Shown here in pieces: positions 1 through 64,000 of a DNA stretch of 64,000 bases; position 1 is the first letter of the stretch, and each line of letters opens with the position of its first letter. This stretch comes from Cohaesibacter sp. (GTDB lineage: Bacteria; Pseudomonadota; Alphaproteobacteria; Rhizobiales; Cohaesibacteraceae): assembly GCA_025800105.1 (NCBI GenBank), contig JAOXSG010001101.1, forward strand, positions 1 to 64,000, written 5' to 3'. Below the pieces are notes generated by a model, which did no database searches, was not told where the DNA came from, and saw only the letters and a program-made list of their open reading frames with translations. The position numbers and the translations under genes are program-made.

Positions 1-29
1 CAAACACCTCCTTAAAGAAAAAGCCATAC

Positions 30-55
30 ACTCCGCCCCTTATAAGAGGCGGAGT
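30..55 (-). terminator. Rho-independent terminator of the DctP operon
   Basis: Perfect 8-bp inverted repeat ACTCCGCC(30-37)/GGCGGAGT(48-55); in minus-strand sense followed by TATGGCTTTTTCTTT. Confidence 0.8.
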
Positions 56-70
56 GCGGTTCAGACTTGC

Positions 71-1057
71 TTATTGAGATGCTTTGAAGGCATCCACAAT
101 GGCCTTGCCGGTTGGACCGGCTTTTTCAAGCCATTCAGCGGTCATCTTTTTGCCGATTTCCTGCAATTCGCCTTTCAGAGCATCGCCAGCTTTACCGACA
201 GTCATACCATTTTTATCCAACTGACCGATGGTGAATTCGGTATATTGGACAGAGCGCCAGTAACCGGCATATTCTGCGACAGACGCACAGCCATTGATGA
301 CATTTTTGACGCCATCGCTCAGGCCATTCCAGGAATCCTTGTTCACAAAGACATAGTTGCGTGGCAACCATGCATCCACCTCATAGAAGTGGGTGAGGCT
401 TTCCCAGACTTTGCGGTCATACCCGGTGGAGCCGGAAGAGACCATGGATTCTGCAACGCCGGTTGCAAAAGCCTGAGAAATTTCAGCTGCTTCGATCTGA
501 ACTGGCAACATGCCGGTCAATTCGGCCAGACGGCCTGTGGCTGTGTTGTAAGAGCGGAATTTGATGCCCTTCATATCAGCAACGGAATTGACTTCCTTTT
601 TGAAATACAGGCCCTGTGGTGGCCATGGCACAGAATAGAGCAGAACCAGATTCTGGCTATCCATCAGCTTGTCAAATTCTGGTTTTGCAGCATTCCACAA
701 TTTGACGGAATCCTCAAAAGAGGTCGCAAGGAATGGAACAGAATCGATGCCAAAGAGGGCATTTTCATTTTGGTGAGCGGACAGGATGCGCTCGCCAATT
801 TGTGCCTGACCGGTCTGGACGGCGCGTTTGATCTCATTGCCCTTAAACAGAGAACCGCCGGGATGGGTGACGATTTCCAGATCGCCACCGGTGCCTTTGG
901 TGACACATTTGGCAAATTCTGCTCCTGTCATGGAGTGAAAGTTGGATGCGGAATAGCCCATTGGCATATCCCACTTGTCGCCAGCCATGGCTGCGCCTGC
1001 GCTTAGCAGGGTTGCTGCGGTCAGGGCTGTTGTCAGCTTCAAGCTTCTTGCTTTCAT
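71..1057 (-). CDS. TRAP transporter substrate-binding protein, DctP family
   Basis: ORF track 71..1123; likely start MKARSLKLTTALTAATLLSAGAAMAGD (signal peptide) with ATG at 1055-1057; DctP-like pattern (VADMKGIKFRSYNTATGRLAELTGMLPVQIEAAEISQAFATGVAES). Confidence 0.9.
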   Translation of the reverse strand: MKARSLKLTTALTAATLLSAGAAMAGDKWDMPMGYSASNFHSMTGAEFAKCVTKGTGGDLEIVTHPGGSLFKGNEIKRAVQTGQAQIGERILSAHQNENALFGIDSVPFLATSFEDSVKLWNAAKPEFDKLMDSQNLVLLYSVPWPPQGLYFKKEVNSVADMKGIKFRSYNTATGRLAELTGMLPVQIEAAEISQAFATGVAESMVSSGSTGYDRKVWESLTHFYEVDAWLPRNYVFVNKDSWNGLSDGVKNVINGCASVAEYAGYWRSVQYTEFTIGQLDKNGMTVGKAGDALKGELQEIGKKMTAEWLEKAGPTGKAIVDAFKASQ

Positions 1058-1100
1058 TTTTAAGTCTCCCTCTGGATTGAAGCGATATGAATTGGATCCC

Positions 1101-2348
1101 TCAGCCAAAGCGCTGAGGGGCATAAGGTGATAAATCGTTATTGGATAGAGTGCCGGAAATCATATCGGCCACCATACGGCCTGTTTTGGGACCGCCAGTC
1201 AAACCGATATGATGATGGCCAAAGGCGGCATAAACGCCACTTGAACCAACCTCGCCAATCAATGGCAGGCTGTCGCTGGGGGCTGGACGATGCCCCAGCC
1301 ATTCCTCTTCTGATTCTGCGATCAGATTGGGGAAGCTTTCCTTGACTTTCTTGCGCATCAAAGCAAGGGGGGCTTTGGAGGCCTCGGCTTCCAGCCCGCC
1401 AAATTCTACAATGCCAGCGCAGCGCAAGCCCTGGGCCATGGGGGTTGCCACAAATTTTCCTGCGGCAACCATGATCGGACTTTTGGGTCCGTTTTCAGGA
1501 TTTTTATAGACAATATGATAGCCACGCTCTGTTTCCAGCGGCACATTGATGCCCAATTTTTGCATCAAGGGTTTGGACCAGACGCCCGTTGCCAGCACTG
1601 CCTTATCGCATTCAAATCGGCCCTGATCGGTTTCAACAGCGCAGATTGTGCCGCCGGACAGATCAAAATCACGTACCTCTGCCTTAACGAGTTTGCCTCC
1701 CATCTCAACCAGCAAATTGGCCAGATCGGCCACATAGGCACCGGGATCATGGATGAAGCCATGATCACTTTTAAAAGTTGCAAGCAAATTGATGGAAGGG
1801 GCAAGGGCAGGCTCGAATGCATGGGCGTCCTCGCCTTCCAGCAATTCGGGCATAAAGCCATGCTCTTTTCGCAAATCCCAGATATAATTGTCGGCCTCAA
1901 AGGCTTCGCGATTGGCATAGGCAAAGCTGTAAGCGCTGGGTTGCACCCATTTGGCAGCGTCCGTTCCTGCGGTCAGGGCCTGATGCTGCTCCAAACTATC
2001 GCCGACAATGGTTGTTAGGCCTTTGGAAATGCGGCGGGTGTCGCTGTCATTGGCATGGCTGAGATAACGCACCAGCCATGGCGCCAGTTTTGGTAAATAG
2101 GGCCAGCGCAAAAAGAGCGGGAAATTGGGGTCCATCAGCAATTTTGGCCCCTTCATGATCAGGCCCGGACCTGTTACAGGCAGCATGGAGCAAGCCGCCA
2201 AAACACAGGCATTGCCAAAGGATGCCCCCTGCCCCGGCTCGCCCTTGTCAATCAAGGTTACATCATGCCCTGCACGCTTTAGCCAAATGGCCGTTGAAAC
2301 ACCGACAATCCCGGCGCCAATCACAATGACATTTTGACCCATGCTCAT
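1101..2348 (-). CDS. FAD-dependent oxidoreductase, D-amino acid dehydrogenase (DadA)-like
   Basis: N-terminal [29 protein letters not shown] Rossmann motif; DAO C-terminal [37 protein letters not shown]. Confidence 0.9.
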
Positions 2349-3481
2349 GCTTTTGATCCATTGCTGTGTGCGATTGCATATTTTGCCAGTTTATCCAAAT
2401 CTGGCAAAAGGCCCAGCCCCGGTGTCTGCGGCACAATGACGTGACCGTCTTTGACCTCAAAGGGGCTTTGCAAAATATCTTCAACCAGAAAATAACTGGC
2501 CTGATAAAATTCGCATCCCAAGGTGATTTCCGGCGTTGCGGCAATCATATGGGTGCCGGCCAAATGGGCGAGACCGGCCTCGAACATGTCGCCGCCATAA
2601 GCAGAGAGGCCAACCGAATGGGCCATTCTGGCAACGGTCTGGGCGCGGGTCAGGCCACCGCTTTTCATGATTTTGATCGAGACCCCATCACACAATCCCA
2701 TAGCGATGGAGGTTTGCATATCTTCTGGCCCAAAGACGCTTTCATCTGCCAAAAGTGGGATATCAATGCTGTCGCGAATGCGGGCCATCAGGCTGCGCAA
2801 ATGCGCCTTGACCGGCTGTTCGATAAAGTCCGGCTCAAAGCTCGCAACATCCTGAACACAGCGAATGGCGTCGTCATGATGCAGGCCCTGATTATAATCG
2901 ACGCGGATTTTAAAATCTGGATAATGCGTGCGCAGATGTTCCAAACGCATCATGTCATAGTCATGGCCCTTGAAGCCGGTTTTCAGTTTGATGATGCGCA
3001 CGCCATCTTGCTGAAGGCGCTCCATCAATTTCAGATCAGTCTCCCAGTCAGGATCTGCAATAGAACAGGAGAGCGGGATTGTATCGCGGCATTTGCCGCC
3101 CAAAAGCGCCCAGACCGGAAGAGATGAGATGCGGCCTTGCAAATCCAGCAAGGCTGTTTCAAGCGCCGCTTTGGCCTCGGTGCAATGGGCCACAGCATAA
3201 GCTGCATCCGCCATAATGGCTGCACGGTCCCCAATCGAGCGCCCAACCACTAAAGGGCGAATATAGCGATCCAGCGCTGCAAAGCTTGCTTCTGCGGAAC
3301 CGGTGAAAACAGACCAGCTAGAGGCTTCTCCATATCCGCATTCGCCGCCTTCTGCGGTCAATCCAACAACGACAATGTCAATAACATGTTCAACGGACCC
3401 GATGCCATGATCTCTGCGTGCATTGACCGGCAATTGCAAATGCCAGACATCCATTGCTGTGATCTTTTGATCGACAGACAT
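2345..3481 (-). CDS. Mandelate racemase/muconate lactonizing enzyme family (enolase superfamily), possibly cis-3-hydroxy-L-proline dehydratase-like
   Basis: KLKTGF (KxK), RVDYNQ, EQPV, LLADESV motifs; start [13 protein letters not shown] at 3479-3481; 4-bp overlap with the FAD oxidoreductase. Confidence 0.85.
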
Positions 3482-3713
3482 CTCTTCTCCCTCATGTGAT
3501 CTCGGCTTTGAACTCTCTTTTGGTTCAAATTCGACGACAACCACCAAACATTGACATTTTATCGATATTTTGCCGATGTTTTGTTTGTTTGTAAACTCCT
3601 GATTTGGAAAAGCTGATTTTAGTCGCTCAGATTTGTGGCAGTTTTCTTTTTCTCTGCCCTATTTCACCCTTTAGAAATCAGGGCAAATCTGGTTAAAAAT
3701 CATGCCTTCCGCC

Positions 3714-3735
3714 TCGTATACGAAATCGTATACAA
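3714..3735. promoter_or_regulatory. Twin palindromic GTATAC-core sites, candidate GntR-family operator
   Basis: TCGTATACGA (3714-3723, perfect palindrome) and TCGTATACAA (3726-3735), centre-to-centre 12 bp, ~235 bp upstream of the enolase start. Confidence 0.45.
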
Positions 3736-4090
3736 TATCGTCGGCAATTTCAATCATCAGATTGCATGTATGAAATATGAAGGGCTATAGAGGCAAAGAT
3801 GGCGTTTGATTGTGGCCTGTGAATGCGGTTTTCTGCAACTGGAAAGCTTTTCTGCGCCCAAAGAATCCGTCATTATGTCGGATAAGTTCACAATTTCGTT
3901 AAAATGCCAATATTTTTTGACATTATGACAAAAATGTTGGAAATTTCTTTTTTTGCCAACAATTCATCGCTCTCTGGATGCAAAAGAGCTCAAATACACT
4001 TTAACATCGAGGCTGCTTTGCCGACTTTTTACGGTTAAATGCCAGATCAAAATGATTGCACAGGGTCAGTTTATTTTAGGTTCTGAATAT

Positions 4091-4119
4091 AAAAACCCTG
4101 CCACATATCATGTGGCAGG
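4091..4119 (-). terminator. Rho-independent terminator of the D-amino acid aminotransferase gene
   Basis: CCTGCCACAT(4097-4106)-ATC-ATGTGGCAGG(4110-4119), 10-bp perfect stem; GTTTTTATA follows in minus-strand sense. Confidence 0.85.
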
Positions 4120-4150
4120 ATGATATTTTGATCGATCCTGTCAAAAGGGA

Positions 4151-5008
4151 TCAGGACAGGGACTTGCGGGCGAAATCGATATAAATTTCGCGCAAACGCG
4201 TGGTCAAAGGCCCCGGTTTGCCATCGCCCAATTGCTGACCATCGATTTTGACCACAGCTGTGACAAATGTAGAGGCAGAGGTCAAAAAGGCTTCTTTGGC
4301 CTCTTTGGCTTCTTGTGGTGTGAAATCGCGCTCTTCGACACGCAAGCCTTCTTCTTTTGCAAGGGCCAGCACGGCTTTACGGGTGATGCCATGCAAGATC
4401 TTGTTGGACAAGGCTCTGGTGACGATGACATCATCCTTGGTGATGATATAGGCATTGTTGGAGGTGCCTTCGGTCACCTTGCCATCTTCGATCATCCATG
4501 CATCATCTGCGCCAGCGGCACGGGCCGCTTCCTTGGCCATAGAGGCGGCCAAAAGAGCCACGGTCTTGATATCACGGCGCTGCCAGCGAATGTCTGGCTG
4601 GAAAATCACGCTCAAGCCTCTTTTGGCGCTGGGGGCGTCAATGACAGGGCGCGCCTGTGTGAACATGACCAATGAGGATTTTGTTGAGGGAGCGGGATAA
4701 AGGAAATCCCGGTCGGCTGCCCCACGTGTGACCTGCAAATAGAGGCCCCCTTCCTGAGTGGGATTGCGCTTAAGCAGCTCTTGCTGTGCTGCTTCAATCT
4801 CTTGCATGGAACAAGGAGGCGCCATATCCAGCTCCTTCATGGAGCGGCCCAGACGGTCCAGATGGGCCTGATTTTCAACCAGCTTGCCATCCAAAATGGT
4901 CGAGACTTCATAAACACCATCTGCAAAGAGAAATCCGCGGTCAAAGATGGAAATTTTTGCCTCTTCCTCGGGCAAAAATTCACCATTCACATAAACCACA
5001 CGAGACAT
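4151..5008 (-). CDS. dat: D-amino acid aminotransferase (class IV PLP aminotransferase)
   Basis: MSRVVYVNGEFLPEEEAKISIFDRGFLFADGVYEVSTI...; EGTSNNAYIITKDDVIVTRALSNKILHGITR; ATG at 5006-5008. Confidence 0.88.
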   Translation of the reverse strand: MSRVVYVNGEFLPEEEAKISIFDRGFLFADGVYEVSTILDGKLVENQAHLDRLGRSMKELDMAPPCSMQEIEAAQQELLKRNPTQEGGLYLQVTRGAADRDFLYPAPSTKSSLVMFTQARPVIDAPSAKRGLSVIFQPDIRWQRRDIKTVALLAASMAKEAARAAGADDAWMIEDGKVTEGTSNNAYIITKDDVIVTRALSNKILHGITRKAVLALAKEEGLRVEERDFTPQEAKEAKEAFLTSASTFVTAVVKIDGQQLGDGKPGPLTTRLREIYIDFARKSLS

Positions 5009-5302
5009 GATGATAGCCTTTCCTTGTGGGGCCAAGCCCCGTCTATGATTTGCTGACAAAGGAACCAGCAAAGAAATGCGCAGCGGAAGACTGTGAGATA
5101 ATGAACCAACAGTGCATAATCTAAGATGCATGTGTCGATTGACTAGCTCAAAGCCTCCTGCCGCTAGGATAGTGTTACGAAACTGTCTTGGTAAAAGCAA
5201 TCTTTTGGCATAGGAAACAGCAAGAATATGAGTCCCCAACCCCTGCTTTTGTCTTATGCTGTGTCATGAGAGAAACAGATTTGGCGCGAAAAGGATAAGA
5301 GT

Positions 5303-6190
5303 ATGTCTGTTGCCATGCGTTTGGCTTTTGGATCCATTTTTGTTGCTTTGATCGTCTTGGGCCTGAAATATCTTGCCTATCTGGCCACAGGCAGTGTTGC
5401 CTTTTTCTCTGACGCTTTGGAAAGTCTGGTCAATCTGGTCGCCTCGGCCAGTGTTTTGGTGGCGATTTGGTTGAGCCAGAAACCTGCCGATCACAATCAT
5501 CCCTATGGCCATCATAAGGCTGAATATCTCTCGGCGGTTCTGGAAGGCGTTTTGATTGTTTTGGCGGCGCTGGCCATTTTCAGAGAATCCTATCAGGCGC
5601 TTTTTCACCCCAAAGATCTCTCCATTTCCTTTGTGGGTTTTCTGCTCAGTGGCTTGGCCGGTTTGATCAATGGGGTTTGGGCCTTTGTGCTTATTCGCAA
5701 AGGGCGGGCCTTAAAAAGCCCTGCGCTGATTGGCGATGGCAAACATTTATTGAGCGATCTGATGACAACAATCGGCGTTTTGGGCGGCGTGGGACTTGCC
5801 TATTTCACCGGCATTCAAATACTCGATCCGCTTGTCGCGCTTTTTGTTGCGCTGAATATTCTCTATACAGGATGGGGGCTTATCCGTAATTCGCTTTCTG
5901 GCCTTATGGATGAAGCTATTGATGATGACGAGCTACACTGTATTCGCAAGATTATTGCCCATCATGGCAAAGGGGCCATCGAGGCCCATGATTTGCGTTC
6001 GCGTCATGCTGGCAAGCTGGTCTTTCTGGATTTTCATCTTGTTGTACCGGGTCTTATGAGTGTGCATGATGCCCATGAGATTTGCGATCATATTGAACAT
6101 GCCCTGACAGAGTATAATCCCGGTATGGTGGTGACCATTCATGTCGAGCCGGAAAACAAAGCAGAACATAAAGGCATTATCGTGCTTTAG
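5303..6190 (+). CDS. Cation diffusion facilitator (CDF) family transporter
   Basis: SDALESLVNLVASASVLVAIWLS, HNHPYGHHKAEYLSAVLEG motif, C-terminal LVFLDFHLVVPGLMSVHDAHEICDHIE. Confidence 0.93.
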   Translation: MSVAMRLAFGSIFVALIVLGLKYLAYLATGSVAFFSDALESLVNLVASASVLVAIWLSQKPADHNHPYGHHKAEYLSAVLEGVLIVLAALAIFRESYQALFHPKDLSISFVGFLLSGLAGLINGVWAFVLIRKGRALKSPALIGDGKHLLSDLMTTIGVLGGVGLAYFTGIQILDPLVALFVALNILYTGWGLIRNSLSGLMDEAIDDDELHCIRKIIAHHGKGAIEAHDLRSRHAGKLVFLDFHLVVPGLMSVHDAHEICDHIEHALTEYNPGMVVTIHVEPENKAEHKGIIVL

Positions 6191-6218
6191 AGCCTGATTT
6201 TAAATCGGGCACTTAGGC

Positions 6219-7217
6219 TCAGATTTTCACCTGACTGGGCAATGGTTTTCCTGCGAAGAAGGCTTTTAGATTGTCTGCTGCTTTCATGCCCATCTCGGTT
6301 CGGGTTTCCAGCGTACCACTGCCGATATGCGGCAAGAGAGAGACATTGTCCATATTTCTAAGGGCTTTGGGCACTTTTGGCTCTTCTTCGAACACATCCA
6401 GCCCCGCGCCCGCAATGGTGCCCGTTTGAAGCGCGGCAATCAGCGCAATTTCATCGACCACTTCGCCTCTTGATGTATTGATCAGATGGGCGGTTGGTTT
6501 CATCGCCGCCAAGCGGTGGGCATTGATCAAATGGCGTGTTTCTGGTCCGCCTGGACAATGAAGGGAGACAAAATCCGCCTCACTCAAAACCTGATCAATG
6601 CTATTGAGCTGAACCGCACCAAAGGATTTTGCCTCTTCCAGATCAATGCGGGAGCGGTTGTAAAATACGACGGGCATGTCAAAGCCGAAATGACAGCGTT
6701 TGGCCATGGCTTTGCCAATGCGGCCCATGCCGATAATGCCCAAGGTTTTGCCCGTCACGCGCGCGCCCAAATTGAATGTCGGGGAAAAGCCTGCCCAGTC
6801 TCCTTTGCGCAAATATCTCTCGCTGAAACTGGCGCGTCTTGCACTCATCAGCAGCAAGGTCATGGCAATATCGGCGGTGCAATCGGTCAGCACGCCGGGC
6901 GTATTGCAGATCGTGATGCCAGCATGTGTGGCTGCCTCGACATCTATATTGTCATAGCCAACGGCAAAATTGGCGATGATGCGGCATTTTAATCCCGGTT
7001 TGGACAGCATTGATGCAGGAAATTTCTCTGCTGCGGTTGGCAGGATGCCATCATACTCATAAAGCGCTTGCTCAAGCTGCTCTTTTGTCAGGGGACTATC
7101 GGTCTCATTGAGGGTTGCATCAAAATGTGCCGTCAAATCCTGTTCAACATTTGAAGGCAATTTTCTGGTTACCAGAATTTTGGGCAACCGCTTTCCCTGA
7201 GCGCGTGCAGACATCAT
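6219..7217 (-). CDS. D-2-hydroxyacid dehydrogenase (glyoxylate/hydroxypyruvate reductase-like)
   Basis: GKTLGIIGMGRIGKAMAKR NAD motif; HLINTSRGEVVDE; DVFEEEP; LLPHIGSGT. Confidence 0.92.
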   Translation of the reverse strand: MMSARAQGKRLPKILVTRKLPSNVEQDLTAHFDATLNETDSPLTKEQLEQALYEYDGILPTAAEKFPASMLSKPGLKCRIIANFAVGYDNIDVEAATHAGITICNTPGVLTDCTADIAMTLLLMSARRASFSERYLRKGDWAGFSPTFNLGARVTGKTLGIIGMGRIGKAMAKRCHFGFDMPVVFYNRSRIDLEEAKSFGAVQLNSIDQVLSEADFVSLHCPGGPETRHLINAHRLAAMKPTAHLINTSRGEVVDEIALIAALQTGTIAGAGLDVFEEEPKVPKALRNMDNVSLLPHIGSGTLETRTEMGMKAADNLKAFFAGKPLPSQVKI

Positions 7218-7390
7218 CCCCCCTTTGATTTCTCCATGCTTTTCAGCTTGTTATCTTATTTCCCCACTTGCTGATAATCTTGCATATCACATCTTATAAT
7301 GCGAGTGGAAAATGTCTTTTGCTGCTGGAAAATCGTCAATTGGCGCTATGCGGATGTTAAAAGCAGGGCTAAGATGACAGCGATCATGAA

Positions 7391-8557
7391 ATGGGAGGCT
7401 TCATCAGATCCATGTCTTATCCTATCGCTGGCAAATGCATTCTTCGTCCATCCCTTGATGTTTCGAAACAACGTCCTCACCCCATAGCCAGATCCAAGAC
7501 ATGGGATGGGCCTTTGCCTCACCATTCTCACTTAACTTTTGCCTTGCTCAGCTGTCTGTTGCTTGGCTTGTTGTTTTGCTTTTCGCCTGCGCGTGCCGCA
7601 GATGTCACTTTGCGTCTGCATTCCTTTTTGCCGCCCTCTTCGACAGTGCCAAAACAGATTTTGCGTCCTTGGGCCAAAAAGGTGGAAGAGGCATCCAAAG
7701 GGCGGATCAAAATCCAGCATTTTGATTCCATGGCCTTGGGGGGCAAGCCACCTTCGCTGATGGATCAGGCGCGCGATGGCGTGGTGGATATCACATGGAC
7801 CTTGCTTGGTTACACACCGGGACGGTTTCCCCGTTCGGAAGTGTTTGAGTTGCCCTTTTTGATGGAGGATCCTGTTGCCACGTCCCTTGCCTTCTGGGAT
7901 TTAATTGAGCAGGATTTTCAGCATAATGAATTTCAATCCGTCAAGATTTTGGGGGCCTGGGTGCATGGTCCCGGTGTCTTGCATTCCAAGGATCCCATTC
8001 AATCGCTGTCTGACATGAAGGGCTTGAAATTGCGCGGTCCAACGCGCGTTATCAATGCCTATTTCAAAAGCGTGGGAGCCGTGCCGCTTGGTCTTCCCTT
8101 GCCTGCCGTTCCAGAGGCTTTGTCGCGCGGCGTCATATCGGCCACTGCTTTGCCATGGGAAGTGACACCAGCGGTCAAATTGTCCGAGCTGGTCCGTCAT
8201 CATAGCGAATTGAAGGGTCCACAAGCGCTCTATACCGCGACTTTGGTTCTGGTGATGAACAAGGCGCGCTATCGCTCTTTGCCCGATGATTTGAAGGCTA
8301 TCTTGGATGCAGAATCAGGGGCCAAACTCTCCGGCTTTGGGGGCCGCGCGCAATGGGCCGCAGATAAAGCGGCCCGCACCATTGCCGAGAAAGCCGGCAA
8401 TTCTTTTCATACTCTTGCAGACGCAGACTATGATGCATGGAAGAAAGCCGCAGAGCCTGTTTATGCAGACTGGATTGTTGATATGCAGAAAAAAGGCATT
8501 GATGGCAAAGCCCTGATTGAGAAAGTGCGTGCCCGAATTCAGGCGCATCGGGACTAA
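7391..8557 (+). CDS. TRAP transporter substrate-binding protein, DctP family
   Basis: Signal peptide ...LLFCFSPARAADVTLRLHSFLPPSSTVPKQILRPWAKKVEEASKGRIKIQHFDSMALGG; ALYTATLVLVMNKARY; exact start uncertain. Confidence 0.9.
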   Translation: MGGFIRSMSYPIAGKCILRPSLDVSKQRPHPIARSKTWDGPLPHHSHLTFALLSCLLLGLLFCFSPARAADVTLRLHSFLPPSSTVPKQILRPWAKKVEEASKGRIKIQHFDSMALGGKPPSLMDQARDGVVDITWTLLGYTPGRFPRSEVFELPFLMEDPVATSLAFWDLIEQDFQHNEFQSVKILGAWVHGPGVLHSKDPIQSLSDMKGLKLRGPTRVINAYFKSVGAVPLGLPLPAVPEALSRGVISATALPWEVTPAVKLSELVRHHSELKGPQALYTATLVLVMNKARYRSLPDDLKAILDAESGAKLSGFGGRAQWAADKAARTIAEKAGNSFHTLADADYDAWKKAAEPVYADWIVDMQKKGIDGKALIEKVRARIQAHRD

Positions 8558-8621
8558 ACACCTAGAGCATAGACTCATAGAGTTTTTATTTTCCAGCCAA
8601 GGCAAAGGTCTGTCGCTTTTC

Positions 8622-9206
8622 ATGCTCTCTTTTTTATCGCAGCGTTTGGCACGCCTTGCTCACCAGTTTGCCCACAAAGTTTCTTTGGGCTTGGCGATTG
8701 CTGGTGGCGTGCTTTTGCTGGCATTGGTCTTGCTAAGCGTTCTTTCCATTTTGGGGCGAGAATTGGCTGCTTTGGCTTTTCTCTCAGAGAGGCTTGGCCC
8801 CATTCCGGGGGATTATGAATTGATTGAGCTGGGGATGGGCTTTGCCATCTTCGCTTTTTTGCCTTGGGCCCATTGGGTCAATGCTCATGCCAGTGTTGAT
8901 TTGTTGCGGCCCCTTTTTGGCGAAAAGATCAATCTTGCTCTGGATATGGTGCGCGATGGACTGATGCTGCTCTTTGCGTTTTTTCTGGCCCGGCAACTCT
9001 GGCTTGGTCTGCTGGATAAACAGAGCTATGGCGAGACCAGCTTCATATTGCAAATCCCGCTTTGGTGGGGTTATGCGGCGGGGCTGATTGGGGCGCTGCT
9101 CTTTGTGCTGATCTGCGTCATCAAATTCATGCTGCTTTGCTATCGCTCTTTTTCAGGGGATTTATCCGCTTATCCAGACAAGCCAAGAGCGGGAGGCGGT
9201 CTATGA
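8622..9206 (+). CDS. TRAP transporter small permease, DctQ family
   Basis: Four-TM small protein between P and M subunits; GDYELIELGMGFAIFAFLPWAHWVNAHASVDLLRPLF. Confidence 0.85.
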   Translation: MLSFLSQRLARLAHQFAHKVSLGLAIAGGVLLLALVLLSVLSILGRELAALAFLSERLGPIPGDYELIELGMGFAIFAFLPWAHWVNAHASVDLLRPLFGEKINLALDMVRDGLMLLFAFFLARQLWLGLLDKQSYGETSFILQIPLWWGYAAGLIGALLFVLICVIKFMLLCYRSFSGDLSAYPDKPRAGGGL

Positions 9207-10552
9207 CTTCTTTTCTTTCATCGCTCTCCCCCCTTGAAATCGGGATCGCTTCCCTTCCCCTGCTCTTGATCTTGATTTTTCTGCGCTTGCCCATTGGCCT
9301 TGCCATGCTGGTTTTGGGGCTGAGCGGGTCGTGGGTGATCAATGGGTCGCCCATGATGGCGCTGGCCCAGCTCAAGCACACGCCCTATGGACAATTTTCC
9401 AGCTATTCTCTTTCTATTTTGCCGCTCTTTTTGCTGATGGGCCAATTTGCCACTTTGGGCGGCATGTCCTCTGCTCTGATGAAAGCGGGCAATGCCTTTG
9501 TGGGCCATTATCGTGGCGGTTTGGCGATGGCTGTGATTGCGGCTTGTGGCGGATTTGGGGCGATTTGTGGCTCATCTCTGGCCACCTCTGCTACCATGGG
9601 TCAGGTTGCCTTGCCCGATTTGCGCAAAGCTGGTTATCCCGGTGGTTTGGCCAGTGCGACTTTGGCCGCCGGGGGCACATTGGGCATTCTCATTCCACCC
9701 TCTATCATTTTGGTGATTTATGCCATTTTGGCCGAGCAGAATATTGCCAAGCTTTTTGTCGCAGCCCTTATTCCCGGTCTGTTGGCCATGCTTGGCTATA
9801 TCGCGACCCTTATCGTGATTATGCATTTGTCCAATGATAGTGGCCAATATCCGCGGCAAGCGCGTCAAACACGACAAGAAAAGCTGGCGGCGCTCGGCGC
9901 TGTCTGGCCGGTTATGGTGATTTTTCTGATTGTCGTTGGTGGCATCTATGCCGGGTTTTTCACCCCGACAGAGGCCGCCGCCATTGGCGCGGCAGGCACC
10001 GGCCTCCTGGCCTTGAAAGCCGGTCGCCTGACATGGCAGACTTTAACCTCTGCCATTGCCAGCACGGCCAGCGCCAGTGCCATGGTATTTTTTATTATTT
10101 TAGGGGCAGGTTTCTTTAATGGATTTTTGGCGCTGTGCGGGCTTCCCCAAGCTTTGGCGGAGTTTGTCTCAGACAGCAGTTTGTCTGCTTATGCTGTGCT
10201 CATTCTATTGCTGGGTCTGTTTCTGCTGCTTGGTTGCGTCATGGAAAGCCTGTCTATCATTTTATTGATGGTGCCTTTGGTCTTTCCGATTGTTTCAAGT
10301 CTGGATTTTGGCCTTGCCCCTCATGAATTTGGTCTCTGGTTTGGCATCTTGGTGCTGATTGTGGTCGAGGTTGGACTGATTACGCCACCTGTGGGACTGA
10401 ATTTGTTCGTCATTCATCGCATGGCCCCCGATATTGGCCTTGGGACTATGTTCCGCTCTGTCCTGCCTTTTGTTCTCAGCGATCTGATACGGGTGTGCCT
10501 GTTGGTGGCGGCGCCTATTCTCTCGCTGGGTCTGGTTCGGCTGGTCTTTTAG
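9203..10552 (+). CDS. TRAP transporter large permease, DctM family
   Basis: Multi-TM; GGLAMAVIAACGGFGAICGSSLATSATMG; LGILIPPSIILVIYAILAEQNIAKLF; ATG at 9203 overlaps DctQ stop. Confidence 0.93.
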   Translation: MTSFLSSLSPLEIGIASLPLLLILIFLRLPIGLAMLVLGLSGSWVINGSPMMALAQLKHTPYGQFSSYSLSILPLFLLMGQFATLGGMSSALMKAGNAFVGHYRGGLAMAVIAACGGFGAICGSSLATSATMGQVALPDLRKAGYPGGLASATLAAGGTLGILIPPSIILVIYAILAEQNIAKLFVAALIPGLLAMLGYIATLIVIMHLSNDSGQYPRQARQTRQEKLAALGAVWPVMVIFLIVVGGIYAGFFTPTEAAAIGAAGTGLLALKAGRLTWQTLTSAIASTASASAMVFFIILGAGFFNGFLALCGLPQALAEFVSDSSLSAYAVLILLLGLFLLLGCVMESLSIILLMVPLVFPIVSSLDFGLAPHEFGLWFGILVLIVVEVGLITPPVGLNLFVIHRMAPDIGLGTMFRSVLPFVLSDLIRVCLLVAAPILSLGLVRLVF

Positions 10553-10678
10553 AGACCAAAAATTCTGGGGCTACGATATTCACAATAGCTAACGCTAGGA
10601 GACCTAGACAGCTAGTCTTTGCTCGCCTACCCTCTTACGCAAACGTCAACCAGTTTTTCCAATTTTCAGGATGTTGCC

Positions 10679-11650
10679 ATGACTTTGCCTGCCCTTTTCG
10701 ATTCTTTGCGCCTTCCCGCTGTTGCTTCACCGATGTTTATCATTTCCAACCCGGAGATGGTGATTGCGCAATGCAAGGCCGGGATTGTCGGCTCTTTTCC
10801 AGCGCTCAATGCCCGCCCTCAGGAAACACTCGATGACTGGCTGACCAAGATTGAGGAAGAGCTGGATGCCTATAATCAGGCCAATCCAGATCAGCCTGCC
10901 GCCCCTTATGCTGTGAACCAGATTGTTCATCGCTCCAATGCGCGGCTTATGGCCGATCTGGAGGTCTGCGTGAAGCATAAAGTGCCGATTGTCATCACCT
11001 CTTTGGGGGCGCGTGAAGAGGTCAATGAAGCTGTTCATTCCTATGGCGGCATCGTTTTGCATGACATCATCAATAATAAATTTGCCAAAAAGGCCATAGA
11101 AAAAGGCGCTGATGGCCTGATCGCCGTTGCCGCTGGTGCTGGTGGCCATGCAGGGGTGCAATCTCCCCTCGCCCTGATCAGCGAGATTCGTGAATGGTTT
11201 GATGGCCCCTTGCTGCTTTCAGGGGCTATTGGCAATGGCTCGTCTATTCTGGCTGCTCAAGCCATGGGGGCGGATCTTGGTTATATCGGCTCTGCCTTCA
11301 TTGCCTCGCACGAGGCCAATGCTGTGCCCGATTACAAGCAAATGATTGTTGATTGCGCCGCTGATGACATTATCTATACAGACCGCTTTACCGGTGTGAA
11401 TGGCAATTATCTGATCCCCTCTCTTGTTGCCTCTGGCATTGATCCGCGCCGTTTGGCGCATGAGGATCGCAATAAAATGGATTTTGCCAAAGCCGACGGG
11501 TCTGAAGAAGAAAGCGCAAAGGCATGGAAAAGCATTTGGGGCAGTGGTCAGGGCATTGGTGCAGTCAAGTCAGTGGAGCCTGTTGCCGATATTGTGGCGC
11601 GCCTCTTTGATGAATATCAGGCTGCAAAAGAAAGACTGGCTGCGCTTTAA
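10679..11650 (+). CDS. Nitronate monooxygenase / NPD-like FMN oxidoreductase
   Basis: ASPMFIISNPEMVIAQCKAGIVGSFPALNARPQ; GADGLIAVAAGAGGHAGVQSP; ATG at 10679. Confidence 0.9.
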   Translation: MTLPALFDSLRLPAVASPMFIISNPEMVIAQCKAGIVGSFPALNARPQETLDDWLTKIEEELDAYNQANPDQPAAPYAVNQIVHRSNARLMADLEVCVKHKVPIVITSLGAREEVNEAVHSYGGIVLHDIINNKFAKKAIEKGADGLIAVAAGAGGHAGVQSPLALISEIREWFDGPLLLSGAIGNGSSILAAQAMGADLGYIGSAFIASHEANAVPDYKQMIVDCAADDIIYTDRFTGVNGNYLIPSLVASGIDPRRLAHEDRNKMDFAKADGSEEESAKAWKSIWGSGQGIGAVKSVEPVADIVARLFDEYQAAKERLAAL

Positions 11651-11664
11651 GCGCAGCTCTTTTT
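11639..11664 (+). terminator. Terminator overlapping the stop codon of the nitronate monooxygenase gene
   Basis: GCTGCGCTT-T-AAGCGCAGC (9-bp perfect stem, 11639-11657) followed by TCTTTTT. Confidence 0.75.
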
Positions 11665-11759
11665 CAGTCTCCCAATCAGGGAAAAGCACAATGGCGTGAA
11701 GGCATAAAAAAATCGCCTCTATTTTCATAGGGCGATGGCTTTACTTTCTTTTTAAACGA

Positions 11760-11836
11760 TGGTCGGAGCGAGAGGATTCGAACCTCCGACCCCCTGATCC
11801 CAAATCAGGTGCGCTACCAGGCTGCGCTACGCTCCG
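11760..11836 (-). tRNA. tRNA-Pro (anticodon TGG)
   Basis: Reverse complement CGGAGCGTAGCGCAGCCTGGTAGCGCACCTGATTTGGGATCAGGGGGTCGGAGGTTCGAATCCTCTCGCTCCGACCA; full cloverleaf with encoded CCA. Confidence 0.97.
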
Positions 11837-12063
11837 TTCCATCGGTGGAGTGGCTTATAGCGGCGATATTTTCAGATGGCAAGACCCTTTTGATAGAGAA
11901 ATTGCCTCAAGAGACAGTCTTTCCCCAGCTATCGGGTTTCGTTCAAAAAGTTTCTGTGCAACAGTATCAGCTTGTGAAAAAAGGCTTCTTTTTCGTTGCG
12001 CCAGTGATTTTGGTTGTTTATAGAAAGCCTACTTCACGGCGGATCATTGATCTGCTTCGTTGT

Positions 12064-12138
12064 TGGGGTGTAGCCAAGTGGTAAGGCATCGGTTTTTGGT
12101 ATCGTGTATCGTAGGTTCGAATCCTACCACCCCAGCCA
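12064..12138 (+). tRNA. tRNA-Gln (anticodon TTG)
   Basis: TGGGGTGTAGCCAAGTGGTAAGGCATCGGTTTTTGGTATCGTGTATCGTAGGTTCGAATCCTACCACCCCAGCCA; acceptor TGGGGTG/CACCCCA, encoded CCA. Confidence 0.96.
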
Positions 12139-12233
12139 CATATTTTCCATGTTATAAAAATGATATAAGCGCTTGAATGGCAATGTTTTGTGCTGTTCGT
12201 GTTTCTCGAGATAAGCCGCTTTTTCTATTTGGC

Positions 12234-14474
12234 TTATATGCGGTCCAAAAGTTCGAAATATTGTTTGCCAATGTGATCCCATCTATAGCGGCGTTGTGCT
12301 ATATCCAGCATAGCCTCTCTTATCTCAACGTCTTTTTGAGGTGAGAGGTTATATATCAATGCAGAGAGTTCCTCAGAATTTTTGAAATAACCAGCTGCAT
12401 TCTCGGTCGTTAGCCTATTAAATGTGCAATCAAATGCCAAAATAGCTATGCCAAAATGCATCATCTCGACCAATGACGGGTTGGTGCCGCCGGCCGAGTG
12501 ACCATGAATATATGCCGATGCCTTCGCCCTTAAGGCATATAGCCCTTCTGGCTCATAGACTGGATCCAGCAGATACAGATTTTCGCTATCTTTATATTGC
12601 GCTTTTAGCTTGCGGCCATATGCGGTGTTCTTCCAGTTACCAACAAAGACCAGCGGCTTGTCTAGGCTCGCAAAGGCTTTCAGGATCATATGGACGTTAT
12701 TTTCCGGTTCGATCCGGCAAAGCGCCAAGGCGTAGGTATTTGGCACTCCATCCGGCAGGCGACAAGATGCTGCCATTTTTGCGACTGCATGATCGCCACC
12801 ATAGGCTATGATCTCGCTATCGCTGCCATAGGCTTCTTTGATATGGTGCGCTATGGCTTGATTGTCAGCAATGATGTGGTGGGAAAAACGGATTGCAGCC
12901 CATTCTGATATTTTCAGGAAAGCACGCGCCAATCCATTCCACTTCTCTCGTTTCCATTCGATCCCGTCAATATTGGTAACAATCCTAGCTCGGCTTATTA
13001 AGCGGATCAGAGGCAAAGCCAATGCCCCAGAAATCCCCAGAAGCACAATTCGGTTATGCCCACTGAACACGGCCCCCAAAAGGCTAAGAATGTCATAGGG
13101 AATGCTCTGTATTCCATTGGCACGCAGCCCAATATAGCGCAGCCGGGCACTCTCGAAACGCTCAGCTCGATCCCGACTTTCTTTTGACGAGCACCACACC
13201 GTCAAGATGGCTCTATGCCTGATGCGGGCATGATAAAGCACCAGATTTTCTGCCAATGTTTCAAACCCGCCATAACGGCCCGGCACGCCAACTGTGCCCA
13301 GCAAGGCAATTTTTAAAACTGGCACAGTGGTGCTCTGCTGCTCAAAGACTGTTAAGAAGCGCTGTTGAAACCGCTCCAGAGTGAACCGGCTCTCATATTG
13401 CATTCTGTTTTGGCGGGATTGGCCCTCTTGTTGATCCGCCAGCATAGATATCAGAGCATTGGCAAGCTCTTGGGCATTGTCTGGTTCCACCAAAATGCTG
13501 GCTGTTTCTTGCAGCATTTCCGGCAATCCGCCTGTCTTGGAGGCTATAATCAGGCAGCCCGCCCGCAATGCTTCCAGTCCGGTTGTTGGAAATGGGTCTG
13601 CAAATAGGGACGGTATACAAGCGACTTTGCTTTGCGCAAAAAATGTTGCAGCATCTGCACGTTCCCCCAAATATTCTATATGCAAATGTGAAAAATCTGA
13701 AAATAGCCCCTTAGGTAAGGAGACACCGGGAAGGCAACCACCGATGATAAGCACCTTGGTGCCTTTGCGCTCTGGACTATCCAGACTGCGCAATGCGTTC
13801 AGAAAGGTATAAAATCCCTTTTTCTGTGTCAGTCGTCCAACATAGGCTATATCCCACTTACGGCCTCTTTCAAGGATTGCTGTAGCAGCCTTCGTGTCAG
13901 CGCCCCTCCCCCTATCATTCTCTATATGGATCTCATCCAAATCCGGGATGCCGTTATGAAGAACCTCTGCTTGCGGGGTGTTTGCAAGCCCCCATGCAGT
14001 CTTGATGGCTTGTGACACAACAATGATTTTGAGATCAAACACCCGAATTGTCGCCCTAAGCAGCAATGCAACCACTGGTGTGGGAGCGCTCTCATGCAGA
14101 TGCAAAATACAATGGCGACGCATCATGCGGGCAATGATGGCGGCGGGCAGTGTCGCAAAGCTATTGCAATATATGATATGATGTCTGGGATAACACTTTC
14201 GCAAAAGCTTGGCAAAATGGACACTATTGGCCACCACTTTTGCCAAACTCTTAAACGGTTTGCTGCGAAACTCGCGCATCACCAATATTGGTAGCTCAGC
14301 TTGTTGAGCATAACGCAATGCGGGCTCGTTGTGCTCCACTGCCACAAGCGCCTCTACATCGTACCCCGCTTTTTGCATGAAGCTGATGATGATCCGCGCA
14401 ATCCGGGAGGACCCATACAGATCTGAAACGCAATCAATGAATAGAATGGATTGATCGTCAAGCACTGCGCACAC
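12234..14474 (-). CDS. Two-domain glycosyltransferase: N-terminal GT4-type plus C-terminal DUF1972/rhamnosyltransferase-like GT4
   Basis: 746 aa; first GT: WDIAYVGRLTQKKGFYTFLNALRSL...FPTTGLEALRAGCLIIASKTGGLPEML; second: LKIALLGTVGVPGRYGGFETLAENLV...AYIHGHSAGGTNPSLVEMMHFG. Confidence 0.88.
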   Translation of the reverse strand: MCAVLDDQSILFIDCVSDLYGSSRIARIIISFMQKAGYDVEALVAVEHNEPALRYAQQAELPILVMREFRSKPFKSLAKVVANSVHFAKLLRKCYPRHHIIYCNSFATLPAAIIARMMRRHCILHLHESAPTPVVALLLRATIRVFDLKIIVVSQAIKTAWGLANTPQAEVLHNGIPDLDEIHIENDRGRGADTKAATAILERGRKWDIAYVGRLTQKKGFYTFLNALRSLDSPERKGTKVLIIGGCLPGVSLPKGLFSDFSHLHIEYLGERADAATFFAQSKVACIPSLFADPFPTTGLEALRAGCLIIASKTGGLPEMLQETASILVEPDNAQELANALISMLADQQEGQSRQNRMQYESRFTLERFQQRFLTVFEQQSTTVPVLKIALLGTVGVPGRYGGFETLAENLVLYHARIRHRAILTVWCSSKESRDRAERFESARLRYIGLRANGIQSIPYDILSLLGAVFSGHNRIVLLGISGALALPLIRLISRARIVTNIDGIEWKREKWNGLARAFLKISEWAAIRFSHHIIADNQAIAHHIKEAYGSDSEIIAYGGDHAVAKMAASCRLPDGVPNTYALALCRIEPENNVHMILKAFASLDKPLVFVGNWKNTAYGRKLKAQYKDSENLYLLDPVYEPEGLYALRAKASAYIHGHSAGGTNPSLVEMMHFGIAILAFDCTFNRLTTENAAGYFKNSEELSALIYNLSPQKDVEIREAMLDIAQRRYRWDHIGKQYFELLDRI

Positions 14475-15819
14475 TGTCTCCCGTCAAATCCCTTCCTCGC
14501 TCAGAATAGGAAAGCATAATTATTTCAATAATTTCATCAATAATCTCGTTAATATCCTTATCAACATCAACCGGTATGAAAGTGTGACTTTCGTCAGCCA
14601 TCTGTTGTAACAGCGTAAGCTGCCTTGCCATTTCTTCCATACTGAGTTCGGGTTTTCTGGCGTGCAAAATATCAGGGGGGCCAAGCAGCGCAAAAATGAT
14701 GTCCGGCTTGGGCGCACTATATTGGACCAAACTGAGCAAGGGGGCTGGAACAGTCATCCGATATCTTAACGGATCGATGCGGAGATCAGTGATAAAGCGA
14801 TCAAAAATCACCAGATGCTTTCGAATTTTTAAGGGAAGAAGCACACAAAAATGCCCCAGACTATAATCCAAACAGAAATATGCCAGCCGGATGAATGAAA
14901 CAATTTTCCCATGTGGAATGACATTGTGAGGATCGGGGTTTTCCTGCTTTTCGATGGATGGGCTCCAAACTTTAAGCCTCCCCGGAGACGGCAAAAAACG
15001 AGGCCTCCAGTAAAAGCATGAAATTTCGTGAAAAATTGGCTCCATTCTGGTGCTGAGTTCTTGGATGAGCGTTGATTTTCCCGATCCATCAGGCCCCAAA
15101 AACGCAATAGTGCAGCCGACTGGTCTGCGAATCCGATATATTGCACGGCTGATTTCACGTTTCCATGCGACCGCCCGCCCTTTGCCCCCCATGCGCGCTT
15201 TGCCATATTTTATGAGTTTTCTTTTCATGGTGCGCTCTGAAATTTGCGGCGTCTTTGCAGCTGCTATCTCGATCGCATCCACAATGATTGGGGGAAATAT
15301 TTCAGCGCATGTTTTAAGGCTGTTTTTGCCAAGAAGAGTTCTTATTCGATCAACACGATAGCTACGACCATCCTGTTTGATAATATGGCGAACTGCGAGA
15401 TAAGCCAGCTCATTTTTTTCCGACAGGCTCCAGAAATTCCCATTAAAAACTCTGTCATGGGTTATTTCCTCGTGACGCAGGATCTCGCCAATCTCAAAGG
15501 AGGCATATCCCTCCATAATATCTATCTTCAGCACAATTCGTGCTGCACTTGCGCGCTTTACAAGTGTATAGGCCCGGCTATGCGTACCGGACCAGATATC
15601 ACACATGAGCAAGAGATCATTGCAATGTGCAAATACACGTATCAATTGTGCAATTGATGCGCTATCTTTGGAGGCCACCGAAATATCAAGGTCAAAATCC
15701 GTCTCTGCATTCTCTTTGGGCAAACCGGATAAGACACAATAGGATATGTCCTGATCATTCAGATCAGCCAAAAAACGGGTCACCAGTTGATTGCGCAGAG
15801 AAAGATCTAACTTACTCAT
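14458..15819 (-). CDS. Thymidylate kinase-like P-loop protein with an extra N-terminal domain, EPS-locus associated
   Basis: Walker A FLGPDGSGKSTLIQEL; FDRFITDLRIDPLRYR; N-terminal SYCVLSGLPKENAETDFDLDISV (nucleotidyltransferase-like pattern); 17-bp overlap with the downstream GT gene. Confidence 0.65.
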   Translation of the reverse strand: MSKLDLSLRNQLVTRFLADLNDQDISYCVLSGLPKENAETDFDLDISVASKDSASIAQLIRVFAHCNDLLLMCDIWSGTHSRAYTLVKRASAARIVLKIDIMEGYASFEIGEILRHEEITHDRVFNGNFWSLSEKNELAYLAVRHIIKQDGRSYRVDRIRTLLGKNSLKTCAEIFPPIIVDAIEIAAAKTPQISERTMKRKLIKYGKARMGGKGRAVAWKREISRAIYRIRRPVGCTIAFLGPDGSGKSTLIQELSTRMEPIFHEISCFYWRPRFLPSPGRLKVWSPSIEKQENPDPHNVIPHGKIVSFIRLAYFCLDYSLGHFCVLLPLKIRKHLVIFDRFITDLRIDPLRYRMTVPAPLLSLVQYSAPKPDIIFALLGPPDILHARKPELSMEEMARQLTLLQQMADESHTFIPVDVDKDINEIIDEIIEIIMLSYSERGRDLTGDSVRSA

Positions 15820-15899
15820 AAATAATCCTAAATTTTTATATCCTTCGCTCTTGTTCTTTCGCAATGGTGCAAGCTTTGCCCTATAGAGACAGTGGCGGA

Positions 15900-16967
15900 T
15901 CAATAAAACTGAAGTACATTTCTGGGACTCCAAAATAGAATGGTTACGACAGCCATGGTCAGAAAAGAGGCTGCACCGGATAGGACAAAAAGACTGTCAT
16001 CCCGCATGGCGCGCCGCATCAATAGAGCAATCAGAAACGGCTCCATCATCTGGGCCGGCAGGTAAATCCTATCACGGAATAAAACATTCCCCCAGAAAAG
16101 GATGCTCAACGTCAAGAGCGCCAAATAATATCGAAACAGCAAGATTTCTTTGTCTGAGAGCCGCTTTCGCAGCAGCCATGCCCCAGTCAATATGAGAACC
16201 GGAATGGCATATTGCAGCTTGAAACCGGAATTTTCATAAGCAAATCGTCCGCTGGATGCATAATTCTGATAATCTTCAAACCGCTCGATCCACGGTTCCA
16301 TACTTGTCGAGAAAAAGGGGAAAACATAAATCAGAGCAAGCGCTGCAAGGATCAATTTTATGGCAGAAATTGCTGCATGTTTGAGCGTTGAAAGATTTGA
16401 CACCGATAAAAAAACAGCATGACCCAGCGCAGAATAGTGAAACCCAGCCCCTGCGAGAACAAAAGCAAAAAAGCCTCGTGTTCGGCCCGCCGTGACCAAG
16501 ATTATCGTTGCATACATGATCAAGGCGGCGGCTAAACCATTCCTCAAAATTAGAATATTCACGGTCCAAAATACCGGTGACGCACAATATAAAGCAAAGG
16601 CAATCGCAGCCAGACCGGGATTGAAACGCACAAAAGCGAGATAGACAATCAGATTGGTGGCAAAGGCACTGACAAAAAGATAAACTATATTATCGTTACT
16701 GATGAGCCGCAGCAGGCGGAGCGCCATGATATAAGCTGTTTCAATGAAAGGCTCAAAATAGTCTGGATTGCTATACATCTGGAGATAAATGCGCGTATCA
16801 GCACCAAGACGGATATCGCGCAGGCTGATCGCCAGCGAGACGAGTGCCACAATTGGAATCGTAAAGGCTAACCGCTCCCATCGCCCCTGTATCGATTGAA
16901 TTGAAAAGCAATATAATCCTGCAATCAGGATGATGATAAAATAGGTGACATGAACAGATTCGATCAT
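15900..16967 (-). CDS. EpsG/Wzy-like polysaccharide polymerase membrane protein
   Basis: ~10 hydrophobic segments; LRDIRLGADTRIYLQMYSN early motif typical of EpsG-type proteins; position in the EPS operon. Confidence 0.65.
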   Translation of the reverse strand: MIESVHVTYFIIILIAGLYCFSIQSIQGRWERLAFTIPIVALVSLAISLRDIRLGADTRIYLQMYSNPDYFEPFIETAYIMALRLLRLISNDNIVYLFVSAFATNLIVYLAFVRFNPGLAAIAFALYCASPVFWTVNILILRNGLAAALIMYATIILVTAGRTRGFFAFVLAGAGFHYSALGHAVFLSVSNLSTLKHAAISAIKLILAALALIYVFPFFSTSMEPWIERFEDYQNYASSGRFAYENSGFKLQYAIPVLILTGAWLLRKRLSDKEILLFRYYLALLTLSILFWGNVLFRDRIYLPAQMMEPFLIALLMRRAMRDDSLFVLSGAASFLTMAVVTILFWSPRNVLQFY

Positions 16968-18088
16968 AAGATGCCCTGCCCTTGCTCTTGCATCACCTCT
17001 CGCAACACTTCAGCTGCTTCTGTCGAACCATTTAAGAGTTTGCGCAGAAAATAGGACACCAGCAACAGTTGCGCCCCCTCTCTGCTCCCCTCATGCCAAC
17101 GCTCCTGCATTCGCGTTTTAAGGGTTATAGCGTCTAAGGTGTCTGTGCTGATCAGAAAATGCAGATGGTCATAACCAAGTGGATGCGTTCTGGATTGCTC
17201 CCAATCAAAGACATAAAGCTGCCCGTCTGTGAGGCGGCAGTTCCATGGGGTAAAATCTCCATGCGCCAGCGCTCCATAAACAGAGCTATGGTCCAGAATT
17301 CTGATAATTTCATCCAGCGCTCTGAGCGCAATCCTGTTTGCAAGTGGTGTTAGCTTTGTTGCCACCGATTTATGCTTGTTGCGCAAAATATCTGCATATT
17401 CCACACTGAGCGGTGCAGCCGTTTTTCTGGCCATTTCTTCAAGAAAGGCAACATGCTTCTTTTTGAGCCTTCTTGCAGATTGACAGTTCGGCTTTGTCTC
17501 ATCACTACAGATATATGCCCTTCGGCAAGCAAAGTGCGTATAAGCGAGTATCTGTGGCAGAATAGCCGTTGCCAATTTTAGTTGTTTGGCGCGCTTTAAC
17601 GCCCGTATTTCATGGGCGATCAAAGTGTTGGCTTGTGGCGAGCAGGCAAGCTTGAGATAGGCATTTTGGCGGCTATCCATGCTACGAAGCTGCACTGTGA
17701 TTTTACGATCTGGACCGGGTGTGCCTGAAAAGAAAGCGGCGCTTGACCAATTGTGAAGGCATGGCTTGGAATGCATGGCCTTTAGATAGATGCGATTGCG
17801 GGTCCAGATGGGTCGCAATCCGATATGATTGCAGGAAAGAGCGGCACATTTTGCCAAGCGAGAATGCAGTGACATCGGCGTCAGCATCCTAAATGCAGAC
17901 GCTATGCTTGTCCGGTTTTGCAAGGGAACGAGAAGCCAGCGGTCTATGCTTGCAGCTTTGAGGATCGCAAAGGCGGAGGCTTGAGGATCAGTGGCTGTGC
18001 TTTGTTCCAGACCCAACAGCCCCAATTCTTCAATAAATTGCGCAAAATTTGGATTGGTGAGGGGAAACAGATTGGTTCTTAAAAACAT
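16964..18088 (-). CDS. APH/choline-kinase-fold phosphotransferase
   Basis: GALAHGDFTPWNCRLTDGQLYVFDWEQSRTHPLGYDHLHFL = Brenner motif HGDFTPWN plus DWE; 4-bp overlap with the EpsG-like gene. Confidence 0.75.
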   Translation of the reverse strand: MFLRTNLFPLTNPNFAQFIEELGLLGLEQSTATDPQASAFAILKAASIDRWLLVPLQNRTSIASAFRMLTPMSLHSRLAKCAALSCNHIGLRPIWTRNRIYLKAMHSKPCLHNWSSAAFFSGTPGPDRKITVQLRSMDSRQNAYLKLACSPQANTLIAHEIRALKRAKQLKLATAILPQILAYTHFACRRAYICSDETKPNCQSARRLKKKHVAFLEEMARKTAAPLSVEYADILRNKHKSVATKLTPLANRIALRALDEIIRILDHSSVYGALAHGDFTPWNCRLTDGQLYVFDWEQSRTHPLGYDHLHFLISTDTLDAITLKTRMQERWHEGSREGAQLLLVSYFLRKLLNGSTEAAEVLREVMQEQGQGIL

Positions 18089-19398
18089 AGCGGCCTAAGC
18101 CCCATGGTCCGATAGCCTCCAATAGCCAGTGGCAGATAGCTGGCCAAGACCCCAATGCAAGCTGCCATAGCAGCGCCCAGCAGCCCGTAATATGGCACCA
18201 ATATCCATGTAGCCATCCCCAATGTTACAGCACCGATTAGCTGACTTAATACACAATATCTCTGATAACCGGTCATCAGCAATGTCACAGTCACAGGTCC
18301 AAAAGCTGCTCGTATCAGCTGTGCGACAAGAAGCAGGACAAGCACGGGATAGACATTGCTCGCATAGAGTGAGCCTAAAAGCAGATCGATGATTTGCTCC
18401 CCCCAAATATAGAAGAAGCCTGCAATCATCAGAGCAGCAACAATCCCTGCCAAGGACAGCATATGATAAAGCTTTTGCAAGTCTTCCAATTCCCCTTTGG
18501 AATGGAGACTGACGACCCGGGCTGCCATCAGCAATTCAAGGATGCCAATAGGAAGTGCAACGCACTGCGCGGCTTTGTCCGCAAGATGATAGTAGGAGAC
18601 ATGCTCTTTTTGCAAAAGAAAGCCAACCAATATCAGGTTCAGCTGCAATCCAATGATCATCAAAATAGAATAGGCAATATAGCCTTTGCTCTGTGCAACA
18701 AGCAGGTAGACGCGCCTATATGCCGGGCCTGACTGACCAAAATCTTTTGTCAGTCGCTGCACTCTTAGTTGAGACAGGACAGCCCCGAAACCATAACCGA
18801 CAGCAAGGGCTACAAGCACAAACCACGGCATCCGGGTGCCTGATATCGACATAAGACAGAACAGGAGCACAAGTGAGGCCAAGGGAGCCATGATCAGGAG
18901 ATAAAATTGCCCTTCGCTGGCTCGTTCCAGCCCTCTTAATCCTGCGCTGGCAATGTTCATGACGCCAATGAAGGCAGCGGCTAAGCAGATTGTGCCAATG
19001 ATCTGCCCTGACAAAGAAAGCGGAATTGCATCCAGCATTGATCCAATGGCGAGCAGCAGAAGAAAGATACATGCAGCAAGCGCAACAGACTGAATGGAGG
19101 CCATAATGGCTGGTCGGATTTCAGCATATCGGCCCTCTGTCCTCAGCATGGCAACATGCCGGGTTAAATATTGCGATACCCCGCCAGAGATAGAAGCCGC
19201 TCCAATTGTGGCAAGAGACCACGAAATGGCGTAAATACCATAATCCTTTGGCCCCAGCCAATCTGCAAGCAGAACCGAAATTGACAAAGCCAGTGGTAAG
19301 GAGAGCAATTTTATTGCTCCAACAACAGCACCGTTGCGAAGATAATATGAAAAAGTGTCACTGGAATTGGAATATCGCTTGGAACGCATTTGATACAC
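18079..19398 (-). CDS. Polysaccharide flippase (Wzx / MATE-like)
   Basis: 12-14 hydrophobic segments; SVLLADWLGPKDYGIYAISWSLATIGAASISGGVSQYLTRHVA motif. Confidence 0.85.
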   Translation of the reverse strand: MYQMRSKRYSNSSDTFSYYLRNGAVVGAIKLLSLPLALSISVLLADWLGPKDYGIYAISWSLATIGAASISGGVSQYLTRHVAMLRTEGRYAEIRPAIMASIQSVALAACIFLLLLAIGSMLDAIPLSLSGQIIGTICLAAAFIGVMNIASAGLRGLERASEGQFYLLIMAPLASLVLLFCLMSISGTRMPWFVLVALAVGYGFGAVLSQLRVQRLTKDFGQSGPAYRRVYLLVAQSKGYIAYSILMIIGLQLNLILVGFLLQKEHVSYYHLADKAAQCVALPIGILELLMAARVVSLHSKGELEDLQKLYHMLSLAGIVAALMIAGFFYIWGEQIIDLLLGSLYASNVYPVLVLLLVAQLIRAAFGPVTVTLLMTGYQRYCVLSQLIGAVTLGMATWILVPYYGLLGAAMAACIGVLASYLPLAIGGYRTMGLRPLCF

Positions 19399-20658
19399 TC
19401 ATTCAGACCAAACTGGCAGATCAATCTGTCTATTTTTGCCTTTTAAAAAACAAGAATAGACTTCAAGATGCTGGCGCACGATATTTTCATAATTATATGT
19501 GTTAAGCGCCCGATGAATTGCCACTTTTGCCTTTTCTTGCCGCAGAGGCTCATTTAAGGCCAGCTCTAGCAATGCCTTGGCCAGACTTTCAACTGGCGTA
19601 TCGATGTTTGAAAGCGGCAAGGTTATTCCTGCATCAAGCCCAACAGCTCGCCCAATCGCATCTCCTTCCAGACAGATCGTCGGCAGGCCTGTCAGCATTG
19701 CCTGTAGCAAAATGGTTGCCAAGCCGTGATGGTAGCATGGATACAGAAAAATATCAGACTGGTTCAGCTCGACCAATAGCTTGTCCATTGGCAGCTCACC
19801 GGTCAGTGTCACCACGCCGCTCAGATTATTGTGCAGGATTTCCGCCTGAATTGCGCTTTTCAGATGTCCCGCCCCAACCATCGTCATGCAAGAGTTTGGA
19901 TAGTTCAAATGGAACTTTGCAAATGCCCGGACTGCATAGAACGCTCCCTTCCAATCGACAAATTCTCCTGCATATATAACCCGCAATGTGCCTTTGCGCT
20001 TCAGATTGGTTTTTCGCAGAGCCATACAAGGCGACGCTTCGATGCCTGTCTGGACAAAAGGAAGTACCTTTTTCTGGAGATTTTTAGAGAAAGAAGCCGG
20101 TGTATGCGACAGAATGATATCAGCGCGCATACGGGTGTAGCATACGCTTGGATCCAGATTGCGCAGAGCAAAGCGAAGGGCAGATCTGATCGTCTCATTT
20201 AGCCGTGCACACCACGGCATATGTCTGCGGATCAGTGGATGAGTATTCTCGCTTCCGACAGGTCCCCAGATGAATGGCTTCTTTTGGAAAGCTGCGCCAG
20301 ACGGCATCCAATCCATACCGCCCGTTAGATGATGAATGATGTCAAAATCATATATCTTGTCAAATTTTCGGATTGGGGCAGAAGACCCCAGCTGCCAAAG
20401 ATAATAATATAGCAAAAACCTCTTTTTGCCCCGACCTTTAAGCGCGGTAAAGAATGGGGGCAAATCGTAATAGAGCCAATTCACATTTGAGCAATGCTCT
20501 GCATTTTCAAGCGCGGATTTGTTGTTGCTGCGCGTCAAAATCCAGATCTGGTGTTCTTTTGCCAGTCTGCGCCCAAGCGTCCAACCGATTTCGCTTTCTC
20601 CCCCCTTTGCGGGTTCACAAGCATATGCAATGATTAGTATTTTCAATTTATCAGCCAA
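19399..20658 (-). CDS. Glycosyltransferase family 4
   Basis: ACEPAKGGESEIGWTLGRRLAKEHQIWILTRSNN; VIYAGEFVDWKGAFYAVRAFAKF; LYPCYHHGLATILLQAMLTGLPTICLEGDAIG. Confidence 0.88.
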   Translation of the reverse strand: MADKLKILIIAYACEPAKGGESEIGWTLGRRLAKEHQIWILTRSNNKSALENAEHCSNVNWLYYDLPPFFTALKGRGKKRFLLYYYLWQLGSSAPIRKFDKIYDFDIIHHLTGGMDWMPSGAAFQKKPFIWGPVGSENTHPLIRRHMPWCARLNETIRSALRFALRNLDPSVCYTRMRADIILSHTPASFSKNLQKKVLPFVQTGIEASPCMALRKTNLKRKGTLRVIYAGEFVDWKGAFYAVRAFAKFHLNYPNSCMTMVGAGHLKSAIQAEILHNNLSGVVTLTGELPMDKLLVELNQSDIFLYPCYHHGLATILLQAMLTGLPTICLEGDAIGRAVGLDAGITLPLSNIDTPVESLAKALLELALNEPLRQEKAKVAIHRALNTYNYENIVRQHLEVYSCFLKGKNRQIDLPVWSE

Positions 20659-20992
20659 AATAATTTTTATTCGTTCATCTATAAATGCAAAATCACCCTT
20701 AATAAGATTATTGGTTTATTTTCATTTTTAAATATATTCAAATATATCTTTCCCGACCCTCATGCAAAATATTTAAAAAAACAACCATTGAGAGATCGGT
20801 TACGCGACAGCTTATCAAGTCAATTCTTTGAAATAAATATTTTATTTCTAAAAATATACGTCACTACATTATGGGATCTTGTGAAGAATGGCTTGGAGGT
20901 GCCTCTTTGAGGGACAGCGCATTTGTAAAGACTATCCACATCCGCATTGACCCTACTTGCTATTTACTAAGACTCTATTCATGATCAATCCT

Positions 20993-21186
20993 GATGGTTC
21001 TGGATGATCTGCATAGATTATCTGGATGAAAAGGGAACACGGTGCGGTGTAGCCATCAGGCGCCAATTCCGTGACTGCCCCCGCAACTGTAGGCGGCGAG
21101 TGAAAACCAAAAAATCCACTGGGTTTACTCATAAAACCCGGGAAGGCTGGTTTAACTGCGACCCGTAAGTCAGGAGACCTGCCATC
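20993..21186 (+). ncRNA. Cobalamin (AdoCbl/B12) riboswitch aptamer
   Basis: AAAAGGGAACACGGTGCGGTG, B12-box region GACTGCCCCCGCAACTGTAGGCGG, and AAGTCAGGAGACCTGCC; closing pairing GATGG(20993-20997)/CCATC(21182-21186). Confidence 0.93.
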
Positions 21187-21250
21187 TTTGTTTTTCACTC
21201 AAACCGGGCGGGGTGTCCCGGACAGGAACCATAAAGATGCCAAAGATGGC
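21181..21250 (+). promoter_or_regulatory. Candidate alternative helix of the riboswitch expression platform
   Basis: GCCATCTTTG (21181-21190, includes the 3' closing strand of the aptamer) is the exact reverse complement of CAAAGATGGC (21241-21250). Confidence 0.6.
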
Positions 21251-21280
21251 TAGAGCATCAGATATGACCGGTTTCTCTTT

Positions 21281-21304
21281 CGCCCCGCATATGCGCGGAG
21301 GGCG
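21281..21304 (+). promoter_or_regulatory. Shine-Dalgarno-sequestering hairpin of the riboswitch expression platform
   Basis: CGCCCCGC (21281-21288) pairs with GCG-GA-GGGCG (21295-21304), enclosing GGAGGG just upstream of ATG 21307. Confidence 0.65.
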
Positions 21305-21306
21305 TT

Positions 21307-21741
21307 ATGAGCCGGATCTTATCTGAACCTTCATCAAGCAAATACAAACATATGGGCACTGTCTCGGACATTGGCTATGATTTTGCCAATACCCTTGCCC
21401 AGTCTATCAGCACCGCACAAATGATTGTCGGCAAAGAGTTCAGCGCCTCTGGCTTTGCTGAACTCAAAGATGATGGCGACAATTATATGGTTGGCTGGCA
21501 AAGCGAACAAAATGATCTCTATGTTTTTGGCGATGTCGAAACAGACCAGAATTTAGATGATCTCGTCTGCCTGGCAAAAAGAACCATTGCCCCATGCAGC
21601 AAGACCAAAGGCCCCCAGAAACCAACAGCCGTGCCTGCTTTCATGCTGATCGTGAATTTGGAAAATGAGCCCAAGCCCAGCCCAACGGGGCGAAGAAATG
21701 CGAGACGAACCAGACGCAGAACAGGCCGCAGCGCGGCCTAA
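21307..21741 (+). CDS. Hypothetical protein (144 aa), immediate target of the cobalamin riboswitch
   Basis: ORF starts 2 nt after the SD-containing hairpin; no family recognised by eye; Arg-rich C-terminus. Confidence 0.65.
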   Translation: MSRILSEPSSSKYKHMGTVSDIGYDFANTLAQSISTAQMIVGKEFSASGFAELKDDGDNYMVGWQSEQNDLYVFGDVETDQNLDDLVCLAKRTIAPCSKTKGPQKPTAVPAFMLIVNLENEPKPSPTGRRNARRTRRRTGRSAA

Positions 21742-22072
21742 GGGTTAGGCCTTACAAGCGATAATGCAGGAACAATAAATTTATATTTGCTCCTTGCAGT
21801 CCCCTTATCGCACCCCAGACAGGTCAAGGCAATTCAGGCATTAAATGCCATTAAGCCACTATCAAACTCCCCATTATCTTCCCTGATATTGGCTTTTTTT
21901 CAAGACATTGCCTTGGCCTCCTATCAAAGACAGTGACAAAACCATCTCATTCAAGGCGTGGCCCGTAACCATCAAATGGTAAAGGCTTGTCTTTCAGATC
22001 AGCTTGCATAAAATGGCTATGAACCAGACGGCATAAAAATAAAAGCCGCCAATATCCAGCCATAGTCCGCAA

Positions 22073-23110
22073 ATGATGACCGATCTTCTTCCCTCGACAC
22101 AATTTTGTGTCTCCAGCCTGCCCAAAAAAGAGCGCTTTAGCATTTGGCGTGAGAGTATTTCCTGTATTTTTCAGGTCGAGCCAACAGAGAAGACCCTTGA
22201 TCAGGGCTTTGAAGCCTCAATTGATGGCTATATGTATGGGCAATTATTCTTTGCCAGAACCAAATCAAAGCAACAAATCTGGAACCGGACTGCGCTGGAA
22301 ATTGCCAATGACGGCATGGACCATTTCATGTTTCAGATTTTTGGCAATGGAGACATGCGTTTTGAGCAGAGCAATGATAGAAAACGCATTGGCCTAAATG
22401 GCATTATTATCTTTGATCTGTCGCGCGAGGTTTCTTCTGTCACAGAAAATTTTCTGAATATATCGCTGGTTATTCCCCGTGATCTTTTGGAACCCCATCT
22501 TTTGCATCCAGATGACCATCATATGCGCATTCTCAGTCTGGATGAGCCAATGGCGCAGCTGTTATATGATCATATCAGCAGCTTGAATACGATCATCAAG
22601 GATATGACCATATCACAAGCAAGCGAAACCAATCCCGCCTCCATTGCTTTGGCCGCCGCAGCCATGAATGCAAGCCCGGTGGGGGAAAGTCATTCCGCTG
22701 GCACCCCTTCCCTTGCTCAGTCAATCATGGCCAAACGTGCCATAGAGAATAACCTTGACAATAGCGAACTTACGCCTGACATGCTCTCGCGTATGGTGGG
22801 AATATCACGGTCCAAACTCTATAGCATTTTCGAGCGTGAAGGCGGGGTTGGTGCCTATGTTAAAGAACGGCGCTTGCGAAAAGCCATGGCCATGCTTTTG
22901 CGCGCCGAAGCGTCAAGTGGCAGCATCATGGAAATTGCCTATGGCCTTGGCTTTCGCAACAACAGCACCTTTTCTCGCGCTTTCAAACAACGCTATGGGC
23001 AGACACCGCGAGACATACGCCAATCAAAATCCCACGCTAATTATGACGCGATGATCCCAGCCTCTTTGGACCGGCGCTATGAGAGCTGGCTTAAGGATCT
23101 GAGTATCTAG
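22073..23110 (+). CDS. AraC family transcriptional regulator (AraC-binding-like N-terminal domain)
   Basis: C-terminal HTH: ELTPDMLSRMVGISRSKLYSIFEREGGVGAYVKERRLRKAMAMLL...IMEIAYGLGFRNNSTFSRAFKQRYGQTPRDIR. Confidence 0.92.
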   Translation: MMTDLLPSTQFCVSSLPKKERFSIWRESISCIFQVEPTEKTLDQGFEASIDGYMYGQLFFARTKSKQQIWNRTALEIANDGMDHFMFQIFGNGDMRFEQSNDRKRIGLNGIIIFDLSREVSSVTENFLNISLVIPRDLLEPHLLHPDDHHMRILSLDEPMAQLLYDHISSLNTIIKDMTISQASETNPASIALAAAAMNASPVGESHSAGTPSLAQSIMAKRAIENNLDNSELTPDMLSRMVGISRSKLYSIFEREGGVGAYVKERRLRKAMAMLLRAEASSGSIMEIAYGLGFRNNSTFSRAFKQRYGQTPRDIRQSKSHANYDAMIPASLDRRYESWLKDLSI

Positions 23111-23360
23111 AACATAGAATCATAGGCATATAGTCAATAAATCGACGACAAGCCAAAGCTGCTCTCAAAATGAGAAGTAGCGAAAAGAGACATCGCAACA
23201 ATGAGTTAGAGATACATCTATAACTCAAATCACGATATTGGCTTGTGATTATACAATATGTCCAATTTTATATACCAGCCGTCCATTTCTCGCCAGATCC
23301 TCTTGGCAGACTGATCCCAATCATTTTAAGGACAGCAGACAAGCGGATATGGGAGGACAT

Positions 23361-23786
23361 ATGAAACACAGAGAAAAAGGGCTTTATAGTGCCTGTTGCC
23401 TGATAGCAGCCTGTTTCCTCCCCTCACATGCCATGGCAAAAGATTGCTTTGATGCAACAATTGAGCGTAGCATCCCCGAAGCGTTAAGCTGCATGCATGA
23501 ACGGATCGAACTCTGGAATGACAATGTATATGGCAGTTATCAAATGGCTCTTGATGTGGCCAAAAGCTGGGATGAACAAGGCATCCTTGGCAAGAGAAAC
23601 GCCCGACAAGAGCTCCAGCAATCACAAGACGCATGGCTAAAATATAGCCAACATACATGCAATATGGTGACCCTGCCCTATCATGGTCAGGACCGTCAAA
23701 CCATCGATCTGGTCAAATATAGCTGTGTGGAGCAGCATTTGAAACGGCGCAATGAAGAGCTGCGGCAAACCTTTGAACAGAACTGA
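23361..23786 (+). CDS. Secreted DUF1311/LprI-like (lysozyme-inhibitor LprI N-terminal domain) protein
   Basis: Signal peptide ...ACFLPSHAMAKDC; QELQQSQDAWLKYSQHTCNMV and CVEQHLKRRNEELR are typical DUF1311 features; ATG 23361 with GGGAGG upstream. Confidence 0.75.
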   Translation: MKHREKGLYSACCLIAACFLPSHAMAKDCFDATIERSIPEALSCMHERIELWNDNVYGSYQMALDVAKSWDEQGILGKRNARQELQQSQDAWLKYSQHTCNMVTLPYHGQDRQTIDLVKYSCVEQHLKRRNEELRQTFEQN

Positions 23787-23847
23787 TCACAAACAACAAG
23801 CCGATTTCTTGAAAGAAGCGACAAACGAGCGCTTTGTGAGACAAACC

Positions 23848-24507
23848 ATGCCATCATCCTATTCTCTTTGCTTGTCTATTCTCTGCCTTGCGACCGGACT
23901 TAGTGCGTGTCAAACCACCGCGCCAACCTATCAGCAAAGCACGGCACGTGGCTCTGCACCTATGCATCCAAGCCTTTTGGATCAACTCAATCGCAATCAA
24001 ACAAGCACGCGACATGCATCCACACAGGCTCAGCAAAAAAAGATCTGGAGTGACAGCAGCTCCAAAACAAGACGCTATGTGCAACCAAATGGCACATTGG
24101 TGACCAAAACCACGTCCAGCTCTGCCAATGTCAGCTTCAACAAAGACGCGGCAGCCAATGCAGTGGGCGGCTTGATTTTGGCAGCCCTTGCAGGTGCATC
24201 TCTGACACAAAGCACGCCTACCACGCCTCAACAAATCGCAGGCAAATGGCGTCTTTATGAAACAAAAGGCAGCAAAAGCTGTTCCCTTGATTTACGGCCC
24301 AATCAATGGTTTGGCGCCTATCAGGGATGGGCTGGCACTGGCTGCCCCGCTGGCTTGTTTGGCAGCATGAAATGGAATGTGGTCGGCAACCAGATTGTGA
24401 TCACGACTATGACCAATCAAGTGGTGATGCGTTTGAACAAACATCAGATCAATCGCTGGTCCGGCACAAGCATTCAAAAGAATATACAGCTCACACTGGC
24501 TCGTTAA
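23848..24507 (+). CDS. Lipoprotein with C-terminal AprI/Inh-family metalloprotease inhibitor domain
   Basis: Lipobox LATGLSACQTT; IAGKWRLYETKGSKSCSLDLRPNQWFGAYQGWAGTGCPAGLFGSMKWNVVGNQIVIT. Confidence 0.75.
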   Translation: MPSSYSLCLSILCLATGLSACQTTAPTYQQSTARGSAPMHPSLLDQLNRNQTSTRHASTQAQQKKIWSDSSSKTRRYVQPNGTLVTKTTSSSANVSFNKDAAANAVGGLILAALAGASLTQSTPTTPQQIAGKWRLYETKGSKSCSLDLRPNQWFGAYQGWAGTGCPAGLFGSMKWNVVGNQIVITTMTNQVVMRLNKHQINRWSGTSIQKNIQLTLAR

Positions 24508-24613
24508 TCCCGCCCCACGAAATTGCGCCTCATGCACTAAAGCGCATTACACCTTCCCTTAAAACTGTTTTTACAGGCCAAGCCAGGGGGATCGGCAAAG
24601 TCTGTAAAATCTA

Positions 24614-24647
24614 GCCCTGCTACCATGCACCGGTAGCAGGGCTTTTT
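24614..24647 (+). terminator. Rho-independent terminator
   Basis: GCCCTGCTACC(24614-24624)/GGTAGCAGGGC(24632-24642) 11-bp perfect stem followed by TTTTT. Confidence 0.92.
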
Positions 24648-24820
24648 GGTGGGTGGTCGCCGTATGACAAAATCCCCCATGTCAAGGGTTACTCTGAGCA
24701 CTTGTTAAGCATTTGTTAATATATCATCAAATCCACTCTTATTTGCACTTTATATATTGACGCAACCCATGGGAGTGATTGACGTTATGATATTGCTTTA
24801 TTGTGACTGGGATTTAATGA

Positions 24821-26083
24821 ATGTTGCGTCAGTATTTGCCGGAAAAGCGGCCCTTACCGGTCGGTTTTCCTCTCGTGTTTCTTTTGCGTTCAACAACACA
24901 CACACTCATTTCGCTGTTTTTAATCGGGGGCCTTGCTGTCTCGCAGCCTGTGCTGGCGAAAGACACATCATCAGAGGTTCCAAAAGATATTGCCGCCCTC
25001 ATCAAGGAAATTGAGGGTCTGGAAGGAAAATTAAAGGGCCTTTCAGACGATCAGAAAGAGCACAAACAGCTCACAACAAAGCTTTCAAGTTTAAGAGCGA
25101 TCTTGCGATCCTTATCAAAGCCAAGCGAGACACAGCTCCTTGAGGATATGGAAAGCAAGCAAACAGCCCTACAGGAGCAGATTGACACAATCAAAGACCA
25201 TCCCGCCTTATTGACCGAGAAAAACGACAAAATAAAAAATCTTCTGAAATTGCTGGCAACAATTACAGAAAAGACAACCTATATTGATCCTGTCGAGACG
25301 TTAAAGGCCTTAAAAATCGCGACGCAAAAGGTGATGACAGAACGGGCCAACGAGATGGGGTGGCCCAATTATTTTATCAATCCAACGACAGAGTTTCGAA
25401 CAGCAGCACGAACCTTGGCAAAAACAGCCACCACAGGCTGGTCTCCTCATACGGCAGCGGAATTCATTCATTATGCCGAACAATTGGCGACCTTACTGGA
25501 TGAGCCAGCCGCAATAGAAGCAGCTAAGAGCAACGCTAAAAAAACAGAAGCAGAGGTGAAATTTGAATTCCAAACTCTTCGCAAGGATATTGGCAATTCC
25601 AAAAAAGCCATTGAGTTGCGTGACAAGCTTCAACCCCTTCTCACAGCGCTGAAATCTGAGGTGAGCAACCGTATTTTCATTGTCTCGGCCAAGGCCGGCG
25701 ATATGGTCAGCGCGAAAAAAAGCCGCGAATGCAGTGCCACCATTGCCTTGCGCAAGGAATGTCAAGGCAATGAGAAATGCGGCCCGGCAAGCGCAACTGA
25801 TGTGGAGGTTGAAAACGGAAAATTCGCAATCAAAAAAATGTGCGGATATGACCCGGTTGAATTGGCTCCGCTTGAGCATAAGGAATTATGGATTGCCTAT
25901 ACCTGTCTGCCCCCGGACAGTGAGGAATGGGAGGAATTGCTACGCCATTCCTTTGATTATGACATACGCCATGCACGCTTCTTCGTCGATCGGTTGGGAC
26001 AAAGCAACATCCTTCAGGCCAAATATAATCTCGGTTCGCTTTGGGAGCTAAGATGCCACCCCAAAGTGAAGGAGGGATCGTAA
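24821..26083 (+). CDS. Hypothetical secreted coiled-coil protein with Cys-containing C-terminal domain
   Basis: 420 aa; hydrophobic N-terminus ending PVLAKDTSSEV; heptad-like KEIEGLEGKLKGLSDDQKEHKQLTTKLSSLRAILRSL; C-terminal RECSATIALRKECQGNEKCG. Confidence 0.7.
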   Translation: MLRQYLPEKRPLPVGFPLVFLLRSTTHTLISLFLIGGLAVSQPVLAKDTSSEVPKDIAALIKEIEGLEGKLKGLSDDQKEHKQLTTKLSSLRAILRSLSKPSETQLLEDMESKQTALQEQIDTIKDHPALLTEKNDKIKNLLKLLATITEKTTYIDPVETLKALKIATQKVMTERANEMGWPNYFINPTTEFRTAARTLAKTATTGWSPHTAAEFIHYAEQLATLLDEPAAIEAAKSNAKKTEAEVKFEFQTLRKDIGNSKKAIELRDKLQPLLTALKSEVSNRIFIVSAKAGDMVSAKKSRECSATIALRKECQGNEKCGPASATDVEVENGKFAIKKMCGYDPVELAPLEHKELWIAYTCLPPDSEEWEELLRHSFDYDIRHARFFVDRLGQSNILQAKYNLGSLWELRCHPKVKEGS

Positions 26084-27555
26084 TGACACTCTTTCCCTCT
26101 CTCTTCAAACGGGCTGCCTCTCTTATTTTATGCGGCCTGACGCTAGCGGCATGTCAAGTGGTTGGCTCGCACCGTGTCTCTGTCTCCAACAATGACAGCA
26201 ATCTTGGCTGCGTTTCGCATCTGGGCTCCTACAGCCTTCCCAAAGGGGTGGTTAAATTCAGTATTTCCAAAACAACAACAACTGGCAAAGCTCCCACTTT
26301 CAGCCTTGATGAGCTGCGCATACGCCGGATCCCGGACCATAAACACACCTTTTGTCTGGATCATATGGTCAATCATTTGTCCGATGATGATGTATGGGTC
26401 CGCAAAAGCTATCAGATTACAGCAGATAATACCCCTATCGACGGCACATCCTATAAAAAAGGCGCCACAATCCATACCCCTTTCCTGCAACTGGTTGCCT
26501 CCAGTGCTTTTGATCAAAGCGTTGTGATTGTCAGAAAAATCATCAATGCCGTTTTTCAGATCCTCTCCAATAATGGCTCTTTCGCCAATGCCAGAAGCAC
26601 TGATTTAACAGCTCAGGACACAAACAAGGAAATTGTGGCCAATATGGAGTTTGATCCTTTCAACCCCCATGAATTGGCCGAAATCAATCAAAGCATAAGG
26701 CAGCATGGCTTTTGCTTCATTCTGTCCGATTATAGCTATAATACCAGCGAAACCCGAGGCATTTCCGCTGCCCGTTATTGCAACCAGCCCCAAAAAATGG
26801 CCCGACTTTACCCTTCTGCGAAAATGAAAAGGGTCAGGGAACAGGCCTATTTGAAAGAAAAACCCAATCAGGGCATTTTCTTTCGCCCTCGTGCCTCCTA
26901 TCGCCTGTTGATTTACACAAATGATGATCCCAATGGCCGCACCGGCTGGGGTCTCAGTGCCATACAATCCATTGATCTGGAAAATATTTCTCCCATTCTT
27001 TCTGTTGATGTCAGCCGTGCGTGGCTGGCCCAGCAAAAAGTGGCGCTGATTTTCAATGATGGCCAGTTGCAAGATGCCTGCATTGCCAGAGGCAGCCAGG
27101 TTGCAAATGTTGTTCAAATCCCACTGGAAATCATATATGGCGTCATTGCTTTGCCCAGCCAGCGCATTGTCGGGGCCATTCAAAATACCAAATCACGGGT
27201 CGCTCTGGTCGATGCCCAACAGAAACTGATCCAAGCCCAGCAGGATTATATAAACCATCTTGCTGATCCCCAAAAATTTCCTGTTTCAGAAGCGTATGAT
27301 GCAACGAAACTAAAAGGTGCCCCCTTGAAGCTTGGTGTTGAAAATACAGGAGATGACAATCTTGGCGTCCCTAACCCGGAGAGTAACAAGCCAACCAACA
27401 TCACATTCAATACAACTGAGCTTACGGGAAAAACTGAGTTTCATTTTGGCGATAATGGACCATTTGGTGATATTTGCAATCTGCTTCAGGGCCGCTTTGG
27501 CAAGACGCTGCCCGGAAATTTAAATGGTAGTTCATTGACAGCGGTAAAGGAGTAA
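26083..27555 (+). CDS. Hypothetical lipoprotein, paralog 1 of a tandem pair
   Basis: Lipobox LCGLTLAACQVV; TAATG overlap with the upstream gene; shares GxYxLPK, FCLD, FDPFN, FNDGxLxD blocks with the following gene. Confidence 0.8.
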   Translation: MTLFPSLFKRAASLILCGLTLAACQVVGSHRVSVSNNDSNLGCVSHLGSYSLPKGVVKFSISKTTTTGKAPTFSLDELRIRRIPDHKHTFCLDHMVNHLSDDDVWVRKSYQITADNTPIDGTSYKKGATIHTPFLQLVASSAFDQSVVIVRKIINAVFQILSNNGSFANARSTDLTAQDTNKEIVANMEFDPFNPHELAEINQSIRQHGFCFILSDYSYNTSETRGISAARYCNQPQKMARLYPSAKMKRVREQAYLKEKPNQGIFFRPRASYRLLIYTNDDPNGRTGWGLSAIQSIDLENISPILSVDVSRAWLAQQKVALIFNDGQLQDACIARGSQVANVVQIPLEIIYGVIALPSQRIVGAIQNTKSRVALVDAQQKLIQAQQDYINHLADPQKFPVSEAYDATKLKGAPLKLGVENTGDDNLGVPNPESNKPTNITFNTTELTGKTEFHFGDNGPFGDICNLLQGRFGKTLPGNLNGSSLTAVKE

Positions 27556-27560
27556 GCAGG

Positions 27561-28961
27561 ATGAAACATCCAAACACATCATCACACTGCGTGCGCTCCC
27601 TTTTGCCAAATGTGCAGCAAAGATCCTCTCAAAGCTGGCTGTTGCCAACATGTATCTTGTTGCTTATTCTGCCTTTGCTCTCTGCCTGCCAACATGTGGC
27701 TCGCACCCATTATTCACCACAGGATAAGGGCTATAGCTGTCAATCCAATGCTGGCACTTATTATTTGCCCAAAAAATTGCTTAAAATTGACGTCTATGAG
27801 AAAGCCGGCTTCGGATATGGCCTTCACATTGATACCGCGAAGAAAATGACTTCGGATCCCGGCGCAGCTTTTTGTCTGGATTTTCTGCTCTCCGCTTTTG
27901 CTGATAATGCTTTGGGTGTTGAGCGATCCGACAAACTATTGCTGCAAAAAATCTATAAAAATACCAAGCCGAAAATACAGCCGGTTATGGGCTCCCTGAT
28001 ACAGGCGGCGGGCAATCTGGCGGCCGCCAACAAAGCCAGCGCAGCAGCCAACAAAGCCTTTTTGCACAGACAGGCATTGAACAGAAAGGCCGCCTTTGGC
28101 GGCAATATTCTCGGCGATAATCCCAAGGATAAGAGCAAGGCAGGCACGCGTGTCGCCAGCTATGTGTTTGATCCGTTCAACAGAGCAGAAGCCATTGCGG
28201 TTAACCAGACCCTGAGACATAAATATGGCTATTGCGTCTATTTCGATAATTCTGATGATCCAAGAATTCCATCTTGGTCAGCGCAATCCTGTGGCAAGCA
28301 ATATACCTATAGTCAGGGCCTGTCATATACGGATTCTTTCTTTGAGCTGGAAAAGAAACAAGGCAAGAAGGCCATGAAACATGCCCTTCTTTATCGCCCG
28401 GAGCTTCCTCACAAGCTCAAGGTGCTGCGCAAGAAAGACCCGAAAAATCCTCGGATGCGGATGAAATTAATCGGAACAGAATATATCAATATGCCCAACC
28501 GAGCGCCTATTTTTGCTCTGGCTATCAGTCATGGCTTCTTTCAGGAAAGTTCCGGCACCGTTACCTTTAATGACGGAATGTTATATGACGTTGCCATTCG
28601 CCGCAAAAGCGAGCTGAATGCGGCAATTGATATTCCGCTCTATGCCTTGAGTGCGGTTCTCGATATTCCAGCAGCCGCCGTGAATATTTTCAACAATGAT
28701 CTGGATAACCGCAAACAGCTGATCGCGGTCAATCAACAGCTCATCCATCAATTGGAGCAGGCCGAGGACAAAGCGCTGGCTGATCATGCCATTGCAACGG
28801 CTCAGGTCGGGTTGAACCAATTGCTAGTACCGGGAGATGCCAGCATCGTCACGCGCCAACGTGTCCCAACCAACATAGAGCAATGCCAAACTGACAGCGC
28901 TTTCAATCAAACGCTCGAGAGCACTGCTGCCTGTCAGGAAGCGGTACAGCAAGGACAATGA
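27561..28961 (+). CDS. Hypothetical lipoprotein, paralog 2 of a tandem pair
   Basis: Lipobox LILPLLSACQHV; GTYYLPKKLLKIDV, AAFCLDFL, YVFDPFNRAEAIAVNQTLRHKYGYCVYF, VTFNDGMLYDVAI blocks shared with the 26083 gene. Confidence 0.8.
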   Translation: MKHPNTSSHCVRSLLPNVQQRSSQSWLLPTCILLLILPLLSACQHVARTHYSPQDKGYSCQSNAGTYYLPKKLLKIDVYEKAGFGYGLHIDTAKKMTSDPGAAFCLDFLLSAFADNALGVERSDKLLLQKIYKNTKPKIQPVMGSLIQAAGNLAAANKASAAANKAFLHRQALNRKAAFGGNILGDNPKDKSKAGTRVASYVFDPFNRAEAIAVNQTLRHKYGYCVYFDNSDDPRIPSWSAQSCGKQYTYSQGLSYTDSFFELEKKQGKKAMKHALLYRPELPHKLKVLRKKDPKNPRMRMKLIGTEYINMPNRAPIFALAISHGFFQESSGTVTFNDGMLYDVAIRRKSELNAAIDIPLYALSAVLDIPAAAVNIFNNDLDNRKQLIAVNQQLIHQLEQAEDKALADHAIATAQVGLNQLLVPGDASIVTRQRVPTNIEQCQTDSAFNQTLESTAACQEAVQQGQ

Positions 28962-29021
28962 CGTTCAGATAGTGACCTGCGGCAAAGAAAGCATATTCAG
29001 TTAGAGTATATTGGATGAAAA

Positions 29022-30200
29022 ATGATATATTTTTCAGATAAACATAGTTTCAAAAACAAAGACTTATTCTTATTTGCCGAAAATACATTTGTGCCAAAGG
29101 CTCTCGCTCTGTGTCTGATCTGGCTCACTCTCACCTGCTGGCCTGTTCAGGCACAGCAAGAAGAGGTGAGCCTCGATTCCTATAAACTTGTCGATATTAT
29201 ATCGGTATCCAAGCCCAGAAAACTTGATTTTGACTTTCTCGCACAACAAGAAAATCGCATATCACAAAATGACTTGGGAGAGAGACAGGCAGACAAAGTG
29301 TCCTTGGGCGCTGAGATCGATGTAAAACATCTCACCTTTGTGGTCAAAATAACCTATCAAAACAAACAAGGGCAACAACAGCTTTGTACGGGCGTAATTA
29401 TTGATGATAAACATGTTCTGACAGCTGGTCATTGTGCTTGTGGGCTTTGGCAGAGCTATGAAGTGACCATCTTCACCCCGGATGTTGAAGTCTTCTCATT
29501 AGAAAGACCTCCCCTTCTCTATAATAAAGCCCAATGCCATACAGGCACAGGTGTGCCCGGCTTTGATCTCTCACTATTGCGCATAAAAGACCTAGAAATT
29601 TTACAAAATACCAAAGCTTCAGAAAGCAATTTGTATATTAAGCTACGTCAACAATTTGCAAGTAAGCCAGACATTGCCATCATTCAAATGCTTGATATCT
29701 ATCGAGATAAAAAAGCAAAAAAGCTGATTGTTGCAGGTTGGGGGCAAGACGAGAATAAAGTCCTGCCCCCCACACTGCGTGTTGGAGCCATTGGTATTTA
29801 CAAAGCTTTTTGCAGCACAGGAGTGGCAACATGCTCTCCTTTCAGAGAGTTTATTCTGTCTAACCCACTGACATTTCCAAATGCTCTAGCGATTGATACA
29901 TGCCCCGGAGATAGCGGCGGTCCTGTTTTCTATAGCAAACAAATATTCCAAGAGAAGAGCGATGAGATACCGCCAAAAACACTGTTATTTTTGGCTGGCA
30001 TAACCTCTCGTGGATTAGTTAATGCCCCGCATATTCCCACTGCAAATTTGTGCGGCGGTGGCGGCATATATACCAATGTTGGCCATAAGGACGTGCTCAA
30101 CTGGCTCCGCCAAAATGGCGTGGCTTTTAAAAACTTTTCAGCCATTTTGAGCGAATTGCGCAAAGCCAAAAAAGATTTGAGCAAGAAAGCCAGTCAGTGA
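29022..30200 (+). CDS. Secreted trypsin-like (S1 family) serine protease
   Basis: Catalytic motifs LTAGHC, GFDLSLLRI, DTCPGDSGGPVF; signal peptide ...CWPVQAQ. Confidence 0.88.
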   Translation: MIYFSDKHSFKNKDLFLFAENTFVPKALALCLIWLTLTCWPVQAQQEEVSLDSYKLVDIISVSKPRKLDFDFLAQQENRISQNDLGERQADKVSLGAEIDVKHLTFVVKITYQNKQGQQQLCTGVIIDDKHVLTAGHCACGLWQSYEVTIFTPDVEVFSLERPPLLYNKAQCHTGTGVPGFDLSLLRIKDLEILQNTKASESNLYIKLRQQFASKPDIAIIQMLDIYRDKKAKKLIVAGWGQDENKVLPPTLRVGAIGIYKAFCSTGVATCSPFREFILSNPLTFPNALAIDTCPGDSGGPVFYSKQIFQEKSDEIPPKTLLFLAGITSRGLVNAPHIPTANLCGGGGIYTNVGHKDVLNWLRQNGVAFKNFSAILSELRKAKKDLSKKASQ

Positions 30201-30228
30201 TCAATCAGGCACTTCGATGATCGCACAA

Positions 30229-32208
30229 TCAATTATTAAGAAAACCCGCTAAATGCTGAGCTCTTTCCTTGGATTGCTGTGGGAGTAAAGTTTTCCCCTC
30301 ACGAATGCATTCAGGCTGAACTGCATTCGAAGACAAAGCTTCGAAATCCTGGTCACCACATACCATGATTGAGACGACTTTGCCCGTTTTCAAGTCAAAA
30401 ACAGGAGAGCCGGAGCTGCCATGAAAACTGTCACTGGAAATTCTAAATTTACCAATCGATAGATCAGGAATTGCGTTGATAAAAACCTTATTATATTCCC
30501 AGCTCATCGGATAGCCGAGAGGATGACCCACTTTGACAAAAAGCTTGCCTTGATCCTTGTCAGTTTCTCTGAGAGGTTCACTGTCTATTTGAAACGGGCT
30601 GGCAATTTTTGCATCCACCGCTTCTGAAAGCTCAAGCACAATCACATCGGCCTGTTCACCACGGTTCAAATAGCTTCCTTCCTTTTCCGCTTTGAAATCA
30701 AACACGTGATCTGCTGAAAATTGAATGGGCGCTTGGGGAGACATTTGCGTGCGAAATCCGAAAATAATTTTCTTTTGTTTCAGCAAAACATCAGCTGTCT
30801 GTTTAAGCTTTTCGAGAGCAATCGGATTATCACTCAAACAATCAATATCTCTCTCATCATAAATTTGCTGCACAAATTTATTCTCAACCATACAATGATA
30901 GGCCGTAATCACGGTGCTTTTATCGCCAGCCAAAAAGCCGGTGCAGCTCGTGCCTTTATAACGCGCCTGCCCTTCCATATGTTGGGGCAACGGTTTGAAA
31001 GCCCCATTCGGGTCTTGACTGAAACAAACCGGATATTCATTGTCGCTAGGCTTTGGAAAGGCGAATTTCCCATCTGTGCTGGTCTTAAGCAGCTCACACA
31101 TATTGGTCGCATTGTCACAAACAATATCATCTGCATCGACGATCAGGCCGACACCGGGAAAGATGCCAATCTGCCTGTTAAACCATGGAGCAGTCAATTT
31201 GGGAAAGACATAAACATCTTTTGGGTCAGCCTTAGCAGGTACCTCCGCGCTGCCGGTATTGATACATATGGGCGTTGGCTGGCCATCATTGCCAAATTCA
31301 GGTTTTGGTGTGCCAATCGTGCTGGGATTTTCGACCACACGCTGAATGGTAAATTGACTAGCGCTCATTCCATCAGCCTTCAACCCATTTTTAAGCTTAG
31401 TGATCAAAGCACGAATATTGGGATCTTGACTGTTGCGATATCGCTCAATAAGGGAAAGATTTTTAAATGTTTGAAAGCCATATCGCTCTTTGAAGACCAA
31501 GGAAGAGGACTGACCAAAAGCGCGCAAAGCCTGCTCATCTCTTTGCATCACGGCATCCACATTCGCCATCACCGAATAGTTTGCGCCATGTTTTTTCTTC
31601 ATAGCCTCATAGAGGTCTTTTTTTTCAGTCTCGTTACTGTCTCGGATGAATTTATGGAATTGATCAGCGGATATGGTGCCGTTGAGAATATCATGATGTG
31701 ACACCGGTTTCTTGCCGGCTTGATACTTTTCATACGCTTCAATCGCTTTCTTCTTATCCCACTGACTGATGTCAGCTGGACGTGAGATGAGATCATTTTC
31801 TGAGCGATTTGTCGGTATAAGACCATTTCCCTCAAATGTCTCGATCGGCACACCTCTAGAAAAAGCCGAAGGATTGGAGTTTGTATTTCCAAGCTCTCTA
31901 TTCTGAATATTTGGCATAAACTGAGGGGTCGGGCGCTGCTGATTTGATAGATTATTTTGAAATTCCGAGACAGCTTGATCAATTAAATCTGTGCTGAATG
32001 GAATATCCTGAAGCTGCAAGCGACCCGGCTCTAAGCTTTGAGCGGACTGGACATTCCATATTGGGGCAACAAAGCGATTATTTTGCAAGATATGCGACTG
32101 TGTGTCCTGATTAGCCGGGCAGCGATAGCGCTCTTCCAATGCCATCGAGGGTGCAGCAAAGCCAACCAGAAAAGAGGATAGCAAAAATAACAACAAAACC
32201 TTATGCAT
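30229..32208 (-). CDS. Secreted S1/V8-like serine protease with a long uncharacterised N-terminal region
   Basis: CTGFLAGDKSTVITAYHC, ADVIVLEL, SDSFHGSSGSPVFDLKTGKVVSIM; signal peptide MHKVLLLFLLSSFLVGFAAPSMALE with ATG at 32206-32208. Confidence 0.82.
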   Translation of the reverse strand: MHKVLLLFLLSSFLVGFAAPSMALEERYRCPANQDTQSHILQNNRFVAPIWNVQSAQSLEPGRLQLQDIPFSTDLIDQAVSEFQNNLSNQQRPTPQFMPNIQNRELGNTNSNPSAFSRGVPIETFEGNGLIPTNRSENDLISRPADISQWDKKKAIEAYEKYQAGKKPVSHHDILNGTISADQFHKFIRDSNETEKKDLYEAMKKKHGANYSVMANVDAVMQRDEQALRAFGQSSSLVFKERYGFQTFKNLSLIERYRNSQDPNIRALITKLKNGLKADGMSASQFTIQRVVENPSTIGTPKPEFGNDGQPTPICINTGSAEVPAKADPKDVYVFPKLTAPWFNRQIGIFPGVGLIVDADDIVCDNATNMCELLKTSTDGKFAFPKPSDNEYPVCFSQDPNGAFKPLPQHMEGQARYKGTSCTGFLAGDKSTVITAYHCMVENKFVQQIYDERDIDCLSDNPIALEKLKQTADVLLKQKKIIFGFRTQMSPQAPIQFSADHVFDFKAEKEGSYLNRGEQADVIVLELSEAVDAKIASPFQIDSEPLRETDKDQGKLFVKVGHPLGYPMSWEYNKVFINAIPDLSIGKFRISSDSFHGSSGSPVFDLKTGKVVSIMVCGDQDFEALSSNAVQPECIREGKTLLPQQSKERAQHLAGFLNN

Positions 32209-32397
32209 TTCGACGCTCCTGAAAATTTGCGTCTGCCATGCCTTGGATATGACAGAATTTTGTATCAATAGTTCAAATATAAACGTGCAATAATCATAGA
32301 GTATTACATAAAATTGCACTGACGATAAGCCCCAATCGATTTTCACGCTATAGTCTGCTAGGTTCAAGTCCTATCAGTCTGTGAATGAGAGACGAAA

Positions 32398-32748
32398 ATG
32401 CATCAGAATCTATTAGACCAGATGGCCTGTCTTCCATGCTCTGGTAAGGATAACGGACTGGCTCCTTTGCCTGCCGAACGGGCCAAAGATTTGCTGGAAC
32501 ATCTTCATGATGACTGGCTGTTGAGTGAAGATGGTCTATCCATTGCCCGTCTGATCAAGGTCAAAGGGTTTGCTAAAGCTGTCTATCTGGCCAATCTTGC
32601 CGCCTATATAGCTGATAAGGATGGCCATCACCCCGATATTCAGTTTGGCTGGGGCTATTGCAAGATCATCTATACAACGCACGATATTGGCGGACTGAGC
32701 GACAATGACTTTGTTTGCGCGCGGCATTTGGATAAGGCGCTGGATTAA
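32398..32748 (+). CDS. phhB: 4a-hydroxytetrahydrobiopterin dehydratase (pterin-4a-carbinolamine dehydratase)
   Basis: AVYLANLAAYIADKDGHHPDIQFGWGYCKIIYTTHDIGGLSDNDFVCARHLD. Confidence 0.92.
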   Translation: MHQNLLDQMACLPCSGKDNGLAPLPAERAKDLLEHLHDDWLLSEDGLSIARLIKVKGFAKAVYLANLAAYIADKDGHHPDIQFGWGYCKIIYTTHDIGGLSDNDFVCARHLDKALD

Positions 32749-32837
32749 AGTGATCAAGCTACGAATGTCGTAATTACTGTGTTTATTGAACTTGAGACGG
32801 GAGGAAGGCTGCATGGCGATGATCATGTCTGTCATCT

Positions 32838-33440
32838 TCATTTAAGATCAAAATTATCCAATAATTTTTGCTCACTCTTGGATCCATATCTCTCAATTAT
32901 CGCAGCATCCTTCGTTATCAGATCTTTCTTTTCGGTGATAGTAAGCGTTGGAATTTGCCCAATGAGCTGAATACGACTGATGATGTTGTCCATCTGATAA
33001 GGTGATAGATATCTTGTATGGTTATAAAGGCCCTTTAGACGGGCTTTTGTTATGTTTAGAGCCGTTTGAATATGTAAATATTTGAGAAAAGTATAATGTC
33101 GCAATGGGGCGCATCTGACAGCATCCTTTAGAGACATATAAGCCTCATTCATTGCATATTTGATTGCTGCTTGATCCTTTTTACTTGCAAATGCGTGATC
33201 TAAGAGTGCCAGTGACAGGACAATTTCATTTTCAAGATGAACACTCAAACAAGTGGGAAGCGCTTTTTCGCGTTGGCTCTTTGCCCAGCGAACCCTGGTC
33301 TCTGACCAATTGTTTGGTCGAAACCCCGTCTGAACCTCATCTGATAGGAATGCAATGCCCTTTCTGGACAAATCTGTCATTATAGCTGAGATGCAAAATA
33401 TTAGAAAAAGCACAACAAAGACTGTTTTTAAACTCCTCAC
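32838..33440 (-). CDS. Hypothetical membrane-anchored protein, EPS-locus associated
   Basis: N-terminal TM MRSLKTVFVVLFLIFCISAIM; 4-bp overlap with the Wzc-like gene. Confidence 0.65.
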   Translation of the reverse strand: MRSLKTVFVVLFLIFCISAIMTDLSRKGIAFLSDEVQTGFRPNNWSETRVRWAKSQREKALPTCLSVHLENEIVLSLALLDHAFASKKDQAAIKYAMNEAYMSLKDAVRCAPLRHYTFLKYLHIQTALNITKARLKGLYNHTRYLSPYQMDNIISRIQLIGQIPTLTITEKKDLITKDAAIIERYGSKSEQKLLDNFDLK

Positions 33441-35782
33441 ACTCTATCACTCTCCCCTTGGTCGCTGGCTTTTCTAACATAGGCTCCATCCTCTTGATAA
33501 TAAGAAGAATATTGAGAATAATAATAGTCTGACGAACCATAGGATTGATACAGTTTCATTTGGTCCATTTCTGTCTTATTCAAAATCACTCCGAGACATT
33601 TTTCACGCACTTGTGGCGTCTCTGCCATGACAGTCTTGACCAAAGATCGGGATGTCTTACCCCATTCGACCACATAGACAAAAGCATCGACCTGCATTGC
33701 AAAAGCTTTTACATCGACAACTGGCGCAATCGGCGGCAAATCAATGACGATATATGCATATTGTTGACGCACTGCCATCAATAGTTTCTGCATCGCATGA
33801 GAGGCTAAAAGGTCACTTGTATGAGAGATCCGGGTTTTCACGACCGAGGGGAGCATATGCAATGGTATGTCCGTATCATAAAGCAATGCTTCATCCAGAG
33901 ATCGTTCCCCCATTAAAATGTCAACCAGACCAATATCTGCCTGTCTTGCAACCGCTCTTGTTTGTCCAGGATTTCGCATATCACCATCAATGAGCAAGGT
34001 TGGTGCGCCTTGCATAGCAAGCAACTGGGCCAGATTGCTTGAAATGGTTGATTTCCCTTCACCGGGCAGAGAGGATACAACAGCAATCACTTTTGCATGA
34101 TGCCCTTCCAGCGTAATATCGGCCGCAACCTTTGCGCCTCGGAGTGCTTCAGCAAATGATGAAAAAGGTTGATTCCTCACGTAATTTGACATTCCATTGG
34201 TGTGTCGGATTGCTTTGGGATTGCCTTCTTGCACTTTCGTAACAAAATGTGCGCCGATTGCCTGAAGCTCTAGCTTGGGCGCCAGTCCCAAAAATTCCAG
34301 CCCAAGATCTTCTCGGACTTGATCTGCGGTGCGAAAAAATCTGTCACGGAACTCTCTAAAGGCGCCTATTCCTGATCCCAGCATTGCACCCAATATCATT
34401 GAAATCGCCAGAGACATAAATTTGCGCGGGGAACTGGGAGCATCGGGAAAATTTGCGTCCTGAATAATGCGTGCATCATTGACAGGAAATGATTGTTGCT
34501 GAATGGCTTCCTGATATTTTTGGAGAAAATTTTCAAGCAAAGACTTGTAGGTTTTCGCTTCTCTCTCCAGTTCTCTTAGTTGGGCTTGTGTCTTATTCGC
34601 ATCCGCAGTTTGCCCTACGATATTTTGTAAATTTGCTCTCAGCGTTTTCTCATTCTCAAGGGCAATTTCATATTTACTCTTTGCGCCATCGCGAATGCGC
34701 CGAAGTTCATCAAACATCAGTTTTTGATATTCGCTCATCTCTTTGTGCAGATTGATCACACGGATATGCTTATCACCCAGTTTTTGTAAAAATTGCGAAT
34801 GCAGCTTGGCCACGTCCAAAAATTTTAATCGCAAATCAGACACAATCTGGCTATCAAGAGAGGCTTCTACCGCTGCTGTTATCTGACTACTTTTAATCGC
34901 CAGATCCAAGCGATCAAACTCTGCTTTTCTTCGAGCGATTTCACCTTTTGCGGCAATCAATTGGGCATTGGCACCTGTTAATTGTGCCTCTGCAATATTT
35001 TGCCCGGAGCCTGTATCAAAGAGGTCATTTTCGGCTTTAAATCTTTGCACTGCCAAGTCTGCGGCCAGTGATTGTTGTTTCAGATCCTCAATACGAACTT
35101 GAAGCCACTCACTGGCTCGTCTGGTTGCATCATATTTTGAATCCAGCTGGTCCGTTAAATAGGCTTGGGCAAAGGCACTGGCAATATGCTGTGCGCGAGT
35201 GGATGATTCTGAGGTATATGCCAATTCGAGAATATAAGTGCGCTTGATCCGGCTGACCGAAACATTGTCGGTAAGAACGTCAATTGCAGATTTTCTTCTA
35301 TCCGCCAATTCAGCTTCGCTCAGCCCTTTATCGTTAAACCATTGGGATATATCAAAGATTTTTTTGGCACTGGATATAACAGCAACCAGAGCGGATTGCC
35401 CTTCTCTTAGAAAATCATCATTGAGCTGTAAGTTATGTTGTTCTGCTACTTTAGAGGCAATTCGCTGGGATTTGATCAGCTCCATCTGAGATTCAAATTC
35501 AGATTGATCCTCAAACACACTGCTGACACTCGTCAATTCATCCACTGCTCTTGATTGGCTTTGGTCATAAAGAATACGAATTGTTGACGTGTAGAGAGGT
35601 GTTGCATTGACAAGATAGCCAATGCATAAAACCATCCCGATCACCATCCAGACCGCAACAAGTCGCCATTGCCGCTGCATCACTGCAATCAGATAATCAA
35701 AATCAATCGCATCATTCTTCTGACTCTTTACAGTGTGAAATTGTCGAAATTGCTTATCGGACGTGTCAGGATGCACAACCAT
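33437..35782 (-). CDS. Polysaccharide biosynthesis tyrosine autokinase (Wzc/ExoP-like, BY-kinase)
   Basis: N-terminal Wzz domain; Walker A VVSSLPGEGKSTISSNLAQLLA; ILIDGDMRNP-type Walker A'; Tyr-rich tail YQSYGSSDYYYSQYSSYYQEDGAYV. Confidence 0.93.
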   Translation of the reverse strand: MVVHPDTSDKQFRQFHTVKSQKNDAIDFDYLIAVMQRQWRLVAVWMVIGMVLCIGYLVNATPLYTSTIRILYDQSQSRAVDELTSVSSVFEDQSEFESQMELIKSQRIASKVAEQHNLQLNDDFLREGQSALVAVISSAKKIFDISQWFNDKGLSEAELADRRKSAIDVLTDNVSVSRIKRTYILELAYTSESSTRAQHIASAFAQAYLTDQLDSKYDATRRASEWLQVRIEDLKQQSLAADLAVQRFKAENDLFDTGSGQNIAEAQLTGANAQLIAAKGEIARRKAEFDRLDLAIKSSQITAAVEASLDSQIVSDLRLKFLDVAKLHSQFLQKLGDKHIRVINLHKEMSEYQKLMFDELRRIRDGAKSKYEIALENEKTLRANLQNIVGQTADANKTQAQLRELEREAKTYKSLLENFLQKYQEAIQQQSFPVNDARIIQDANFPDAPSSPRKFMSLAISMILGAMLGSGIGAFREFRDRFFRTADQVREDLGLEFLGLAPKLELQAIGAHFVTKVQEGNPKAIRHTNGMSNYVRNQPFSSFAEALRGAKVAADITLEGHHAKVIAVVSSLPGEGKSTISSNLAQLLAMQGAPTLLIDGDMRNPGQTRAVARQADIGLVDILMGERSLDEALLYDTDIPLHMLPSVVKTRISHTSDLLASHAMQKLLMAVRQQYAYIVIDLPPIAPVVDVKAFAMQVDAFVYVVEWGKTSRSLVKTVMAETPQVREKCLGVILNKTEMDQMKLYQSYGSSDYYYSQYSSYYQEDGAYVRKASDQGESDRV

Positions 35783-35880
35783 TCAACACCTCCCAAAAAC
35801 TATCAAAAATACCCTATACATATATCGCAAACAGGGCTTGATTTTATCCTCTTGATAACAACCCAACCAAATAACAGCCA

Positions 35881-36738
35881 TTAGGACCCGCTCACATTAT
35901 TCGAGTTGTTGTTGGTGCTGGTTGTTAAACCAAAGGAAAAATTTGCATCAATTCCACTTGTATTGTTTGGCTGAGTGGCTACCGGTCCAGTGCTGCCGTC
36001 TTTAGCAGATCCCATCTTGTTATCGTTGCTTGCTGTCCTACTTATATCTGAAGACGCATTTTTGTTGTTTTTATCAGAGGTCGTTGTCTGGTTAGCGGCA
36101 GAGACCGGCGTGCTTTGATTTTGGTATGTGCGAATTGTCAGATTTGACCGTGCCTGCCCTTGATCCGTCTGGATAGACCCTGTCTCGATTGCAGTCTCAT
36201 TTATATTTGGCGGTTCCTTACCACTTACAATTTCAGTATGTTTTGTGGTTAGACCAGTGGCATCTGTCGTCTCGGTCGTTTTCTCACCAAAGACCTCACC
36301 ATTCGCCATTTTGGTGATGTTTTCTTTTTCGACCCTCTCGACACCATTTGCTTGCTTGGTCATGGTTCGTTTTTCAGAGATTTCGGTGCCGTCAACTTTT
36401 TTGAGAGTCACTTCTTTTTCAACGATTTCAGTCCCATCATTTTGCTCAATGATCGTTTCTTCAATTGTCTCAATGGAGCCATCAAGATTTATTTTGATCG
36501 ATCTTTTAATGGTCTCAACCGTGCCATCTGGATATTCTTTTAGGGTTATCTGAATACCATCAGATTCCACCAAGGTGGTGATTTTGATCCCATCTATATC
36601 AACGAGAACAGACGTTGATCTCTCATTATTCTGTGCAATCACGCCATTGACGGATAAAATCAATAGAAAAAATCCAATTAAAAATACATTCCTTAATGTA
36701 TATCCGTATTTTTTTGGAGTAAAAATTATGACCATCAA
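35881..36738 (-). CDS. Secreted repeat protein of unknown function (15-aa tandem repeats, NTS-rich tail)
   Basis: 285 aa; signal peptide; consecutive 15-residue units beginning DG/NG; between Wzc and Wza genes. Confidence 0.75.
   Translation of the reverse strand: MMVIIFTPKKYGYTLRNVFLIGFFLLILSVNGVIAQNNERSTSVLVDIDGIKITTLVESDGIQITLKEYPDGTVETIKRSIKINLDGSIETIEETIIEQNDGTEIVEKEVTLKKVDGTEISEKRTMTKQANGVERVEKENITKMANGEVFGEKTTETTDATGLTTKHTEIVSGKEPPNINETAIETGSIQTDQGQARSNLTIRTYQNQSTPVSAANQTTTSDKNNKNASSDISRTASNDNKMGSAKDGSTGPVATQPNNTSGIDANFSFGLTTSTNNNSNNVSGS
36259..36528 (-). repeat. Six in-frame 45-bp (15-aa) degenerate tandem repeats
   Basis: DGTVETIKRSIKINL / DGSIETIEETIIEQN / DGTEIVEKEVTLKKV / DGTEISEKRTMTKQA / NGVERVEKENITKMA / NGEVFGEKTTETTDA. 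Confidence 0.9.
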
Positions 36739-36778
36739 TCAAATCCATAAAATATAGAGACAATAAAGTTTATAATTT

Positions 36779-37990
36779 TTATTTAGCAAGCGACTTCCAA
36801 TTGCTCTTAACATTCTTAATATTGCCGATTGTCGTAGACACACCACCTGTTACACCGCTAACAAAATCAAGGAATTTGAATATTTCAATAGCGTCTGCAT
36901 TGGATACATAAAGGATATCCTTATCTTGCATCGCAAATTTTTGGGCGCGGAACATAGCGGATGGGTCACGCAAATTAATGCGAAAGACAGTTGGCACCAT
37001 GGTTTGGTGTAATTCAGACAAGTCCGCACCGGTCTTTAGCAAGGCCTTACGGTGCACCAGACGATAAACAAAAACCTTGGCCGGATCAGCGCGCCCGTCA
37101 TTCAGGCCTCCTGCTTCACCAATCGCTTCGGCCAGTGTCAGATTGCTTTCTGAGAAGTCTAAGCGACCGATGCTGCCGGTGGCACCGATCGCCACATAAG
37201 TACGGCGCTCACGGTCAATAAAAACGGTATCTCCGGGATAGATATAAACATTCTCACGGGAGTTTTCGGTGATTTCCTTAAACAGTACCGTTGATTTTTT
37301 GCGCCCCCGTGTCAGGGTGACATATGCTTCTTCTGCAGGAACAACGATACCACCCGAACGCGCAATCACGTCTAACAAACGCTCCCCATTCTGGTTTATG
37401 TCAATCTTCTGGGAGGTATCAACCTCCCCAATCACCGTTACCTGATTGCCGCTACTTTCTTCAACTGTTACAATCGCTTGCGGCTCGATCGCGCGATTTT
37501 TAAGCGCCTCAACAATTGCCCGCTCAATGGCTCCGGTTGAGAAGCCTGCTGCCTTTATCCGCCCAACATAGGGCACCGTAATCGTGCCGGAGCTATCGAT
37601 CGTCTGCTGAGGAAGATCGACAAAATTACCGGTCGTTGATCCCTCTATGGGTACGAATAATCCCCCAGCTGCAGATTCAAAAATTGTTATTTTCACCTTG
37701 TCCCCGATGCCAACCGGAAGCACAGGCGGCCTTTGCCGCGCCCCTTTAAAGCCTGGGGCAAAACTCGTCAACAAAGTGTCCTGAAAATACGGGAGCATCG
37801 CATCATTGATGTCAAGCAATGCATATTTGGTTTTCAGCGCTTGTAAATCTTCATTAGACAAGGTGCTGGCGGCTTGACGAGCAATCGCACCATCATCCGG
37901 ACCTGAGCGTGGCAGCATTGCACAACCAACGAACGCGAAACTTATAGTCGTGGCCAAAACGGCCTTCTTAAAAAAATTAAAAATAATCAT
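36779..37990 (-). CDS. Polysaccharide export outer membrane lipoprotein (Wza-like, SLBB domains)
   Basis: Lipobox FAFVGCAML; GIGDKVKITIFE; VTVIGEVDTSQKIDINQNGERLLDVIARSGG; ATG at 37988-37990. Confidence 0.9.
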   Translation of the reverse strand: MIIFNFFKKAVLATTISFAFVGCAMLPRSGPDDGAIARQAASTLSNEDLQALKTKYALLDINDAMLPYFQDTLLTSFAPGFKGARQRPPVLPVGIGDKVKITIFESAAGGLFVPIEGSTTGNFVDLPQQTIDSSGTITVPYVGRIKAAGFSTGAIERAIVEALKNRAIEPQAIVTVEESSGNQVTVIGEVDTSQKIDINQNGERLLDVIARSGGIVVPAEEAYVTLTRGRKKSTVLFKEITENSRENVYIYPGDTVFIDRERRTYVAIGATGSIGRLDFSESNLTLAEAIGEAGGLNDGRADPAKVFVYRLVHRKALLKTGADLSELHQTMVPTVFRINLRDPSAMFRAQKFAMQDKDILYVSNADAIEIFKFLDFVSGVTGGVSTTIGNIKNVKSNWKSLAK

Positions 37991-38198
37991 TTGTCGCCCC
38001 AACTGCCTACAATTTAGGTCGCAATTGACATAATTGTTCGCCAGATCAAGGGGAGCTCGCAACCTTTTGTTAATAATTGACGCTCAATTTCCCGTATAAA
38101 TTTGTAATAAGTTGTATAATTATCACATATCGATTTCAGGATACAATTTACAAGTCTTAGGCGTTTTTTTGCCTATGACACTAAAATATTCATGACAA

Positions 38199-39644
38199 TC
38201 ATGATTGTTTTTTGGCTGATTTGCTTCTCGATAAGCGCACATGTTGCAATGATAGGCTCGTCAATGCTGCCATAACGGCACTCACATATATTGCTACACC
38301 TGGGATTTGTAGAGAGAATTCCACAAGACTATGTAGAGAGATCAAGATCAAAATTGCCAATCCAATATAGCTGGCAAACCTCTTGCTCCTGCGCGTTTTG
38401 ATGCCCAATCTAAAAATATCAAAAAATTTCCAGAGCGTATAAAGGGCAACTGGCACAAAAAGAATACCAAAGCCTATCAAGCCTTCGAGCCAAAAATTAT
38501 GAGCTTCCGTCCAAACGCCATAGACACCGCATTTCGCAGGACGATATAGTGAATATATCGCCTCAAAAGTGGCAAATCCTGTTCCAAATATCCAATTTTC
38601 CCAAAATATATCAAACATATAAGGGTAAGAGCAAAAACGCCCACTTTCTGTATCAATATCGGCAAGGCGGAACAATGTTCCCTCTGCATAGAGACTGATG
38701 AAGCCGAGCCCGGCAAGGAATATCAAAAGCAAAAACAACGTCCATTGCTTTGTCTGCCTATTGGATATTCTAAAGTCCTTCACTGCCTTCACAGACGGCA
38801 TAAGGGCGTGCGAGAGAAGAGCTGGCAATATTGCTGCCCAAGCAATGATCGTAGCCCCAAATGCTCCGCGTGATTGGGTCAGAAACAGGCAAATAAGGGT
38901 AAGAAAAAGACCTAGGATCCAGACTATAATGCCGCGCCTTTTTTCAGATTTTAAGTTTGAAGGAAGCACTATCCTTTCCGGCAATTTAAGCAAGGCCACT
39001 CCCCTCGCCCGATTTATAACCAAGGCCAGCATCAGCAATCCAGACACGCCAAGCAATGTTCCAGCGTGGTTTCGGTTTATCAGCACTGATGTAAACTTGT
39101 GGTTTGGGCTTTTGAGCTCTTTTATCAGCACATGGTCTGGAAAGAACTGCGATTGGAGGAGCCCATAAAGACAAAATATGACGGCAAGCCCAGCCAGATA
39201 CCGGATCATCAACCATGCTTCATCATCGCCTTGAAAAGCATGTAACACGGCAATGAACATAAAAAATGGCGGGATCAATGAAAAAAGGCCATATCTGGTA
39301 AGAGACGGCTCCACTGATATGGACCCCACAGAAAAACCTGTGAGGCCTCCTGCCGTTTCCCATATTGAATGGGCAAAAGGGTTGGCCTCTATCTCAATGG
39401 ATTGGAGCAGGATAAACAGCACAAGCAGCGATAACAGACACCAAGCCTCTCTGGCAATCCGTGCTACAGATTGCTTTTTAATCGGCCTTGCCAAGGCGAT
39501 GATCAATGCAAGAGCAACCGTGATCGACATGAATAATTTGGGCAAAAGTAACTTTGAACCATAAGGCAGCAGAGCCAGAAATATGGCACTATAGAGTGCA
39601 AATTGCGCAATACGAGCCGTGCCAAATCGAAACAATTTCGTCAC
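38199..39644 (-). CDS. O-antigen ligase/polymerase family membrane protein
   Basis: Multi-TM; SVLINRNHAGTLLGVSGLLML, LFLTQSRGAFGATIIAWA, WTEAHNFWLEGLIGFG (Wzy_C motif). Confidence 0.85.
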   Translation of the reverse strand: MTKLFRFGTARIAQFALYSAIFLALLPYGSKLLLPKLFMSITVALALIIALARPIKKQSVARIAREAWCLLSLLVLFILLQSIEIEANPFAHSIWETAGGLTGFSVGSISVEPSLTRYGLFSLIPPFFMFIAVLHAFQGDDEAWLMIRYLAGLAVIFCLYGLLQSQFFPDHVLIKELKSPNHKFTSVLINRNHAGTLLGVSGLLMLALVINRARGVALLKLPERIVLPSNLKSEKRRGIIVWILGLFLTLICLFLTQSRGAFGATIIAWAAILPALLSHALMPSVKAVKDFRISNRQTKQWTLFLLLIFLAGLGFISLYAEGTLFRLADIDTESGRFCSYPYMFDIFWENWIFGTGFATFEAIYSLYRPAKCGVYGVWTEAHNFWLEGLIGFGILFVPVALYTLWKFFDIFRLGIKTRRSKRFASYIGLAILILISLHSLVEFSLQIPGVAIYVSAVMAALTSLSLQHVRLSRSKSAKKQS

Positions 39645-39912
39645 CTACTATGCTTCCCATCACCCTTATCAACGCTGTAATTCTCTTCCAAGGCGGGGGA
39701 AACATTCATCATAAAAATAGAGCGGAAATAAAAATTTCCATTCATAATCAATATCTTATAATTTAAAACACTATTATTATCATCCCAAAATCATAGATTC
39801 AGTTCATTATTGACTCTTTGCCAAAAAGGCATTTAATAGATTCATTAATAAAGACATTATTTACCAATATTAATTTTTTCGTAACGATTTTATTGATTTT
39901 ACGAGAAACAGA

Positions 39913-40506
39913 ATGGACCGTTTCTTTGATATAATTATGAGTGTGATTATACTGATTATTCTGTCACCTCTTCTGTTTGTGACATCGCTTCTTGTCTATT
40001 TTTTTATTGGACGCTCAATTTTTTTTAGACAAAAGCGTATCGGTCTCAATAATTCTACTTTTGAAGTCATCAAGTTCCGTTCGATGATTGATGCATATGG
40101 TGAGGATGGCCGCTTACTGAACGATGAGCAGCGGCTGACAGCTTTTGGTAAAATGCTACGCGCCAGTTCTATTGATGAGCTGCCTGAATTATGGAATGTC
40201 TTACGCGGTGATATGTCGCTTGTGGGGCCACGTCCACAAGATGCCAAATTTCTTGATCTATATTCAGACCAGCAGATCCGCCGTCATGAGGTCAAGCCAG
40301 GTATAACCGGCTGGGCACAAGTGAATGGCAGAAATGCAATCAGCTGGGAAAGGCGCTTCGCCCTTGATGTCTGGTATGTCGATAACAAGTCATTCTGGCT
40401 AGATATTACAATTTGCCTGATTACAATCCCGGCAGTGTTGCTCAGCAAAAATATTTCCGCTCCCGGGCATGTGACGATGCCAGCATTTAAAGGCAGCAAG
40501 CCGTGA
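39913..40506 (+). CDS. Sugar transferase (polyprenyl-phosphate hexose-1-phosphate transferase, ExoY/WcaJ-type catalytic domain)
   Basis: RQKRIGLNNSTFEVIKFRSM, SSIDELPELWNVLRGDMSLVGPRPQ, HEVKPGITGWAQVNGRNAISWE. Confidence 0.95.
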   Translation: MDRFFDIIMSVIILIILSPLLFVTSLLVYFFIGRSIFFRQKRIGLNNSTFEVIKFRSMIDAYGEDGRLLNDEQRLTAFGKMLRASSIDELPELWNVLRGDMSLVGPRPQDAKFLDLYSDQQIRRHEVKPGITGWAQVNGRNAISWERRFALDVWYVDNKSFWLDITICLITIPAVLLSKNISAPGHVTMPAFKGSKP

Positions 40507-40560
40507 GATTTCTTGATGAAAAAGCAGCTCCTTATGGCTGGCATTCTATAGGACCCTCTC

Positions 40561-41391
40561 CTATCTAACAGATAGAAAACTATAGTCTTTTGCGACAAAA
40601 CGGATCGCTGTAAGCCCTCCGCCCATATAGGCGCCTGTATCAACGCCGATACGATCTGGACCGATGAGCGGTTTGTTGGATGGTGTATGGCCATGCACAA
40701 TCAGTCGATCCGATGCTGCTTTATCAATTAGAAAGTCTCCTCTGATCCACATCAGATCTTCGTCAGTTTGCTTTTCCATATCGCGACCGGGGCGCATACC
40801 AGCGTGAGCAAAATGCGCATATGGGGTTGATAAAGCGATCGGCAAAGCTTCCAGAAAGGCAATATGCTCTGGCGGGATGGTCTGACGGACAAGAGCAATA
40901 AATTCGTCTTTGTGTAATTTCATCCGCAAAATATAATCGAGATCAAGGCCATAGGACGCCAAAGTCTCCTTACCGCCAAAATTGAACCATTCCGCTTTCA
41001 TGCTTGGCCTGTTATAGAAATCAAGCAATGCCTGATCATGGTTGCCACATAGGCAAATGCGGATGAAGTCATCAGGCAATGTGGTAAGACATTGGTCAAG
41101 AACCCGTGCAGATTGCGGACCGCGATCGACCAGATCCCCAAGATAGATTATGATTTTCAGACCAGTGTCTGAGAGGCTTTCGGCGATAATTTTTTCTTCC
41201 AATTGCTTTTGCAAATCAGCCCGACCATGCACATCACCAATGGCATATAAACGACTGGGGATCTCGGATATCCTAATGCGTCTTCTCGCTTTTTGCTCGA
41301 GATTGTCACGCTTCAACATTTGAGAAAGGCGCGAAAATATGGCCTTCATATCGCTTATTTCCCATCTATGACGATACGCTATGTCACTCAC
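40561..41391 (-). CDS. Metallophosphoesterase (PPP-type serine/threonine phosphatase family)
   Basis: YAIGDVHGRADL, YLGDLVDRGPQSARV, LCGNHDQAL, VHGHTP. Confidence 0.92.
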   Translation of the reverse strand: MSDIAYRHRWEISDMKAIFSRLSQMLKRDNLEQKARRRIRISEIPSRLYAIGDVHGRADLQKQLEEKIIAESLSDTGLKIIIYLGDLVDRGPQSARVLDQCLTTLPDDFIRICLCGNHDQALLDFYNRPSMKAEWFNFGGKETLASYGLDLDYILRMKLHKDEFIALVRQTIPPEHIAFLEALPIALSTPYAHFAHAGMRPGRDMEKQTDEDLMWIRGDFLIDKAASDRLIVHGHTPSNKPLIGPDRIGVDTGAYMGGGLTAIRFVAKDYSFLSVR

Positions 41392-41452
41392 TCTCTCAGA
41401 GCTCGATCAAGACCAAACAAACATATTGCACTTGTTTATTAAGAGTTCAGTT

Positions 41453-42385
41453 TCAAATTCTATGCCAAATCAATGGATTATTGAGGCTTTGTATTTTTAA
41501 CCAGCGTAAATCGGTTTGTGCAAAATTGACAATATTATTATTTCTATTGTCCAGAACCAGATCTCCTTTATCCGTTGTTATAACGAGCACTGCATGGCCC
41601 TCTCCTTTGGGCGTATAGGCCACAGCCATTCGCAAGGCCGATGCAGGGAACCCCATCTGAATAAGCTTGGCTCGCTTGGTCAAGGCATAATCTTCACAAT
41701 CTCCTTGTGTGACAAATGCCTGCCATTGATCCTTTCCTTTTTGATCCTGTTTTGGACGAATGGAGCTGTTGGTCGCCATATTAAGGCGTTTGATTTTTGC
41801 CAAAGCTGATATCGTCAGCCTGATAACTTTGTCTCGTGACGTATCGCACAGCTCGCGATATGTCTTGCAAAATTTTGAAAAGGCCTTTGGCGCATGGATG
41901 GTTTTCCCTGCTATAATCTTGGGGCCAGAAAGCCGTGCCAAAATAGAGTGCATCTTGTTATGGGATCGTTTTGGCTGGATCAGGACTGTTTTTTCTTCTC
42001 GTGGGATCAATACGCGATCAAAGCGGTCAGACTTGTTCTTTTCTATGCGGTTCTGCCATTTCTCGCTTTGAGCATCGAGCGGAACATATCTCAATGGTTC
42101 GAACAACTGAAACGATGCGAGCGTGATCGGCGATAATATCGCCGTCTCCTTGCGCTCTTGCGCTCTGATTGATATGGAGCCGTGTAAGACAAAATCTGGC
42201 AATATTCCAGTTACGCCAGTTGCAGAAGAGGCAGCTGTTTTTTCTGTTGTCTCTGGCATTGATATAGGCGACAGACTGGCTGTGCTTAAATCTTTATATT
42301 TAACCCATTTCTTGGGTGACATCGCCTGTGCTGCCCCAATCATCGAGCAAAGTGCGGCTGCGAACGTCATCAGGAATATGCGCAT
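41453..42385 (-). CDS. Transglutaminase-like cysteine peptidase (BTLCP)
   Basis: TQGDCEDYALTKRAKLIQMGFPASALRMAVAYTPKGEGHAVLVITTDKGDLVLDNRNNNI. Confidence 0.9.
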   Translation of the reverse strand: MRIFLMTFAAALCSMIGAAQAMSPKKWVKYKDLSTASLSPISMPETTEKTAASSATGVTGILPDFVLHGSISIRAQERKETAILSPITLASFQLFEPLRYVPLDAQSEKWQNRIEKNKSDRFDRVLIPREEKTVLIQPKRSHNKMHSILARLSGPKIIAGKTIHAPKAFSKFCKTYRELCDTSRDKVIRLTISALAKIKRLNMATNSSIRPKQDQKGKDQWQAFVTQGDCEDYALTKRAKLIQMGFPASALRMAVAYTPKGEGHAVLVITTDKGDLVLDNRNNNIVNFAQTDLRWLKIQSLNNPLIWHRI

Positions 42386-42681
42386 GATAGCTTGCTCTGT
42401 TTGAAGTTAAGGGTAACGTTATTGGCGGCCAATATGGATGCTCGTATAAAGATAGTTAGAAGTTTATATCACTCCCATTTCAAACAATGAGGAGATTAAT
42501 ATTTATCGGAATATTCAGAAAACCCAATTCAATATTATAGAGATATAATATAATCATATTATTTTTATATTAATCGAAATAACTCACACCAATTTATGTC
42601 ATTATATTTTAGATCTTGATTTTTAGGACGCATCTCCAAAATTGTTATTTCAAGATCAATATCTTCTCGCTCATGAGCAGG

Positions 42682-43524
42682 TCATTCTATTGGGATAACA
42701 TGCCCCTTTGCATCCCTTACCAAGACAGTTGATCTGTTATCATGCTTTTGTAAGCCTCTGGGGCGCAGTCGTCTATTGTTCTTAGATTGGGCCTTTTTCC
42801 ATGGAGCAAAAATTGAGTAAATTTCATCTCCTGTTACTTTGTAAGGCAGGGGATCTTGCGGTAGTCTGAAAATAAGGTGGATATGCTGATTGTTATCATA
42901 TTCCTCAAAAATGCTGACTTGTATCGTATCCATGTCCAACTCGGCAGGCTCTAGATTACCGACTTTTCTCGCCAGCTCTTTGGAGAGCTTCCAACGAAAA
43001 AAATCGAAGAGCGGACCCAAAGATTTCTGCGTCAACTGATTGGCGTAAGCTTTCCGAAGGCTATGGTCTTTGGGAAGATTGAACTTAAATCGCATACTGA
43101 CGATTGTATTTTGATCTTTGCCGCGCATCGAAAAGAAGATGCTGGCTTTTTCAACGCCATCGACAATGAATTGAAAATCAGCCAGACATTCCCAGCCAGC
43201 CCCTCGAATGATTGATCTGCGCCATCCTTCACTCTTAAAATCCAACTTTTGCAACAATGTGCAGATATCAGAAGGTCGGCGTAATATTTGACGTTTCATA
43301 GGTTGAGGGATTGGCTCAATCTGAGCCAGAGGAATGGGCGGAGCTGTCAAGACTTTGGATTTGCTCTTCTGGATTTGCTCATCAAAGAACATGTCTTCAA
43401 AATATGCATTGGCCACAAATACAAGCCCGTCCATGCCACGATTTTCTCGCAGTCTGTTGATTGCAAGAAGGCTTGTCATCAAAACGATAAGAAGGAATAT
43501 AATTACAAATACAAATCTAGCCAT
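42682..43524 (-). CDS. Hypothetical membrane-anchored protein
   Basis: N-terminal TM MARFVFVIIFLLIVLMTSLLAI; codon-consistent long ORF; ATG at 43524. Confidence 0.6.
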   Translation of the reverse strand: MARFVFVIIFLLIVLMTSLLAINRLRENRGMDGLVFVANAYFEDMFFDEQIQKSKSKVLTAPPIPLAQIEPIPQPMKRQILRRPSDICTLLQKLDFKSEGWRRSIIRGAGWECLADFQFIVDGVEKASIFFSMRGKDQNTIVSMRFKFNLPKDHSLRKAYANQLTQKSLGPLFDFFRWKLSKELARKVGNLEPAELDMDTIQVSIFEEYDNNQHIHLIFRLPQDPLPYKVTGDEIYSIFAPWKKAQSKNNRRLRPRGLQKHDNRSTVLVRDAKGHVIPIE

Positions 43525-43711
43525 GTAATCGACGCCAGATATATTTTCTCTTTTATCAGCCTCATGCCCTATCATGATTTTTTCATATAAATTAGTTTCT
43601 TATGACAAATAAAATATAGAATAATTATTATGAATATATAGAAATATATTGAGATGGAAAGATGTTATATATGTCCAATCAAATCTAAATTTCTACATTT
43701 CATCATAGCTC

Positions 43712-44638
43712 CTAATCACGCCGCCAAGAGGCGATGGCCAGGGCGGTGACTATTATTGCGCCTTTGACCATGAGTTGTGCTTCAATTGGAACGTTTAAAA
43801 TATTCAGGCCGCTATTGACAATTCCAAGGAACAAGACGCCCAAGATTGTTTTGTAAATATAGGCTTTGCCCCCAAACAGGCTTGCTCCCCCAAGGATAAC
43901 AGCCGAGATTACGTCCAGCTCTGTGCCAAATTCTCCAAAATTTGCTGATGCTGTGTAAACTTGTGTGCTTTCTATGATACCGGCCAATGCTGCACAGGCA
44001 CCGCAAATCACATAGGTTGAAAAGATTAAAGTGCGGATTCTTATGCCTGACAGATTGGCAGCAACCGGATTATCGCCCAGCGAAGAGACCCGCACGCCAT
44101 AGGCGGTAAATTTTTGTACCCAGATGGCAAGCCCGGCGACAGAAGCAAAGATCCAGACAGAGACAGGCACGCCCAATAGGGAACCAGTGCCAATGAAGCT
44201 ATAGGCTGGCATGTCGCTGATCTGATGCAAAGCCGGGCCACCAATGATCAATGCACTGCCGCGCACGATTGACAACATGCCCAGCGTTACGATGATGGCC
44301 GGGAGCTGGACTGTCGCTATGATCAATCCGTTGATGGCGCCGACGCACATTCCGGCCAGCAAGCCTGAGAGAAACGCAATGGGGAGAGGCATTCCAAATT
44401 GCATGGCAAAGAAAGAGACAAGCCCTGACAGAGCCAGCGTTGGCCCAACGGATAAATCAATGCCGCCTGTCATGATCACGAATGTCATGCCTACGGCCAT
44501 GATGCCGATGATTGCCATGCGGTGGACAACCGCAATGGCAGAATCCAGCGTCAGAAAGGCAGGCTCCAAGCTTCCCACAACGAGCGCAGTCATCACAATT
44601 GCAAAGGGTAATGCATAACGGTTCAGATCCTGTATCAT
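43712..44638 (-). CDS. Sugar ABC transporter permease (RbsC-like)
   Basis: MAIIGIMAVGMTFVIMTGGIDLSVGPTLALSGL; ELDVISAVILGGASLFGG. Confidence 0.92.
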   Translation of the reverse strand: MIQDLNRYALPFAIVMTALVVGSLEPAFLTLDSAIAVVHRMAIIGIMAVGMTFVIMTGGIDLSVGPTLALSGLVSFFAMQFGMPLPIAFLSGLLAGMCVGAINGLIIATVQLPAIIVTLGMLSIVRGSALIIGGPALHQISDMPAYSFIGTGSLLGVPVSVWIFASVAGLAIWVQKFTAYGVRVSSLGDNPVAANLSGIRIRTLIFSTYVICGACAALAGIIESTQVYTASANFGEFGTELDVISAVILGGASLFGGKAYIYKTILGVLFLGIVNSGLNILNVPIEAQLMVKGAIIVTALAIASWRRD

Positions 44639-46125
44639 GCTGCTGTTGCCCCGCTGATTTCTGCGACAAGCTCTTCATGGCTTACATGTGCTGCATCCAA
44701 TTCGCGAACAATCCGGCCATCGGACATGATGACAATCCGGTCTGCAATCAGCTGCACCTCTTCGACATCTGAAGAGACCACAAGAATGGCAACACCGCGG
44801 GCTTTCAATTCATGCATCACCCGATAAATATCATTTTTGGCACCCACATCGACACCCACTGTCGGCTCATCCAGAATGACGATGTCTGGGTCTGTCTCCA
44901 GCCATTTTCCCAAGAGCACTTTTTGCTGGTTGCCGCCGCTCAATGTCCCAACGATCTTTTCAGGATCGGGCGGTTGAATATTCAATCTCTTGATGGTCGC
45001 ATCGACGGTTTTTTTCATCGCAGGTTTGCGCAATAATATATGGCGCAAGAATTTCGGCAAGGCTGCGGCCAGCACATTATCCGTGATGGTGTGAGACAGA
45101 AATAAGCCTTCCGCTCGTCGATCTTCGGGAACAAGGGCAATGCCCTGCTCGATTGCCTGTCTTGGAGAAGCCAGTTTTACCGTCTTCCCCCTTAGCGTGA
45201 TTGTGCCCCCATCGGGCTGATCCGCACCAAAAAGGCATCGCACAACTTCTGTTCTTTTGGAGCCGATCAATCCGGTTAAACAGAGAATTTCGCCCTTTCG
45301 CAGAGTTAGATTGATATCCTCAAAGGCCCCATTACGGCGCAAGCCTTTGGTTGCGAGGATTTCGTCACCGATCTCGCACTTTGCAGATAGGCGCTCTGTA
45401 TCCGCTTGCCCCGGTCCCAACATATGCCCGACCACCTGAGCGCGGTCTGTATCGGCAACGGCTCCCTCCCAGACCAGCGCCCCGTCGCGCAAGATTGTGG
45501 CCGTTTCGCAGACACGAAAAATCTCATTCATGATATGGCTGATATATACCACGGCCACACCTCTGGCGCTTAATCTGCGGATGGTGTCATGCAATCGCTC
45601 CACCTCTGGAAAAGACAGCCATGCTGTTGGCTCATCCATCAGAATGACGCGGGCATCCAAAGCAAGCGCCTTGAGAATTTCGACTTCCTTTTGCTTTACC
45701 GTTGGCAGGCTGCCGACCAAAGCATGAGGGGAAATCTGTGTCGCATTGGCTGAGATCAAAGCTTGGGCTTTTGCCATCATTGCCTTGCGGTCGATCAGGC
45801 CAAATGGTCCGCGCGGGTGATGCCCCAGAAACAAATTCTCTGCGACGCTTAAATTCGGTGACAAGCTGGAATGCTGATAGATGCAGGCAATGCCCCCCTC
45901 TATATGCCCTGCCGGGCCACCGCCAAGGCGCTCGCCATCGACAATCACCTCGCCTGTTGTTGGAGCATGTGCGCCGGTCAAGATCTTGATCATCGTCGTT
46001 TTGCCTGCGCCATTGCTGCCAATCACGGCGCGCACTTCTCCGGCTTGAAGGGTGAAGTCCAGCGCCTTGAGGGCCTCGAAATTGCCGAAGCGTTTGGAAA
46101 TTTTTCTGGCCTGCAACATGCTCAT
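44635..46125 (-). CDS. Sugar ABC transporter ATP-binding protein with tandem ATPase domains (RbsA-like)
   Basis: GSNGAGKTTMIKIL, VILMDEPTAWL, LTGLIGSKRTEVVRCLFG, LSGGNQQKVLLGKWL, VILDEPTVGVDVGAK. Confidence 0.95.
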   Translation of the reverse strand: MSMLQARKISKRFGNFEALKALDFTLQAGEVRAVIGSNGAGKTTMIKILTGAHAPTTGEVIVDGERLGGGPAGHIEGGIACIYQHSSLSPNLSVAENLFLGHHPRGPFGLIDRKAMMAKAQALISANATQISPHALVGSLPTVKQKEVEILKALALDARVILMDEPTAWLSFPEVERLHDTIRRLSARGVAVVYISHIMNEIFRVCETATILRDGALVWEGAVADTDRAQVVGHMLGPGQADTERLSAKCEIGDEILATKGLRRNGAFEDINLTLRKGEILCLTGLIGSKRTEVVRCLFGADQPDGGTITLRGKTVKLASPRQAIEQGIALVPEDRRAEGLFLSHTITDNVLAAALPKFLRHILLRKPAMKKTVDATIKRLNIQPPDPEKIVGTLSGGNQQKVLLGKWLETDPDIVILDEPTVGVDVGAKNDIYRVMHELKARGVAILVVSSDVEEVQLIADRIVIMSDGRIVRELDAAHVSHEELVAEISGATAA

Positions 46126-47114
46126 TTTGCTGCCCTCTTGTTTGCAACAAACCGGTCATATCCAACAGCTGCGATCAGGATCACCCCTGTTAGAATTTGC
46201 TGATAGAATTGTGAGGTGCCCATCAATGTCAAGCCAATCAGGATGATGCCCAAAAGGAATGCACCAAAAACCGGCCCCATCACGCCACCGGTTCCGCCTT
46301 GTAATCCGATCCCACCGATGATAGCCGCAGCAATGGCGGTCAATTCCATGCCTGATCCCAGCGCTTCGGTCGCTGTTGTGAAACGTCCAACCAATATCAC
46401 ACCCGCGAGACCTGCGGAAAAGCCGCAAAGCGCATAGACCGATATCAGCAACCATTTGGTGTTAAGTCCTGCCAGATGCGCCGCTTCAGGGTTGCCGCCA
46501 TAGGTGCGCAGATTCAATCCCCATTGTGTGCGCCAGAGCAAAAGGCTGACCATGGCACAATAGATCAGAAGCACGAAAAATGAGGATGGTATCCATGGCA
46601 AGCTTATGATGTTACCAAACCATGCTTCAATTTCGACAAAATCCCCCAGCCATCGCACATGTGGATCGCGGATTGCCTTTGAAGAGAGTTCGGGAAAGAG
46701 TTGCCGTCCAGAAATTGCAAAGACCAGTCCTCGATAAGCTGCGAGCGTGGCCAATGTGGCAACGAATGGCTGCAAGCGCAGATAGACGATCAAAGCCCCG
46801 TTCAAAGCGCCCGCCAATGTGGTGGCCACTAATGCCAAAGCAATGGCCGATAGGCCGCTCATATCGAAGATCATAATGGCGTCAAACAGCACCATGGCTG
46901 CCAGAGCTACGATTGAGCCGACGCTTAAATCAATGCCACGCGCCATAATGACCAGCCCCTGCCCAACCGCCACAATCGCCAGAAAGGAATAGCCAATCAA
47001 AAGGGTCTCGACATTCGAGAATGAGAAGAAACGATCCGCTGTTAGCGAGAAAAATCCAAACATTGCGATTGTCAGCAACACAATCACCAGATTGGACGCA
47101 AAAAGACGCGGCAT
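46122..47114 (-). CDS. Sugar ABC transporter permease (RbsC-like)
   Basis: LAIVAVGQGLVIMARGIDLSVGSIVALAAM; GMELTAIAAAIIGGIGLQGGTGGV. Confidence 0.93.
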   Translation of the reverse strand: MPRLFASNLVIVLLTIAMFGFFSLTADRFFSFSNVETLLIGYSFLAIVAVGQGLVIMARGIDLSVGSIVALAAMVLFDAIMIFDMSGLSAIALALVATTLAGALNGALIVYLRLQPFVATLATLAAYRGLVFAISGRQLFPELSSKAIRDPHVRWLGDFVEIEAWFGNIISLPWIPSSFFVLLIYCAMVSLLLWRTQWGLNLRTYGGNPEAAHLAGLNTKWLLISVYALCGFSAGLAGVILVGRFTTATEALGSGMELTAIAAAIIGGIGLQGGTGGVMGPVFGAFLLGIILIGLTLMGTSQFYQQILTGVILIAAVGYDRFVANKRAAK

Positions 47115-47187
47115 ATGAGGGCTCTCTTGTCAATTTAAGGCGCACGCAACACAGCAGCGCGCGCCTTTTTATGATGTTTTAGCGAGA

Positions 47188-48204
47188 TTACCAGCGCTGT
47201 TCGGGGGTGATTTCGCCCACATTTTCTGCCATCGCGATGGTATAGGGCATCAGCAAATGCCCTTGACTGGCGAAATCACGTGCCGAAACCATGCCGGTTG
47301 CAATGACTGTTGCCGCAGCTGCGGCAAGACGCCCTTGCTGATAGACATCTGTATATTGCGTTCCGGTCAATTCTCCGGCTTCAATTGAGGCAAGCGCATC
47401 TTTCTCGCCATCATTGCCAAAGATGGTCAATTGCTCCAGAACCCTTTTTTGCTTGGCGACATCCACGGCACCCAGCGCCATTGAATCATTCACGCCATAG
47501 ACCCCTGTTATATCCGGGTTGGATGCAAGGATTGTTGTGAACACATCTTGTGCCTTTTTGCGTGACCAGTCAGCCACCTGATTGGCGACCACTTTGATAT
47601 TGGGATGATGTTCCGCCAATCCATCGATGAAGCCCTGTTCGCGTTGATCGCGGATAATGATGCCGGGAGGTGCGTTCAAAATTGCCACCTTGCCTTTGCC
47701 ACCCATTTTGTCGCCCATTGCTTTGGCGATGTCTTTTGCCCCCAGATAGTGGCTCATTTCGACATGTGCGGCATGTGGCTCGGTTGCATCAATGTTAAGT
47801 GTAATCACCGAAATGCCTTCGCGTTTTGCCCGCGAAATCGAGGGAGCCAGCGCAACAGAATCCACCGGCTGGAGGAAAATAACCTTGGTGCCATTATTGA
47901 TGAGCGTATCCATTTGGCTGACTTGCACTTCGGCTTTGGCCTGCCCATCCAGCAATTGATATTCGATGCCGGGCTGGTTGCCAAGAACATCCTCAATGCC
48001 TTTGCTCCAAGCGGCTGGGACTGTATGCGCCACAAACTGGATGAAGGCCATTTTGATGCCATCTCCAGAGGCCGCATGTGCCGCGCCCTTGATGCCTGTC
48101 ATCTCTGGCAAGGTGCCCATAGCCAATGCCCCTGCTCCCACTGCGGCAGCTGAAAATAAGGCGCGGCGATCAATGCCTTCCTTTGCTTTTACGTCATCAC
48201 TCAT
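47188..48204 (-). CDS. Sugar ABC transporter substrate-binding protein (RbsB-like) with probable Tat signal
   Basis: GIDRRALFSAAAVGAGALAMG; VSQMDTLINNGTKVIFLQPVDSVALAPSISRAKREGISVITLNID. Confidence 0.9.
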   Translation of the reverse strand: MSDDVKAKEGIDRRALFSAAAVGAGALAMGTLPEMTGIKGAAHAASGDGIKMAFIQFVAHTVPAAWSKGIEDVLGNQPGIEYQLLDGQAKAEVQVSQMDTLINNGTKVIFLQPVDSVALAPSISRAKREGISVITLNIDATEPHAAHVEMSHYLGAKDIAKAMGDKMGGKGKVAILNAPPGIIIRDQREQGFIDGLAEHHPNIKVVANQVADWSRKKAQDVFTTILASNPDITGVYGVNDSMALGAVDVAKQKRVLEQLTIFGNDGEKDALASIEAGELTGTQYTDVYQQGRLAAAAATVIATGMVSARDFASQGHLLMPYTIAMAENVGEITPEQRW

Positions 48205-48228
48205 TGCTTTATTCCTCCGTTGGGCGAC

Positions 48229-49143
48229 TTATGATTTTTTAAATTTTGCACCTGCCACTGCGACATAGACGCTATAGACAGAACGCGAAGCGGTGATTAG
48301 CAAGCGGTTGCCTTTTGGACCGCCAAATTCAAGATTGGAAACAGGCTCAGGCACCTTCAGGCAGCCCAGATGGACGCCTTTGGCATCAAGAATTTCAATG
48401 CCGCGCGCGGACGAGCACCAGATATGTCCAAATTCATCCACGCGCAAACCATCGGGAACGCCATGTTCGATTTCGAAAATTGGCTCCGGGCGTGACAGAT
48501 TGCCCTTTTCATGAGAGCAGGCAAACAGATGATGGTGGCCTTTTTCGTCGTGAGAGCGAGCTGAATCTGCGATATAGAGCTGTGTCTCGCCTGGTGAGAA
48601 TGCCAATCCATTTGGCTTTTGTAACACATCAATAGCGGATCTGATTTGCCCCTTTTTATCAATCTGATAAACACGACAACAAGGTTGTTCCGGTTCCGCC
48701 CGTTGCCCTTCAAAATCGGTCATAATTCCGTATGTCGGATCTGTGAACCAGACAGAGCCATCTGTGGAGACCACAAGATCATTTGGCGAATTTAGCCGTT
48801 TTCCATCAAATCGATCGGCCAAAATGGTCTCGGTGCCATCATGCTCTTTTCGCACCACTGAGCGGGTCAAATGGCGGCAAGAAAGCAGACGCCCCTGAGG
48901 ATCGCGCGTATTGCCATTTGTGTTTGCGCTGTTATAGCTGAAAACGCGAATGGCATCATCGGTGAGCCATTGATAGAGGCGATTGTTCGGAATATCTGAC
49001 CATAGAAAATAGTCTCCGGTTGGAAAATATACCGGTCCTTCGGCCCACAACATTGTGCTAAAGACACGGGTCAAATCGCTGCTATGCAAAATCAGATCAC
49101 GCAAGCGAGGATCATATATTTCTGTTTCGACTGCCACTTTCAT
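48229..49143 (-). CDS. SMP-30/gluconolactonase/LRE family protein
   Basis: LWAEGPVYFPTGDYFLWSDIPNNRLYQW; RLNSPNDLVVSTDGSVWFTDPTYGI; KPNGLAFSPGETQLYIADS. Confidence 0.93.
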   Translation of the reverse strand: MKVAVETEIYDPRLRDLILHSSDLTRVFSTMLWAEGPVYFPTGDYFLWSDIPNNRLYQWLTDDAIRVFSYNSANTNGNTRDPQGRLLSCRHLTRSVVRKEHDGTETILADRFDGKRLNSPNDLVVSTDGSVWFTDPTYGIMTDFEGQRAEPEQPCCRVYQIDKKGQIRSAIDVLQKPNGLAFSPGETQLYIADSARSHDEKGHHHLFACSHEKGNLSRPEPIFEIEHGVPDGLRVDEFGHIWCSSARGIEILDAKGVHLGCLKVPEPVSNLEFGGPKGNRLLITASRSVYSVYVAVAGAKFKKS

Positions 49144-49268
49144 CCTCCGTTGCCTTTATAAAGAGCATGGGAATGGAAAAGGGGAAAGCTGCATTTGCGC
49201 AAAAAAGTTGCGCGTCTGCGCATGAGCGTTTCCAAAAGTTATGATACAAGGGCCTTGGAGACCCCTAT

Positions 49269-50474
49269 ATGACTTATCGCCAAAGTGACATTGCTGTTCC
49301 GTCCGACTGGGTTGTAAGGATTGCACAATCCCTTGCCGGGTTGGTGGATTTGCGCGCCGCTGTTGCTGCCATGTCGGACGAACTCAAGCGCGTTCTTGCC
49401 CATGACCATATTGACGTGGCTCTGCTCACAGAGACAGGGGACGAACTGATTGCCTATGAGACCGGGTTGGAAACGACATGGGGTCAGAAATTCAGAAAAG
49501 TGGCCGCCAGTCCGATCCGCGACATCCTTCAGAACAGAGTGCCCAGTCTGGTGTTTGTTGATGCGATGAAAGATCCCCGCATTGTGTTTGATGGGGCAGA
49601 TACCGAACCGATCCAAAAATTTGGTCTGAGATCGCGGTTGCATCATAAAATTGAGATATCGGGAGATACCATAGGTGCGCTCTCGCTTTCTTCGCGCCTG
49701 CCCAATGTCTATAGCGAAGATGATCTTCATACGCTGAGAACGGTTGCCAATGTCATTGGCCCCTATTTCCACGCTTTGCGCGTCTCTGAAATAGCCAAGG
49801 CAAAAGCCGTTGAAGCGGAAAGACAATTGGCGCTAAGGAAAGAAGCGGAACATTTGATAGAAGTGCAGGAAGAAGAGCGAAGCAGGATTGGTATGGATCT
49901 GCATGATCATTGTCTTGCAGAATTGTCGCGCCTGTTGCGGATGCTGGACGATGACAGCTTGGCGGATCAGGAAAAAATAGCAGAGGCCAAATCCAAATTG
50001 TCTGGAACCATTCAGGATATTCGCGGCATTGTTGAGGATGCCCGTCCGGCTTTGTTGGAAATGTTTGGTTTGGGCACAGCGATTGAGGCTTATCTGGTCA
50101 ATTCCGCCAGAGGCAATCCTGTCAAGACCCGCATGATGGCGGATCCGCAAGATCTGGATCTTTGGTTTGGGCATAGTCAGAGAAACAAATTGTTGATTTT
50201 TCGGATCGCACAAGAAGCGATCAACAATGCTATTCGACATGCTGATGCGCAGGAAATTTCCGTTTCTTTCTTGAGAGATGGGGATCAGGTTTCTATCCAT
50301 GTTGTTGATGATGGCATTGGTTTGAATTCTGACAATGGTCTGGCGACCAGCGGACTGCAAAATATGAAAGCACGGGCCGAGATGATGGGGGCCTTGTTGC
50401 ATTTGTCCAAGGCGCCCTCAGGCCGTGGCACAAAGGTCACCCTGTCCTTGAATTGTTTGAGAGAAGAGGCATGA
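49269..50474 (+). CDS. GAF-domain sensor histidine kinase (HisKA_3/NarX-type)
   Basis: EEERSRIGMDLHDHCLAELSRLLRML; RIAQEAINNAIRHADAQEISVSF; GIGLNSDNGLATSGLQNMKARAEMMGA. Confidence 0.88.
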   Translation: MTYRQSDIAVPSDWVVRIAQSLAGLVDLRAAVAAMSDELKRVLAHDHIDVALLTETGDELIAYETGLETTWGQKFRKVAASPIRDILQNRVPSLVFVDAMKDPRIVFDGADTEPIQKFGLRSRLHHKIEISGDTIGALSLSSRLPNVYSEDDLHTLRTVANVIGPYFHALRVSEIAKAKAVEAERQLALRKEAEHLIEVQEEERSRIGMDLHDHCLAELSRLLRMLDDDSLADQEKIAEAKSKLSGTIQDIRGIVEDARPALLEMFGLGTAIEAYLVNSARGNPVKTRMMADPQDLDLWFGHSQRNKLLIFRIAQEAINNAIRHADAQEISVSFLRDGDQVSIHVVDDGIGLNSDNGLATSGLQNMKARAEMMGALLHLSKAPSGRGTKVTLSLNCLREEA

Positions 50475-51202
50475 TGAAACAAAATTTGCTGATTGTTGAA
50501 GATGATCCTTTTCATTTGAAATTCATCGAAGATCAACTCAAAGACGACGCCTTTGCGTCTTTTGCCATTACGACCATGCCAAGCGGTGACAAGGCCTGGG
50601 ACTGGCTGACCTCCAACACGGCCTCTTTTGCCATTATTGATTTGAATTTACCGGGTAAGAATGGCGTGGAGATTGCAACCCGCCTTTGGCAATCGTGCCA
50701 AAGTGCCAGCATTGTCTTTTGGTCCAATTTTTCAGATCCGGCCTATGTCAGAGCCATTGCCAAGATTGTGCCCGGCGAGGGAAATTTTGGCTATATTCTC
50801 AAAACCATGTCCGGTGAGAAATGTTTGCGCTCCCTCAAAGGGGTTCTGTTTGATGGACAGCGCATTGTTGATGGAGAGGTTCAGGGCTTCATTAATCGCC
50901 GCAATACGCGCAGTGCACAGCTCAATCAGGTGGAAAGCGATATTCTTAACCTGATCGCCCTTGGCTTAACCGATCGTGCCATAAGCGATTATATCGGCAT
51001 GTCCCAACGCTCTATCCAACTCTCTGCTGCGGGGATTTTTGATAAATTGTCCTGTCATGACAAACTGTCCGAGACTGATGATAGCCAGATCAACAAACGC
51101 TCGCGCCTTGTGGCCCGTGCCTTTCTTGGGGGAGAAATCAACCGCGCTTCTTTGTTGGAAAGCGAAAAGAAATATCTATCCTCTGTCACAACCTCTCTTT
51201 GA
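50471..51202 (+). CDS. Response regulator with LuxR-type output domain (NarL family)
   Basis: NLLIVEDDPFHLKFI, AIIDLNLPGKNGVE; VESDILNLIALGLTDRAISDYIGMSQRSIQLSAAGIFDKL; ATGA overlap with HK. Confidence 0.88.
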   Translation: MMKQNLLIVEDDPFHLKFIEDQLKDDAFASFAITTMPSGDKAWDWLTSNTASFAIIDLNLPGKNGVEIATRLWQSCQSASIVFWSNFSDPAYVRAIAKIVPGEGNFGYILKTMSGEKCLRSLKGVLFDGQRIVDGEVQGFINRRNTRSAQLNQVESDILNLIALGLTDRAISDYIGMSQRSIQLSAAGIFDKLSCHDKLSETDDSQINKRSRLVARAFLGGEINRASLLESEKKYLSSVTTSL

Positions 51203-51220
51203 TGTCCTGTTGCCCATGAT

Positions 51221-51250
51221 TGGCTATTATTGGCTATTATTGGCTATGAT
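51221..51250. repeat. Three tandem copies of a 10-bp repeat (TGGCTATTAT, TGGCTATTAT, TGGCTATGAT)
   Basis: Read directly; covers the TctA stop codon in a convergent intergenic space. Confidence 0.9.
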
Positions 51251-52734
51251 GCGTCTTTCTTTCTGACGTGGGATATAAGGGTCCAGAGAATGACCAGCAC
51301 ATTGATGGCCAAGATAGAGGCTGCGATTGGGCGATCCCAGAAAATCCATGCGCCATCATCGGACAGGATGAGCGAGCGGCGGAAATTATTCTCGCAAATT
51401 GGTCCAAGAATGATCCCGATCACCACAGGGGCAATGGGATAGTCAAGCTTGCGCAAGACACAGCCAATCACCCCAAATCCCAACATCACCCACAGATCAA
51501 AGACAGAGGATTGCAAAGCATAGGTGCCGATCACAGAGAGTAGCAGGATCATCGGCACCAGATACATTTTTTGAATGCGCAAAACCGAAACAAAGACCGG
51601 TGCCAGCAAGATACCAATGAAAAAGAGAAAGACATTGGCAGACAGATAAGCCCAGAAAATGCCGCCAGCAACATCCAGATTGTTTTCAAACAGATCTGGT
51701 CCGGGCTGAAATCCAAGCAAGAGTAGCGCGCCCATTAACACAGCCGTTGATGCATCCCCCGGCACTGCCAGTGCAAGGGTTGGGATCATGGCGCCGCCAC
51801 AACAAGCATTGTTGGCGCTCTCTGTTGCCACAACGCCGCCTTCTGCGCCCTGTCCATAGATTTCTTTCTCGTCCAAGGGACGGGATTTGGCAACGGCATA
51901 AGCTGTAAAAGCGCTGATGACGCCTCCTGCACCGGGGAGCGAGCCAAAAAATGTGCCAATCATCGAAGAGCGGACCAGATTGATCCGATGGCGTAGTAAA
52001 AGCCCTAATGAGCGTAGGGAGACCGAGATTTTCTGGACATTGGGGCGTTTGGTCAATTGACCCAATTCAATCTGCATAACCATTTCTGACAGGGCAAAAA
52101 GCCCCACAACCACCGCCACAATGTGAAAGCCACTGAGCAGATTGTGATTGTCAAAGGTGAAACGATAGGCATTGGAAAAGGGATCTGTGCCAACGGTTGC
52201 CAGCAATAGCCCCAATGTACCGGTGATGAAGCCTTTGATCATGCCCTCATGGCTAACCACGGCAATGGAGATAAGGCCGGTAATGGCCAGTGCGAAATAT
52301 TCTGGCGGGGCAAATTTCAGCGCCAGCTCTGCCAGCAAGGGGGCAAAGAAAATCAGAACCAATCCACCAAGCACTCCGCCCACAGCAGAGGCGGAAATGG
52401 CAAGGCCGATTGCATCCCCTGCCCGTCCATTGCGTGCCATGGGATAGCCATCCAGCAAAGTTGCTGCCGCCAAAGGGGTACCGGGAATACGCAACAAAAT
52501 GGCAGAGACCGCCCCGCCGCAAGACCCGCCAACAAAGATGGCAATCAACATGCCCATGGCTGTCACAGGGGGCAGATAAAACGCCACTGGCAACATCAGG
52601 ATCAGCCCCATAAGAGGGCCTAGCCCCGGCAACACTCCAATGATGATGCCCATGAAACAGCCAAACATGGTCAGCAAGATTGCATCAAGGCTGAAGAATA
52701 AAGAAGCACCGGACAGGATGGTTTCGAAAATCAT
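51244..52734 (-). CDS. Tripartite tricarboxylate transporter permease (TctA family)
   Basis: GVLPGLGPLMGLILMLPVAFYLPPVTAMGMLIAIFVGGSCGGAVSAILLRIPGTPLAAATLLDGYPMARNG; ESANNACCGGAMIPTLALAVPGD. Confidence 0.95.
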   Translation of the reverse strand: MIFETILSGASLFFSLDAILLTMFGCFMGIIIGVLPGLGPLMGLILMLPVAFYLPPVTAMGMLIAIFVGGSCGGAVSAILLRIPGTPLAAATLLDGYPMARNGRAGDAIGLAISASAVGGVLGGLVLIFFAPLLAELALKFAPPEYFALAITGLISIAVVSHEGMIKGFITGTLGLLLATVGTDPFSNAYRFTFDNHNLLSGFHIVAVVVGLFALSEMVMQIELGQLTKRPNVQKISVSLRSLGLLLRHRINLVRSSMIGTFFGSLPGAGGVISAFTAYAVAKSRPLDEKEIYGQGAEGGVVATESANNACCGGAMIPTLALAVPGDASTAVLMGALLLLGFQPGPDLFENNLDVAGGIFWAYLSANVFLFFIGILLAPVFVSVLRIQKMYLVPMILLLSVIGTYALQSSVFDLWVMLGFGVIGCVLRKLDYPIAPVVIGIILGPICENNFRRSLILSDDGAWIFWDRPIAASILAINVLVILWTLISHVRKKDAS

Positions 52735-52796
52735 TCGGGATCCTTGTGTGAAGCGTCTATTGGAATGGCAGCGAAAGAGTGGGGCTTGTCACCAGA

Positions 52797-53360
52797 TCAG
52801 ATTGGCAGAGCCAGATTGAAGAGGCCCAAAGGCAGCACCACTTTCAAAAGTACCTCAAAGAAGAGCGCCACCGTCAGGGATAACAAAACAGCCACCACAA
52901 GCGCCTTTAACAATGGCCGCACACCAAGCAGCCAGAAAAAGGCAAACATGGCGGCGGGGCTTGCCAGATGATAGCCAAGCGGGTCAAGCACCAGCAAATA
53001 GGCAATGAAGAGGCAAGAGGCCATGATTGCCTTTTGTCCAGTGGCACTGTCTTGTTGTTTATGCTGTTCTTGAGGCTCGGTTTCAGCTTCAGTTTCTGGC
53101 TCGATTTTTGGCGTTTTTTCTTGTTTGTCAGACAGGCCGTTGGGGGCAAAGCCACGCACAATCATGAGCATTTGCAAACAGCCCAATGCGATTAGCAGAT
53201 AAGCCAGAGCTTTTGGATAGAGGGCAGCATTTTCAATGGCATCTCCCTCATTGGCAAATTGATCGGCGAGCGATGTGGCGCTTTGTTGAAAGACCAAAGC
53301 GGCCAGAGCAAACAAGGCCAGAATAACCAAACTTTCCGCTATCATGCGTGAGCGTGTCAT
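52797..53360 (-). CDS. Tripartite tricarboxylate transporter TctB family protein
   Basis: Four hydrophobic segments between TctC and TctA genes; FPKALAYLL-type motif (YPKALAYLLIALG). Confidence 0.85.
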   Translation of the reverse strand: MTRSRMIAESLVILALFALAALVFQQSATSLADQFANEGDAIENAALYPKALAYLLIALGCLQMLMIVRGFAPNGLSDKQEKTPKIEPETEAETEPQEQHKQQDSATGQKAIMASCLFIAYLLVLDPLGYHLASPAAMFAFFWLLGVRPLLKALVVAVLLSLTVALFFEVLLKVVLPLGLFNLALPI

Positions 53361-53487
53361 AGTCCCTCCCCTGATTGAACCATATCCGGGCTCTGGGGTC
53401 TTGGCCCAGATATCAGTCCAATATACAACAAATCAAAAAGGCCGAAGCAATTCCGCTTTGCTCCGGCCAGTTTGTCACGCCAAGAGG

Positions 53488-54489
53488 TTAGCGCACAGAT
53501 TTCAGTTTGTCTTTCTCCCATTGCAGGGCATCAATGGCGCTGCTGAGATCGTCGCGAACCTTGCTGATCACATCGTCATATTGGTCAGATGTATAGCCGG
53601 TCGGTACAAAGCCAACATTGAGAATTTTCTGGCGCACATCATCGCGAGCCAAAGTTTTGGCCATGGCATCACGCAATTTGGCAACCACCTCTGGCGGTGT
53701 ATCTTTGCGCACCAGCCACCAGTTCCAACCGGTTGGGGACAGGCCTTTCAGGCCAATGTCATAGCCAAGATCGCCGACAAGCGGTGCGCCATCATAGATG
53801 GCAGAGGCATCTGCATTGTCACTGAGCACAGCCAGTGGCTTGGACTTTTCCTTATTGGCTTTGTAATGGCCGGGATTGTGGAACATGAAATCCAGCACGC
53901 CGCCATGCAAGTCCTTGATGGCATCGCCATTTTTGTTATAGGGCACATTGCGGGCCACGACATCTGCCGATTGCATGACCTTGGCAAGCACCATATGGGG
54001 AAGATTGCCACGTGAGCCGGTGGAATAGCGCAATTTTCCGGGATTTTTCTTCATATAATCGATCAGGCCATCAAGATCTTTCCAACGGGTCTCATCGCGG
54101 CGGCTGACAATGGCAAATGCATTGGCTGTTGCCGCATGGAGAGGAATGAAATCCTTGTGCGTCCAATCTGCATTGCCCAGTAAGGGTTGCAGCACCAAAG
54201 GGGCCACATAACCGTCAATCAGGGTATAGCCATCGGCGGGTTTGTTCATAGCTGTTTTAAAGGCCTTAACGCCAGCCGCCCCCGGAGTAGAGACCACCGA
54301 AATATTGACATCCAGCTCCTCGCCCATGGCCTCGGCAATGATCTGGCTTACCGCCATGGCCGATCCTGGTCCCCATGGGAAAATATTCTGGATATTGCGC
54401 TCTGGAAAATCTGCCAGTGCGGGCTGGCTTGCGCTCATGCTGGCGACCAAACCAAACATGGCGGCTGCGGACAAGAGTTTCTTTATCAT
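53488..54489 (-). CDS. Tripartite tricarboxylate transporter substrate-binding protein (TctC/Bug family)
   Basis: Signal peptide; FPERNIQNIFPWGPGSAMAVSQIIAEAM; LRYSTGSRGNLPHMV; PPEVVAKLRDAMAKTL. Confidence 0.92.
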   Translation of the reverse strand: MIKKLLSAAAMFGLVASMSASQPALADFPERNIQNIFPWGPGSAMAVSQIIAEAMGEELDVNISVVSTPGAAGVKAFKTAMNKPADGYTLIDGYVAPLVLQPLLGNADWTHKDFIPLHAATANAFAIVSRRDETRWKDLDGLIDYMKKNPGKLRYSTGSRGNLPHMVLAKVMQSADVVARNVPYNKNGDAIKDLHGGVLDFMFHNPGHYKANKEKSKPLAVLSDNADASAIYDGAPLVGDLGYDIGLKGLSPTGWNWWLVRKDTPPEVVAKLRDAMAKTLARDDVRQKILNVGFVPTGYTSDQYDDVISKVRDDLSSAIDALQWEKDKLKSVR

Positions 54490-54661
54490 TCTTTCCTCCC
54501 AGAAAGTCTAGACTTGATCATGATATGGATTGCATCCATTTTGCTTTTTGCTCTTCAAACCATGCCGAAAAACAGAGTGTCCCGTATGGTTTTGCTATAG
54601 TTTTTCTCTTTTGGTTTGCCTCTTGCTGGCCAGCAAAGAACAGCCAGAAAGAAGCTTGGTT

Positions 54662-56260
54662 TCAGGCTGTTTCCACCTCTTTTTCCTGGCTCTTCATATT
54701 CGGGTTCGGGATATCGTAGAAATCGAAAATTTCCTGTGGTGCGTCATGGCGCGCCAATTCCTTGCCAGCCAGCGCCACCATATGGGCGATCTTTTGCGCA
54801 TCTTCTAAAGGATGCAGCTGGTCAGGATCTTTTTGCAGATCAAACAGAACCGATTGCGTGTCAGCAAGGCCTGCCCCGTCATTGCCTGTCTGGCTGTTGC
54901 GTGGATCCATGCGAATTTTCAACAAAGGTGCCTCTTTGGTGAAATCGAAAGGCTCTACCAATTGTGCCGTTTTCAGCTCGTCTATATCAAACAGGCGCGA
55001 GAGATGGGCCGGCATCAGGGTATAGAGATTGAGATTTTCCCCTGACAGATCTTTGGGATATCGGAAATAGCTAAAGCGACCGTCATTGACACAGAGAGGG
55101 CCTGAAAACATGCCCAATATCACGCTCTCCCGGACTGGTTCATCCTTCTTTAAAATGGAGCCCAAGGATGAACCAGTCACTTCTCTTGGGAGAGGTGCCG
55201 CATTGTGAAAGTCCAGAAATGTGGGCATCAGATCCGTTGTTTGCGTCAGGGCCTGACGGCGCGTGCCTGCCTGATCTGTGTGATCTGGATGATGGATCAT
55301 GAGGGGGATGTGGGAAATTTCCTCATAATAAGGCATTCTGTTTTTGCCCCACCATTCATGTTCGGACAAGAGAAAGCCATGATCGGTGGTCAGCACCAGA
55401 GCGGTATCTTTCCAAAGATCATGCTTGTCGAAATAATCCAGCAAGCGACCAAAATAATCATCGCACATGGCGACCAAAGCGGCATAATTGCCGCGAATTT
55501 CCGCAATTTCCTCGGCGCTGTTGCTGACTTTTTCATAATAGGGCCAATCGAGAATTTTCCCCTGATAGCCCTGATCATATGCCTCTTTGAAGCGCTCGGG
55601 CACATGGAATGGTTCATGAGGGTCAAAACATTCCAGTTGCAAAAACCAATTGTCTGCCTCGCGATTGTGATCAAGAAAGTCAAATGCTGAGGCAAAGCAT
55701 TTGGCGGTCGGGAACTCCTCTTCACGGGTGATGAAGTCACGGGTGACCATATGTTGCAGGCGCTTCCATTGTGCCGGATCGGTTGACCCGCGTGTCAGGG
55801 TCTTGCCCTCTTGCAAGCGATCCATGGGATAATGCCGGGGATCAAATTTCTCGCGATAGCGTGCAACAGGGGGCTGTGCCAGTGCCTTGAGCGCATCATA
55901 TTCCTGCCCACGGATAAAATCCCAACTGTCAAAGCTGTTCACATATCCTGTGCCTCCTTCTTCAAAATAATGAAGATGATCGGAAATCAAATGCGTATAG
56001 CAGCCATTTTGACTGAGAATGCGCGCAAAGGAATTGTCAAAAGGCTCCAATGGCCCCCAAGAACGATGCATGAAATTCAACCGTCCTGTATGCATATCGC
56101 GGCGTGCGGGCATACAAGGCAGACTGCCCACATAATGGCGATCAAAAACAATGCCGCGCTGGGCCAATCGATCAAAATTCGGTGTCTTGATTGCCGTGCC
56201 GCCATAGCATTGCAAAGCCAGACGATTGAGGGAATCAAAGAGAACGAAAACTGTACGCAT
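54662..56260 (-). CDS. Sulfatase (Cys-type, CxPxR motif)
   Basis: MRTVFVLFDSLNRLALQCYGG; SLPCMPARRDMHTGRLNF (C-M-P-A-R); VLTTDHGFLLSEHEWWGKN; ATG at 56258-56260. Confidence 0.93.
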   Translation of the reverse strand: MRTVFVLFDSLNRLALQCYGGTAIKTPNFDRLAQRGIVFDRHYVGSLPCMPARRDMHTGRLNFMHRSWGPLEPFDNSFARILSQNGCYTHLISDHLHYFEEGGTGYVNSFDSWDFIRGQEYDALKALAQPPVARYREKFDPRHYPMDRLQEGKTLTRGSTDPAQWKRLQHMVTRDFITREEEFPTAKCFASAFDFLDHNREADNWFLQLECFDPHEPFHVPERFKEAYDQGYQGKILDWPYYEKVSNSAEEIAEIRGNYAALVAMCDDYFGRLLDYFDKHDLWKDTALVLTTDHGFLLSEHEWWGKNRMPYYEEISHIPLMIHHPDHTDQAGTRRQALTQTTDLMPTFLDFHNAAPLPREVTGSSLGSILKKDEPVRESVILGMFSGPLCVNDGRFSYFRYPKDLSGENLNLYTLMPAHLSRLFDIDELKTAQLVEPFDFTKEAPLLKIRMDPRNSQTGNDGAGLADTQSVLFDLQKDPDQLHPLEDAQKIAHMVALAGKELARHDAPQEIFDFYDIPNPNMKSQEKEVETA

Positions 56261-56348
56261 AAGGCCTCCATTGGAATTTTGGCCATCATGGCAGTCCAGA
56301 GCCATTGTGTAAAATTGCTTTTTTATGCTATATCCATAGCCAAAAGGA

Positions 56349-57254
56349 ATGGATATGGATCGCAATTTACGGGCCTTCATGGCCATTGCAGACGAAAAGA
56401 CCCTGACCGGAGCGGCGCAACGCATTGGTCTGGCCCAACCCTCTCTCACCAAGCGTTTGGCGCAATTGGAGCATTTTTATGATTGCGCTTTGTTCAAGCG
56501 TTTGCCTCGCGGGATGGCGCTGACAGCAGAAGGAGAGCGCCTCTATCACAGGGCCAAACGGATTGAGGGGGAATATCTTTTGGCGCGTGAGGAAATTGAG
56601 GCAACGCGCTCTGCCCAGATCAATCAATTGCGGATTGGTGCTGGCCCGCTGTTTCATTTGCGGTATCTGGCCCCCAGTTTTGCCAAAACCCGGCAAAAGC
56701 ATCCTCATCTGGGCATGGAGCTGATCGCTGCTTCCAATGTCACAACCTTTCCCATGCTGTTGGAAGGGAAGCTGGATTTGATTCTGGGGGCGATTGATCA
56801 GCCTTTGATTGATGATGCCATCCATATTGAACGGCTGACCCTTGTCACCCATGGTGTGGTGGTGCGCGCCGATGACCCTTTATGTGACAAAGGAGCCTTG
56901 AAGATTGATGATCTTTTGGGGCGGCAATGGATCACTTATAGCGAAAATGCTGACATCAAGGATATGCTGGAAGATTATTTTACCCGCAATGGACAGGTGA
57001 AGCCGGATATTGCGATCCGCTCCAGCTCTTTTGCAACAGCAATGCAATTGGTGGCTTTGGGCGGCTTTACAATGACAGCGCCCAAACAGCTTGATTATGT
57101 CTTGAAGAAAGATGGATTGCGGGTCCTGTCCACTCAAGACCCGATTTTCCATTTGCCAGCGGGCGCCTATATTCGTCGCTCAGCGCTGCTATATCCGGCG
57201 GTGCGCAATTTCATTGAGGATGTCAAAGACACCATTGAAAGCGACAACCGATAG
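56349..57254 (+). CDS. LysR family transcriptional regulator
   Basis: RNLRAFMAIADEKTLTGAAQRIGLAQPSLTKRLAQLEHFYDCALFKRLPRGMALTAEGERLY. Confidence 0.95.
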   Translation: MDMDRNLRAFMAIADEKTLTGAAQRIGLAQPSLTKRLAQLEHFYDCALFKRLPRGMALTAEGERLYHRAKRIEGEYLLAREEIEATRSAQINQLRIGAGPLFHLRYLAPSFAKTRQKHPHLGMELIAASNVTTFPMLLEGKLDLILGAIDQPLIDDAIHIERLTLVTHGVVVRADDPLCDKGALKIDDLLGRQWITYSENADIKDMLEDYFTRNGQVKPDIAIRSSSFATAMQLVALGGFTMTAPKQLDYVLKKDGLRVLSTQDPIFHLPAGAYIRRSALLYPAVRNFIEDVKDTIESDNR

Positions 57255-57266
57255 AAAAGACCAGCC

Positions 57267-57413
57267 TTACAGGCCAAATGCATCCAAATCCCGTTTCTTT
57301 GGCTGACGACCGGCATACAGATCATCGGCAATGCGGTTGGCAGCAGGAATATTGCCAAACATGCGGATCACGGTTTTGGTGTAGGAAAGAGAGCTACGCA
57401 GAGTTTTGTTCAT
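57267..57413 (-). CDS. Small hypothetical protein (48 aa), absent from the supplied ORF track
   Basis: MNKTLRSSLSYTKTVIRMFGNIPAANRIADDLYAGRQPKKRDLDAFGL*; AAGGA located ~10 nt upstream of ATG. Confidence 0.5.
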   Translation of the reverse strand: MNKTLRSSLSYTKTVIRMFGNIPAANRIADDLYAGRQPKKRDLDAFGL

Positions 57414-57616
57414 GGATCCGATTCCTTCTTTGCATCTGTCCAGTCAAGAACCAACATCCTGTGCGTCATGCGTCACTTTGCTGGTCTGTTTTGCGCCCTC
57501 TACATAGCCTGCCCTGTTGAGATTTTGTAACGCTAAAACGGCATAACAGTCCCACCATTTTTGCATATTGATATAAGCTTGGACTGCATATGAGCGTCAT
57601 CTATCATGCTTTGGCA

Positions 57617-58273
57617 TCATGCTCCGGTGGTGCTCAAATGCACTTTATAGGAATTTTTGATATGATCTTGTGCCGCCTGTTCTGCAGCTTGTGGATCACG
57701 GGCGCGGATCGCATCAATGATGCATTTATGCTCTTGATATAATTGTTGAGGGCGTTCATCGGGAATGTGATGTGCTCCTCTCAGCAAAGCCATGGAATCA
57801 GAGATTGCTTCGATGGATTTGAGCAGAAAGCGATTTTTTCCTGCATGATAAATTGCATAATGCAGCTCCCAATTGATCTGATTGAGAAGCCGTTTGTCCT
57901 GTTGCGCTGCTTTGCTGCGCTCTAAAATATCTTCCATCATTTCTATTTCGGCATCTGAGGCATGTTGCGCGGCAAAGCCCGCTGCCACCCCTTCCAGCCT
58001 GCGGCGCAAGGCATAAAGCTCTGAGACTTCCTGCCGGTTCAGCTCTGCCACCACGGCCCCGCGCTGCGGCTCTATTGTCACGCGCCCCTCAGATTGCAAG
58101 CGGCGAATTGCCTCGCGCACCGGCGTACGGCTGACATTCAGGGCTTTGGCAACCGAGGCTTCTTTGATGCGCTCTCCGGGATGGAATTTGCCATCGCGAA
58201 TGGACGCCAGAAGCTCCTGATAGACGCTATCGGCCAAGGAAGGTGCCGTTGAAGCAGAGTCATTGTCAGTCAT
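57617..58273 (-). CDS. GntR family transcriptional regulator (FCD/FadR subfamily)
   Basis: HPGERIKEASVAKALNVSRTPVREAIRRLQSEGRVTIEPQRGAVVAELNRQEVSELYALRRRLEGVAAGFAAQHA; ATG at 58271-58273. Confidence 0.95.
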   Translation of the reverse strand: MTDNDSASTAPSLADSVYQELLASIRDGKFHPGERIKEASVAKALNVSRTPVREAIRRLQSEGRVTIEPQRGAVVAELNRQEVSELYALRRRLEGVAAGFAAQHASDAEIEMMEDILERSKAAQQDKRLLNQINWELHYAIYHAGKNRFLLKSIEAISDSMALLRGAHHIPDERPQQLYQEHKCIIDAIRARDPQAAEQAAQDHIKNSYKVHLSTTGA

Positions 58274-58403
58274 AATTTGCCCCTCACAATCAGGCGTTGC
58301 TGCATAAAGATTAGGCATGACCCTAACAAGCCATTGGCAGCTATACAACATTTTGCTCAAAAATGTTTTTCAAAAAAACAACTTTCCTAAAAATGTATTT
58401 AAT

Positions 58404-58411
58404 TGTATACA
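58404..58411. promoter_or_regulatory. Palindromic TGTATACA, candidate GntR operator in the divergent gntR-tctC intergenic region
   Basis: AATTGTATACATAT; same GTATAC core as the sites at 3714-3735. Confidence 0.4.
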
Positions 58412-58480
58412 TATCAAGACAAATGTTCTTTTCTGCTCATAAAGAGTTCAGAATCCGAACACATAAGGGAGGAGTTGATC

Positions 58481-59452
58481 ATGCTCAATTCAGTTAAAAC
58501 CACACTCACCGCTCTCAGTCTGACATTAGGGCTGGGCTTTGGTGCCGCTGCGCAAGCTGCGGACTTTCCGCAAAAACCGGTCGCCATGATTGTGGCCTAT
58601 AGTCCGGGTGGTGGAACAGATACGGCGGCCCGCGTGCTTGCCAAATATATCCAGCATCATTTGGGGCAACGTCTGATCATTCAGAACAAACCGGGCGCAG
58701 GTGGCCAGATCGGCTTTACCGCCCTCTCCAAATCCAAGACTGATGGCTATAAAATCGGGTTCATCAATATTCCCTCCATCTTTTTGGTGAAGATGTTGCG
58801 CGATGATGTGCCATTTGAGATGTCCGATTTTGAGATGGTCGGCAATATTCAACTGGATCCTGTGGTGCTGACCGTTCCTGCCGACAGCCCCTATAAGAAC
58901 TTTGCTGATTTTGCCAAAGCTGCCAAAGCCAATCCCGGCGGTCTTTCTGTGGGGGGCGATGGTCCGCAATCAAACAATCAATTGCAGTTGGTTGTCGCAG
59001 AAGATGTGCTGGGTATGGATGTAAATTTTGTGCCGTTCAACGGTTCTGGCCCTGCCATTACCGCCACGCTTGGTAACCAGATTGCCGCGTCCGTCCCCTC
59101 TGCCAGCTCTGCAACAAATCATGTGAAAAGCGGCAAATTGCGCGCTTTGGCTGTGTTTGCTGACAAGCGCTATCCCTATATGCCCGATGTGCCAACCATT
59201 CGTGAAGCCAGTGGCATGGATGTGCCCGGCATTGGTGCCTCCATGCGCGGTGTCGCGGTTCCCAAAGGCGTTGACGAGGAAAAAAGACGCAAACTGGAAG
59301 CTGCGTTCAAAGCCGTTGTCGAGGATGAGAAATTTCAGGCGCATATCCAACGCATGGGCCTGCCGCTGGCTTATATGAGCGCCGATGATTTTGCTGCTTA
59401 TCTGAAAGAGGCAGAAGCTGGCATTGCCAAATATAGCGATTTGTTGAAATAG
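58481..59452 (+). CDS. Tripartite tricarboxylate transporter substrate-binding protein (TctC/Bug family)
   Basis: ADFPQKPVAMIVAYSPGGGTDTAARVLAKYIQHHLGQRLIIQNKPGAGGQIG; ATG 58481 after GGGAGGAG. Confidence 0.95.
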   Translation: MLNSVKTTLTALSLTLGLGFGAAAQAADFPQKPVAMIVAYSPGGGTDTAARVLAKYIQHHLGQRLIIQNKPGAGGQIGFTALSKSKTDGYKIGFINIPSIFLVKMLRDDVPFEMSDFEMVGNIQLDPVVLTVPADSPYKNFADFAKAAKANPGGLSVGGDGPQSNNQLQLVVAEDVLGMDVNFVPFNGSGPAITATLGNQIAASVPSASSATNHVKSGKLRALAVFADKRYPYMPDVPTIREASGMDVPGIGASMRGVAVPKGVDEEKRRKLEAAFKAVVEDEKFQAHIQRMGLPLAYMSADDFAAYLKEAEAGIAKYSDLLK

Positions 59453-59473
59453 CAAAAGCGAAAGGCTGAACCC

Positions 59474-59974
59474 ATGAGACTTGACCAAAAACGAGAGAGC
59501 CTATTTTGCGGTTTGGCCTTTCTGACCGCTGCTGCTCTTATCCTTGCAAGCCTTGGATATGACATTGAAAGTGCCTATTTTCCGCTTTTGCTGTCCCTTT
59601 TAATGGGAGTGCTGGCCATTGCATTGTTTGTGCAGACGCTGATGCCGCATTCCAAAGAGACAGCAAAAGCCCAGACAGAGGCAGCGGATCAAAGTGACAG
59701 GGATCAAAATGATAAGGATCGCGCGGTTATGCGTGATCAATTGATCGGATTTTTCAAGATCTTTGTCGCTGTTCTGGCTTATATCGCTGGCATCCAGCTC
59801 ACAAATTACACGGTCGCCACCCTTGCTTTCCTGATCCTTATGATGGGGATGTTGGGCACCCATAAAGTGCTGCATCTTGCGCTTGTTGCCGCTGGCATGA
59901 CGGCTCTGCTTTCTTATCTGTTTTTCACCTTCCTTGGTGTCACACCTCCTGAGGGCCTGATGGCTTTTGGCTAA
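59474..59974 (+). CDS. Tripartite tricarboxylate transporter TctB family protein
   Basis: Four hydrophobic segments, position between tctC and tctA; ESAYFPLLLSLLMGVLAIALFVQTL. Confidence 0.87.
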   Translation: MRLDQKRESLFCGLAFLTAAALILASLGYDIESAYFPLLLSLLMGVLAIALFVQTLMPHSKETAKAQTEAADQSDRDQNDKDRAVMRDQLIGFFKIFVAVLAYIAGIQLTNYTVATLAFLILMMGMLGTHKVLHLALVAAGMTALLSYLFFTFLGVTPPEGLMAFG

Positions 59975-59986
59975 AGGCTTATTCCC

Positions 59987-61492
59987 ATGATTGACAATCT
60001 GCTTCTTGGTTTTTCTGCTTTGATGACACCCATGGCTCTTCTTGCTGTTTTTGCAGGGGTTACTGGTGGTGTGATTATCGGCTCCCTGCCCGGCCTGACC
60101 AGCACGATGGGCGTGGCGCTGCTTATTCCCCTGACATTCTCCATGCCGCCAGAGGCTGGACTGGCCATGCTGGGCGGCATTTATCTTGCCTCGACTTATA
60201 GTGGTTCGATTTCCGCAATTTTGCTGAATATTCCCGGAACACCGGCTGCGGTTGCGACCCTTTTGGATGGGCATCCAATGTCGCAAAAGGGGCAAAGTAT
60301 GCGCGCTTTGGCTCTGGCCACCTTTGGCTCCAGTATTGGTGGCATTCTGTCAGTGATTGCGCTGTTTCTGATTGCGCCGCCGCTGGCAGATTTCAGCCTC
60401 AAATTTGGCTCTCCAGAATATTTTCTTCTGGCAATTTTTGGCATCACGGTGATTGCCTCCCTCTCGGCTGGGGCCATGATCAAAGGTTTGATTGCCGGTC
60501 TTTTTGGCCTGCTGCTATCCACCATTGGTGCCCATCCAGTGACCGGCGATGTGCGCTTTTCCTTTGGCTCTCCCATTCTTTATGATGGCATTCCTATGGT
60601 GGTCTCCCTGATCGGGCTTTATTCAATCCCGGAAGTCATTGCCATGATCAGCCGCAAGCAGGTCAAGATTGAGGAATCCAGCAAAACCCCACCCCGCAGC
60701 GCCCTGAGCTTCCTGCCTGAAGCTTTGGCCCAGCGTGTCAATATTCTGCGGTCCTCACTGATCGGGATCATCGTTGGCATTATCCCCGGTGTGGGATGCT
60801 CAGTGGGCGGTTTTTTGTCTTATGATGCTGCAAAGCGCGCCAGCCGAGAGCCGCAAGCCTTTGGCAAAGGCAGCCCTGAGGGCATTATAGCCTCAGAAAC
60901 AGCCAATAATGCTGTGACCGGTGGCACGCTGATCCCGCTTTTGACATTGGGCATTCCGGGCAATCCTGTGACTGCGGTTTTGCTGGGTGGCCTGATGATC
61001 CATGGCTTGCGTCCCGGTGCTGATCTGTTCACCTTAAATGCCGAGATTACATATGGCTTCATCCTTAGTTTGCTGGTTGCCAATCTCCTTTTCGTGCCGA
61101 TTGGTCTTTTCTTTGCCCGCTATTGCGCCAAAGTGATTCAAATCCCCACCGCCATTCTGGCTCCTTGCATTCTGGCTTTGGCGGTTATTGGCTCCTATTC
61201 GATCCGCAGTTCCCTTGAGGATAGCCTGATCATGCTGTTCATGGGGGTGGTCGGCTTTATCATGACCTTTTTTGCTGTCCCAAGGGCGCCGCTGGTTCTG
61301 GGGCTGGTTTTGGGCACATTGGCAGAAAGCGAGCTGGCCCGCTCCCTTGCGCTTGTTCAAGGCGACGTTCTGGCCTTTGCGACCCAGCTTGTCACCCGCC
61401 CCATTTGTATCGTCTTGCTGATCCTGTGTGCCTATGCGCTCTATCAGGGCATTGTTCAGCATCGGCGCAATTCAAACCTTCTAGACACTTAA
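59987..61492 (+). CDS. Tripartite tricarboxylate transporter permease (TctA family)
   Basis: GSLPGLTSTMGVALLIPLTFSMPPEAGLAMLGGIYLASTYSGSISAILLNIPGTPAAVATLLDGHPMSQKG; ETANNAVTGGTLIPLLTLGIPGNPVTAVLLG. Confidence 0.95.
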   Translation: MIDNLLLGFSALMTPMALLAVFAGVTGGVIIGSLPGLTSTMGVALLIPLTFSMPPEAGLAMLGGIYLASTYSGSISAILLNIPGTPAAVATLLDGHPMSQKGQSMRALALATFGSSIGGILSVIALFLIAPPLADFSLKFGSPEYFLLAIFGITVIASLSAGAMIKGLIAGLFGLLLSTIGAHPVTGDVRFSFGSPILYDGIPMVVSLIGLYSIPEVIAMISRKQVKIEESSKTPPRSALSFLPEALAQRVNILRSSLIGIIVGIIPGVGCSVGGFLSYDAAKRASREPQAFGKGSPEGIIASETANNAVTGGTLIPLLTLGIPGNPVTAVLLGGLMIHGLRPGADLFTLNAEITYGFILSLLVANLLFVPIGLFFARYCAKVIQIPTAILAPCILALAVIGSYSIRSSLEDSLIMLFMGVVGFIMTFFAVPRAPLVLGLVLGTLAESELARSLALVQGDVLAFATQLVTRPICIVLLILCAYALYQGIVQHRRNSNLLDT

Positions 61493-61511
61493 AACCACAG
61501 GGAGAGAGAAA

Positions 61512-61886
61512 ATGCCCAAGATGTTGCTGCCTTTGGCAACCACACTTGCCTTTGCAGGCCTGTCCAGTACCGCTTTTGGCGCGGACTTGACCATACAAGG
61601 CACGGCCAAGATGGACGCGAAAGGCAAGATTGCCATTTCGGGGTCAGGCTTCAAACCGGACAGTGATGTGATGTTGTTGTTTACAACGGCAGACGGTGTT
61701 GAAAGTGACGTCACTTATGCGCTGGATCCTGCCCCCGTTGCTGATGCCAAGGGTCACTTCACCACCACATGGAGCTATGGCCGTTTTGTCAAAAAGAAAC
61801 TGGTGTCACCTGGCTCTTTCACCTTGAAAGCCACCGACGCTGATTTCGCCCCTTTGGGGGAAACAACAATCACCTTTGCCAAATAA
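61512..61886 (+). CDS. Small secreted protein, predicted single beta-rich (Ig-like) domain
   Basis: Signal peptide ...SSTAFGADL; KIAISGSGFKPDSDVMLLFTTADG...GSFTLKATDADF beta-strand pattern. Confidence 0.7.
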   Translation: MPKMLLPLATTLAFAGLSSTAFGADLTIQGTAKMDAKGKIAISGSGFKPDSDVMLLFTTADGVESDVTYALDPAPVADAKGHFTTTWSYGRFVKKKLVSPGSFTLKATDADFAPLGETTITFAK

Positions 61887-61933
61887 GCCAAACGGGGACG
61901 AGCAATCGCCCCCGTCTCTAAAAGGAAAAAATC

Positions 61934-63211
61934 ATGACCCGCCACACCCAGTTTTGCCCTGTCCGAAAGGTTGGCAATGGCAAATTCCATCACTTTTTCG
62001 GCTATTATAACAAGTCAAATTTCGATGCAGCAGGCAATCGGCTTTTGGCACAGCGCGTACTGATGCGCACTGCGGATCTGACGGGTCATGAGCATTGCGA
62101 GGTTGGTTATTTTGATCTGCAACAGAATGATCAGTTCCATGTGATTGGCAAGACAAGCACATGGAATTGGCAAATGGGCTCACAATTGCAATGGCTTGGC
62201 GGCAGCAAGGATCGCCAAATCATTTATAACAGCCGTCGCGCACAGCCTGACCGCTCGCTGCCTTATCCTGAATATCGCTCGACCATTCATGATCTGGACA
62301 GCTGCACAGACCGGCACTTGCCTTTGCCCGTCTATATTGTTGCCCCCAATGGTTGTGATGCTTTTTGTGTCAATTATTCGCGTTTTCAGATCACTCACCC
62401 AACCATTTGTTATCGAGCTTTGCATGGCGAGCCGGATTTGGCGCTTGCGCCGTATGATGACGGTATTTTTCGTATGGATATCGCGACAGGATCTTATGAG
62501 TTGATCCTCAGTCTTGCTGATTTGACCCAGTTCCAGCCGGTGGCTTCCATGGAGAAGGCCATTCACTGGATCACCCATATGGAAATGAACCCTTCCTCCA
62601 GTCGTCTGTTATTTCTTCATCGCTGGACAGAACGGGTGGAGGATGAAACCTGTTTCCTGCATCGTCTATTCACCTGCAATCCTGATGGATCTGATTTGAA
62701 ATTGCTGGAATGTTCCGATCATCCATTGCCGCAATTGGCGGATGATTTCGACCCAGATGCCGTTGGCACATTCGATTATGAAAAATCGGAATATCAAATT
62801 TCGCATCCTCTTTGGAAAGGCGATCATCATGTCATTGTCTGGGGGCCTCATAAGGGGGAAATTCACTATCATCTTTATGATGACAGAACGGGGCAAGCGC
62901 ATATTGTCGGGAGGCAAGACCTTACCGAGAATGGGCATATGACCTATTTCAATGCTGGAAACTGGATGCTTTCGGACACCTATCCTGATGATCGGAGCCA
63001 TGAGCGTTTTCTGTTTTTATGGGATTCTGACAAGGAAATCAGACTGGATATCGGCTCTTTTAAGACCGATCCCAATCTTGGTAAGGAAAATCGCTGCGAT
63101 TTGCATCCGCGCTGGCGACGGGACGGGCTGGCTGTTTGCATCGATTCCATTCACGAGCAGGAGCGCCAGCTTTATATTGTTGATGTCAGCGGTATTATTG
63201 GCGCATCATAG
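61934..63211 (+). CDS. Hypothetical protein, probable beta-propeller (oligogalacturonide-lyase-like in pattern)
   Basis: GNGKFHHFFGYYNKSNFDAAGNRLLAQRV; repeated blade-like segments; C-terminal CDLHPRWRRDGLAVCIDSIHEQERQLYIVDVS. Confidence 0.7.
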   Translation: MTRHTQFCPVRKVGNGKFHHFFGYYNKSNFDAAGNRLLAQRVLMRTADLTGHEHCEVGYFDLQQNDQFHVIGKTSTWNWQMGSQLQWLGGSKDRQIIYNSRRAQPDRSLPYPEYRSTIHDLDSCTDRHLPLPVYIVAPNGCDAFCVNYSRFQITHPTICYRALHGEPDLALAPYDDGIFRMDIATGSYELILSLADLTQFQPVASMEKAIHWITHMEMNPSSSRLLFLHRWTERVEDETCFLHRLFTCNPDGSDLKLLECSDHPLPQLADDFDPDAVGTFDYEKSEYQISHPLWKGDHHVIVWGPHKGEIHYHLYDDRTGQAHIVGRQDLTENGHMTYFNAGNWMLSDTYPDDRSHERFLFLWDSDKEIRLDIGSFKTDPNLGKENRCDLHPRWRRDGLAVCIDSIHEQERQLYIVDVSGIIGAS

Positions 63212-63221
63212 AAATGCTTGC

Positions 63222-64000
63222 TCAATTGCCGCCATGGCCGTCCCTGTTTGCCTGATCGACGTCTGCCTGATCCCAAAAACCGATCTGGATGCCACGGAAA
63301 AATTCCATTCCGGCGCGTTTGTCGATCTCGCTGTCTGATATGGTGACACGGTTATGATGTTGGCGCGCCCAGTCAAAGAGATGCGAGAGCAATTGCTCTC
63401 GTATGGGGGCATGCTCGATGCTGGTGCCCAGATCCTGAAATTCCTCAGGATCGCTTTGCAGATCATACAGCATGGGGCGATAGCCCTCGACATGGATCAG
63501 TTTATAGCGCCCATCATAGACCATGGTCAGGCGGCAATCCTTGATCTCTTGTTGCAAGAGGCTGCGGGCCAGTCGCGAGGAATAATCATATTCTGAGATG
63601 ACAAAATCCCGCTCAAGCGGCACTTGCTCACGAATATGGGGCAGCAGTGATGTGCCCTCAAGAATGTGATCTGGCACCTCGCCACCGAAATATTCGATAA
63701 AGGTCGGCGCAAGGTCAATGCTTTCCACCAATGCTTGGCTGACACTGCCCCGGCTCTTATCTGCGGCGCTGGATGGGTCCACAATGATGAGCGGAATTTT
63801 CACCGATTGTTCGTGGAACAATTCTTTCTCGCCCAGCCAGTGATCGCCCAGATAATCGCCATGATCAGAGGTGAAGACAATCAGGGTCTCGTCCAACTGG
63901 CCGCTTGTCTCAAGATAGTGCATGAGACGGCCAATCTGATCGTCAATTTGTTTGATCAGCCCCATATAGGCAGGGATCACCCGTTCGCGCACTTCATCGC
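63222..64000 (-). CDS. Sulfatase, C-terminal part only (gene runs past the window edge)
   Basis: IKQIDDQIGRLMHYLETSGQLDETLIVFTSDHGDYLGDHWLGEKELFHEQSVKIPLIIVDPS; reading frame stays open to the window edge. Confidence 0.9.
   Translation of the reverse strand, partial: DEVRERVIPAYMGLIKQIDDQIGRLMHYLETSGQLDETLIVFTSDHGDYLGDHWLGEKELFHEQSVKIPLIIVDPSSAADKSRGSVSQALVESIDLAPTFIEYFGGEVPDHILEGTSLLPHIREQVPLERDFVISEYDYSSRLARSLLQQEIKDCRLTMVYDGRYKLIHVEGYRPMLYDLQSDPEEFQDLGTSIEHAPIREQLLSHLFDWARQHHNRVTISDSEIDKRAGMEFFRGIQIGFWDQADVDQANRDGHGGN

Follow-up and report, generated by a model that had tools for sequence, protein, structure and literature searches.

Proteins of the DUF1636 family (PF07845) are annotated either as thioredoxin-like [2Fe-2S] ferredoxins or as "metal-binding protein". 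The accessible part of the source that assigns them to the thioredoxin-like [2Fe-2S] ferredoxins draws no link between DUF1636 and a riboswitch (PMC4520260). Mentions of the family in the literature are scarce, and no tested function was found there. In the metagenome-assembled genome of Cohaesibacter sp. studied here (G000, 65% completeness), one DUF1636 paralogue adjoins cobW and cobN-like genes in a DUF1636-cobW-cobN-cobO cluster (contig C1166), i.e., it stands beside genes of B12 biosynthesis and keeps its cysteines and partners. The window, the 64,000-nucleotide stretch of the same genome that was analysed, contains a paralogous but solo gene at 21307-21741 on the + strand. It encodes a DUF1636-like protein of 144 amino acids (aa) without cluster cysteines and, as in its relatives, lies directly behind a cobalamin riboswitch.

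The riboswitch was detected with cmscan as the one RF00174 match in the window (20978-21200, + strand), which covers the full length of the model (1-189 of 189) and scores 122 bits (E 4e-30), well above the gathering score of 31.5. This bears out the cobalamin aptamer proposed in the sequence-only reading, whose three motifs were all found; the 5' end lies 15 bases ahead of the start given there. The L5 loop strand CCCCCGC (21078-21084) is invariant in 8/8 riboswitch-ORF pairs of the genus. In cobalamin riboswitches this strand is one side of the L5-L13 kissing contact. The loop L13 of P13 (21204-21221), CGGGGTGT, is complementary to L5, and P13 is enclosed by an outer helix (21183-21239) formed by CATCTTT (21183-21189) and AAAGATG (21233-21239). 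CATCTT, the L13 sequence CGGGGTG and most of the 3' strand of the outer helix are kept in all eight pairs. A single-strand energy fold of the aptamer misfolded, did not yield the canonical structure and was set aside.

Downstream of the aptamer, CCCCGC and GCGGAGG, separated by a short loop (AUAUGC in the window), form an expression-platform hairpin (21283-21301) that pairs the Shine-Dalgarno sequence GGAGG (21297-21301) just 5' of the start codon of the ORF. Both arms are identical in the eight pairs, and the invariant hairpin hence displays no covariation. Such a layout suggests a translational OFF switch with predicted adenosylcobalamin switching. Following the usual direction of cobalamin riboswitches, the ribosome-binding site would be free and the protein made when adenosylcobalamin is scarce; when it is plentiful, the aptamer would close, L13 would dock into L5 and the hairpin would hide GGAGG.

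The 144-aa ORF lies where the sequence-only reading had placed it. It is the next + strand ORF after the aptamer with a good ribosome-binding site, and the sole gene conserved behind the riboswitch. Relatives of the ORF were found in seven of the 17 other genomes of the genus, and in all seven RF00174 stands directly ahead of the relative, so that the pairing is kept. Because the protein behind the riboswitch of the sister species (G008) is 92% identical and those of six more genomes are 31-44% identical, the ORF is, on comparative grounds, a real gene and not a chance reading frame.

Searched directly against Pfam and NCBIfam, the window protein has no match; what was returned (REV at 0.11, methanethiol oxidase at 0.05) was rejected as noise. 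Neither this protein nor that of G008 reaches the PF07845 gathering cut-off alone. The copies of G013 and G005 exceed the cut-off by themselves, those of G003, G004 and G011 come near it, and DUF1636 is matched by 47 of the 49 aligned members, the two exceptions being the window and G008 proteins. Profile comparisons link these two to the cysteine-bearing relatives (E 8e-18), the whole relative set to the cobW-linked DUF1636 paralogues of the genus (E 3e-8), and the same set to PDB 9jn8 ('ORF378'; E 2e-9). In the phylogenetic tree the window protein groups with G008 (100/99) at the end of a long branch, then with G010 (100/99), within a clade of the genus (100/100), while the cobW-linked paralogues form a separate group. 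The ORF, for which no family had been recognised, is therefore, as judged by profiles and phylogeny, a highly diverged DUF1636 member by descent that has lost the signature cysteines, and not a new family. The related claim that no B12 gene is visible in the window holds for the annotated neighbours, but the ORF itself is a diverged member of a family found in B12 operons, something that its sequence alone could not reveal.

The likeness to DUF1636 extends to the length of the protein and to the core motifs FGD, D-L-x-x-L and VPA. The difference lies mainly in the four cysteine columns (CxxC and CxxxC), which are 95-97% cysteine in the family and where the window protein has -, Y, D and Y; all four are replaced in G008 as well. 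The window protein also carries an Arg-rich tail. Models of the protein show a helix-strands-helix-strand core with pLDDT > 80. The two AlphaFold models of the protein matched no solved structure in the PDB, and no claim about its fold is based on them; the connection to DUF1636 comes from the profiles.

The gene order in related genomes reveals where this pair comes from. In G010, G011, G004 and G013, genes for an ABC ATPase, a periplasmic binding protein and a FecCD permease come after the ORF relative, and in G043, from a different family of the same order, the gene order matches as far as the short contig extends. A profile search of genome contigs with the DUF1636-like alignment found no relative, and the named genomes were therefore searched with the binding protein as query. 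The best 80 loci, all alphaproteobacterial, were kept; they include Roseibium, the Roseobacter group, Hoeflea, SAR116 and others. Both the riboswitch core and a DUF1636-like gene are present in 50 of them, with a stop/start overlap between the DUF1636-like gene and the ATPase gene in 47 of the 50. A riboswitch without the DUF1636-like gene was seen in 16 loci and neither element in 11 where the upstream sequence was sufficient; the remaining three lie on contigs too short for the call. No DUF1636-like gene (E < 1e-5) without the riboswitch core was found among the best 80 loci. Riboswitch status was called here from two core motifs, with which covariance scans concur in 10/10 loci checked. In the wider order, RF00174 was present in 11/11 further loci that match the DUF1636-like profile. 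The ancestral order would thus be riboswitch, DUF1636-like protein, ABC ATPase, binding protein and FecCD permease. The window locus shares the riboswitch class and the first gene with this operon, but the first gene stands alone, without ATPase, binding protein and permease.

The importer of the relatives is most similar to the hypothetical 'F420-0' ABC models of NCBIfam (TIGR03868/69/73), with BtuC/D/F models scoring lower and all scores below the cut-offs. Like BtuCDF-type B12 importers, it belongs to the FecCD superfamily and stands under the same riboswitch class; unlike them, it scores best with the 'F420-0' models, and its substrate is only predicted. Three loci (L183 in G012, L184 in G017 and L182 in G008:C86) lack a DUF1636-like gene, and in these a riboswitch lies directly ahead of the genes for ATPase, binding protein and permease. 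Those of G008 and G017 belong to a distant subtype with a 44% identical binding protein.

Loss of the importer is seen at several stages. G003 has broken genes for ATPase, binding protein and permease, G005 retains a scrap of the permease, and no remnants of the ABC genes were found within 21700-22300 behind the window ORF or behind the G008 ORF. The cysteines are altered in G010, where the importer is still present. Solo DUF1636-like genes occur on several separate branches of the tree. One of them, in another genus of the family (L185 in G019, 1616-2290, - strand), retains all the cysteines behind its riboswitch and is followed by a convergent AraC-like gene; it is a second, independent uncoupling from the importer. 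The reverse arrangement, riboswitch and importer without the DUF1636-like gene, is that of G012. The DUF1636-like protein was the bait by which the solo loci were detected, and loci whose DUF1636-like gene decayed first are therefore under-counted.

Window and sister species share a block of 93% identity (20918-21968, blastn) comprising about 60 nt of upstream sequence, the riboswitch, the ORF and about 225 nt downstream, beyond which the flanking genes differ. The right flank of the G008 locus is found on another G000 contig, where it adjoins other genes. Therefore, either the riboswitch-ORF unit has stayed intact while its surroundings were reshuffled, or one of the two assemblies is chimeric there. 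Identity between the two species is 217/223 in the aptamer, 103/106 in the platform, 409/435 in the coding region and 210/224 ungapped positions in the 3' flank. For the coding region dN is 0.037 and dS 0.16 (NG86), which gives a dN/dS of about 0.16-0.23 from a single genome pair with 26 substitutions. Residues 1-96 hold nine synonymous and four non-synonymous differences (p 2e-4), and residues 97-144 five and eight, a non-significant ratio with no sign of constraint. Compared in this way, riboswitch and ORF are conserved as a pair, with purifying selection acting on the ORF.

Several other features of the window and of G000 were noted in passing. On the - strand, a polysaccharide cluster with glycosyltransferase-, flippase- and polymerase-like genes (12200-20658) adjoins a tRNA gene; it has no DNA match in G008, where the riboswitch unit and 160 bases at the tRNA are the parts that match, so this cluster is a variable island. 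At 26041-28961 of the window, two lipoprotein-like ORFs of 504 and 466 aa lie side by side; their N-termini look alike by eye, and neither has a Pfam family. They sit among a series of genes for secreted proteins (LprI-like, Inh-like inhibitor, trypsin). In G000, a repeat of about 45 bp showed up as many short matches, dispersed over L016 (about 9089-9139) and some 35 places, including C650:67511.

Taken together, the locus is very likely the surviving head of the importer operon, in which the switch and a cysteine-less protein are kept under selection, the protein probably serving as a cluster-free partner of the remaining B12 or cobalt machinery. As the relatives show what it is the head of, gene loss has occurred, and of the two options in the sequence-only reading, a new function or a leftover of gene loss, the latter was mostly right: relatives carry the full operon. 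The riboswitch, however, is not a dead leftover, because it is conserved with an ORF under purifying selection. This bears directly on the suggestion that riboswitch and ORF are functionless remains of a lost operon which have not yet been erased. Such decay would fit the absence of the ABC genes here and their loss in G003 and G005, the missing cysteines, the long branch to the window and G008 proteins and the unconstrained C-terminal part. It is nevertheless an unlikely explanation, given that the core of the ORF displays a significant synonymous excess between two species, that the aptamer and the platform (97%) have diverged less than the coding sequence or the 3' flank, that the unit is intact amid reshuffled surroundings, and that another genus (G019) has a solo riboswitch-DUF1636 pair with every cysteine in place. 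Still more improbable is that the riboswitch acts on another target, whether a non-coding RNA, an antisense transcript or a gene of the AraC type that lies 330 bp downstream (22073-23110). This gene follows next on the + strand, with no clear intrinsic terminator in between, and the strand opposite the aptamer holds an 81-aa ORF. Yet the AraC-type gene has no match in G008, where the next gene is convergent and unrelated, and the Shine-Dalgarno hairpin is that of the 144-aa ORF. The antisense ORF is conserved solely through the conservation of the aptamer and was rejected as its shadow.

More open to debate is what the retained protein does. Loss of all four ligand cysteines from a core that is still constrained, together with a basic tail (RRNARRTRRRTGRSAA) kept in the window and G008 proteins and absent from the relatives, could point to a new function as a B12-repressed regulator or nucleic-acid binder. 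This proposal is unlikely, as no nucleic-acid-binding family was matched in Pfam or NCBIfam, the C-terminal part is without purifying selection and the tail is modelled at low confidence. A tentative, broader idea, less likely than not, is that a DUF1636 protein freed from both importer and Fe-S cluster now has a different B12-repressed job, as an adaptor or regulator, in a self-contained riboswitch-gene unit that remains intact as the genome around it changes. The favoured reading is that the window protein is a B12-repressed helper of corrinoid or cobalt handling which now works without a cluster. The ancestral protein, carrying a [2Fe-2S] cluster or a bound metal, would have served in redox or metal handling of the imported corrinoid or cobalt chelate. 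Encoded in one operon with a binding-protein-dependent importer, for which the nearest models are 'F420-0', BtuC, BtuD and siderophore transporters, it probably took part in such chemistry on the incoming compound. In the available part of the source, BtuM provides a precedent for cysteine-based chemistry on a corrinoid at import (PMC6072759). In the window lineage the importer genes were lost and the cluster cysteines replaced, with riboswitch and protein remaining under selection. As the lost cysteines can no longer hold a cluster in the window protein, we infer a protein-interaction role as the most economical reading, and any role of the cysteine-less solo protein is put forward as a candidate, as yet unproven.

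Five RF00174 sites are present in G000. Apart from the one described above, they stand ahead of a gene set resembling one for cobalt transport (judged by its sequence, unscored), ahead of a TonB-receptor/binding-protein/BtuC-like operon, ahead of a Rieske monooxygenase pair and at a contig end. Since the genome is incomplete, G000 may have the importer elsewhere. At the third of these sites (L026, G000:C1164, 5856-8482, - strand) RF00174 lies directly ahead of genes for a Rieske oxygenase and a ferredoxin reductase with best scores to GbcA/GbcB, glycine betaine monooxygenase. At 483 and 355 bits, both scores fall short of the curated cut-offs; a possible control of betaine demethylation by B12 is a topic that merits a separate study.

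For the DUF1636 family, these results mean that, across Alphaproteobacteria, the riboswitch ties it to import under B12 regulation, a link that does not depend on its known neighbours cobW and cobN. They also provide a concrete hypothesis for its function, namely that it serves in the redox or metal handling of a corrinoid or cobalt chelate brought in by the importer. The loci also make up a natural series of losses, from the operon with cysteines to the operon with altered cysteines (G010), the solo gene with cysteines (G019) and the solo gene without them (window and G008). A riboswitch-controlled gene can thus outlast the operon it once headed, and the surprise is that selection retains a DUF1636 member which has neither cysteines nor importer and still has a private B12 switch.
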